Under the pieces are notes generated by a model. The model saw only the letters and a list, made by a program, of their open reading frames with translations. It searched no databases and was not told the DNA's origin. DNA of 30,656 nt from a virus: the IMG/VR virus record IMGVR_UViG_3300035698_008589, positions 1 to 30,656 of that record; one strand, given 5' to 3'. The translations under genes were made by a program, and so were the position numbers. Each line of letters begins with the position of its first letter. Position 1 is the stretch's first letter. Below are positions 1-30,656 of this stretch, one piece after another.

Positions 1-774
1 AAAGAATTGTTTGGAAAGGTTGAAGAATACGCGTTTGATGTTATGAATTTTTCTGATTGGTTAAGTGCTTCAATAATGGGTGTATACAATCAAGCTGTTG
101 ATAATATGTCTAAAGAATTATTTCCAGATGTAGAGAGTACTCTTAATAATTTACTCGGAGATATTGTTTCATTTCCAGATTGGTTAAGTACTCAAATGCT
201 TGCTATTTACAATGGTGCTATTGATTATGTTTCAAAAGAATTGTTTGATGGAATGGCTAGTGTAGGAGAAGGTGCTTCGACCTTTATATCAGGTATGATG
301 CCAGATTTTGATGTTAATTATGACGGTATAGTTACTGACATTCTTAGCAAAATTGGATCAGTATTAGCAGATGTATTGGCTGGGATTGCGGAAGCAATTT
401 ACACATTTGGGCGAAACTCCGTGTTTGTTTCCGACGGATTGACTGACTCAATATCAAGGATGTTCGGCCAAGCAGGAGCAAACGTCGGCGAGACTCTTGG
501 GGCGAAATCATATAATGCTTTTGTTGTACCAGAAGCAGGTGCGGGTGGATATTTGCAAAATGTAGAAATGCCACCCATTACTTCCGGTGCTACTTTAGAT
601 GGCCTTTCTCAGCAAGCTGCTAGTAAGCCACCAGCAGTTACTGTTGTTAACAATGATACTAAAATTATTGAACAGAAAAATACTCCTGCTCAAACTCCAA
701 ATCAGACAGCGGGATCAGCACCCAGTACAGCAGCGCTGATCCCTGACCCGATGTATCGGAGTGGTAATCGCTAA
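1..774 (+). CDS. C-terminal part of a repetitive phage structural protein (5' truncated)
   Basis: The frame is open from base 1, so the real start lies outside the window; the first possible start (TTG at 7) has no ribosome site. Residues are counted here from that TTG. The visible protein holds at least two copies of a 41-residue repeat, recognisable as F(S/P)DWLS at residues 15-20 and 56-61 and SKELF at 35-39 and 76-80. A further KELF at the very edge suggests another copy upstream. The middle is hydrophobic and Gly/Ala-rich (about residues 108-175). The tail is low-complexity, rich in Pro, Gln, Ala and Thr. This make-up resembles tail tape-measure or other virion proteins, but no defining motif is visible. 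It is the only rightward gene left of the replication block and converges with the next gene. Confidence 0.6.
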   Translation, partial: KELFGKVEEYAFDVMNFSDWLSASIMGVYNQAVDNMSKELFPDVESTLNNLLGDIVSFPDWLSTQMLAIYNGAIDYVSKELFDGMASVGEGASTFISGMMPDFDVNYDGIVTDILSKIGSVLADVLAGIAEAIYTFGRNSVFVSDGLTDSISRMFGQAGANVGETLGAKSYNAFVVPEAGAGGYLQNVEMPPITSGATLDGLSQQAASKPPAVTVVNNDTKIIEQKNTPAQTPNQTAGSAPSTAALIPDPMYRSGNR

Positions 775-780
775 TTACCA
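762..780. terminator. Candidate bidirectional terminator hairpin
   Basis: A perfect 7-bp inverted repeat (TGGTAAT, loop CGCTA, ATTACCA) sits exactly where the rightward gene ending at 774 and the leftward gene ending at 775 meet. Neither side has a clear T-run, so termination activity is inferred from position only. A second inverted repeat (GGGATCAGC at 711-719 and GCTGATCCC at 735-743) lies just upstream inside the coding sequence. Confidence 0.35.
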
Positions 781-1194
781 GGGATCTTTACGGTAACGTG
801 ATGCTACTTTACCACCGTTTAGACCTCTCCATACAGGACTATATACGCGTAGGTTTTCTGCTACGCCATGATAATCATACAACTGTTGCATCAATGCTGC
901 ATCTTCAGCATATTCTGTATTGTGTACCCAAGATCCACCCATCCATTGAAGACCAATCCGACCAGCAAATGTTCCACTTTGAAGCTTCTGTGGAAGGACA
1001 TCTAGCTGTCGAACTTGCTGTGAGTAATCAGTAGGTTTAGACGCTATCACCGAAGCATTATCAGCTTCAGCTTCGTCTCTATCATGTGCAGTAGTTACTA
1101 CAGTTGGTAGTAAACCCATAGCATTCATGAAATCTGCCATTTCCTCAGCAGTAGTTGCTTCAACAAAACCATCTTTCGCGTTATACTTAATCAT
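775..1194 (-). CDS. Hypothetical phage protein, 139 aa
   Basis: I do not recognise this protein. It is acidic and soluble, with no signal peptide or membrane segment. The N-terminal half (residues about 12-60) is rich in Glu, Ala and Asp; the C-terminal half is rich in Trp, Tyr and Gly (LQWMGGSWVHN, YSPVWRGLNGGK) and looks like a compact domain. It starts three bases downstream of the gp32 stop and is probably co-transcribed with gp32. It ends immediately against the convergent structural gene. Confidence 0.7.
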   Translation of the reverse strand: MIKYNAKDGFVEATTAEEMADFMNAMGLLPTVVTTAHDRDEAEADNASVIASKPTDYSQQVRQLDVLPQKLQSGTFAGRIGLQWMGGSWVHNTEYAEDAALMQQLYDYHGVAENLRVYSPVWRGLNGGKVASRYRKDPW

Positions 1195-1197
1195 TAA

Positions 1198-2106
1198 CTA
1201 TTCATCCTCTAAATCAGCTTGAATTTCTTTCAACCATGCGTCATCGCCATCGTCGGCGTCACCTGGAGCAGGAGGCTCCATTACTGGCTTTCCAGTACTT
1301 TGAGATGCAGCAGCATCTACTTGATCATCACCCCAAGCAGGCGTATCATCCTGATGAGATGCAGCAGAATCTAATGCTAATACACGACTCAATTTACGCT
1401 GAAGTTCATCATAAGTCTTGAACTTGTCAGCAGAAACGTGATCTTCTAGTGAATACTGCTTACCCCAGATTTCCTCTATTTCAGAGTCATCTTCGGAGAT
1501 TGTAGATACACTATCAAATTCGCACTTATCGTAATTACGGTAACCTTCTACCTTACGAATCTTCATGCGGAAATTAACACCTTCCCAGAAGTCGAATGGA
1601 TCAATTGGAGACTCATCCTCAAACTCAGGATGTAGCTGGTCATTAATCTTATCGAAGATTTTTTTACCGAAGCGGAATAGGAAAACCTGCCCATCGTTTT
1701 CTGGCTTCTTAGGATCCTTAACTACAAGGATATTAGCGATATACTTTAACTTACGCTTCTGATCTCGTGCCTGTTGCTTTCCAGCTTCAGTACCATTATT
1801 CCAGAGACGATTGTTAAATTCACCAAGTGGGTCATCTGCACCAATTGTGCTCAATGAATTTTCGATGTACCATCCACCCGGTCCTTTAAATCCGTGTGAG
1901 AAAATACGCACCCAAGGAAGGTCTTCACCTTTTGGAGCAGGGAGGAATCGAATAATTGCAGAACCGTTTCCGGCTTCGTCAAGAGTGGGCTGCCAGAAGC
2001 GATCATCTTTTGATTTGCCTCCAGACTGCATCTTATTTGTTGCTTCGATAAGAGAATCGTAGCGGGACTTCTTGTTTTTCTTCATCTGAGCTAAACTGTT
2101 TGACAT
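1198..2106 (-). CDS. 32: Single-stranded DNA-binding protein gp32 (T4 family)
   Basis: This is the T4-type ssDNA-binding protein that coats the lagging-strand template and organises replication, recombination and repair. T4-family blocks are clear: a basic N-terminus with MKKNKKSR (the cooperativity region), then FLPAPKGEDLPWVRIFSHGFKG, GGWYIENS, YIANILVVKDPKKPENDG, VFLFRFGKKIFDKIND, DPFDFWEGVNFRMKI and GYRNYDKCEFD. The tail is very acidic (GDADDGDDAWLKEIQADLEDE region), matching the protein-interaction tail. At 302 aa it is the usual length. The three Cys that hold zinc in T4 gp32 (in WYIETCSST...CPVC) are replaced here; only the His of SHGF remains. A 111-base AT-rich leader precedes it, with TATAAT (minus strand, 2200-2195) but no good -35. 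Neighbours gp59 and gp33 support the call. Confidence 0.95.
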   Translation of the reverse strand: MSNSLAQMKKNKKSRYDSLIEATNKMQSGGKSKDDRFWQPTLDEAGNGSAIIRFLPAPKGEDLPWVRIFSHGFKGPGGWYIENSLSTIGADDPLGEFNNRLWNNGTEAGKQQARDQKRKLKYIANILVVKDPKKPENDGQVFLFRFGKKIFDKINDQLHPEFEDESPIDPFDFWEGVNFRMKIRKVEGYRNYDKCEFDSVSTISEDDSEIEEIWGKQYSLEDHVSADKFKTYDELQRKLSRVLALDSAASHQDDTPAWGDDQVDAAASQSTGKPVMEPPAPGDADDGDDAWLKEIQADLEDE

Positions 2107-2217
2107 CTTTCGTATTACCTTTGTATTTTATATATTGTATGTTTTTATATGAAGCTTATTCAAAATATCATGATGTAGACAGTTTCATTCTAGTATTATA
2201 TCATCTGGTCATTCTAT

Positions 2218-2799
2218 TTAACATATAACTTTCTTTAAAAGCGTAACAAACCTCCTTCTATCAAGGCTTAAAAAGCCAAGATAATTTCGAATGAGATCTA
2301 TCTGCTCCGAAGAAAGTGGATCTATATGTTTGTGCTCCCAGCCATCAACGTAATGTATCACAACTTCCAAAGCACACATAGTATTTATGTGTATCCAGTT
2401 GAGCACAAACATCTTTAATAATGGCGGGTGTTGACTACCATCTGCTTTGAAGAGAGACGTGAATGACACATCATGTTCAGTCATGTACTCTTTAATCATA
2501 AGCAGATCCTGCTCGACGCGGTAACCTAGTGCTTTAGAAATTTTTCTCCATTCGAGATAAACCTCTTCACTAAAATTTCCAATCCAAGCAGATTGATCTT
2601 TCAGCAAATTCGCGAGAAGAAAATCTTGAACATTGTCAGTATATTTCTTTTCAATTTTCTGAAAGATGTACCGGTCATTTCTCTTGGCAAAACTTGCTTC
2701 AGATACTCTGACCTTACCTCGATATTTGAAGTAATTGTAATCTGTGGTGAAGTGTCTCTTTAATGCTAAATATTTACGGTACGTTTCAAAACCTTCCAT
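2218..2799 (-). CDS. 59: Loader of replicative helicase, gp59 family
   Basis: gp59 binds fork DNA and gp32 and loads the gp41 helicase. Family resemblance to T4 gp59 is strongest in the first 110 residues: a start with YRKYLALKRHF, then NYFKYRGKVRVSEASFAKRND, RYIFQKIEKKY, DFLLANLLKDQSAWIGNFS and KALGYRVEQDL. The T4 equivalents are KYNWCMRVSDAAYQKRRDKYFFQKL and NLVANQDAWIGD. The C-terminal half is helical and more diverged, ending LSLDRRRFVTLLKKVIC. The length (193 aa) is slightly below T4's 217. Its position between gp33 and gp32 is exactly that of T4. Confidence 0.9.
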   Translation of the reverse strand: MEGFETYRKYLALKRHFTTDYNYFKYRGKVRVSEASFAKRNDRYIFQKIEKKYTDNVQDFLLANLLKDQSAWIGNFSEEVYLEWRKISKALGYRVEQDLLMIKEYMTEHDVSFTSLFKADGSQHPPLLKMFVLNWIHINTMCALEVVIHYVDGWEHKHIDPLSSEQIDLIRNYLGFLSLDRRRFVTLLKKVIC

Positions 2800-2802
2800 A
2801 TT

Positions 2803-3024
2803 TTATATAGGCAGTCTTCCTCGTTTAGTGTTATCTTTTAGTAAACGATGATGTACCGCTTCCTCTTCAATACTCGCGAGAATTTTATCTGAAAGGAGTT
2901 CAGCACCCACTTCAATTTCTATGTTATTATCTCCGCAATGGTGGCATACTGCATCCATATACTCGAGACCTGTGACTTCCACAAGATTTTCAATGTCTCG
3001 TGAAAATGCTACTACATCTAGCAT
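2803..3024 (-). CDS. 33: Late-transcription co-activator gp33-like
   Basis: In T4, gp33 bridges host RNA polymerase and the sliding clamp for late transcription with sigma factor gp55. This 73-aa protein has the short-form pattern seen in cyanophage versions: a central EYMDAVCHHC followed by NNIEIEVGAELLSDKI, a helix with Glu and His, and a short basic tail (KRGRLPI). T4 gp33 is longer (112 aa), so the call rests on the short motif and on the conserved order rnh-33-59-32. It starts directly at the stop of the next gene upstream and ends three bases before gp59 begins. Confidence 0.65.
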   Translation of the reverse strand: MLDVVAFSRDIENLVEVTGLEYMDAVCHHCGDNNIEIEVGAELLSDKILASIEEEAVHHRLLKDNTKRGRLPI

Positions 3025-3468
3025 TCATGTTACCTCTTGATGTATGTTAGAAAAATTAGAATCTAAACTATTATATGTAGGGCGGAATCTATCTTGATCT
3101 GCGTACATCACAGCTTGGTCGTAATATTCTGGTGTATATGGTCCACCCCAATCCCAATTTTCACGAATGTAGGGAATACCCGTAGAATTTGCTACCATAA
3201 ATTCCATGAAAGCACCGTGGGAATCTTTCCACCCGTTCAGTTGATAGATGAAATTTGCGTTAAGCAACATAAGGAAATCAGCGTGAAGATGATTAAAGTA
3301 TTCATCTGTTTTCTCAACACCATTTCGATAAGGGTTGATCGTTTCCCAACCAAGGTTTATCAATGTTCTCTCTGCTTTTAAGAAAGCAGCTGTGTTGAAG
3401 TTTTCATAACCAGTCATTGGACCAGAAATGAAAATTTTCTTTACTTTACTTTTTGGTGGGGTATGCAT
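3025..3468 (-). CDS. DUF4406-family (nucleoside 2-deoxyribosyltransferase-like) protein
   Basis: The N-terminus KKIFISGPMTGYENFN followed by FLKAERTLINLGWETINPYRN is the hallmark of the DUF4406 / nucleoside 2-deoxyribosyltransferase-like fold, a Rossmann-like domain that in related enzymes handles nucleosides or nucleotide sugars. The later DFLMLLNANFIYQLNGWKDSHGAFMEFMVA block matches the usual 'decide which compartment it belongs to' region of the family, including the acidic residue in the helix. The substrate is unknown. I chose the ATG at 3468 because the fold begins just after it; the longer frame to 3591 would lie inside the wall-hydrolase gene. Overlap with that gene is 23 bases. Confidence 0.75.
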   Translation of the reverse strand: MHTPPKSKVKKIFISGPMTGYENFNTAAFLKAERTLINLGWETINPYRNGVEKTDEYFNHLHADFLMLLNANFIYQLNGWKDSHGAFMEFMVANSTGIPYIRENWDWGGPYTPEYYDQAVMYADQDRFRPTYNSLDSNFSNIHQEVT

Positions 3469-3826
3469 AAAAATTATGTCCTCCAATTTTCTTGATAAAA
3501 GGATATCTCCACTTACGTGAATGTAAACCTTTAAAGAACACTGCATTTGGGACTGGGTTTTCAACAGTCCCATCCAGTATTTGGCGAGCAACTACTTTAG
3601 ATTTTCCCCAAAGTTTACCTTTCCTGTGTGAATAATCATCCATCTGACAAACCCAAGAGAACTGACATTTTTGAAATACTACCTTACAGATAGTGTCTGG
3701 GAACTTAGGATGATCTTTGCGATTTTTGACAACATACCCTACCGCGTGTTGCCCGAGTTCTGATTCTCCTCGGGCTTCACGATAGATAACAATTGCCATA
3801 CAGTCAATAGGTTGAACATAATCCAT
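3446..3826 (-). CDS. Cell-wall hydrolase, SleB/Hydrolase_2 family
   Basis: The 126-aa protein is essentially one SleB-type domain. It shows AIVIYREARGESELGQHAVGYVV, then KNRKDHPKFPDTICKVVFQ and CQFSW, the family signature; the Glu of YREARGE is the likely catalytic acid. The domain ends near FKGLHSRKWRYPFIKKIGGHNFY. Members are lytic transglycosylase/amidase-like enzymes acting on peptidoglycan. No signal peptide or membrane segment is visible, so if it is the endolysin it would need a holin or another route out. It could instead be a virion-associated lysozyme. Confidence 0.85.
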   Translation of the reverse strand: MDYVQPIDCMAIVIYREARGESELGQHAVGYVVKNRKDHPKFPDTICKVVFQKCQFSWVCQMDDYSHRKGKLWGKSKVVARQILDGTVENPVPNAVFFKGLHSRKWRYPFIKKIGGHNFYAYPTKK

Positions 3827-3841
3827 AATATAAAGTCTACC

Positions 3842-4093
3842 TTATTCAGGTGATGTTGGAGTGTTTTTGTTGTTTATGAATTCTTGAAGTTCTTGTGCTT
3901 TCTTTATAAGATCTTCTGTGCTATAACTTTTTGGGAGATAAGTTTCCCAGCTTTCTGCTGCAATTTGACCAGATGTAATTGCAAAATTCATAGCCATTCT
4001 AGACATTTCGAAATATTGATCTGCTTGTCTATCGAGCATATCCTTGGCAGCAAGGAGAGTTTCACTCCGCAATTCATAAGGGGTTTTACTCAT
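3842..4093 (-). CDS. Small conserved T4-like hypothetical protein (83 aa)
   Basis: The protein begins MSKTPYELRSETLLAAKDMLDRQ and is mostly helical, with a Ser/Thr/Pro-rich end. The SKTPYE(I/L)R opening is typical of a small unknown protein carried by many T4-like phages of aquatic bacteria (from memory of the family). I took the ATG at 4093; a TTG two codons upstream is in frame but overlaps the previous stop. It follows the 49-aa gene with an almost direct stop-start overlap and is probably translationally coupled to it. Confidence 0.75.
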   Translation of the reverse strand: MSKTPYELRSETLLAAKDMLDRQADQYFEMSRMAMNFAITSGQIAAESWETYLPKSYSTEDLIKKAQELQEFINNKNTPTSPE

Positions 4094-4095
4094 AA

Positions 4096-4245
4096 TCAAA
4101 TTCCTCCAAGACCAGCTTTTCTCATTTTGTGATCTAAGTCAGCAACATCAGTTGCGTGCTTGATAAGGTGTGATACTCTGCGTTGTGCTTCTGTTTCGCG
4201 TGCTGCAATAAGTGCATCGAAAACTTTTCCTAACCATTTCTTCAT
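4096..4245 (-). CDS. Small hypothetical protein, 49 aa
   Basis: ATG at 4245, stop at 4096-4098, three bases before the next start. The protein is basic and helical, beginning MKKWLGKVFDALIAARETEA and ending KMRKAGLGGI. It lies just downstream of the tmRNA coding piece, in the same direction. Support is the coupling to the next gene and the coherent amphipathic character; function unknown. Confidence 0.6.
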   Translation of the reverse strand: MKKWLGKVFDALIAARETEAQRRVSHLIKHATDVADLDHKMRKAGLGGI

Positions 4246-4284
4246 TAACTTTGTACTCTGTGTTGTGTGTGTGTTGTGTGTAAT

Positions 4285-4570
4285 AAATAGCCCGTTGGTT
4301 AATAAGGTGGGCCAGACCCCAGAAAGCTTTAAGCAGCCAGAGCTACCTTATCGCTAGGAGTGACTGCCTGAGCAGCCATCTGTGCGAAACCTTCGATCAT
4401 TGCATTTGTGTTTACAATTATTTGTTTTGCGAGGATTACGTCCTTCACCTTTCGGATAGCTCTAACGCCTTTGTACATCCAGTCGAAACCTTGTCGTCCC
4501 CATTGATGTGGAAACGCCGGGAATCGAACCCGGGTCCTGAAGCCTCTAGATATAGAGTTTACTATCATTC
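4285..4570 (-). ncRNA. ssrA: Circularly permuted (two-piece) tmRNA
   Basis: Reading the minus strand, the gene order is permuted. First comes a T-arm (stem CCGGG/CCCGG, loop TTCGATT, 4533-4517), then the 3' acceptor strand CGTTTCC (4516-4510) and A at 4509. A 7-nt intervening segment (4508-4502) follows, then the 5' acceptor strand GGGGACG (4501-4495), continuing ACAAGGTTTCGACTGG. That last block matches the conserved tmRNA 5' end (GGGG...GGNTTCGAC.GG). The two acceptor strands pair over 7 bp with two G-U pairs. CTGGA downstream of the D-like region can pair with TTCAG before the T-arm, as helix P2 would. A tag frame ending in ALAA-stop follows at 4415-4329. CCA is not encoded. The outer ends are estimates: an acceptor piece beginning near 4570 and a coding piece ending near 4285, after a possible GCCC/GGGC hairpin. 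The processed RNA would be two pieces held by base pairing. Confidence 0.88.
4329..4415 (-). other. tmRNA proteolysis-tag reading frame
   Basis: Downstream of the tmRNA 5' end, the sequence AATAATT-GTA-AAC aligns with the bacterial resume context (…TAGTC-GCA-AAC in E. coli). If GTA at 4415-4413 is the resume codon, the frame encodes 28 residues beginning VNTNAMIEG and ending SDKVALAA before TAA at 4331-4329. The ALAA end is the ClpXP-recognised end of many proteobacterial tags. This frame is not an independent gene: it has no start codon or ribosome site, and the longer open frame it sits in runs through the tRNA-like domain. Confidence 0.75.
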
Positions 4571-4748
4571 AAATATCTTTATATAACTTTTCTATTACTC
4601 TCCGAAGAGAAATAATATGATGTCGGATATCTTCCTTGAGTTCCTCTGATACTTTGTCAGTATTCTGGACGTCGTAATGTAGATCTTCTAATCCAGATAG
4701 ATACCGTTTTTCCATAAAACATCGTTCGGCATTTACTTGTACTATCAT
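4569..4748 (-). CDS. Small hypothetical protein, 59 aa
   Basis: ATG at 4748 with AAGGTGG about nine bases upstream; TGA at 4571-4569. The protein is charged and helical (MEKRYLSGLEDL, EELKEDIRHHIISLRRVIEKL), possibly coiled-coil. Its stop coincides with the estimated start of the tmRNA acceptor piece, so the two may share a transcript. Function unknown. Confidence 0.6.
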   Translation of the reverse strand: MIVQVNAERCFMEKRYLSGLEDLHYDVQNTDKVSEELKEDIRHHIISLRRVIEKLYKDI

Positions 4749-4790
4749 ATAACAATCCCACCTTCTAGTAAAGGTATAAATCTTTTAAAG

Positions 4791-4913
4791 TTAAAATCTA
4801 ATAACCACCTGATGAGTATTTATATGATTGTCGTTTTGGGGAAGCTCCCGATACGCTCCAGGAGTGCAACCCATCATCGATACAAGTAATAATATAAGTA
4901 ATATTAATTTCAC
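4791..4913 (-). CDS. Putative small lipoprotein, 40 aa
   Basis: A GTG start at 4913 overlaps the TGA of the preceding gene (GTGA), indicating translational coupling. The protein starts MKLILLILLLVSMMGC and continues TPGAYRELPQ: a short charged start, a hydrophobic stretch and a Cys at residue 16 in a weak lipobox (SMMGC). The mature lipoprotein would be about 25 residues. Size and type recall Rz1-like outer-membrane spanins, but the partner upstream is not a coiled-coil i-spanin, so the lysis role is only a possibility. Confidence 0.6.
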   Translation of the reverse strand: MKLILLILLLVSMMGCTPGAYRELPQNDNHINTHQVVIRF

Positions 4914-5305
4914 TGGGTCTGCTTAGAAGGAACTACTTCTTTACCGTAAAGGTGATGGCGACCATGGGCCATAGCACACGCATATCCATCTGCAGGATTA
5001 TGAAATACAATGTGTAAAGTACTCCGATCAATTGGAAAGTAGAATTCTGCGGACTGTCCAGAATCTCGAACCATTTCTTGATTACCTTTTATAACACCAT
5101 GTTTTCGAAAAAGGAATTCTACAAGTTGATCATGAGGACCACACAAAGCTTCAACTACTGTGTTCATTGTTACTAATCTATCTGGAGCTCCATATGGTTT
5201 TGGTGTAGTGGTTTGCGCATTTGCTGCCACACTCAAAAAGAAGAGTGTAACTATAAACATAAACACATTAAGCATATTACGAAAGCCGGGATGTGAAGAA
5301 TTCAT
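4910..5305 (-). CDS. Secreted hypothetical protein with signal peptide
   Basis: The N-terminus carries a clear signal peptide (MLNVFMFIVTLFFLSVAANA, cleavage before QTTTP). The mature part of about 100 residues contains two or three Cys (ALCGPHDQ, GYACAMAHG) and a His-rich end (AHGRHHLYG). I do not recognise a family. The ATG at 5305 adds ten residues before the hydrophobic region and overlaps the nuclease gene by 29 bases; the ATG at 5275 is an alternative. It is coupled to the small lipoprotein, so the two may act together at the envelope. Confidence 0.7.
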   Translation of the reverse strand: MNSSHPGFRNMLNVFMFIVTLFFLSVAANAQTTTPKPYGAPDRLVTMNTVVEALCGPHDQLVEFLFRKHGVIKGNQEMVRDSGQSAEFYFPIDRSTLHIVFHNPADGYACAMAHGRHHLYGKEVVPSKQTQ

Positions 5306-5927
5306 GATTTTTCATCTCTTGTGGATTGTTGATAAAGACCTGTGGAGAAGGATCTTCAACCACAGCAATAAGGATTACGTTTTGTGTAACCTTAACCCCA
5401 TAGACTTCTTCAATCATTAAAGAGTAAGCGGTGGTTTGGAGAAAATAATCTTGTATCCATTCCAATCTCTTAGGCTTAATAGAATTTTTGAAGTCTACTG
5501 TAGACAGTACGCTTGACCAATTTGTTAACAGATCAATTCGTCCTGCCAAATTATATTTGTGTGACCACAAAGGTGCTTCTTGAAGAAACACTTCACCTAC
5601 ATTATCATCAATGATAGGTTTAACCTGCTTAAAAAGCTCAAAGCAAGTAGGTGTAATCTTTCCTACATCAGTGCTCTTGATAAGATACTTTTCAAGCAAA
5701 TCGTGAAGCTGATGTCCTCTGTTGCGTGCTACATTTGAGATACGATCAGCTTCCTCGTATCCTATACGTTTACGCCATTCTTCAAGTGATACTTTTTTCT
5801 CTGGATAAAATTCCGAAAGTGCTTTGCTTACTGAGGGTAGACGGATGCCTTCTGGAGTGTTATAATACACTCCGTTTTTTCTGCCAACTGCATCATCGCG
5901 TCTTTCAAATTTAGGTAACGACATCAT
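5277..5927 (-). CDS. PD-(D/E)XK exonuclease (RecB/Cas4-like)
   Basis: The nuclease core is visible: RGHQLHDLLEKY (H72 region), LAGRIDLL with D132, VDFKNS with D145 and K147 forming the D...(D/E)xK centre, and QTTAYSLMIEEVYG with Q164 and Y168, the RecB-type QxxxY motif. At 216 aa it is a single-domain enzyme. Related genes in T4-like cyanophages are annotated as exonucleases and probably process DNA ends in recombination or degrade host DNA. The start overlaps the previous stop by one base; a second ATG follows at once at 5924. Confidence 0.85.
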   Translation of the reverse strand: MMSLPKFERRDDAVGRKNGVYYNTPEGIRLPSVSKALSEFYPEKKVSLEEWRKRIGYEEADRISNVARNRGHQLHDLLEKYLIKSTDVGKITPTCFELFKQVKPIIDDNVGEVFLQEAPLWSHKYNLAGRIDLLTNWSSVLSTVDFKNSIKPKRLEWIQDYFLQTTAYSLMIEEVYGVKVTQNVILIAVVEDPSPQVFINNPQEMKNHEFFTSRLS

Positions 5928-6247
5928 TAAAATCCTGGAACTTCTTGTTTATCGCCAAAGTGCTTTTTAACAATCGCACGATTTTTAGTTTCTTTAATAC
6001 CTTTGTCTCCATAACGATCGGAGAAAGGTGTGTTTGGATTAGCAGCAGCTACGCGTGAAAGTGTTTCACCCCAGCCATCATCCAACATTGGATTGCGTTT
6101 GATACTTACACCAGCAACAATCATTGGTGACTGAGGAACTGTATGAATAGAAGGCACTTCTGCTGTTAACGCTTGCATTTCTGCAATTAACATAATGTCT
6201 TCCCAATATTCATCGGTTTCTCTGTCATGGAATACGTAAGTGGGCAT
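5927..6247 (-). CDS. FmdB-like phage protein lacking the zinc ribbon
   Basis: The start MPTYVFHDRETDEYWEDIM follows the pattern of FmdB-like regulatory proteins (MPTYxFxC...E) and of a conserved small T4-like phage protein, but the Cys pairs of the true zinc ribbon are absent. The rest contains PMIVAGVSIKRNPMLDDGWGETLSRVAAANPNTPFSDRYGD, the well-conserved second half of the phage version. Function unknown. It fits tightly between its neighbours with no intergenic space. Confidence 0.7.
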   Translation of the reverse strand: MPTYVFHDRETDEYWEDIMLIAEMQALTAEVPSIHTVPQSPMIVAGVSIKRNPMLDDGWGETLSRVAAANPNTPFSDRYGDKGIKETKNRAIVKKHFGDKQEVPGF

Positions 6248-6880
6248 CTATTGTTCCTGATATGTTATAAGTTTAAAGTTACCAATTCCAAAGCAAAACA
6301 CTGATTCGTCTTCTGGAAAAATTACATTGAATGAAACATCTGGATTTGTTGCTACCATCCAACCAAAATAATTTATCCTTCTACGTGTGTCTTTAATGGT
6401 AGTTTTAGTTATTGCAGTGTAATTACGCGTACTTTCAAATATATTTGAAGTAGCAATTTCATCGTCGAAAACTAGAAAATCAAAGCCGATGAGATAGATA
6501 TTTTTTATCCCTTCATCAATAGCAGTTTGAACTGCGAACATTCCAGCATTTTGTTTTGGGCGATTAGTAACTACTGTCCCTTTCCAAAGTTCTTCGGGTT
6601 CGTAGCACTGTTCTTCAATTAATGGAATTGTTATTTGATCCCATGGGTAATCACAGCTAACTAATTCATTGTTAATGATGCGAGCATCTACTGCAAAAAT
6701 TCTATCTGCTTCTGGATATTCTCGATAGAATGCATTACAACCCCAAATATTACCATAAAGACAGTGTAAACTAAAAAGATCAAAATTCTTTCTAGATGTA
6801 CCGTTGCCTACTATTACAATACTATTTCGGTGTTTATTATCTAGAGTATCCATGTGCGTTATCGTCATCTTCTTCTCCAT
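6248..6880 (-). CDS. Rossmann-fold protein, MptE/DUF115-like
   Basis: The N-terminal part NSIVIVGNGTSRKNFDL with the later IWGCNAFYREYPEADRIFAVDARIINN is typical of MptE/DUF115-like Rossmann proteins: a VGNGxS loop, GCN, then a conserved DxR. LIGFDFLVFDDEIATSNIF resembles the second conserved block (GxDF...). In bacteria related proteins include motility accessory factors and glycan-transfer proteins, so a role linked to nucleotide sugars is possible but unproven. Several Met codons near the start (6880, 6868, 6853) leave the exact start open; all overlap the 55-aa gene. Confidence 0.65.
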   Translation of the reverse strand: MEKKMTITHMDTLDNKHRNSIVIVGNGTSRKNFDLFSLHCLYGNIWGCNAFYREYPEADRIFAVDARIINNELVSCDYPWDQITIPLIEEQCYEPEELWKGTVVTNRPKQNAGMFAVQTAIDEGIKNIYLIGFDFLVFDDEIATSNIFESTRNYTAITKTTIKDTRRRINYFGWMVATNPDVSFNVIFPEDESVFCFGIGNFKLITYQEQ

Positions 6881-7004
6881 AACGATTCAATCTTTGTTTA
6901 CGAAATTCTTTGCTTTCAGATTTTTTGATTTTGGGATCGTTTCTATAAAAGCTATCGTAGTCATCATCAAAACCTTGCTTAGGCTTCCTGTAAGTCTTGC
7001 CCAT
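6837..7004 (-). CDS. Small charged hypothetical protein, 55 aa
   Basis: ATG at 7004, TAA at 6839-6837. It begins MGKTYRKPKQGFDDDYDSFY and ends GEEDDDNAHGYSR, alternating basic and acidic clusters and probably disordered. It overlaps the upstream gene by 26 bases and the Rossmann gene by up to 44. Similar short Lys/Arg/Asp proteins sit near this spot in T4-like phages; no function known. Confidence 0.6.
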   Translation of the reverse strand: MGKTYRKPKQGFDDDYDSFYRNDPKIKKSESKEFRKQRLNRYGEEDDDNAHGYSR

Positions 7005-7464
7005 CTTCCTTACCTTCCCATCTTCCTGAAATATCTGGATATGCTTCAGCGATTAATTTACGCGTCAATCCATTTTGCTTTAACTGTCGATGCACGCGCA
7101 TATAATCAATCATAGCTGCGTCATCTGGGTCAATAGTCTCCAAGAATTGGTGATAAACTTCCTCGCGTTTTCTAGAAGGAAGATTGCTATAAGAACCGCG
7201 ATTATGAAAAATGGCTAACTTTCTAATGTTAGCTGGAAGTGCGCCTTGAAGGTCTTGCCCTTTTTCTGCTAGCTTTAAGAAACCTTCCGGGAATTCAGTA
7301 TCTGGAAGTAACCAATCAATCGTCTTATCGAAACATACCGCCATCAATTCTTTAATCACAGACGGGTGAGAATAACCTTCTCTCAGTGTCTTAATTTTTG
7401 CTTCACGCCCACGCTCTTTAGACACTCTGCCTAAAAATTCTGCGACGCCTTCAGTAAATGCCAT
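6979..7464 (-). CDS. DUF6433-like conserved T4-phage protein
   Basis: A soluble helical 161-aa protein with the order of blocks I associate with the DUF6433 family of T4-like phages: an N-terminal helix, then LREGYSHPSVIKELMAVCFDKTIDWLLPDTEF, a middle with LAIFHNRGSYSNLPSRKREEVYHQFLETIDPDDAAMID and RKLIAEAYPDI. The family is unknown in function. The start shares one base with the RNase H stop, so it is probably coupled to rnh. Family name given from memory. Confidence 0.65.
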   Translation of the reverse strand: MAFTEGVAEFLGRVSKERGREAKIKTLREGYSHPSVIKELMAVCFDKTIDWLLPDTEFPEGFLKLAEKGQDLQGALPANIRKLAIFHNRGSYSNLPSRKREEVYHQFLETIDPDDAAMIDYMRVHRQLKQNGLTRKLIAEAYPDISGRWEGKEDGQDLQEA

Positions 7465-8318
7465 CAGAAATCTCCAATACTTTCCATTAAACCTTTCAGT
7501 TTTTTCTTTACAAAATACCCAAAGAGTTTGCTTCTATCTCCTTTGGGTCCATTGTTGTATATATCACTCACGCTTTTTCTGATTTCGTCAGGAACATTAT
7601 CGAGATTTACTAAAGTGTTGTTACGATGCCAATTTCTTAGCATATTTTCATCGCAGAATTCTTCAGGTTCTAGTTCAACCCAAACTGCAAGTTTCTTTTT
7701 CTCAATAGGTTTCTGCCTTTTCTCAGTGACAAAAGTATCATCATCTGAAAGGAAATTTGGAACACCATCACCACGATCACCTTTCATGATATGTTCTTGA
7801 AGGTAGAGTTCTGGATTTGGGTGACGTACAAATTTCTTCTGAATCCCACTATACTGTTCGACGTTTGAATATTTTTGTAGCTGCACAAAATCCTTATCCG
7901 ATGAAAGAATCAGAATAGGTGGTGATGCACCAAGGACTCTACCGTGATCATGACACAGTGCTGCAATAACATCATCTGCTTCAGCACGCTCAACACCAAT
8001 AACCAAGTATGGGAAGTATGTTTCGAGATCAGATCTAACTTCATTCAATACAGCAAAGATCATATCCCAGTCATGTTTAGATTCAGTTCTAGCCTTCTTA
8101 CGGTGTGCTTTATAGTAAGGGAATTCATCCCTACGCCAAAAATGACGATCATCACAACAGATAATAATGTCACCATACTTAGCTCCGAATTTACTCTTAT
8201 ACGAACGGAGACTATTCAGAATCATATGACGGAAAAGATTCTCATCTAAATCTCCAGATGTACCAATTTGTTGTAGTACATTGGAGATCATCACTTGGTT
8301 CAAATCAACTAAAATCAT
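7464..8318 (-). CDS. rnh: Ribonuclease H, FEN-1/5'-3' nuclease family (T4 rnh type)
   Basis: T4-type RNase H removes RNA primers and adjacent DNA from lagging-strand fragments using two metal ions. The acidic active-site pattern is present: MILVDLNQ (D5), IICCDDRHFWRRDEFPYYKAHRKKAR (the helical-arch region), ERAEADDVIAAL, LILSSDKDFVQLQ and KGDRGDGVPNFLSDDD. The C-terminal LFGYFVKKKLKGLMESIGDF resembles the gp32-interaction end of the T4 enzyme. The 284-aa length is near T4's 305. It is the upstream member of the T4-like order rnh-33-59-32, separated here by inserted genes including the tmRNA. Confidence 0.93.
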   Translation of the reverse strand: MILVDLNQVMISNVLQQIGTSGDLDENLFRHMILNSLRSYKSKFGAKYGDIIICCDDRHFWRRDEFPYYKAHRKKARTESKHDWDMIFAVLNEVRSDLETYFPYLVIGVERAEADDVIAALCHDHGRVLGASPPILILSSDKDFVQLQKYSNVEQYSGIQKKFVRHPNPELYLQEHIMKGDRGDGVPNFLSDDDTFVTEKRQKPIEKKKLAVWVELEPEEFCDENMLRNWHRNNTLVNLDNVPDEIRKSVSDIYNNGPKGDRSKLFGYFVKKKLKGLMESIGDF

Positions 8319-8788
8319 GCGGCGGTATCCGGGTCAAAGTCATCGGGTTCAAGATCATCAAGTCCTAAGTGTAAAGTGATTGGATCAAAGTCACCCATAT
8401 CCTCTGCACCAAGAGCAATCAATTCTTTGTTTTCCATCCTTAGCGCTAAGGCTTTTTGAAGGTTACCAAGGAGCTCAGCAAATTGATGATCATATCCACG
8501 TGAAGTAATAAACGCAGCGATTACCATTTCCAAAGCAACCGCTAATTTTTGGGATGTTTCTATCTTCGCAATATCGTCACCCAAACCGATATTAACGAGG
8601 GACATTACAAAATACTGATAGCATTGTCCACATTGCGTTCGAAGCTTATTCAATTCTTCTACTGTATCAAGGTCAGAACTCAAGTGTTCAAAAATTCCAA
8701 CTGTGGGAATTCTGATACGCTCAGAAGGATCTGCTTCTAAGTGATACATACGTCGTTTGGTTTTGAAGTCAAAAACTTGTGCAGTCAT
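8315..8788 (-). CDS. Hypothetical helical protein, 157 aa
   Basis: The protein opens MTAQVFDFKTKRRMYHLEAD and has a helical middle with two Cys in QCGQCYQYF, ending in a very acidic tail (DLEPDDFDPDTAA). I do not recognise it. It overlaps both ligase and RNase H by four bases (ATGA type), so it belongs to the replication operon and may interact with those enzymes; that is inference from position only. Confidence 0.65.
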   Translation of the reverse strand: MTAQVFDFKTKRRMYHLEADPSERIRIPTVGIFEHLSSDLDTVEELNKLRTQCGQCYQYFVMSLVNIGLGDDIAKIETSQKLAVALEMVIAAFITSRGYDHQFAELLGNLQKALALRMENKELIALGAEDMGDFDPITLHLGLDDLEPDDFDPDTAA

Positions 8789-9975
8789 AGTCGGGGTTCC
8801 TCATGAAGAGCGATTGCAACTGGGAAACGAGGTACACCATATTTGCTATACTCTTGGAAGCGAATGGTAGCTTCTTTCCCGATGAACAAATGCTTATTTT
8901 CAAGGATATACTTAGCGCGCTCTTTATTACCGCGCATCCCAGATTTGCATGTTTCATTGGAGTTAAGTTTAATAATCAGATGCTTTGCTACACCGGCCCA
9001 ATTACCTTTACCCTCAAGGATATCAATGATTTCAAATTCGTCATCCATAAACTCCTTTCTCTTAAGGAGATCTACAGAGCGACTGTGCTTATATTGACTG
9101 CCATAGATGCGAATCATTTGACCTTCAAATCCATCTGTACGGTAACCCAAGTAAATGTCATCAAGTTCTTCTTGTGTTTCCGCGTGTAGTGTTTGCACAT
9201 ATTCAAGCATGTGACAATCAAAGAGATGGGGCTGCTCAAAGATATCTCTCAGATGTCCTTGGCGTTCTTCCAAGATTGCAATGTCACCAGCAGTAGAAGT
9301 GCAATCGTAAATGTGAAACTCAACAGCTAATGCAGAATCATCAAGATCCTCTTTAGTTGGTTTCGTTTTACGAATGAGAGAAACAAGATCTTCAAAGTTA
9401 TCACGATACGCGTGATTATAAAGTTCTCCATCGTAAGTTGATACGCCAGGATACTCATCAAAGATAGGCTCTAGTGATTGCAGAACATGAGGAATAGTAA
9501 AATGCTGTGTACCGTTACGGGTCATTGCGATCAGCTTACCGATTTCATTCTTACCAGTGTATGGATTGAAAGTAGCAATCTGATCGATGTTACGCGAAAC
9601 ACTACAGCGGATACCGTCAAGCTTCGGCTGCGAAGCAACAGGGAATTTAAGTACTTTGTTTTTGGCAGTATACCGTTTGGTATAATCATGCGCTAGCATT
9701 GGCTTAAAGTAAGTTACAACATCAACATCATCGATTGAAGCAAAATATTTCTTACGAAGCTTCAGTGTGTATTTGGAATCTACCTCAGCTTGTGCCTGCT
9801 CAGAAGGTGTAGTTTCATTTGCTTTGCCAATGTTCATTCCGGCAGCAACCACCCACCCAGACACAGCTTGCTTACCACTGACCAAACCAGAGATAGTGCG
9901 GTATGCGTTATCTTCTACTTCCATGCGCCACATGCGTAGTCGGCCTTTACTATCACGGTGATAAAGATTGTTCAT
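8785..9975 (-). CDS. ATP-dependent DNA ligase
   Basis: Joins Okazaki fragments and nicks using ATP. Nucleotidyltransferase motifs are in order: motif I SQPKLDGIRC with Lys118 as the AMP-attachment residue, motif III STYDGELYNH, motif IV DGFEGQMIRI, and motif V VDLLKRKEFMDDEFEI. An OB-type end follows, with FIGKEATIRFQEYSKYGVPRFPV. About 75 N-terminal residues (LYHRDSKGRLRMWRMEVED, SGLVSGKQAVSGW, NIGKANETTPSEQAQAEV) form the WGR-like extension common in phage ligases. The length (396 aa) is normal. AAGGA precedes the ATG at 9975. It heads the replication-enzyme run. Confidence 0.93.
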   Translation of the reverse strand: MNNLYHRDSKGRLRMWRMEVEDNAYRTISGLVSGKQAVSGWVVAAGMNIGKANETTPSEQAQAEVDSKYTLKLRKKYFASIDDVDVVTYFKPMLAHDYTKRYTAKNKVLKFPVASQPKLDGIRCSVSRNIDQIATFNPYTGKNEIGKLIAMTRNGTQHFTIPHVLQSLEPIFDEYPGVSTYDGELYNHAYRDNFEDLVSLIRKTKPTKEDLDDSALAVEFHIYDCTSTAGDIAILEERQGHLRDIFEQPHLFDCHMLEYVQTLHAETQEELDDIYLGYRTDGFEGQMIRIYGSQYKHSRSVDLLKRKEFMDDEFEIIDILEGKGNWAGVAKHLIIKLNSNETCKSGMRGNKERAKYILENKHLFIGKEATIRFQEYSKYGVPRFPVAIALHEEPRL

Positions 9976-10039
9976 AATTTATTCCTTGTTACCAACTGCG
10001 AAGAATTATTTTGTAAGAACATTGACCATGCTATTCTCC

Positions 10040-11206
10040 TCACTTAATGATTCTAAGCAAAACTGTGTTTTCGTTGAAACGTTCTCGAATTCCTGCGGGC
10101 TTTGTAGCAAGCTCAGAAATGATTGACCGTAAGTCAATTTTCCCGGCGTTAACTACTTTTGGTACAACCACAGCAGGTTGCCTCAAGCGCTTGCATTCAG
10201 ATTTGTCTTCATCCCAGTTCTGCAGTGCAGTTCCTTTGATGTCGAATCCACCTTCTTTCGCAATGAATCGTGTGAGCTTTTTGTATTTACTGTTGTATGT
10301 CCACAGTTCTCTTGCTCCGATGATACCCTTAGGATCTACCGATGCTGCTTGAGTTTCTGTGTCTTGTGTTTGAAATTTAACCTTTGAAAGTTTCTTATCT
10401 AACGGTATAGACTTAAATTTGTTAGTGCCGCGTGTTGTCTTAGAAACCTTCTTAGCAGTGTCTTTGTAGCTGAAGGTGTCAACCACAATAGACTCATAAA
10501 TTTTGTGTAATCGTTTCAGAGCTGCTCGGGAGAGATGACCGTATGCATCTTGGAAGTCTTCATTTTCCTTATCACCAAGCGCTTCTGTAAGTTCCGCGTA
10601 CATAGGGGCATATGCTTCAGTAATGTAAACACAGTCCTTTGGTTTAATTTGATTTTCCGTTAACCATTGATACATATTGAACTTAGTGCGACAGTCATTA
10701 GCGAGGGCGTCATCAATCACACCTTCTACAAAGCCTAAAAGACTGTCGAGTTTGATTTGTGCTTTCTCAGCAGACGTAAGTTTAAACGGCTTGGGTGGGT
10801 CAATGACTTCACCATCTTCGTTTATATCAAGCGTGCCAACGAGTGTCATAGTGTGAGCAAGCGTTTTACTGAAGACTTCCAAAGAACGGTCTTCGAATTT
10901 ACATCCAAGCGACTGCATTCGGCAGACAGTACCAAGAATCGGTGGGATGCGTTTAACGCTAAGGTCTTTCAAAGGCTCAATGTTAACTACGCCAGTGTAG
11001 TGTTCAAAAAGGTATTTGGCGCAACTCTTAGCATCATCAAAATATGAGTACCAATTGAGTGCGCGCATAATGTCGACTTTGTCGTGGGTCGTAAGAACGG
11101 GGCCCCACTCTGGTTCGCCACCCAACTTTGAAGTATCGTACGCGCGGGGGATGTGCGTAGTCGCTTTTTTCTTGGGCTGGCGTTGCTGCAACTTCTTAAT
11201 ATTCAT
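10040..11206 (-). CDS. Conserved hypothetical phage protein, 388 aa
   Basis: A large soluble protein with a basic N-terminus (MNIKKLQQRQPKKKATTHIPRAYD). Identifiable stretches are KVDIMRALNWYSYFDDAKSCAKYLFEHY, RIPPILGTVCRMQSLGCKF and GARELWTYNSKYKKLTRFIA. The C-terminal half is rich in Lys and Thr. Similar-sized proteins opening 'ALNWY...' occur in T4-like cyanophages as unknowns, from memory. It is the first gene after a good sigma-70-like promoter (11,245-11,273), so it is probably made early. No catalytic motif visible. Confidence 0.75.
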   Translation of the reverse strand: MNIKKLQQRQPKKKATTHIPRAYDTSKLGGEPEWGPVLTTHDKVDIMRALNWYSYFDDAKSCAKYLFEHYTGVVNIEPLKDLSVKRIPPILGTVCRMQSLGCKFEDRSLEVFSKTLAHTMTLVGTLDINEDGEVIDPPKPFKLTSAEKAQIKLDSLLGFVEGVIDDALANDCRTKFNMYQWLTENQIKPKDCVYITEAYAPMYAELTEALGDKENEDFQDAYGHLSRAALKRLHKIYESIVVDTFSYKDTAKKVSKTTRGTNKFKSIPLDKKLSKVKFQTQDTETQAASVDPKGIIGARELWTYNSKYKKLTRFIAKEGGFDIKGTALQNWDEDKSECKRLRQPAVVVPKVVNAGKIDLRSIISELATKPAGIRERFNENTVLLRIIK

Positions 11207-11244
11207 CCAGCGTACCTTCTATATAAGGACTAGGTATATGTACT

Positions 11245-11273
11245 ATTATATACTACTTAATACCTACTGTAAA
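11245..11273 (-). promoter_or_regulatory. Sigma-70-like promoter (TTTACA-17-TATAAT)
   Basis: On the minus strand, TTTACA (11,273-11,268) and TATAAT (11,250-11,245) are separated by exactly 17 bases, giving transcription from about 11,238 toward the 388-aa gene starting at 11,206. A perfect -10 and five of six -35 matches suggest use by host RNA polymerase. It overlaps the 3' end of the 70-aa gene. Confidence 0.65.
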
Positions 11274-11469
11274 CCAATCGCCATATTTGTTTTACTCCTT
11301 TATAGACATCCTTATTAATTTCCAAAAAGTCTTCTATAATAACCGTCTTTGGAAGGTTGAGAACATGTGTCACTTCTTTGTAACCACCACAACGCTCAAG
11401 GTCTTTGTCGCCACGTGGTGCTGTAGTTTGAGTAACAATTTTGTAAGTGTTATAGTCTCTGTTTTCCAT
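11257..11469 (-). CDS. Small hypothetical protein, 70 aa
   Basis: ATG at 11,469 with GGGAGA about nine bases upstream. The protein begins MENRDYNTYKIVTQTT and contains KDLERCGGYKEVTHVLNLP; it looks like a small beta-rich domain. Function unknown. It overlaps the end of the broken reading frame upstream by 20 bases. Confidence 0.65.
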   Translation of the reverse strand: MENRDYNTYKIVTQTTAPRGDKDLERCGGYKEVTHVLNLPKTVIIEDFLEINKDVYKGVKQIWRLVYSRY

Positions 11470-11701
11470 TAGAAATTTTCTCCCATTCTTCTAATATGCT
11501 TAAATGTGCCTTTCTACTAAGGCAGAAAATGTCACCCGCGTGTTTAAGCATATGCCACACTGCATTGTCATTAAGCATAATCTTCTGTGAATTCGTAATC
11601 TTTTCTAAATCATTGATGAGACAGTTACGGAGTGGAAGACTTTTAGCGTAATTACTTCCTATCGGAAGCGGGCCACCCGTAGCTACATAAAACGTCCATA
11701 C
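11450..11701 (-). pseudogene. 3' part of a split gene (frame -1 relative to 11,683-11,841)
   Basis: The open frame from 11,701 to TAA at 11,452-11,450 reads coherently (FYVATGGPLPIGSNYAKSLP, then LINDLEKITNSQKIMLND) but has no start codon until ATG at 11,578, inside the domain-like sequence. It joins naturally to the upstream frame at a TTTT run (11,692-11,689): one extra T, or a -1 slip of the Phe codon TTT, would give one 130-aa protein. It may be a frameshift mutation, a base-calling error, or a programmed shift. Confidence 0.5.
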
Positions 11702-11841
11702 TCATAACAAAGCGCATTGCCAGCGATAAGATTTGCTTCTTCCATGGGTTTTTGTAACCACGCATCGATAACCCCATAATAGAATCCTGTGTCAGTAGCA
11801 ATTTGTATCAATGTCATACTTTCTGTAGAGTGTTGAGCCAT
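11683..11841 (-). CDS. 5' part of a split gene, 52 aa
   Basis: ATG at 11,841 to TAG at 11,685-11,683. It reads MAQHSTESMTLIQIATDTGF, then YYGVIDAWLQKPMEEANLIAGNALCYEYGRFM, ending abruptly at the TTTT run from which the downstream frame continues. A promoter lies 38-66 bases upstream. If no frameshifting occurs, this would be a short stand-alone peptide. The combined 130-aa product resembles no family I can name. Confidence 0.5.
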   Translation of the reverse strand: MAQHSTESMTLIQIATDTGFYYGVIDAWLQKPMEEANLIAGNALCYEYGRFM

Positions 11842-11878
11842 AATATGTTTCTACTAGTGATGCAGAGGCAGCAAGAAT

Positions 11879-11907
11879 ATTGTACCTTATCTGGAAGGCA
11901 TTGGCAA
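11879..11907 (-). promoter_or_regulatory. Sigma-70-like promoter (TTGCCA-17-TACAAT)
   Basis: On the minus strand, TTGCCA (11,907-11,902) and TACAAT (11,884-11,879) are 17 bases apart, in the 90-base gap before the gene starting at 11,841. Transcription would start near 11,872 and run leftward. Matches are 4/6 and 5/6 with ideal spacing. Confidence 0.55.
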
Positions 11908-11931
11908 GGTGCTATACTCTGAGTGAAGAAA

Positions 11932-12138
11932 TCAGTAGTTATTATTTCTTGCTGATTCTTCAGCAGCTGCGCGAACCAAATCATTCATATATCCAGCATC
12001 TGAGCGTGCTTTATCTACTTCACGTTTCATGTCATAAAACATTTTTTCAACGAAATCGAGTGATTCTACATCAGGACCAGAAACCCTATAACGAAGGACT
12101 TCAAAAGCTTTAGCAATCTCCAAGTCAGCGTCGTTCAT
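11932..12138 (-). CDS. Small acidic hypothetical protein, 68 aa
   Basis: A helical, acidic protein beginning MNDADLEIAKAFEVLRYRV, with VEKMFYDMKREVDKARSDAGY and an Asn-rich end. The ATG overlaps the previous stop (ATGA), so it is the last gene of a coupled run from about 13,947. It is followed by a gap that holds a promoter. Function unknown. Confidence 0.65.
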   Translation of the reverse strand: MNDADLEIAKAFEVLRYRVSGPDVESLDFVEKMFYDMKREVDKARSDAGYMNDLVRAAAEESARNNNY

Positions 12139-12401
12139 ACGGGACCCTCCATATCATAAGCAATAAATGAAATAACTGAATCTACACGAAACTGTCGCCA
12201 CTGCCCAACGTTAATGTCCCAAAAGCGAATATTTTTCTCATTCACTTTACGCATTTTCTCTTTTTCTACACGAACTTCTGGGATATTAGCTTCCCTGAGT
12301 GTCGCCATCGCTTCACGGACATCACCGTTTACTTTTTCAAAGCGCACAGTGCAGTAAGCGCTGAATTTCAGATTGTGTATCATCTCATGTCGAGTCATCA
12401 T
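12135..12401 (-). CDS. WYL_2 / DUF2693-like SH3-barrel phage protein
   Basis: The pattern CTVRFEKVNGDVREAMATLREANIPEV, then KVNEKNIRFWDINVGQWRQFRVDSVISF matches the DUF2693/WYL_2 (Sm-like SH3 beta-barrel) family: a hydrophobic strand, GxxR, 'ATL..IP', then 'W/FD...W R.FR.DSVIS'. The family is widespread in phages and may bind nucleic acid or a small ligand; the role is unknown. I chose ATG at 12,401 because it overlaps the preceding stop (ATGATGA); the longer frame to 12,458 lies inside that gene. Confidence 0.7.
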   Translation of the reverse strand: MMTRHEMIHNLKFSAYCTVRFEKVNGDVREAMATLREANIPEVRVEKEKMRKVNEKNIRFWDINVGQWRQFRVDSVISFIAYDMEGPV

Positions 12402-12883
12402 AATGGTTCTTCCCATTTTGTGCATCCGCGAAATTTTCCACTTGTTTCGTGATCGCAATATTGTTTAGTGTCAGCATGGCCACATTTAAAAAATGTTTCC
12501 CCACCAATCTTATTAAACACATGAACACAATGCCCACAATATTTAATTTTCAGGCGGTTAGCGCCAACAGAGTCTAAAGTAACATATACAGTATCGTGGG
12601 CGAGTTTGAGATTTGCGCGTAATGCGTCATAATCTAAATTGTGGTGATTGTGCGCAGCATAACGCCAGAACCTTCCAGTGACACCACATGTACGTCTAAA
12701 CCAAGATCGAAACATACCGTCCTGCCGAGCAACCACACACTCTATCTCAACGTCACCTTTAAACATACCGTGAGACATTTGCGGCGCTTGACACATACCT
12801 TCTGCTGTTACATGCGCGCAGTCTTCACAAAATTTGAAATTAGCATCAGATACTGCTTTTACTAATGATACAAAGACGCTCAT
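12398..12883 (-). CDS. Cys/His-rich hypothetical protein, 161 aa
   Basis: Starting at ATG 12,883 (ATGA overlap with the previous stop), the protein carries Cys clusters at both ends: FCEDCAHVTAEGMCQ near residue 20, and a C-terminal series CGHCVHVF, KCGHADTKQYCDHETSG and RGCTKW. The spacing suggests one or two metal-binding sites. The middle (RSWFRRTCGVTGRFWRY, LDYDALRANLKLAHDTVYVTLD) is not recognised. Possibly nucleic-acid binding. The longer frame to 12,979 is rejected because it lies in the upstream gene. Confidence 0.65.
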   Translation of the reverse strand: MSVFVSLVKAVSDANFKFCEDCAHVTAEGMCQAPQMSHGMFKGDVEIECVVARQDGMFRSWFRRTCGVTGRFWRYAAHNHHNLDYDALRANLKLAHDTVYVTLDSVGANRLKIKYCGHCVHVFNKIGGETFFKCGHADTKQYCDHETSGKFRGCTKWEEPL

Positions 12884-13407
12884 GTGTAAATCATTCTCTT
12901 GTACATATACAAAGAAAAGTGTGTAGCATCTCCACGGCGAGTATCGAGTGCACTTGGTGGGAATCGTGGTCCACGCCATTTGTACTTGAAGTATTTACCG
13001 TCAAGCACTTTATACTCTTTACGAACATATTTACAGAATGCTCTTACTGCTTTCACATTTTCTTCACTGAATGGAATTCGGCTTGCGATTGCAGCGTCTT
13101 GGTTACTGTTTGCGCGAAAAGATGAAAGTAGTTCATAACCGTGTATAACCTCATATGCTACTGTAGCTCCAAGATTTATCATACACGTATTACATGCATC
13201 ACTGTCCCATGTATCCAAAATGTCTTCAAGAGAGATTTCCATATGGCGAGAAATCATTCCCAATTTCATTTGAGCTAAGAGAAGATTCTCAACAATTTTT
13301 GGGTCGAGTTTCGCTTTATAGATACCACTGAAAGCTACTCTGAGATGTGCAACAACACTATCGAGTTCTTTTTCAGCAGTGCGCTTTCCATCAAGTAATG
13401 CGTTCAA
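12880..13407 (-). CDS. Hypothetical protein, 175 aa
   Basis: A soluble protein with a helical N-terminal half (KRTAEKELDSVVAHLRVAFSG, ENLLLAQMKLGMISRHMEISLEDIL). The middle has two Cys (SDACNTCMINLG). The basic C-terminus (KYFKYKWRGPRFPPSALDTRRGD) contains a conserved-looking aromatic/Pro patch. Not recognised. Part of an ATGA-coupled run. Confidence 0.65.
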   Translation of the reverse strand: MNALLDGKRTAEKELDSVVAHLRVAFSGIYKAKLDPKIVENLLLAQMKLGMISRHMEISLEDILDTWDSDACNTCMINLGATVAYEVIHGYELLSSFRANSNQDAAIASRIPFSEENVKAVRAFCKYVRKEYKVLDGKYFKYKWRGPRFPPSALDTRRGDATHFSLYMYKRMIYT

Positions 13408-13601
13408 TGCATGTTATCCTTTTTTGAAGTAAACATTGCTTCTGCGATAATCGCTTCTGCAGTAACCCATTCTTTAACTGTGTCTAGCACAATTTGACTT
13501 TGAACAAGTCCTTGTTCAATTTCTGTGAGATTTTCAAAATTCCAGTTAGCTTGTCTAAGCGATGAAGACAAGAGTGCTGCAATGACTAATTCAATTCTCA
13601 T
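13404..13601 (-). CDS. Small hypothetical protein, 65 aa
   Basis: Begins MRIELVIAALLSSSLRQANW; the first 15 residues are hydrophobic but short for a membrane span. The rest is helical (EIEQGLVQSQIVLDTVKEWVTAEAI). Coupled to both neighbours by ATGA overlaps. Function unknown. Confidence 0.6.
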   Translation of the reverse strand: MRIELVIAALLSSSLRQANWNFENLTEIEQGLVQSQIVLDTVKEWVTAEAIIAEAMFTSKKDNMH

Positions 13602-13741
13602 TTGATTCGCCGCTCCCCTAAGAAGTATAGGTTACGTGTTCGAATAGCGCTAGCTGAAGGATGACTACTGTGTGACAGACTCGCAGCAACCACACTCAGC
13701 AGCGCTATACATATCATAAAGATGAGCGTGGCTATAGTCAT
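13598..13741 (-). CDS. Small membrane protein, 47 aa
   Basis: ATG at 13,741 overlaps the stop of the gene upstream, and its own stop overlaps the next start (ATGA on both sides). It has one transmembrane helix near the N-terminus (TIATLIFMICIALLSVVAAS), followed by a Ser/His stretch and a basic tail (RTRNLYFLGERRIK). Double coupling is good evidence that this short frame is translated. Function unknown; the topology would suit a holin-like or regulatory micro-protein. Confidence 0.65.
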   Translation of the reverse strand: MTIATLIFMICIALLSVVAASLSHSSHPSASAIRTRNLYFLGERRIK

Positions 13742-13947
13742 CCGAGAATCACTATCCAACCCATGACCATACCTACGGGGAATGCTGGTACACCAATAAC
13801 ACTTATTAGTGTAGAACCACTAAGTGGAAAGATAGAGTCGAGATTTGCGATGTGTACAATGTTCGCAAACCATCCAATGACACCAAATATAGCAACAAAC
13901 GCGACAACTAATTCAATGCTTGTGTATCCCTTATTTTTACTCTTCAT
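13738..13947 (-). CDS. Small two-span membrane protein, 69 aa
   Basis: Two hydrophobic spans (about residues 10-31 and 45-68) are separated by NIVHIANLDSIFPLSGS; the second begins ISVIGVPAFPVGMVMGWI. Short proteins with this NxVH...PxGxxxGW pattern are common phage membrane proteins of unknown function. The first span starts GYTSIELVVAFVAIFG, which looks like a type IV prepilin N-terminus, but the overall topology does not fit a pilin. Confidence 0.65.
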   Translation of the reverse strand: MKSKNKGYTSIELVVAFVAIFGVIGWFANIVHIANLDSIFPLSGSTLISVIGVPAFPVGMVMGWIVILG

Positions 13948-13950
13948 TTG

Positions 13951-14355
13951 TTATATCTCCGTTCTACGTAATTCTTCTAAGCGGTCAGTGTCAGCAGCGA
14001 TGCGGCGTTCAATCATTACTGCTGACTTTTCACGAGATTCTGCATCTATCTGTTCAGCAGCTTGTCGGGTCGCCGTAGCAACGTCATGTAACAATGCTAC
14101 TTTCTGTTTCTTCGTTCGCCAAAGCCATTGAAGTCCCATGCGTACACAAGCTGTGTTTTGGTCGGGATCACGTGTCTGCTTCTCTTTGAGATGTACGAAC
14201 ATCCATGGGTCATCATAATCTACAGCATCAACAAACCAGCGATCTTTAGGGTAACCTTTCGCTTCACAGAAATCACGGGCGCAGTCGTGGGCGTGCATCG
14301 TTATACAGTTGTGTTTATGGATTGCTTCCCGGACATCAGCTTCGGTGACTAGCAT
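13951..14355 (-). CDS. Hypothetical protein, 134 aa
   Basis: The N-terminal half contains Cys/His and acidic residues (HKHNCITMHAHDCARDFCEAKGY, DAVDYDDPWMFVHL). The C-terminal half is a long charged helix (HDVATATRQAAEQIDAESRE) that could form a coiled coil. Not recognised. It overlaps the upstream gene by 7 bases. Confidence 0.6.
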   Translation of the reverse strand: MLVTEADVREAIHKHNCITMHAHDCARDFCEAKGYPKDRWFVDAVDYDDPWMFVHLKEKQTRDPDQNTACVRMGLQWLWRTKKQKVALLHDVATATRQAAEQIDAESREKSAVMIERRIAADTDRLEELRRTEI

Positions 14356-14612
14356 TGGCCTTCTCCCTGATATGATTGATTCGCTATGTCAGTAGAATAT
14401 TCAGTGCTTGCTTGTCCATCTTCAGAGTTGAGCCACTCTGTGACCTCTGGGTCTTCGGGGCAACCACTCAATTCTTCCAAGTACTTGCAGTCGTGGGAGT
14501 AGTAGTACTCCTGGGCGTGGTCAACTCCGCATGTACGATTAGAAGCGCACATGTCTGTGACGGTAAGGCAAGTTGCGCTGTTGTCAGAGACGTAGAGTGT
14601 GGGAATAATCAT
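14349..14612 (-). CDS. Cys-rich acidic hypothetical protein, 87 aa
   Basis: Seven Cys in 87 residues (SATCLTVTDMCASNRTCGVD, DCKYLEELSGCPED, terminal GEGQC) and a strongly acidic second half. Start ATG at 14,612 overlaps the previous stop (ATGA). No family recognised. Base composition becomes GC-richer from here rightward. Confidence 0.6.
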   Translation of the reverse strand: MIIPTLYVSDNSATCLTVTDMCASNRTCGVDHAQEYYYSHDCKYLEELSGCPEDPEVTEWLNSEDGQASTEYSTDIANQSYQGEGQC

Positions 14613-14878
14613 GCGGTGGGACTCGCCATAAAACCTTCAACTGAGAGTTGCTCGGCGCGAGCTAAATCATCGACGTCGACAGTGCTGCTCCAAGCGTCAT
14701 CAACTCCCATGCAGAAAGACTGCCAGTCGTGAAAGCCCTCGAAGCCGTGGCGTTTGCAGATGTCATCGTAAGTTGGTGTGCAGTCGAAGTGACTCCCATC
14801 CATGTCATATTCTGGGAGGGAAGCTTCAGCAGCGTCCATTTCAGCGTCAGCAGCGCGAAAAGCAGTAAGGTCTGTCAC
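14609..14878 (-). CDS. Small protein with a C-xx-(H/Y)GF motif, 89 aa
   Basis: I chose the GTG at 14,878 because AGGAGC lies eight bases upstream and it directly follows the preceding stop; the longer frame would overlap that gene. Its core, TYDDICKRHGFEGFHDWQSF, has the same layout as two rightward genes on the other side of the control region (FDDLCVTYGFDNYMDF and YNRICKENGYIDYITY), so these are probably distant paralogues. The rest is acidic. Function unknown. Confidence 0.6.
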   Translation of the reverse strand: MTDLTAFRAADAEMDAAEASLPEYDMDGSHFDCTPTYDDICKRHGFEGFHDWQSFCMGVDDAWSSTVDVDDLARAEQLSVEGFMASPTA

Positions 14879-14888
14879 AGTCGTGCTC

Positions 14889-15083
14889 CTAGTAAGGGTA
14901 AGCTTTGATGGTAATACCAAGGTCATCGGCGATGTTACAGACAGTTCGCCGGCGCGCATTGTAAGACGCCCAGTGTGTGGACGACCCGTCAGGGTCGGCG
15001 GTGTTAGCGCGGAGACCTTCAGATGCAGCGTCGAATTCGATTTGTAGTACTGCTTGAACTTCAGCTAGGTTGATTGTCTTCAT
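14889..15083 (-). CDS. Small hypothetical protein, 64 aa
   Basis: I chose ATG at 15,083, with AGGA eight bases upstream; the in-frame ATG at 15,092 (ATGA overlap with the previous stop) is an alternative. The protein reads MKTINLAEVQAVLQIEFDAA, then RRRTVCNIADDLGITIKAYPY: a helix followed by a strand-rich end. Not recognised. Confidence 0.6.
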   Translation of the reverse strand: MKTINLAEVQAVLQIEFDAASEGLRANTADPDGSSTHWASYNARRRTVCNIADDLGITIKAYPY

Positions 15084-15088
15084 ATTAT

Positions 15089-15283
15089 TCATCCTGCTAC
15101 GCAGATGCCGCGGGCGGCCATGTGAGAGTTTTCCCCATTCCGAAGCATCACGGTAGGGACGAAGCGGCCATGTGAGTTGGCGATAATCATCCAACGCTCT
15201 GTGTCGAGGTTACAACACGTTTCCAATTTCTTAAGCGCGTTGGCGTAGGTGGCGTAGCCCTTGACTTGATCGAACATTTGCAT
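15089..15283 (-). CDS. Small hypothetical protein, 64 aa
   Basis: Begins MQMFDQVKGYATYANALKKL, with a likely compact strand-rich second half (RWMIIANSHGRFVPTVML). The YATYANALKKLE opening looks like a helix that packs on a small sheet. It lies between the HNH gene and the 64-aa gene. Function unknown. Confidence 0.6.
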   Translation of the reverse strand: MQMFDQVKGYATYANALKKLETCCNLDTERWMIIANSHGRFVPTVMLRNGENSHMAARGICVAG

Positions 15284-15297
15284 AATGTTTTCCAGAA

Positions 15298-15681
15298 TTA
15301 TTTGGCAGCGCGTCGGCGTTTCGGGAGAATTGTTCCAGATACCCGAGTGCGATTTGGTGCTTGGTCGATGGGTGTCGGGCCCCAGTGCTTAACAGCTGCA
15401 GCAGTGCGAATGTCTTCGCCACGTTCGTAAGCGTTGTGGAATGATTTGTGGCAGCCCCGGTGGACCAGCGCCAAATTGGCTGGGTCGTTGTTGGTGCGGT
15501 CGAAGTCAACGTGGTGCCAAAGTGCGCCATCAGCAGCTGTACCTTCGATGAGCTTTTCAGCGTCGATGATTTCGCCGCAGCAGTAGCATCGAACTCTGTA
15601 GACAGCGGCGAGCATGTAGAGATGCTCCCTGCAGCGTCGAAGTTTCGACCCAGTCTTTGGTGGTGCCTTGCGTGCGGCCAT
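15298..15681 (-). CDS. HNH-family endonuclease-like protein
   Basis: The HNH pattern is clear: CYCCGEII (zinc pair), then LWHHVDFDRTNNDPANLALVHRGCHKSFHN, with the HH...N...H residues of the beta-beta-alpha-metal fold. The C-terminus is basic (RTRVSGTILPKRRRAAK). HNH proteins in T4-like phages are often homing endonucleases or nicking enzymes. I chose ATG at 15,681 (MAARKAPPKTG) because the upstream in-frame ATG at 15,723 falls inside the repeated promoter-like block. If that block is not a promoter, the start at 15,723 would add 14 residues. This is the first leftward gene of the divergent control region. Confidence 0.75.
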   Translation of the reverse strand: MAARKAPPKTGSKLRRCREHLYMLAAVYRVRCYCCGEIIDAEKLIEGTAADGALWHHVDFDRTNNDPANLALVHRGCHKSFHNAYERGEDIRTAAAVKHWGPTPIDQAPNRTRVSGTILPKRRRAAK

Positions 15682-15708
15682 GTTAGCGTCCGGGCGTTTC
15701 CGCCGTTG

Positions 15709-15729
15709 AGTTGATAAGTCCATTCTATA
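15709..15729 (-). promoter_or_regulatory. Leftward copy of a 21-bp promoter/leader-like block
   Basis: The minus strand carries 21 bases (TATAGAAT, then GGACTTATCAACT) identical to those at 16,240-16,260 on the plus strand. The two copies are inverted and lie about 510 bases apart. Each stands just upstream of the first gene of its own arm. Downstream of both is a similar CGGAAAC(A/G)C before the start codon. TATAGAAT would serve as a -10 region; no good -35 is visible, so a phage-modified or activator-dependent promoter is possible. Confidence 0.5.
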
Positions 15730-15765
15730 TGGTTGAGCCAAATGTTACACATATAAAACCTGTAT

Positions 15766-16206
15766 GAAATCAGGTACTTAGAGCTCAGGTCACCTAAGTG
15801 ATTGATTTTACACTCAAAAGCCAGAGTGGTGCGTAAGTGATTGTTTCTGTTAGCATTGCACAAATAATGACCATTCGTGGTAAGAAAATGACCACAAATA
15901 TGGGCTCTAAGTGCCTGATTTCTATAGGGTTTCTGACGATTCACTCTAGCGTCATTTCTAGGACGGTCATCAAGGTGTCAACCTTGCTAAGAAAATCTAT
16001 GAAGGCGAAATACGCTAAGTGCCTGATTCTACACTATATTTCCTCTAGACGGTGGTGCTCTAAGTGCCTGATTCTACACTATATTTTTTAGTCCTTTATA
16101 TACGCGTAGAAAAATGCGGAGATTCGACGTAGCTGCTAGGTGTGCTTAAAAACAAGTGTAGATTCAATCACTTAGTGTAACAGGCCCGTAAGTGATTGAA
16201 ATCGTT
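15766..16206. repeat. Array of eight iteron-like repeats in a non-coding divergent region
   Basis: The 600-base region between the two arms has no credible gene. It contains eight copies built on TAAGTG followed by (CC or AT)TGA. Plus strand: 15,794-15,814; 15,832-15,851; 15,905-15,927; 16,014-16,041; 16,057-16,088; 16,187-16,206. Minus strand: 15,783-15,766 and 16,175-16,156. Two sub-types occur: TAAGTG-CC/AC-CTGATT (15,783; 15,905; 16,014; 16,057) and TAAGTGATTGA/T (the others). The pair at 16,014 and 16,057 is identical over 26 bases, extending through TCTACACTATATTT. Layout, spacing and AT-rich stretches resemble iterons at replication origins, or binding sites for a phage regulator. Assigning origin function is inference. 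Confidence 0.7.
15971..15986. repeat. Short perfect hairpin within the iteron region
   Basis: CAAGGT, loop GTCA, ACCTTG: a perfect 6-bp stem at the centre of the iteron region, about 30 bases before the 16,014 copy. It may be a structural part of an origin. A weaker GTGGT/ACCAC pair lies at about 15,877-15,895. Confidence 0.4.
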
Positions 16207-16239
16207 AACAATTTAGGTATGTTTATTCTAGCCAATCTG

Positions 16240-16260
16240 TATAGAATGGACTTATCAACT
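16240..16260 (+). promoter_or_regulatory. Rightward copy of the 21-bp promoter/leader-like block
   Basis: Identical over 21 bases to the inverted block at 15,709-15,729. It begins TATAGAAT and is followed by CACGGAAACACG and the ATG at 16,296. The block also contains an ATG (16,245) opening a 17-codon frame (MDLSTDRHQPATRKHAQ) whose stop overlaps the next start (ATGA). It could thus be a short leader peptide, or simply untranslated leader. Confidence 0.5.
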
Positions 16261-16295
16261 GACCGACACCAACCAGCCACACGGAAACACGCTCA

Positions 16296-16553
16296 ATGAA
16301 TACGCCACTGCACTCTTTCAAGGATTTCGATTACGACCCCGCCGGCGGCACCCGCGCTGCCTGCACGTCTGACTTGACTGACACGAACGACGCTGCTGCT
16401 GTCTTCGACGCTGACGCCGGCTGCTGGATGTTCGTCCTCATCACCCGCGATGAGCGCTTGCACCACTACGTCTCTTTCGACGTCACGCCTGACCGCATGC
16501 TCTTCGTTGACGCCCATCGCCCGAACTGCCAGGCCATCATCTACACCGACTAA
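16296..16553 (+). CDS. Small acidic hypothetical protein, 85 aa
   Basis: First gene of the rightward arm, with GGAAA 11-15 bases upstream as a weak ribosome site. It reads MNTPLHSFKDFDYDPAGGTR, then GCWMFVLITRDERLHHYVSFD and ends QAIIYTD: a small strand-rich domain with three Cys. Codon use is markedly C/G-ending compared with genes right of 18.6 kb, suggesting a separate history or high expression. Function unknown. Confidence 0.65.
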   Translation: MNTPLHSFKDFDYDPAGGTRAACTSDLTDTNDAAAVFDADAGCWMFVLITRDERLHHYVSFDVTPDRMLFVDAHRPNCQAIIYTD

Positions 16554-16559
16554 TACTCC

Positions 16560-16583
16560 CGGAGGGGGACTACCACCCCTCCG
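16560..16583 (+). terminator. GC-rich intergenic hairpin (attenuator or terminator candidate)
   Basis: CGGAGGGG, loop GACTACCA, CCCCTCCG: a perfect 8-bp GC-rich stem in the 45-base gap between two genes. No T-run follows, so it is more likely an attenuator, RNA-stability element or processing site than a simple terminator. The ribosome site for the next gene (AGGA, 16,587-16,590) lies just outside it. Confidence 0.45.
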
Positions 16584-16598
16584 CTCAGGACCTGCATT

Positions 16599-16988
16599 AT
16601 GAACAAAGCAAAAGCACAAGCAGTCGCCGCACTCCTCGAGCAGCACTTTGCTGACCCGGAGTTCGCTGCAAAACTGGAATCGCTCGGCCTTTCAATCTCA
16701 GTCGGAGGTGGCCGCTTCTCTGGAACATCAATGACAACGAAAGTCATTACTTCGGAAACGACCGAGGAAGGTGAAGTCCTGACCAAAGAAGTCACTGCAC
16801 TGAAAATGTGCTACCCTGAAATGGTCGGCCGCCGAGTCAAAATTCTCACTCGCTCTGGAGCATCAACAACGGGCACTGTCATCGAATTTCACTCACGGCG
16901 CTCCCGCTTTCCTTTCATCGTCGATGCTGCTGATGGGCATCGCTACAAACTCTCACTCCACCACGTGAACACCAACATCGCTGACTGA
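16599..16988 (+). CDS. Hypothetical protein with possible SH3-like C-terminal domain, 129 aa
   Basis: The helical N-terminus (NKAKAQAVAALLEQHFADPEF), a Ser/Thr/Gly linker and a C-terminal region VGRRVKILTRSGASTTGTVI, followed by FIVDAADGHRYKLSLHHV. That last region reads like a five-strand SH3-type barrel, as found in small RNA- or DNA-binding proteins. No family recognised. The start has AGGA nine bases upstream. Confidence 0.65.
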   Translation: MNKAKAQAVAALLEQHFADPEFAAKLESLGLSISVGGGRFSGTSMTTKVITSETTEEGEVLTKEVTALKMCYPEMVGRRVKILTRSGASTTGTVIEFHSRRSRFPFIVDAADGHRYKLSLHHVNTNIAD

Positions 16989-17043
16989 CACACGACCACC
17001 AACGACGCACCCGCGCCATCCATTTTTTTCAAGGAATACTCTT

Positions 17044-17412
17044 ATGAACACGCCTACTACTGCACCTGCTACCCCGACTCCTTCTGCTGCTGCTCAGAAA
17101 GCTGCTACCAAGGTTGCACTGAAAGCTGCAAAGGCCCTCGCCGCTGGCACTGCATCTGCAACGCCCGCTGCACCTGCCACCGAAAAGGAGCCCCGCGGTC
17201 CTGGCAAGATCTTCACCGTCTCGGCTTCTGCCAAGATTGGCGAAAAGGAAGTCGCGAAGGTCTTCACCTTTCGCTCTGAGCGCCAAGCCAAGCGGACTGC
17301 TGAGCAGCTGGGAAAACTCTTCGCTACTTCGACCGTGACGCTCGTCGAAACGGAAGTCACTGGCAAAGCAGACGCTGCTGTCCAGGCCTTCGTCGCTGAC
17401 CTCGTCGGCTAG
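17044..17412 (+). CDS. Ala/Lys/Pro-rich H1-like protein, 122 aa
   Basis: The first ~55 residues are low complexity, almost only Ala, Thr, Pro and Lys (AAAQKAATKVALKAAKALAA), like the tails of histone H1-like bacterial and phage DNA-binding proteins. Residues 56-122 form a possible compact domain (IFTVSASAKIGEKEVAKVFT, then RSERQAKRTAEQLGKLFATS, ending VQAFVADLVG). DNA or RNA binding is plausible but unproven. AAGGA lies eight bases before the ATG. It is followed directly by the first copy of the repeated CCGGGCGGTTGCAC motif. Confidence 0.65.
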   Translation: MNTPTTAPATPTPSAAAQKAATKVALKAAKALAAGTASATPAAPATEKEPRGPGKIFTVSASAKIGEKEVAKVFTFRSERQAKRTAEQLGKLFATSTVTLVETEVTGKADAAVQAFVADLVG

Positions 17413-17417
17413 CCCCC

Positions 17418-17433
17418 ACCGGGCGGTTGCACC
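17418..17433 (+). repeat. Intergenic motif copy 1 (ACCGGGCGGTTGCACC)
   Basis: Starts five bases after the TAG of the H1-like gene. Related copies stand at 17,946 and 18,451, each a few bases after a stop codon. A 7-bp hairpin (ACTCGGC/GCCGAGT, 17,435-17,460) follows this copy only, and then AACAG-AAGGA-CTGTT (17,464-17,478), which would display the next ribosome site in a hairpin loop. Confidence 0.6.
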
Positions 17434-17481
17434 AACTCGGCTAGAATCATCTGGCCGAGTAATAACAGAAGGACTGTTCTT

Positions 17482-17745
17482 ATGCCATCCTCGACTGCTG
17501 CAGTATTTGCGACACGCTGGAACGCTTGCTGCGACGCGCTTGAAGAACTCGACGATAACCTTGTCGGAGAAAGTGGTTACTTTGGAAACCTCGACGCGCT
17601 TGAAGAACTCGACGATAACCTTGTCGGAGAAAGTGGTTACTTTGGAAACCTCGACGCGACCTGCCAACTCTTTGATGACCTCTGTGTTACATACGGGTTT
17701 GACAATTACATGGACTTCGCTCAATCCACTCCCCAGGAAATTTGA
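17482..17745 (+). CDS. Small protein with exact internal 20-residue duplication, 87 aa
   Basis: ATG at 17,482 with AAGGA before it. A 60-base unit at 17,532-17,591 is repeated exactly at 17,592-17,651, so DALEELDDNLVGESGYFGNL occurs twice in frame. The C-terminal part, LFDDLCVTYGFDNYMDFAQS, matches the layout of the gene at 17,747 and of a leftward gene at 14,609-14,878. The duplicated part is acidic. Without it the protein would be 67 aa, similar to its relatives. Function unknown. Confidence 0.65.
   Translation: MPSSTAAVFATRWNACCDALEELDDNLVGESGYFGNLDALEELDDNLVGESGYFGNLDATCQLFDDLCVTYGFDNYMDFAQSTPQEI
17532..17651 (+). repeat. Exact 60-bp tandem duplication, in frame
   Basis: Two adjacent identical 60-base units, 17,532-17,591 and 17,592-17,651; the junction words CTCGACGCG also begin a partial third copy. 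Perfect identity suggests a recent event, or an assembly artefact. Confidence 0.9.
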
Positions 17746-17746
17746 T

Positions 17747-17938
17747 ATGATCCCGACGAAGAACTTCCCACAAGCTGGGCGTGACCTTGCAGCTTTCGAT
17801 GACGCCCACCCTGAACTGACTACTGATGAAGCACGTCCAGATTATAATCGCATCTGCAAAGAGAACGGGTACATCGACTACATCACGTACTACCACGACA
17901 CCCTCCGCGGACCTGGTGTTTTCTTTCGCAATCAGTAA
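17747..17938 (+). CDS. Small protein with C-xx-(Y/N)G motif, 63 aa
   Basis: ATG at 17,747 follows the previous stop by one base. It reads MIPTKNFPQAGRDLAAFDDA, then YNRICKENGYIDYITYYHDT, so it shares the (F/Y)xx(L/I)Cxx(Y/N)G(F/Y)xx(Y/F) core with its neighbour at 17,482 and with 14,609-14,878. The long alternative frame beginning at 17,507 is a shadow in its first two thirds. Function unknown. Confidence 0.65.
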   Translation: MIPTKNFPQAGRDLAAFDDAHPELTTDEARPDYNRICKENGYIDYITYYHDTLRGPGVFFRNQ

Positions 17939-17945
17939 ACACTTG

Positions 17946-17960
17946 CCCGGCGGTTGCACC
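17946..17960 (+). repeat. Intergenic motif copy 2 (CCCGGCGGTTGCACC)
   Basis: Seven bases after a TAA stop; shares CGGTTGCACC exactly with copy 1. The next gene starts 18 bases later. Confidence 0.6.
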
Positions 17961-17978
17961 CAAACAGAGATACACGGT

Positions 17979-18284
17979 ATGAAAATTGAAGGTGGTCAGA
18001 TTCTCAAAATCGCTCGTGGTGATATCGCCATGGAAATCGACACCAAGAATCCTGGGACTGACTTAGCTCTAGCAGGTTGGGGAATGCGCAACCGCTGGCG
18101 GACTAAAGGTTGGGGACATTATACCGTTCACCGTGAAGACATCAAGTGGGATTGCCCTGGTAAGATTCTTTGGAACGATGCATTCCGTAGCTACGAGAAT
18201 ATCGAAGAAGCAGTTGCTCGCTTCGAGCGCACAGCAGACTACTACGAACGATACAATTTCCCAACGCCTGGAGCAAAAGTATGA
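17979..18284 (+). CDS. Hypothetical protein, 101 aa
   Basis: I start at ATG 17,979; the upstream extension to 17,826 would run through the previous gene and the repeat motif. The sequence is rich in Trp, Gly and Arg (LALAGWGMRNRWRTKGWGHY, IKWDCPGKILWNDAFRSY) with a helical acidic end. It looks like a compact globular phage protein, not recognised. Its stop overlaps the next start (ATGA). Confidence 0.65.
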   Translation: MKIEGGQILKIARGDIAMEIDTKNPGTDLALAGWGMRNRWRTKGWGHYTVHREDIKWDCPGKILWNDAFRSYENIEEAVARFERTADYYERYNFPTPGAKV

Positions 18285-18445
18285 AAGTTTACGTATTGAT
18301 GAATGGAGCGGAAGCAGAAGTTGTGGGTATTTACTCTTCACGCCTCGCAGCAAATGAAGCTCTTTGCCGAGGCTCCGCTGATGGAGAGCTCGATCGCGTT
18401 GAGTGTTACATCAATATGCATGTAGTTGAGAATCTTAAGAAGTAA
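18281..18445 (+). CDS. Small hypothetical protein, 54 aa
   Basis: ATG at 18,281 overlaps the preceding stop; TAA at 18,443-18,445. It reads MKVYVLMNGAEAEVVGIYSS, then RLAANEALCRGSADGEL and ends MHVVENLKK: strand-helix-strand, like many small phage proteins of the type 'YVL..G....VVGIYSS...A'. That pattern is common in hypothetical proteins that report or bind a small ligand, but I assign no function. It is followed by the third motif copy. Confidence 0.65.
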   Translation: MKVYVLMNGAEAEVVGIYSSRLAANEALCRGSADGELDRVECYINMHVVENLKK

Positions 18446-18450
18446 CACCC

Positions 18451-18465
18451 ACCGCGCGGTTGCAC
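18451..18465 (+). repeat. Intergenic motif copy 3 (ACCGCGCGGTTGCAC)
   Basis: Five bases after the TAA at 18,445. The core ACCGCGCGGT is a perfect palindrome here, imperfect in copies 1 and 2; GCGGTTGCAC is shared with copy 1 and CGGTTGCAC with both. Confidence 0.6.
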
Positions 18466-18485
18466 TCGACTTAGAGACTAAGGCA

Positions 18486-18523
18486 ATTGTACACTTAGCG
18501 AAGGCGGCAAATAAGTGTACAAT
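18486..18523 (+). terminator. 12-bp inverted repeat: terminator or operator
   Basis: ATTGTACACTTA (18,486-18,497) and TAAGTGTACAAT (18,512-18,523) form a perfect 12-bp stem with a 14-base loop, followed by CTCTTT. It closes the GC-rich cassette and precedes a TATAAT box, so it may end that cassette or act as an operator for the next promoter. TAAGTG is also the core word of the iterons. Confidence 0.5.
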
Positions 18524-18564
18524 CTCTTTACAATTTAAAGGTGTACTTCCGAAGCGGTAAGGTT

Positions 18565-18570
18565 TATAAT
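18565..18570 (+). promoter_or_regulatory. Perfect -10 box (TATAAT), weak -35
   Basis: TATAAT stands 38 bases before the ATG at 18,608. The expected -35 position holds only TGTACT. Position after a likely terminator and before a new gene run supports promoter use; the weak -35 suggests an activator. Confidence 0.4.
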
Positions 18571-18607
18571 GGAACCTTAATCACTGATAAGTAACAAGGT
18601 AGATAGG

Positions 18608-19096
18608 ATGGGCTGGAGGAATTACAAAGGCATGGACGGTTACACTTACACTTACACTGACGATTGTGCAGAAGTTAGTGCACTACTTGGTGAGACTATT
18701 GTAGCTATCACTGGCCACGAAAATGATGATGAAATTCTCATCGCTACTGAGTCTGGACGTAACTTCAAATTCTATCACGAGCAAGATTGCTGTGAAAGTT
18801 GTTATGTAGCAGAAATCGTAGGTGACCTCCAAGAACTGGTTGGTTCTCCTTTACTTGAAGCTGAAGAGATTTCAGAGCAAGGATTCGAACATTATTCTGA
18901 AGCTACGCTCTCATATCCTACTGAATACGACGATGGTAATAACGCAAGCCGTGAATCTTACACTTGGACTTTCTACAAATTCCGCACCCGAACTGGTTTG
19001 GTTACCGTTCGTTGGATTGGAGAGAGTAACGGGTATTACTCTGAGAGCGTAGACTTCGTAGAAACACGCCGCATAATTCTTGACAACGAGGTATAA
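18608..19096 (+). CDS. DUF7448-like phage protein, 162 aa
   Basis: The protein has ALLGETIVAITGHENDDEIL, then FYHEQDCCESCYVAEIVGDL, followed by LVGSPLLEAEE. That 'HxQDCCExV/CxxxDIxGDLxxLxGxPIxxAEE' layout is what I know as the DUF7448 family of phage and plasmid proteins. The C-terminal half is strand-rich, with TWTFYKFRTRTGLVTVRWIG and GYYSESVDFVE. Function unknown. Ribosome site AAGGTAGATAGG directly before the ATG. It starts a new, AT-richer operon. Confidence 0.75.
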   Translation: MGWRNYKGMDGYTYTYTDDCAEVSALLGETIVAITGHENDDEILIATESGRNFKFYHEQDCCESCYVAEIVGDLQELVGSPLLEAEEISEQGFEHYSEATLSYPTEYDDGNNASRESYTWTFYKFRTRTGLVTVRWIGESNGYYSESVDFVETRRIILDNEV

Positions 19097-19100
19097 ACAT

Positions 19101-20051
19101 ATGAGCCACGAAGTAGAAACAATGGCATTCGCTGGACAGGTTCCTTGGCATGGTCTTGGGGTTCAAGTACCTCACGATTTGTCACCTGAACAGATGCTCA
19201 AAGTCGCTGGTTTGGATTGGGAAGTTGAAAAGAAACCTCTCTTTTACGCCAAGCCCGACGGTACATATCAGCACGCTCCTGGTAAGCAGGCGCTAGTACG
19301 CAGCACTGATGGTGCACTCCTGGACATGGTGGGTGATGATTGGAACCCGCTGCAAAATTCTGAAGCATTCGAGTTCTTTCATGAATTTGTGGTTGCTGGC
19401 GGGATGCAGATGCACACTGCTGGGTCACTCTTCGACGGTAAACGTGTATGGGCTCTTGCCCGCATCTGTGAACCTTTTGAAGTTTTCAAAGGTGATGTTG
19501 TCGAGCCTTTCTTGCTTTTCAGCAATCCACATCAGTACGGTAAATCCATTGATATTCGCACTACCCAGATTCGGGTGGTATGTAACAACACTCTCACTCT
19601 TTCACTTTCATCGAAAGCTGACACTGCAATTAAGGTTAATCACCGACGTGCTTTCGATGCTTCAGAGGTGAAAGAAACCCTGGGTATGGTACGTCAGCAA
19701 TCTGCTTCTTATCTTGAAGCTGCAAAATTCCTGGGCTCTAAGAGAGCGAAGCCTGAGAACGTGATGGAGTACCTTGACCGGGTGTTCCCACTGAAGACTG
19801 GCAAGCGAGAAGGCGCGGTAAAAAAGTACTCCCGCGCTGCTACAGAAGCTCACGAAATCCTTACTACGCAGCCTGGAGCACAGTATGGTGCGGGCACTTG
19901 GTGGCCTGCATTTAACTCTGTTACTTACCTGACAGATCACATCATGGGCCGCAAGCAAGACAATCGCTTGGCATCTGCTTGGTTTGGTTCCAAGAAGAAT
20001 GTTAAAGAACACGCACTTGAATTGGCGATCGAATATGCTGAAGTATCTTAA
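19101..20051 (+). CDS. DUF932 phage/plasmid-like protein (TIGR03299 type)
   Basis: Recognised by the opening MAFAGQVPWHGLGVQVP, LVRSTDGALLDMVGDDWNPLQN, FDGKRVWALARI, FLLFSNPHQYGKSIDIRTTQIRVVCNNTLTLSL, and GTWWPAFNSVTYLTDHIMGR near the end. The family is widespread in phages and plasmids and its role is not established. At 316 aa the length is typical. I start at ATG 19,101 (GAGGT ten bases upstream); the longer frame at 19,080 overlaps the previous gene. It ends 10 bases before the next start. Confidence 0.85.
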   Translation: MSHEVETMAFAGQVPWHGLGVQVPHDLSPEQMLKVAGLDWEVEKKPLFYAKPDGTYQHAPGKQALVRSTDGALLDMVGDDWNPLQNSEAFEFFHEFVVAGGMQMHTAGSLFDGKRVWALARICEPFEVFKGDVVEPFLLFSNPHQYGKSIDIRTTQIRVVCNNTLTLSLSSKADTAIKVNHRRAFDASEVKETLGMVRQQSASYLEAAKFLGSKRAKPENVMEYLDRVFPLKTGKREGAVKKYSRAATEAHEILTTQPGAQYGAGTWWPAFNSVTYLTDHIMGRKQDNRLASAWFGSKKNVKEHALELAIEYAEVS

Positions 20052-20061
20052 GGGGAGCGAT

Positions 20062-20292
20062 ATGGAAGAACTCTACGACATTAACTTTGACATTCACGGT
20101 GCTACACTTGCAGAGTTATGTGATACCTTTCAGAGTCTTAAGAATCGCTGCAATACTGCAATGAGTAATGGTGGCCGCTTCTCTGCTGTTAGTCCTATTC
20201 CCGTCCCATCTAGTGTTAGTAGTGGCGGCCACAGCAATGGAACTTGCAGCAAAGCAAATCAGGTTTCGGGAAATACTTCGAACCCACGTTGA
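20062..20292 (+). CDS. Small hypothetical protein, 76 aa
   Basis: ATG at 20,062 with AAGGGGAG just upstream. The first ~35 residues look like a structured helix-strand unit (MEELYDINFDIHGATLAELC); the C-terminal 40 residues are Ser/Pro/Gly/Asn-rich and probably disordered. Its last 125 bases overlap the next gene in another frame, so one of the two ends may be wrong. Function unknown. Confidence 0.6.
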   Translation: MEELYDINFDIHGATLAELCDTFQSLKNRCNTAMSNGGRFSAVSPIPVPSSVSSGGHSNGTCSKANQVSGNTSNPR

Positions 20293-20566
20293 TGGTGGAG
20301 TTGTTCATCGGATTGGTGAAGTGCTTCGCACAAGTCTACATGGTAAACTTGGTTGTGACCGAAATTATCTGGACAATCTCATTTACCCTTACGTCGACTA
20401 TAATAAAGATGGAGAGACTACGTGGTTGCACGGAGAAATTCTAGGCTCACGAAAATCTGACCAAGCACACTGTTTAAAGATAGTTTATGATGCTTACGTA
20501 CAAGCTGGGTTTCGTGATATTGTTATCCCAGATGTTTATCGAAAATGGTATGAGAGGAGAGTATAA
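20168..20566 (+). CDS. Hypothetical protein, possibly membrane-anchored (up to 132 aa)
   Basis: From ATG 20,168 the product starts with a strongly hydrophobic stretch (SLLLVLFPSHLVLVVAATA) that would be a membrane anchor. From ATG 20,237 it would be a 109-aa soluble protein beginning MELAAKQIRFREIL. Neither start has a good ribosome site. The soluble part has VVHRIGEVLRTSLHGKLGCD and LIYPYVDYNKDGETTWLHGE, ending RDIVIPDVYRKWYERRV, and is not recognised. The coding signal is firm from about 20,240. Confidence 0.6.
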   Translation: MVAASLLLVLFPSHLVLVVAATAMELAAKQIRFREILRTHVDGGVVHRIGEVLRTSLHGKLGCDRNYLDNLIYPYVDYNKDGETTWLHGEILGSRKSDQAHCLKIVYDAYVQAGFRDIVIPDVYRKWYERRV

Positions 20567-20582
20567 TGATTGAGATGATGCA

Positions 20583-20753
20583 ATGGGCTTTCTAGTAGCC
20601 TTCGTAGTAGCGTTCTGCGTGATGCGTGGATTTCGAAATTCCCGTGTAGAGGGTGGTGGTAGTGTTATTCAAGAATCGTATGGTGTCTTCACCAACAAAT
20701 ATTTTATAACACTTATCGTACTTATCATTGGGGTACTTCTTTTAGGAAGTTGA
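20583..20753 (+). CDS. Small two-span membrane protein, 56 aa
   Basis: ATG at 20,583, TGA at 20,751-20,753. Two hydrophobic spans (GFLVAFVVAFCVM and YFITLIVLIIGVLLLGS) are separated by a Gly/Arg loop. The ribosome site is weak (GAG). Function unknown. Confidence 0.55.
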   Translation: MGFLVAFVVAFCVMRGFRNSRVEGGGSVIQESYGVFTNKYFITLIVLIIGVLLLGS

Positions 20754-20761
20754 GGTTAACT

Positions 20762-21295
20762 ATGAAACTTGATACAACAATGGGAGAACTGACTGGATCC
20801 CCCGATGAATTCGTTCAATTGAACCAGTTGCTTAGTAGAATCCTGGGAAACAAAGGTTTGTTTCATCAGATTGAATTGCCTATCCGTTTAGCATCTACAG
20901 CTGAAGTTGAAAATCCACATGATCGTGGTGAAATTCAAAAAGTAGCTAATAGTAAACGGATTGATGCTCTTCTGCGAGATGTTAAAGATTTAGTTAAAAC
21001 TAACCCAGACTTAAATTGGAGTGGTGATTTTTACTCATATAACATTAGTGGAATGGGGTTGATGCATCAGGCGAAAACTTTCGGAATTTTCGATACTGTT
21101 TCGCGTTATAATTATCAAACACGTGGGACAGATAAAGTTCGTTCTTACGTGCACAACATGCCACTTCCAAATTGGGTGTTAGTTAAACTTATTGTACTTT
21201 ATCGCCATCATGGTTTTGGTGATGATGAAATTCCAACAACACTCTTGAATAAAGCAGGGCGTGGCAAAACTGAAAGTAGCACTACTAAAAGTTAA
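20762..21295 (+). CDS. Hypothetical protein, 177 aa, C-terminus cut by a tandem duplication
   Basis: ATG at 20,762 with GAGGT six bases upstream. A soluble helical protein with IDALLRDVKDLVKTNPDLNW, SYNISGMGLMHQAKTFGIFD and WVLVKLIVLYRHHGFGDDE; not recognised. Near the end, a 26-base unit is tandemly repeated (21,268-21,319) and the stop codon TAA lies at the repeat junction. Without the duplication the frame would continue for five more codons (SKRFY) to TAA, so the duplication probably created the present end. Confidence 0.7.
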   Translation: MKLDTTMGELTGSPDEFVQLNQLLSRILGNKGLFHQIELPIRLASTAEVENPHDRGEIQKVANSKRIDALLRDVKDLVKTNPDLNWSGDFYSYNISGMGLMHQAKTFGIFDTVSRYNYQTRGTDKVRSYVHNMPLPNWVLVKLIVLYRHHGFGDDEIPTTLLNKAGRGKTESSTTKS

Positions 21296-21319
21296 CTGAA
21301 AGTAGCACTACTAAAAGTT
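21268..21319 (+). repeat. Exact 26-bp tandem duplication creating a stop
   Basis: Two adjacent identical 26-base units (21,268-21,293 and 21,294-21,319), each containing the self-complementary AGTAGCACTACT. The unit is not a multiple of three, so the second copy is out of frame and the junction GTTAACT supplies TAA. Confidence 0.9.
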
Positions 21320-21349
21320 CAAAACGTTTTTATTAAACGGAGATTTATT

Positions 21350-21622
21350 ATGAGTTCATGGAAAACAGTATTGGCGTATGTAATTGTTATTAGTGTTGTG
21401 GGTGTTGGTGGTTGGCTTGTAGCTAAATCCCTACGCCTCTGGGACAGTATGGTTACTTCTGGGTGGCCGGTTGCTGAAACGACAGCATATCAGGTTGAAG
21501 CTCATGGGTTTAACTTTCGCGCTTATGAGTGGATTACGCCTTCTGGTAAGGTATGTAATCAGACATTCACCACTGACGGTATCGGTGGATTGGATTGTGT
21601 AGCAGCACCTGCACCAAAATGA
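21350..21622 (+). CDS. Membrane-anchored hypothetical protein, 90 aa
   Basis: One N-terminal membrane segment (VLAYVIVISVVGVGGWLVA) followed by a small periplasmic-type domain with two Cys (GKVCNQTFTT and GLDCVAAP) that could form a disulphide. AACGGAG lies nine bases before the ATG. Its TGA overlaps the next ATG. Function unknown. Confidence 0.65.
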   Translation: MSSWKTVLAYVIVISVVGVGGWLVAKSLRLWDSMVTSGWPVAETTAYQVEAHGFNFRAYEWITPSGKVCNQTFTTDGIGGLDCVAAPAPK

Positions 21623-21813
21623 GTGCTTTTAAAGTTTCGCTAACTGATAGTAAAATTCGAGCTGATGGTGTGTTAAACACGTATACATTCAAGTTCGATG
21701 ATTTGGGACCAACTGTGTTAACTCGGGTGCCAGTAGAGGCAGGAGACATTATTGAAGCAAAAAATAAACTTGACAAGTTTATCGTAGATGAGTTAGAATT
21801 TACTAACTGTTAA
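21619..21813 (+). CDS. Small hypothetical protein, 64 aa
   Basis: Starts at ATG 21,619 inside the previous stop (ATGA). It reads MSAFKVSLTDSKIRADGVLN, then TYTFKFDDLGPTVL and ends DKFIVDELEFTNC; likely beta-rich. Not recognised. Confidence 0.65.
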   Translation: MSAFKVSLTDSKIRADGVLNTYTFKFDDLGPTVLTRVPVEAGDIIEAKNKLDKFIVDELEFTNC

Positions 21814-21827
21814 GCGGAGACAACACT

Positions 21828-22016
21828 ATGGATTACGAACATTCAGAAGATGAATTATATCAAGTAATGGTTCAGGGATGGGACGCGGCTGGGAAACACA
21901 CCCACCTTCGTAATCCATATGCTGCAGTTAAAGGTAAAGAATCTCTCTTTGAAGCTTTTGCTAGAGGAGCTAGACAGTGGGGAAAATGTAATAGGAGAGA
22001 CGTGACATGGACTTGA
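21828..22016 (+). CDS. Small hypothetical protein, 62 aa
   Basis: ATG at 21,828 with GCGGAG ten bases upstream. Opening MDYEHSEDELYQVMVQGWDA, then SLFEAFARGARQWGKCNRRD. It resembles the unnamed small helical phage proteins with an 'LFxAFxxGAR' helix. Overlaps the next gene by 10 bases. Confidence 0.65.
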   Translation: MDYEHSEDELYQVMVQGWDAAGKHTHLRNPYAAVKGKESLFEAFARGARQWGKCNRRDVTWT

Positions 22017-22282
22017 CTAGAAAAGCAAAATATTCAGATGGTTTGAAACATGCCGTCGGTGAGCTTGTTGACATGGCTATAGCTATGGAACATCTTGGCA
22101 TGAAAACTTCTCGATTAAATAGAATTATTGATGAGATTGAAGCTAGTCAAGAAGGATATGATAAGCTGATTAGCGATGATATTACTGAGAATTTCAATGC
22201 TGCAAATGAATCTTTTGGTAAGACATTGTCTACCTTACTCGCTGGCGCTACTGATAAGAGAAAAATTGGAGAAGATAAATAG
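22007..22282 (+). CDS. Helical hypothetical protein, 91 aa
   Basis: ATG at 22,007 with GGAGAG upstream. Almost entirely helical and probably coiled-coil (LVDMAIAMEHLGMKTSRLNR, IIDEIEASQEGYDKLISDD). No family recognised. Its stop TAG shares bases with the GTG start of the phosphoesterase (TAGTG), implying coupling. Confidence 0.65.
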   Translation: MDLTRKAKYSDGLKHAVGELVDMAIAMEHLGMKTSRLNRIIDEIEASQEGYDKLISDDITENFNAANESFGKTLSTLLAGATDKRKIGEDK

Positions 22283-22806
22283 TGGATGTGTTTTTCACAA
22301 GTGATTTGCATTTAGGCCAACCAGCAGTTTTGAAATATAGAAACTGGTTTGGATTTGAGACAGTTGCAGAGCACAATGAATTTGTCATGTCAACTATTGA
22401 AGCGCTCCCGAGTCGTACTATTCTTTACAACTTGGGTGATTGGATTTTCAAGACACCTAACGCTGAAGCAACAGTTGCAGAATGGCGTGCACGAACAGCA
22501 CATATCAACACTGTGAATTTTGTATATGGTAACCACGATGAACTTCCAAGAGAAGCATACGAAGATACTTTCGATAAAATTCATGGATTCTTCAAGTACA
22601 AAAAATGCTGGATTTCGCACGCGCCTATTCACCCAGCTGAATTGTTTGGTAAAGTTAACATTCACGGACATGTTCACAAAAATTCAAATGCAATTAGTGA
22701 GCTGTGTCCTCCTTATACTAAAGGCGCTAAATATTTCAATGTCAATTGGGATTTTTGGGAGCGCCCTCTTAGTCTAGAAGAAATCCGGAGTTTTCTCAAT
22801 GAGTAA
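22282..22806 (+). CDS. Calcineurin-like metallophosphoesterase
   Basis: All metal-ligand motifs of the family are present in order: FTSDLHLG, LYNLGDWIF, VYGNHDE, WISHAPIHP and NIHGHVHKN. It starts with GTG at 22,282, overlapping the preceding stop. At 174 aa it is the compact phage/YfcE-like form that hydrolyses phosphodiesters or small phosphate esters. The substrate is unknown; nucleotide second messengers or phosphate-modified nucleic acids are possible. It overlaps the next gene by 8 bases. Confidence 0.9.
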   Translation: MDVFFTSDLHLGQPAVLKYRNWFGFETVAEHNEFVMSTIEALPSRTILYNLGDWIFKTPNAEATVAEWRARTAHINTVNFVYGNHDELPREAYEDTFDKIHGFFKYKKCWISHAPIHPAELFGKVNIHGHVHKNSNAISELCPPYTKGAKYFNVNWDFWERPLSLEEIRSFLNE

Positions 22807-23098
22807 ATTTGTTATTAACCCCTCACCAATTCTTATTACTGTCTTTAAAATTGTTGCGTGGTGTGCAGCTAATGTTGCTGCAATATTGCTTACTATTTAC
22901 ACGATAAGTATTAGTACGTGGGTTACTACATTCATTGGTCTTACAATTCTAGCTTTTGTTTTCTGGATTAACATAGCATTAATATGTTGGAGAATTGATG
23001 CAACAGCGTATATGGCATCTCATGAGGATAGAACAATTAGCTTCAAAGATTATCTTCTTTGTACATTTGTCACTATTGAAGAAAAGGAAGACTTTTAA
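22799..23098 (+). CDS. Membrane protein with two spans, 99 aa
   Basis: Two transmembrane segments (ILITVFKIVAWCAANVAAIL plus ISTWVTTFIGLTILAFVFWI) are followed by a short cytoplasmic tail (SHEDRTISFKDYLL). ATGA overlap into the downstream gene indicates coupling with the nicotinamidase. Function unknown. Confidence 0.65.
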   Translation: MSKFVINPSPILITVFKIVAWCAANVAAILLTIYTISISTWVTTFIGLTILAFVFWINIALICWRIDATAYMASHEDRTISFKDYLLCTFVTIEEKEDF

Positions 23099-23715
23099 TG
23101 AAAGCATTAATTGTGGTTGATATGCAGAATGATTTTATGGAACACGGTGCATTAGCAGTGCCGGGTGCAGATGACGCTTTTGCTTTTCGGGTGAAATCAT
23201 ATATTAACCATCTTCTACATTCTCCTGAACCACCAATGCTAGTGTTTACTCAAGACACTCACCCAATGAATCATGAATTTTTTGCAGAAAATCATAATGA
23301 CAAACGTCATTTCGAAATCGACTTAGACGGTAATACCTTTTGGCCAGCACACTGTGTGATTGGTGATTATGGGTGGGAGTTTCATCCACTACTGCAGCAC
23401 ATTACACCCTACGCGGACGTGATTATCCGGAAAGGTATGAATAGATTTGTAGATTCTTATTCTGCATTTTTTGATAATGATGGAGTATCTTCTGGTTTAG
23501 GCGCAATGTTAACTACTAAAGGTGTAAATGAAATTGAAATTATTGGGTTAGCTCTAGATTACTGTGTTGCTTGGACTGCATTAGATGCGTCTACAATAAA
23601 AAGTATGGCAGTAACAGTAAATGCTGAATTTTGTAAAGCTATCAATCCAGGTCATAATATGCGGCGTGAACTAAATAACGCTGGAGTTTTTATTAAGGAG
23701 AGTAATCATGTTTAA
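23098..23715 (+). CDS. pncA: Nicotinamidase (PncA-like, isochorismatase superfamily)
   Basis: Hydrolyses nicotinamide to nicotinate and ammonia, the first step of NAD+ salvage. The catalytic triad Asp8 (VVDMQNDF), Lys112 (IIRKGMNRF) and Cys156 (LALDYCVAWTALDA) is intact. Metal-binding residues are in TQDTHPMNH (Asp53, His55) and FWPAHCV (His85). At 205 aa it has the family's usual length. Phage PncA-like enzymes may restore NAD+ consumed by defence systems or supply virus replication; here no partner NAD gene lies in the window. ATG overlaps the previous stop. Confidence 0.9.
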   Translation: MKALIVVDMQNDFMEHGALAVPGADDAFAFRVKSYINHLLHSPEPPMLVFTQDTHPMNHEFFAENHNDKRHFEIDLDGNTFWPAHCVIGDYGWEFHPLLQHITPYADVIIRKGMNRFVDSYSAFFDNDGVSSGLGAMLTTKGVNEIEIIGLALDYCVAWTALDASTIKSMAVTVNAEFCKAINPGHNMRRELNNAGVFIKESNHV

Positions 23716-24169
23716 AGTTTTGATTGTAGGAATAATGATGTTTGCTATTACCGGGTGTCAATCACTTGGTGGTAAAGAGACGGTTGGTTTGCTCGGTGGC
23801 GCCGCTGCTGGTGGTTTGGTCGGGAGTCAATTTGGTGGTGGGAGTGGTAAGGCTATTGCTACGACTGTGGGTGTTTTCCTTGGTGGTATGGCAGGGCGAA
23901 GTATCGGTGCACAACTTGACGCTGCCGATAATCGAATGATGCAGAATTCTTTCCAGACTGCACTTGAGCGTGCACCTAACAATACGAAAGTTCAATGGGA
24001 TAATCCTAACACTGGAAATGCTGGAGTGACTATTCCTACATCAACACGCAAAACTGCGGAAGGTAAATACTGCCGTGAATATAATCACCGAGTCAAAGTC
24101 GCTGGTGGTTTACACAATTCATATGGACTAGCGTGTCGCCAGCCTGACGGTTCTTGGGAGATTCAATAA
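23708..24169 (+). CDS. Glycine-zipper lipoprotein (Rickettsia 17-kDa antigen type)
   Basis: Signal peptide with lipobox (MMFAITGC, Cys17), then a glycine zipper (GLLGGAAAGGLVGSQFGGGS and TTVGVFLGGMAGRSIGAQLD). The end KYCREYNHRVKVAGGLHNSYGLACRQPDGSWEIQ is the characteristic C-terminus of the 17-kDa surface-antigen family, common in alphaproteobacterial outer membranes. Such a lipoprotein could alter the host surface during infection, for example in superinfection exclusion. Likely acquired from a host. Overlaps pncA by 8 bases. Confidence 0.85.
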   Translation: MFKVLIVGIMMFAITGCQSLGGKETVGLLGGAAAGGLVGSQFGGGSGKAIATTVGVFLGGMAGRSIGAQLDAADNRMMQNSFQTALERAPNNTKVQWDNPNTGNAGVTIPTSTRKTAEGKYCREYNHRVKVAGGLHNSYGLACRQPDGSWEIQ

Positions 24170-24342
24170 TGTTTTGGGAATCATGGGATGTAGTAGAAAA
24201 AACTTTTGGTATTATTGTTGTGTTACTTATTGTTTTCTCTATTTGGCTTATTAGTTCAGTAGTATCTGCAATGATTGAAATGAAGCGTGGAGTTGTTATG
24301 TGTGCTGATTCTAATGGTGATATTAAAGGATGGTTGAAATGA
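24169..24342 (+). CDS. Small single-span membrane protein, 57 aa
   Basis: ATG at 24,169 shares a base with the previous stop (TAATG). One membrane segment (FGIIVVLLIVFSIWLISSVV) followed by a short basic tail. Its TGA overlaps the next ATG. Function unknown. Confidence 0.65.
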   Translation: MFWESWDVVEKTFGIIVVLLIVFSIWLISSVVSAMIEMKRGVVMCADSNGDIKGWLK

Positions 24343-24611
24343 GTAAGAAACAAAGAATTTTAGATTTGGAACTTCAAGTCTATCAATTAAGTATGGTCGT
24401 AAGAGCGCTTATTGCAGATTTGAATTCACTTAAGGTTAAAGTTAGTCTCATAAAAAAGCCGGTGGAGCAAGGAAACCCTAAGCCCCTGACATTTCCAAAT
24501 CACCCGGTTATACCATCATATCCACAACCCGGTGAAACCCATTATCAACACCCCGACCTTCATAGATGGCCACCAACATTCATGAGCGGCACTAAGGATT
24601 ATGAAAAATAA
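24339..24611 (+). CDS. Hypothetical protein with coiled coil and Pro-rich tail, 90 aa
   Basis: Starts at ATG 24,339 (ATGA overlap). The first ~45 residues form a likely coiled coil (RILDLELQVYQLSMVVRALI), then a Pro/His-rich tail (HPVIPSYPQPGETHYQHPDL). Not recognised. Confidence 0.65.
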   Translation: MSKKQRILDLELQVYQLSMVVRALIADLNSLKVKVSLIKKPVEQGNPKPLTFPNHPVIPSYPQPGETHYQHPDLHRWPPTFMSGTKDYEK

Positions 24612-24850
24612 TGAATTCCAGACATGCAGCACGCGCACAACGTATCAAAGAGCGAGATCGCCGAGTTGAAGAAATCATTCTCCGTGAACTTGAAGATGGT
24701 GCAAAACAAGCTTGGCCGATTTTGGAAACTGTTAAACGACATCTCACTGATGTTCCAGAACGAATGGTTCTCCGACGAATATATACGATCATGGGAGTTG
24801 ACACTGACTTGATTCCCGATTCACAAGAGAATGATTATATTTTGCTTTAG
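24611..24850 (+). CDS. Small basic hypothetical protein, 79 aa
   Basis: TAATG overlap start at 24,611. Very basic N-terminal helix (MNSRHAARAQRIKERDRRVE), then WPILETVKRHLTDVPERMVL, possibly a DNA-binding helical domain. Function unknown. It ends nine bases before the glycosyltransferase. Confidence 0.65.
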   Translation: MNSRHAARAQRIKERDRRVEEIILRELEDGAKQAWPILETVKRHLTDVPERMVLRRIYTIMGVDTDLIPDSQENDYILL

Positions 24851-24859
24851 GAGTTAAGC

Positions 24860-25846
24860 ATGAAATTTAGTATTACCGACGACACCAAAGCACCTGCTAC
24901 TGGTGATATTTCTGATGAAGGTGTTACCGTAAATGGTAATGGTGGAACAGAACAAATGCTTCAAAATTTAAAAGAGCGTGTAAATTCTAGTCTTCTAGAT
25001 GAGGTTAACATTATCTGTTCGCGTGTACGTGCAGTAGATAGTGAGCGCCCTAACCTTCTGTGGTTACATGATTTGTGGAATGATCCAGAAGCTACTCATC
25101 TACAACAAGAAGAATCACGAGATCGTTTTGCTAAAACACTCTTCGTCTCAAATTGGCAGATGTTTGGTTACAACGCATTTCTTGGTGTACCGTATAAGAA
25201 TTCGCTTGTAATGCGGAATGCAATTGACCCGTTTGAAACTGTAAAGAAATCAAAAGACGTCATTCGTATCATTTATCACACTACACCGCACAGAGGACTT
25301 GAACTCTTATGGCCTATCTACAAAAGCCTCTATGAAATCCATGGTGATAGTATTCATCTTGACGTGTTCTCGAGCTTTGAAGCATACGGTTGGAAAGAAA
25401 GAGATTCCGAGTATACACAACTCTTTGATTATCTCTCCGAACACGAAGGGATTACGTATCACGGATATCAGCCAAATGAAGTTGTAAGGGAAGCACTAAA
25501 AGAAGCACACATCTTTGCGTATCCTTCTATCTGGCCTGAAACTTCTTGCATCTCTGTAATGGAAGCAATGAGCGCTGGGTGTGCAGTCATCTGCCCTAAT
25601 CTTGCAGCACTACCAGAAACTACTGGCGGCCTTGCTACAATGTATCAATGGAGTGAAGATTCTCACGAACACATGAACATGCATGCTTCAATTCTTGATT
25701 ATCTCGTTCGCAATTTTTGGGAAGATGGTCACCAAGAGAAGCTAGCATATGTAAAGAACTATGCAGACAATATGTATAACTGGGATTCACGCGGTCCTGA
25801 ATGGGAAGGTCTATTGAACTCCGTTATAAAGAATCATAAGGGTTAA
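24860..25846 (+). CDS. Glycosyltransferase family 4-type
   Basis: A retaining GT-B glycosyltransferase. Motifs include the N-terminal GGTEQMLQNL, FVSNWQM (linker), IDPF (sugar-donor domain start), VIRIIYHTTPHRGLELLWPI and the donor-binding EX7E region FAYPSIWPETSCISVMEAMSAGCAVI, followed by NLAALPETTGG. At 328 aa it is compact, as in several phage GTs. It follows with a ribosome site GGAG and precedes the sugar dehydrogenase by two bases. Acceptor unknown: phage DNA, virion or host surface glycan. Confidence 0.85.
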   Translation: MKFSITDDTKAPATGDISDEGVTVNGNGGTEQMLQNLKERVNSSLLDEVNIICSRVRAVDSERPNLLWLHDLWNDPEATHLQQEESRDRFAKTLFVSNWQMFGYNAFLGVPYKNSLVMRNAIDPFETVKKSKDVIRIIYHTTPHRGLELLWPIYKSLYEIHGDSIHLDVFSSFEAYGWKERDSEYTQLFDYLSEHEGITYHGYQPNEVVREALKEAHIFAYPSIWPETSCISVMEAMSAGCAVICPNLAALPETTGGLATMYQWSEDSHEHMNMHASILDYLVRNFWEDGHQEKLAYVKNYADNMYNWDSRGPEWEGLLNSVIKNHKG

Positions 25847-25848
25847 TC

Positions 25849-27105
25849 ATGACAAGTTATAAAATTGGTTTTGTGGGTGTAGGGAAGCTAGGTAAAGACG
25901 CTGCAGAAGTTATGCATGAAGCAGGACATGACGTCACTGGCTTCGATGTCAACTTTGTAGATACTAAAGTTTACATGGCAGATGATTTGGAAGATGCTGT
26001 GAAAAATAAACAGATTGTCTTCGTTGCTGTACCTACACCACATCATCCAGACTATGACGGTAAAGCACCAACATCACACCTTCCACCAAAGGATTTTAAT
26101 TATGACATTGTAACACAGGCAATTAAAGATGTTGATAATCATGTAACACCCGGTACACTCATTGTACTTATTTCTACAGTGTTACCAGGAACAGTAAGGC
26201 GTGAGATTGCACCTTTAATTGAGAATGGGCAGTTCATCTATAATCCGTATCTCATCGCACAGGGTACAGTGAAATCTGATATGCGTAATCCGGAGATGAT
26301 GATCTTTGGTACTGAAACTGGTGAACCAAATAGTATTTACGATTCACTTGTAAAATTCTACTCTACAATTGTAATAGACCCAAACACCCGCACTGAATTG
26401 GGTACATGGGAAGAAGCAGAAAGTATCAAAATCTTCTATAACACTTTCATCACAGCAAAACTCGTGCTTGTGAATATGATCCAAGACGCATCAGAAGTTG
26501 TTGGCAATATGAATGTTGATGTTGTAACAAACGCTTTGAAGAAGTCAACAGATCGCATCATGGGTCCTAAGTATATGAAAGCAGGACTTGGTGACGGAGG
26601 TGGGTGTCATCCAAGAGATAACATTGCACTTCGATGGTTTGCTAAGCAGCACGATTTTGGGTACGATCTCTTTGATGCAATTATGACAGCAAGAGAGCAA
26701 CAAGCGCGTAACATGGCTTTCTGCCTTATAGAGACACTTGCTTTCGTTGCAATGAAAAGACCTAGTACATCAAACCAAGAGAATTACCTTGTGCGTATAA
26801 TGGGTAAGGGATTTAAGCCGGGCGTACACCAAGCAGAAGGATCACCCTCAATGCTAATAGGACATTATTTGGAGCATGAGTGGAATTGTACTGTCATCTA
26901 CGAAGATGAAGCAGCACACGGTAATGTTGATGGTTACATCATTGGATGGCCTGAGTACTTTGATGATCATCCTTTCCACAAAGGTTCTGTAGTGATTGAC
27001 CCATGGCGTACATTGAAGCACGACGCTAAGAATCTCAAAGACGTTACTCTTATCTCTTATGGAAACACAAGAGAAGAAGAAGAAGTTCAAAGATTATATC
27101 AATAA
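25849..27105 (+). CDS. UDP-glucose/GDP-mannose-type 6-dehydrogenase
   Basis: Oxidises a sugar nucleotide to the uronic acid using two NAD+. The N-terminal Rossmann motif is KIGFVGVGKLGKDAAEVMHE with GFDVN; VFVAVPTPHHPDYDGKAP and STVLPGTVRREI are family blocks. AESIKIFYNTFITAKLVLVN is the central helix, and LGDGGGCHPRDNIAL holds catalytic Cys253 (canonical GFGGSCFPKD). The C-terminal third is recognisable but divergent. Together with the GT upstream it forms a sugar-modification pair. NAD+ use links it loosely to the upstream nicotinamidase. Confidence 0.88.
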   Translation: MTSYKIGFVGVGKLGKDAAEVMHEAGHDVTGFDVNFVDTKVYMADDLEDAVKNKQIVFVAVPTPHHPDYDGKAPTSHLPPKDFNYDIVTQAIKDVDNHVTPGTLIVLISTVLPGTVRREIAPLIENGQFIYNPYLIAQGTVKSDMRNPEMMIFGTETGEPNSIYDSLVKFYSTIVIDPNTRTELGTWEEAESIKIFYNTFITAKLVLVNMIQDASEVVGNMNVDVVTNALKKSTDRIMGPKYMKAGLGDGGGCHPRDNIALRWFAKQHDFGYDLFDAIMTAREQQARNMAFCLIETLAFVAMKRPSTSNQENYLVRIMGKGFKPGVHQAEGSPSMLIGHYLEHEWNCTVIYEDEAAHGNVDGYIIGWPEYFDDHPFHKGSVVIDPWRTLKHDAKNLKDVTLISYGNTREEEEVQRLYQ

Positions 27106-27120
27106 AGCGTTTTATTAAAT

Positions 27121-27193
27121 TTGACTTTAATGGAATAAAGGTGGTACACTTTATTCCATATAGGATATAATGTATTTATTGGATGGCCAATAA
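27121..27193 (+). promoter_or_regulatory. Promoter region with 11-bp palindromic operator and 5'-UTR hairpin
   Basis: The 109-base gap holds TTGACT (27,121-27,126), a perfect inverted repeat ATGGAATAAAG/CTTTATTCCAT (27,130-27,140 and 27,149-27,159, 8-base loop), and TATAAT (27,166-27,171). TTGACT also has TACACT 18 bases on. The palindrome fills the space before the -10, as an operator would. A second hairpin, TTATTGG-ATGG-CCAATAA (27,176-27,193), follows in the leader before AAGGA and the ATG at 27,215. This region separates the sugar module from the paralogue block. Confidence 0.65.
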
Positions 27194-27214
27194 CCTTTAA
27201 GGACACTCTATATT

Positions 27215-27715
27215 ATGCTGAACTCTGAAAAACTCCCAGACACTCCTGGTCTATATGGTGCTGGTGAAATGTTCAATAGCTACACAGGGTCCTCTTGTGT
27301 GGTTGGATGGTGGGTACGCACTTCTGCTCCACCCTACAAAAATCTGAGTGATGAAGAGTTCAGTACTCTTATGCATGGTGAATCAACACGCTATGGTGAT
27401 TCTGCTTATAGCAAGTTCATCGCCACTTCTACAAAATGCCCAATTGCTTTTCGTCGCGCATTCAAAAAAGCTTGTAAAGAGCTTATGGAAGTGCGGCCAG
27501 AATTGTTTGCCAATACTGGTACTACTTCAGAGTTAGAAGATACTTTCAAATATCATGTCGCCCAATGCGCTACCCCAGATGGTATGGGCCATCTCATGGA
27601 TGCATTCGATTCTTCTTCGCTCGATAATGTGTTCTTTCAATATGGATCAAATCTTCGTATGAAACTCGTTCAACGCACTTTTGAAATCTGGGAGACGAAA
27701 AATGCAGGATCCTGA
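27215..27715 (+). CDS. GWW-family hypothetical protein, copy A (166 aa)
   Basis: First of three tandem paralogues. Shared layout: an opening SEKLP, a core SSCVVGWWVR, an AFRRA-type helix, and an ending VQRTFEIWE. Copy A is the most diverged and has an insert rich in Ser/Thr. Soluble, no catalytic motif seen. AAGGA lies before the ATG. The end overlaps copy B by 14 bases. Confidence 0.7.
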   Translation: MLNSEKLPDTPGLYGAGEMFNSYTGSSCVVGWWVRTSAPPYKNLSDEEFSTLMHGESTRYGDSAYSKFIATSTKCPIAFRRAFKKACKELMEVRPELFANTGTTSELEDTFKYHVAQCATPDGMGHLMDAFDSSSLDNVFFQYGSNLRMKLVQRTFEIWETKNAGS

Positions 27716-28127
27716 ATTGAAACAATCTGAGATGCTTCCAGATGATTATACACAATACGCACCATTCGCTTCATTCCATGATAATGATGGCCCGGTTTGT
27801 ATTGTTGGGTGGTGGTATCGCTTCAATGATGGCAAAACTGTTCCACTGCCTTTTGCTCAAGCTGCACTTGCTGTATACAAAGAAATGTATATGGAAGATA
27901 AATTTGGTATGTTAGGTGAAGCAGTGCATGGTCACATTACTGCTGTTGAACGTTCAGCTGCAGATAAAATTGTTTTAGATGTTGATGAAGAACAAAAGAG
28001 TGCTATGATAGGTTGGTCTATCTGTACACGCCTCTTTGATTTTGTTGCTACTGCACAAAATAAACTCTCACCACAGATCGTTCGTCGCGTCTTTGAAAAA
28101 TGGGAAGATATAAATGAAACAGTCTGA
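27702..28127 (+). CDS. GWW-family hypothetical protein, copy B (141 aa)
   Basis: Start ATG 27,702 (MQDPELKQSEMLPDDYTQYA). Core VCIVGWWYRFNDGKTVPLPF, middle AALAVYKEMYMED, ending IVRRVFEKWEDI. About one third of positions match copy C, fewer match A. The longer frame at 27,681 would run further into copy A. Confidence 0.7.
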   Translation: MQDPELKQSEMLPDDYTQYAPFASFHDNDGPVCIVGWWYRFNDGKTVPLPFAQAALAVYKEMYMEDKFGMLGEAVHGHITAVERSAADKIVLDVDEEQKSAMIGWSICTRLFDFVATAQNKLSPQIVRRVFEKWEDINETV

Positions 28128-28590
28128 GCAATTACCTTCTAATCAAAACAGCTATGCGCCTTACCGTTTATTTGCACGTTACATCGATGTTAACGCTGAT
28201 CCACAAAGTGGCGCGCGTATGATGCCTGATCCACAAGGTGCAGACTGCCTTGTTGGATGGTGGTATCGTCTTAATGATGATTCACTTAATGCATTTACAG
28301 CTGGTGATGAAGAAACATCAGAACTTATCCCAGTAGCATTTGCTCGTTCAGCGGCGGTTGCACTAGCTGAAATTTATGATGAAGGATTGCTTACTCGTAT
28401 TCCAGCTGAATTCCGAGCGCGCATTATCAATGATGCTCTATTGAAATTTGGTGCTGGAAAACATCAAGAGCCTGTATTCCAATGTTTCGCTACAGCTACT
28501 AGTTGCTTTGATAGTTTAGCAACTTTCCATCCAGAGCTAGCACCGCGAATGGTTAAACGAACTTTTGAGATCTGGGAAGATACTCTTTAA
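28114..28590 (+). CDS. GWW-family hypothetical protein, copy C (158 aa)
   Basis: ATG at 28,114 inside the end of copy B (14-base overlap). Opening MKQSEQLPSNQNSYAPYRLF, core DCLVGWWYRLNDDSLNAF, PVAFARSAAVALAEIYDEG, CFATATSCFDSLATFHPELA and end VKRTFEIWEDTL. Longest common blocks with B are (S)E-LP, YAP, C.VGWWYR.ND and FATA...F. Function unknown. Confidence 0.7.
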   Translation: MKQSEQLPSNQNSYAPYRLFARYIDVNADPQSGARMMPDPQGADCLVGWWYRLNDDSLNAFTAGDEETSELIPVAFARSAAVALAEIYDEGLLTRIPAEFRARIINDALLKFGAGKHQEPVFQCFATATSCFDSLATFHPELAPRMVKRTFEIWEDTL

Positions 28591-28638
28591 ACATAGAAGG
28601 AAAAACCCCACACCCGTACAGACAATTGGAGAAGGTTA

Positions 28639-29082
28639 ATGGATGCTACACGTAAACTTGAAATTATTGAAGAAACCCGTGCTTTCTATAAAGGCCATCC
28701 AGAACGTTTTGGATGGAATCTGGAAATGAATCGTTGTGCATATTATGCTATCAGTAAAGCTGGCGATGAATGTAAATGTGCAGTAGGTCGCTTCATTCCA
28801 ACTGACATGGCGCCATACTCAGAATATGGTGGTACAGTTTGGAGTCTCTTCTATGACAATAAAGCACAGCGTCATGATGATCCATCGCCTTACCGTTTAA
28901 TTGAAGAATTTGCTGACCCTCATGATGACGATTTTTGGAGTAAACTACAAAGCGCTCATGATGTTTGTGCTGAATCATTTAGCAAGCAACGCCCTGGTGA
29001 AGGTGGAGCGATCGCGTGGTGGAATAAATTTAACACTACTTTGGATTATGTTAAAGCGTCTGTATCTACGGGAGATTGTTAA
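28639..29082 (+). CDS. Hypothetical protein of the CAVGRFIPTDM family, copy 1 (147 aa)
   Basis: GGAGAAGG eight bases before the ATG. It opens MDATRKLEIIEETRAFYKGH and has the highly conserved KCAVGRFIPTDMAPYSEYGG, PYRLIEEFADPHDDDFW and LQSAHDVCAESFSKQ. The gene at 29,711 is a close paralogue. Phage proteins with such CAVGR...PTD motifs are known from various phages as unknowns. Three small paralogues lie between the two copies. Confidence 0.75.
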   Translation: MDATRKLEIIEETRAFYKGHPERFGWNLEMNRCAYYAISKAGDECKCAVGRFIPTDMAPYSEYGGTVWSLFYDNKAQRHDDPSPYRLIEEFADPHDDDFWSKLQSAHDVCAESFSKQRPGEGGAIAWWNKFNTTLDYVKASVSTGDC

Positions 29083-29295
29083 ATGCATCTTCTAACTATT
29101 GAACAAGAATTGTGTGGTGATTTTCCTTCACACATTGAAGTAGATGCTTTTCGTGGCACGAATCCAGAGTGTTTCATTAAAATCCAAGAAACAACAGAGC
29201 GGTATAACGCCCATGCTACACTTGTACTTACTCCTGCACAAGCTCGAGAACTGGGTGATGCACTAATCATCTGGGCGGGTAGAACAGATGTCTAA
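29083..29295 (+). CDS. Small HIEVDA-family protein, copy 1 (70 aa)
   Basis: GGGAG nine bases upstream. Layout: a strand with SHIEVDAFRG, a strand ECFIKIQETTE, and a helix ATLVLTPAQARELGDALIIW. The gene shares this layout with the next two genes, which follow by overlap. Function unknown. Confidence 0.7.
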   Translation: MHLLTIEQELCGDFPSHIEVDAFRGTNPECFIKIQETTERYNAHATLVLTPAQARELGDALIIWAGRTDV

Positions 29296-29488
29296 AAAAT
29301 TTACTATGAAAGAAACAGTTACAAGTGGTAGCTGGAATGGTGCTTCACACATTGAAGTAGATGCTGTGAATATAGACAATAATCGCGTTGTTATTGAAAT
29401 TGATGACAATGGCACGGCTGCTGCAATCGTCCTTACCGTAGAGGAAGCATTCGATCTAGCTACACAACTTAAGGAAATTTTGAAATGA
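29288..29488 (+). CDS. Small HIEVDA-family protein, copy 2 (66 aa)
   Basis: Eight-base overlap with copy 1. It has SHIEVDAVNIDNNRVVIEID and AIVLTVEEAFDLATQLKEIL, the same strand-strand-helix order as copies 1 and 3. The ATGA overlap into copy 3 shows translational coupling. Confidence 0.7.
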   Translation: MSKKFTMKETVTSGSWNGASHIEVDAVNIDNNRVVIEIDDNGTAAAIVLTVEEAFDLATQLKEILK

Positions 29489-29709
29489 GCCACCAGATTC
29501 CAACGTATATACTCCATCAGTCTGACCGTGATGACACATCAAACGCTTCTTTGGAACTCGATGCTTTGTTCCCAAAAGATATCCTCTTCTTGGAAGTAAT
29601 TGATGAAGGAGAAGGAAAGAATGCTCTAATGATTCTAACTCTAGAGGAAGCAACAGAGCTTTCTGCTAAATTGTTGGAGTATGTAGAATACCAGAAAACG
29701 AGAGGTTAA
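29485..29709 (+). CDS. Small HIEVDA-family protein, copy 3 (74 aa)
   Basis: ATGA start in copy 2's stop. The motif has drifted: NASLELDALFPKDILFLEVI and NALMILTLEEATELSAKLLE. Diverged most of the three. Function unknown. Confidence 0.7.
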   Translation: MSHQIPTYILHQSDRDDTSNASLELDALFPKDILFLEVIDEGEGKNALMILTLEEATELSAKLLEYVEYQKTRG

Positions 29710-29710
29710 T

Positions 29711-30139
29711 ATGGATACTCAACGTAAGCTAGCTATCATTGAAGAAACCCGTGCTTTCTATAAAGGCCATCCAGGACGCCTTGGTTGGAAAGCTTCTACT
29801 GAATCATGTGTATACAACGATCAATCTGGTGATGTGGAGATTTGCTGCGCTGTAGGTCGCTTCATTCCAACTGACATGGCACCACGTTCAACCTACAATG
29901 GTAATGTATTGCAGCTCTTGGATAGTGATGGAGCTAATCCAAATCATGTTACACCTTACCGTTCAATTGAAGAGTTCGAAAATCCTGCTGATGATCAATT
30001 CTGGGTTCGGCTTCAAATCGCTCATGACAACGCTGCTTCTAAGTTTTCTCGCGCGGGCCCGCGACGAACTGACTGCTGGGATGAATTCGATTTTGGACTA
30101 GATAATCTCCGTAAGGAAGTAACTGAAGGAATCTACTAA
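29711..30139 (+). CDS. Hypothetical protein of the CAVGRFIPTDM family, copy 2 (142 aa)
   Basis: Paralogue of the gene at 28,639: IIEETRAFYKGHPGRLGWKA, CCAVGRFIPTDMAPRSTYNG, PYRSIEEFENPADDQFW and AHDNAASKFSR. The DNA is nearly identical to copy 1 around the two best blocks (…GAAACCCGTGCTTTCTATAA… and GGTCGCTTCATTCCAACTGA), suggesting recent duplication or gene conversion. It starts two bases after the previous stop, with GAGGT upstream. Confidence 0.75.
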   Translation: MDTQRKLAIIEETRAFYKGHPGRLGWKASTESCVYNDQSGDVEICCAVGRFIPTDMAPRSTYNGNVLQLLDSDGANPNHVTPYRSIEEFENPADDQFWVRLQIAHDNAASKFSRAGPRRTDCWDEFDFGLDNLRKEVTEGIY

Positions 30140-30156
30140 ATTATCTTTATGATTGG

Positions 30157-30264
30157 ATGGTGCGTATCTACCTTCTATCAGTGTACCTCGTTGAACATCG
30201 CACTACATTTGGATCAGGTGTCTGCTGTGTAATTCTTTGGCCACTCATTCTTGTCGCTTGTTGA
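30157..30264 (+). pseudogene. 5' part of a nonsense-interrupted small membrane protein
   Basis: ATG at 30,157 opens MVRIYLLSVYLVEHRTTFGS and a membrane segment ending ILWPLILVAC, then TGA at 30,262-30,264. The same frame stays open for another 117 codons after this stop. That pattern suggests a single gene interrupted by TGA, perhaps from TGG, though a genuine 35-aa peptide is not excluded. Ribosome site poor. Confidence 0.4.
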
Positions 30265-30615
30265 AATCTTGAAGTACTGCCTAATTCAAGTTTGTTCGCC
30301 TCTGTTGCTGAAAACGGTATCGCTAAGAAGAACTGGGAAGTGCAAGTGGAGCAATCTAGGAAAAATCTCGAAAATATGTGTGAATTCGGCCTGGCAAAAG
30401 CAAACTACGATGAATGCTACATTGAAGTTAAGAATCCCGCTATGGGAATGGGTGGGACTGCTGAAATAACAAAGATCTATAATGGAGGACTTCTGAAATC
30501 TCTGGAGAAATTTCTAGATATCTCTGAAGTGCGCTTCTATACACCTCTGGAATCTCTGGAGAAATTTCAAATGCTCGCTTCTATACACCTCTGGAATCTC
30601 TGGAGAAATTTCTAG
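30265..30615 (+). pseudogene. 3' part of the interrupted frame, ending in repeats
   Basis: Continues in frame after the TGA: VAENGIAKKNWEVQVEQSRK, then EFGLAKANYDECYIEVKNPA and MGGTAEITKIYNGG, a coherent soluble region. From about 30,499 it runs into the 54-base repeats, giving the repetitive LESLEKF stretches, and stops at 30,613-30,615. The only candidate start downstream of the TGA is TTG at 30,292, without a ribosome site. Confidence 0.45.
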
Positions 30616-30656
30616 ATATCTCTGAAGTGCGCTTCTATACACCTCTGGAATCTCTG
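30499..30656 (+). repeat. 54-bp tandem repeats at the window edge
   Basis: Copy 1 is 30,499-30,552 and copy 3 is 30,597-30,650; they are identical 54-base units beginning TCTCTGGAGAAATTTC and ending ACACCTCTGGAA. Copy 2 (30,553-30,596) is a 44-base variant with the middle replaced by AAATGCT. A further copy begins at 30,651 and is cut by the window. Each contains TCTAGATATC-like words. Confidence 0.9.

Follow-up and report, generated by a model that had tools for sequence, protein, structure and literature searches.

We examined a linear IMG/VR virus contig of 30,656 bases, which in its full length is referred to here as the window. Its PHROG matches include the single-strand binding protein gp32 (1198-2106, minus strand; PHROG 224, E 2e-110), the helicase loader gp59 (2218-2799, minus strand; PHROG 269) and a gp33-like late-transcription co-activator (2803-3024, minus strand; PHROG 254, E 8.7e-14), and we therefore regard the contig as belonging to a T4-like phage. 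Further matches were found to an endolysin-like cell-wall hydrolase (3446-3826), an exonuclease (5277-5927, minus strand; PHROG 298), an ATP-dependent DNA ligase (8785-9975), a glycosyltransferase and a UDP-glucose dehydrogenase. Among named phages, gp32 is nearest to cyanophage proteins (about 56%), gp59 reaches its highest INPHARED identity with phage Melnitz (38.9%), and the UDP-glucose dehydrogenase is nearest to that of Pelagibacter phage HTVC008M (54.7%). Gene direction appears to flip at ~18,400-18,600, the recognised genes lying on the minus strand up to this region and on the plus strand beyond it.

Downstream of the exonuclease and upstream of gp33, gp59 and gp32, in that order and on the same strand, lies a permuted tmRNA gene (minus strand, about 4566-4288 from the upstream end of P2 to the downstream end of a pseudoknot). 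tmRNA releases ribosomes that have become stuck and adds a degradation tag to the incomplete proteins they carry. Read 5' to 3' on the minus strand, the gene opens with the 5' strand of the P2 helix (GATAG, 4562-4566, or GATAGT if extended to 4561), followed by GGAC (4537-4534) and a 5-bp T-arm (CCGGG 4533-4529 and CCCGG 4521-4517, loop TTCGATT; 4517-4537 with GGAC). The 3' acceptor strand CGTTTCC (4516-4510) and discriminator A73 (4509) come next (4509-4516 together), and CCA is not encoded. A 7-nt intervening segment, CATCAAT (4502-4508), which would be removed on processing, separates A73 from the 5' acceptor strand GGGGACG (4495-4501). Then follow the conserved GGTTTCGAC of the tRNA-like domain (4482-4490), the 3' strand of P2 (CTATC, 4455-4459), the motif TAATT-GTA-AAC, a tag reading frame (4329-4415) and an H-type pseudoknot (4288-4321). 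The P2 strands were placed by alignment to RF04321 and a set-wide permutation test, and the tag frame by ARAGORN and alignment with relatives. The 3' tRNA-like segment is thus encoded upstream of the 5' segment, with A73 at 4509, G1 at 4501 and 7 nt between them. The original prediction, which named the T-arm, CGTTTCC, A, 7-nt spacer, GGGGACG, GGTTTCGAC and a tag frame ending in ALAA-stop, is borne out for all of these elements, and its positions 4501 and 4509 are correct to the base. It also described a 7-bp acceptor with two G-U pairs, as is the case; one of them is G3·U70 (4499 and 4512). G3·U70 is the alanine identity pair, and both it and A73 are present in the window. A short AC-rich repeat (ACACACAACACACACACAACACA) occupies 4275-4258, between the tmRNA and the next small ORF.

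The central claim of that prediction, a phage-encoded permuted tmRNA, was upheld by covariance models and by an independent program. RF04321 (tmRNA_permuted) gave a full-length match at 4566-4329 of 113.3 bits (E 1.2e-21; Rfam gathering cut-off 47). Of the three type-specific models proposed as a check, beta_tmRNA (RF01850) scored highest, likewise as a full-length match (95 bits, E 7.5e-28; cut-off 84), alpha_tmRNA was barely above its cut-off (51.1 against 50 bits), and the cyano_tmRNA cut-off of 70 was not reached by the window (41.6 bits). Independently of Rfam, ARAGORN labelled the tmRNA gene that it placed at c[4238,4598] 'Permuted' and gave its tag as VNTNAMIEGFAQMAAQAVTPSDKVALAA. The tmRNA match is far above chance level. 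In the beta alignment the model's 3' portion falls on a hairpin (ending at 4357) that lies within the long tag frame, and the pseudoknot follows the tag; where the beta model has a 3' hairpin, the post-tag element in the window is instead a pseudoknot, as in other phage copies.

This pseudoknot consists of S1 (4321-4316/4308-4303, UGGGGU/ACCUUA) and S2 (4314-4309/4293-4288, UGGCCC/GGGCUA) and scores 25.5, against 20.5 for the best of 20 dinucleotide shuffles, a measure by which some individual copies do not exceed their own shuffles. An H-type shape follows the tag stop in most phage copies examined, with S2 letters that are unrelated yet complementary, such as CCGACUU/AAGUCGG (L127), GGUGGGU/ACCCACC (L133) and UGGGGAGC/GCUCCCCA (L146); a simple pseudoknot search found different best helices in L121, L006, L033 and L108. 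Judged from these sequences, S2 of the post-tag pseudoknot covaries across phages. P2 complementarity was likewise greater within than between sequences, a level of pairing reached by 130/20,000 permutations in the T4-like set and 13/20,000 in a larger set. Folding the two pieces together, as had been suggested, did not recover the canonical fold by free energy alone. The best free fold had -89.6 kcal/mol, and enforcing the canonical pairs gave -80.1. The interaction energy between the two pieces (-9.8) lay inside the shuffle range (-7.5 ± 3.6), so that energy folding is not decisive.

The tmRNAs of the mycobacteriophage Bxz1 group and Bacillus phage G are one-piece, and compared with these the window gene is circularly permuted. 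Phage-encoded ssrA has been described in both (PMC4131195), and the original prediction took the permuted order as a departure from phage tmRNAs known only in one piece. This part did not hold, since phage-encoded permuted tmRNAs were already published: the study that described a two-piece tmRNA in Methylophilales phage Melnitz (MZ577097; host group OM43) also counted 53 two-piece genes called by ARAGORN among tmRNA-bearing phages, of which 50 came from marine or aquatic environments (PMC9004378, 2022), and a later study introduced a merged permuted model and a database listing 79 unique phage tmRNA sequences (PMC11915505, 2025); permuted sequences in the tmRNA database number 11,946. The notion of exclusively one-piece phage tmRNAs is thereby corrected. 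In IMG/VR, a generic permuted signature matched 111 stretches, a few of which are something else, either chance matches or a tRNA lying next to a one-piece tmRNA. We parsed 75 distinct copies, comprising the signature matches minus duplicates, plus gp32 relatives and Melnitz. All 75, the window included, have a 7-bp acceptor with G3·U70, a count in which full 7/7 pairing is slightly favoured by construction because parsing chose the best-pairing 5' strand. Two-piece tmRNA genes are common in aquatic T4-like phages. The intervening segment is ≤7 nt in 40/75 distinct viral copies and CCA is not encoded in 43/75, and on both counts the window is therefore ordinary; its 7-nt segment, called very short beforehand, is literally so and not unusual.

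The closest described system is Melnitz, which shares with the window a permuted tmRNA in a T4-like phage, the order PDDEXK exonuclease, tmRNA, gp33, gp59 and gp32, G3·U70 and a post-tag pseudoknot. In full, Melnitz has a PDDEXK nuclease followed by two small genes, the tmRNA, gp33, gp59 and, further on, gp32, on one strand except for one short ORF. The two genes differ in their intervening segment (145 nt with CCA encoded in Melnitz, 7 nt without CCA in the window), in their tag (ANDNYVPVDYALAA in Melnitz, 28 residues in the window) and in their best type-specific model, as Melnitz matches RF04321 and, best among types, alpha_tmRNA, whereas the window scores best with beta_tmRNA. A glutamine riboswitch match overlaps the 3' end of the Melnitz tmRNA, whereas a search of the window with RF01739 gave no match; this riboswitch has been described as common beside the tmRNA, not defining (PMC9004378). 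Cyanophage-type IMG/VR copies (e.g. L034, L055) resemble the window in having a very short segment (4-6 nt) and no encoded CCA, but their tags are cyanobacterial (ANNIVSFSRQ...) and the window falls below the cyano_tmRNA cut-off. Direct searches returned little: blastn of the window tmRNA and megablast with 24 kb of the window found no match in INPHARED and no match, respectively, and the window's own 23-nt tRNA-like start was absent from IMG/VR in an exact search. A related-locus search seeded with the exonuclease found nothing, one seeded with gp59 found one weak locus, and a plasmid search gave a single weak match at chance level. Among named phages the exonuclease was best matched by that of C48C1, next to which no tmRNA is annotated.

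Upstream of the gene, a -10-like box (TATAAAGA, 4576-4583, minus strand) lies 46 nt from the T-arm GGAC and is a putative promoter; a clear -35 box was not seen in the window at this region. In 11 of 16 T4-like phage tmRNAs the best TATAAATA-like match falls 42-47 nt before GGAC, and several relatives carry TTGACA-17 nt-TATAAT-like promoters at the same place. Sequence comparison of this kind suggests that the tmRNA may be transcribed from its own promoter, which keeps a constant position. The promoter of the Melnitz tmRNA was called early (PMC9004378). The TATAAATA-like boxes (L121-L186, L196 and the window) resemble T4 late promoters and sometimes stand beside sigma-70-type boxes. Their fixed place had prompted us to consider a dedicated T4-type late promoter, which we did not adopt given the TTGACA-17 nt-TATAAT-like promoters of several relatives.

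The tag frame is what sets this gene apart. Resumption is predicted at UAAUU-GUA-AAC, where GUA is the codon after the conserved upstream motif, and the frame (VNTNAMIEGFAQMAAQAVTPSDKVALAA-stop) ends in the hydrophobic VALAA. The tag is 28 residues long versus 9-14 in other phages at the same locus, and among the 75 parsed copies only one cyano-type copy (28) and L008 (31) have tags of ≥28 residues besides the window. Its first residue is Val, the only one among the distinct copies (Ala 65, Gly 7, Asp 2, Val 1). Individual to the window gene is thus the combination of a 28-residue tag and a Val resume codon. L008 (IMGVR_UViG_3300022719_000329, a 295,848-base viral contig) has its permuted tmRNA on the minus strand at ~305, with the 31-residue tag DNSSLMSYAKALHVRELSEKETLVEAEAIAA. 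A stable hairpin lies inside the window tag frame (GGCUGCUCAGGCAGUC region), a GCA four codons past GUA could serve as an alternative resume codon, and GUA itself could reflect a sequencing error. We consider it quite unlikely that the long tag, Val resume codon and internal hairpin represent a selected change and that the long tag acts unlike the usual degradation tag; if this were true, the phage would reprogramme the fate of rescued proteins, through another choice of protease or adaptor or through slower turnover.

The original prediction held that the phage had probably acquired the gene from a host with a permuted gene. Whether it was inherited or captured can be approached through its locus and its divergence. 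Among loci reaching both sides, nine IMG/VR contigs (L082, L124, L133, L142, L146, L153, L171, L180, L186) and Melnitz share the order exonuclease, tmRNA, gp33 and/or gp59, gp32, as well as the strand arrangement. Pairwise tmRNA and gp32 distances in 14 phages were correlated (Mantel r 0.71, 0/5000 permutations), with r falling to 0.40 when close pairs were excluded. Because the locus is conserved and divergence tracks gp32, the tmRNA looks mostly inherited in this phage lineage and not recently acquired. These comparisons favour long inheritance within phages over frequent recent capture, and phage-to-phage replacement may also have occurred. The tmRNA is probably dispensable, since most IMG/VR gp32 relatives show none: RF04321 was above cut-off in 15 of the 50 records found via gp32, with many of the others being short fragments. 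At the same T4-like locus (the window, L121-L186 and L196), tmRNAs score best with the alpha model in some phages and with the beta model in others.

A working permuted tmRNA recently taken from the present host would be compatible with the mechanism proposed below and could explain why the best type-specific score is that of the betaproteobacterial model, yet the Melnitz gene, which occupies the same locus, is alphaproteobacterial by score. We regard this origin as unlikely, as the locus is conserved across divergent phages, tmRNA distance correlates with gp32 distance and the pseudoknot is common to other phages at the locus. Two donor scans of 84,980 genomes of bacteria and archaea moreover gave no match, each with a pattern so strict that a donor may still exist.

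The window gene is a real, probably working, phage-encoded two-piece tmRNA. Its sequence shows the gene order, the acceptor with G3·U70, the T-arm, P2, the tag frame and the post-tag pseudoknot, and so carries each hallmark of a functional copy for which sequence can be checked, and we consider it very likely that this circularly permuted tmRNA of a T4-like phage works as follows. From established tmRNA biology we infer the steps of processing, charging, tagging and degradation. Transcription would start just upstream of the gene (box at 4583-4576); RNase P would cleave before G1 (4501), and 3' processing would trim to A73 (4509), whereby the 7-nt segment would be lost. CCA would then be added to the A73 end, and the two pieces would be held together via the acceptor and P2. 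Once charged by host AlaRS, the two-piece RNA would be delivered by host SmpB to ribosomes that have stalled on broken mRNA. Dependence on host SmpB is expected because no SmpB gene was found on the window contig or in 17 related records, the complete Melnitz included. Translation would resume at GUA (4415), add the tag ending in VALAA and stop at UAA (4331-4329); Clp proteases of the host would then take over the tagged protein. The phage would likely benefit in that ribosomes are kept free during host mRNA degradation.

The missing phage SmpB would also suit a different role, in which the phage RNA is a decoy that, by binding SmpB or AlaRS of the host, dampens trans-translation there. There is precedent in the inhibitory phage tmRNA fragment of mycobacteriophage DS6A, an RNA with only the tRNA-like domain (PMC4131195, PMC11915505). 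We hold this to be very unlikely for the window gene, which retains both the conserved pseudoknot and a complete tag frame ending in a degradation-type sequence, neither of them needed by a decoy. Least probable is that a captured tmRNA was kept for a time as a decayed passenger without useful tagging, for while its tag length against the 9-14 residues at this locus, its sole Val start and an alpha_tmRNA score below most relatives might be read as marks of decay, G3·U70, A73, T-arm, P2, the open VALAA tag frame and the pseudoknot are all intact, and the unencoded CCA is shared with other viral copies.

Returning to the working two-piece tmRNA, the window gene is a well-supported added case, with an odd tag, in a little-studied group of aquatic T4-like phages with two-piece tmRNA. 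The 75 copies, their fixed T4-like place, the covarying pseudoknot and the co-divergence with gp32 suggest a maintained phage gene and not a stray host fragment. If so, the role of trans-translation for a lytic phage becomes testable by comparison.
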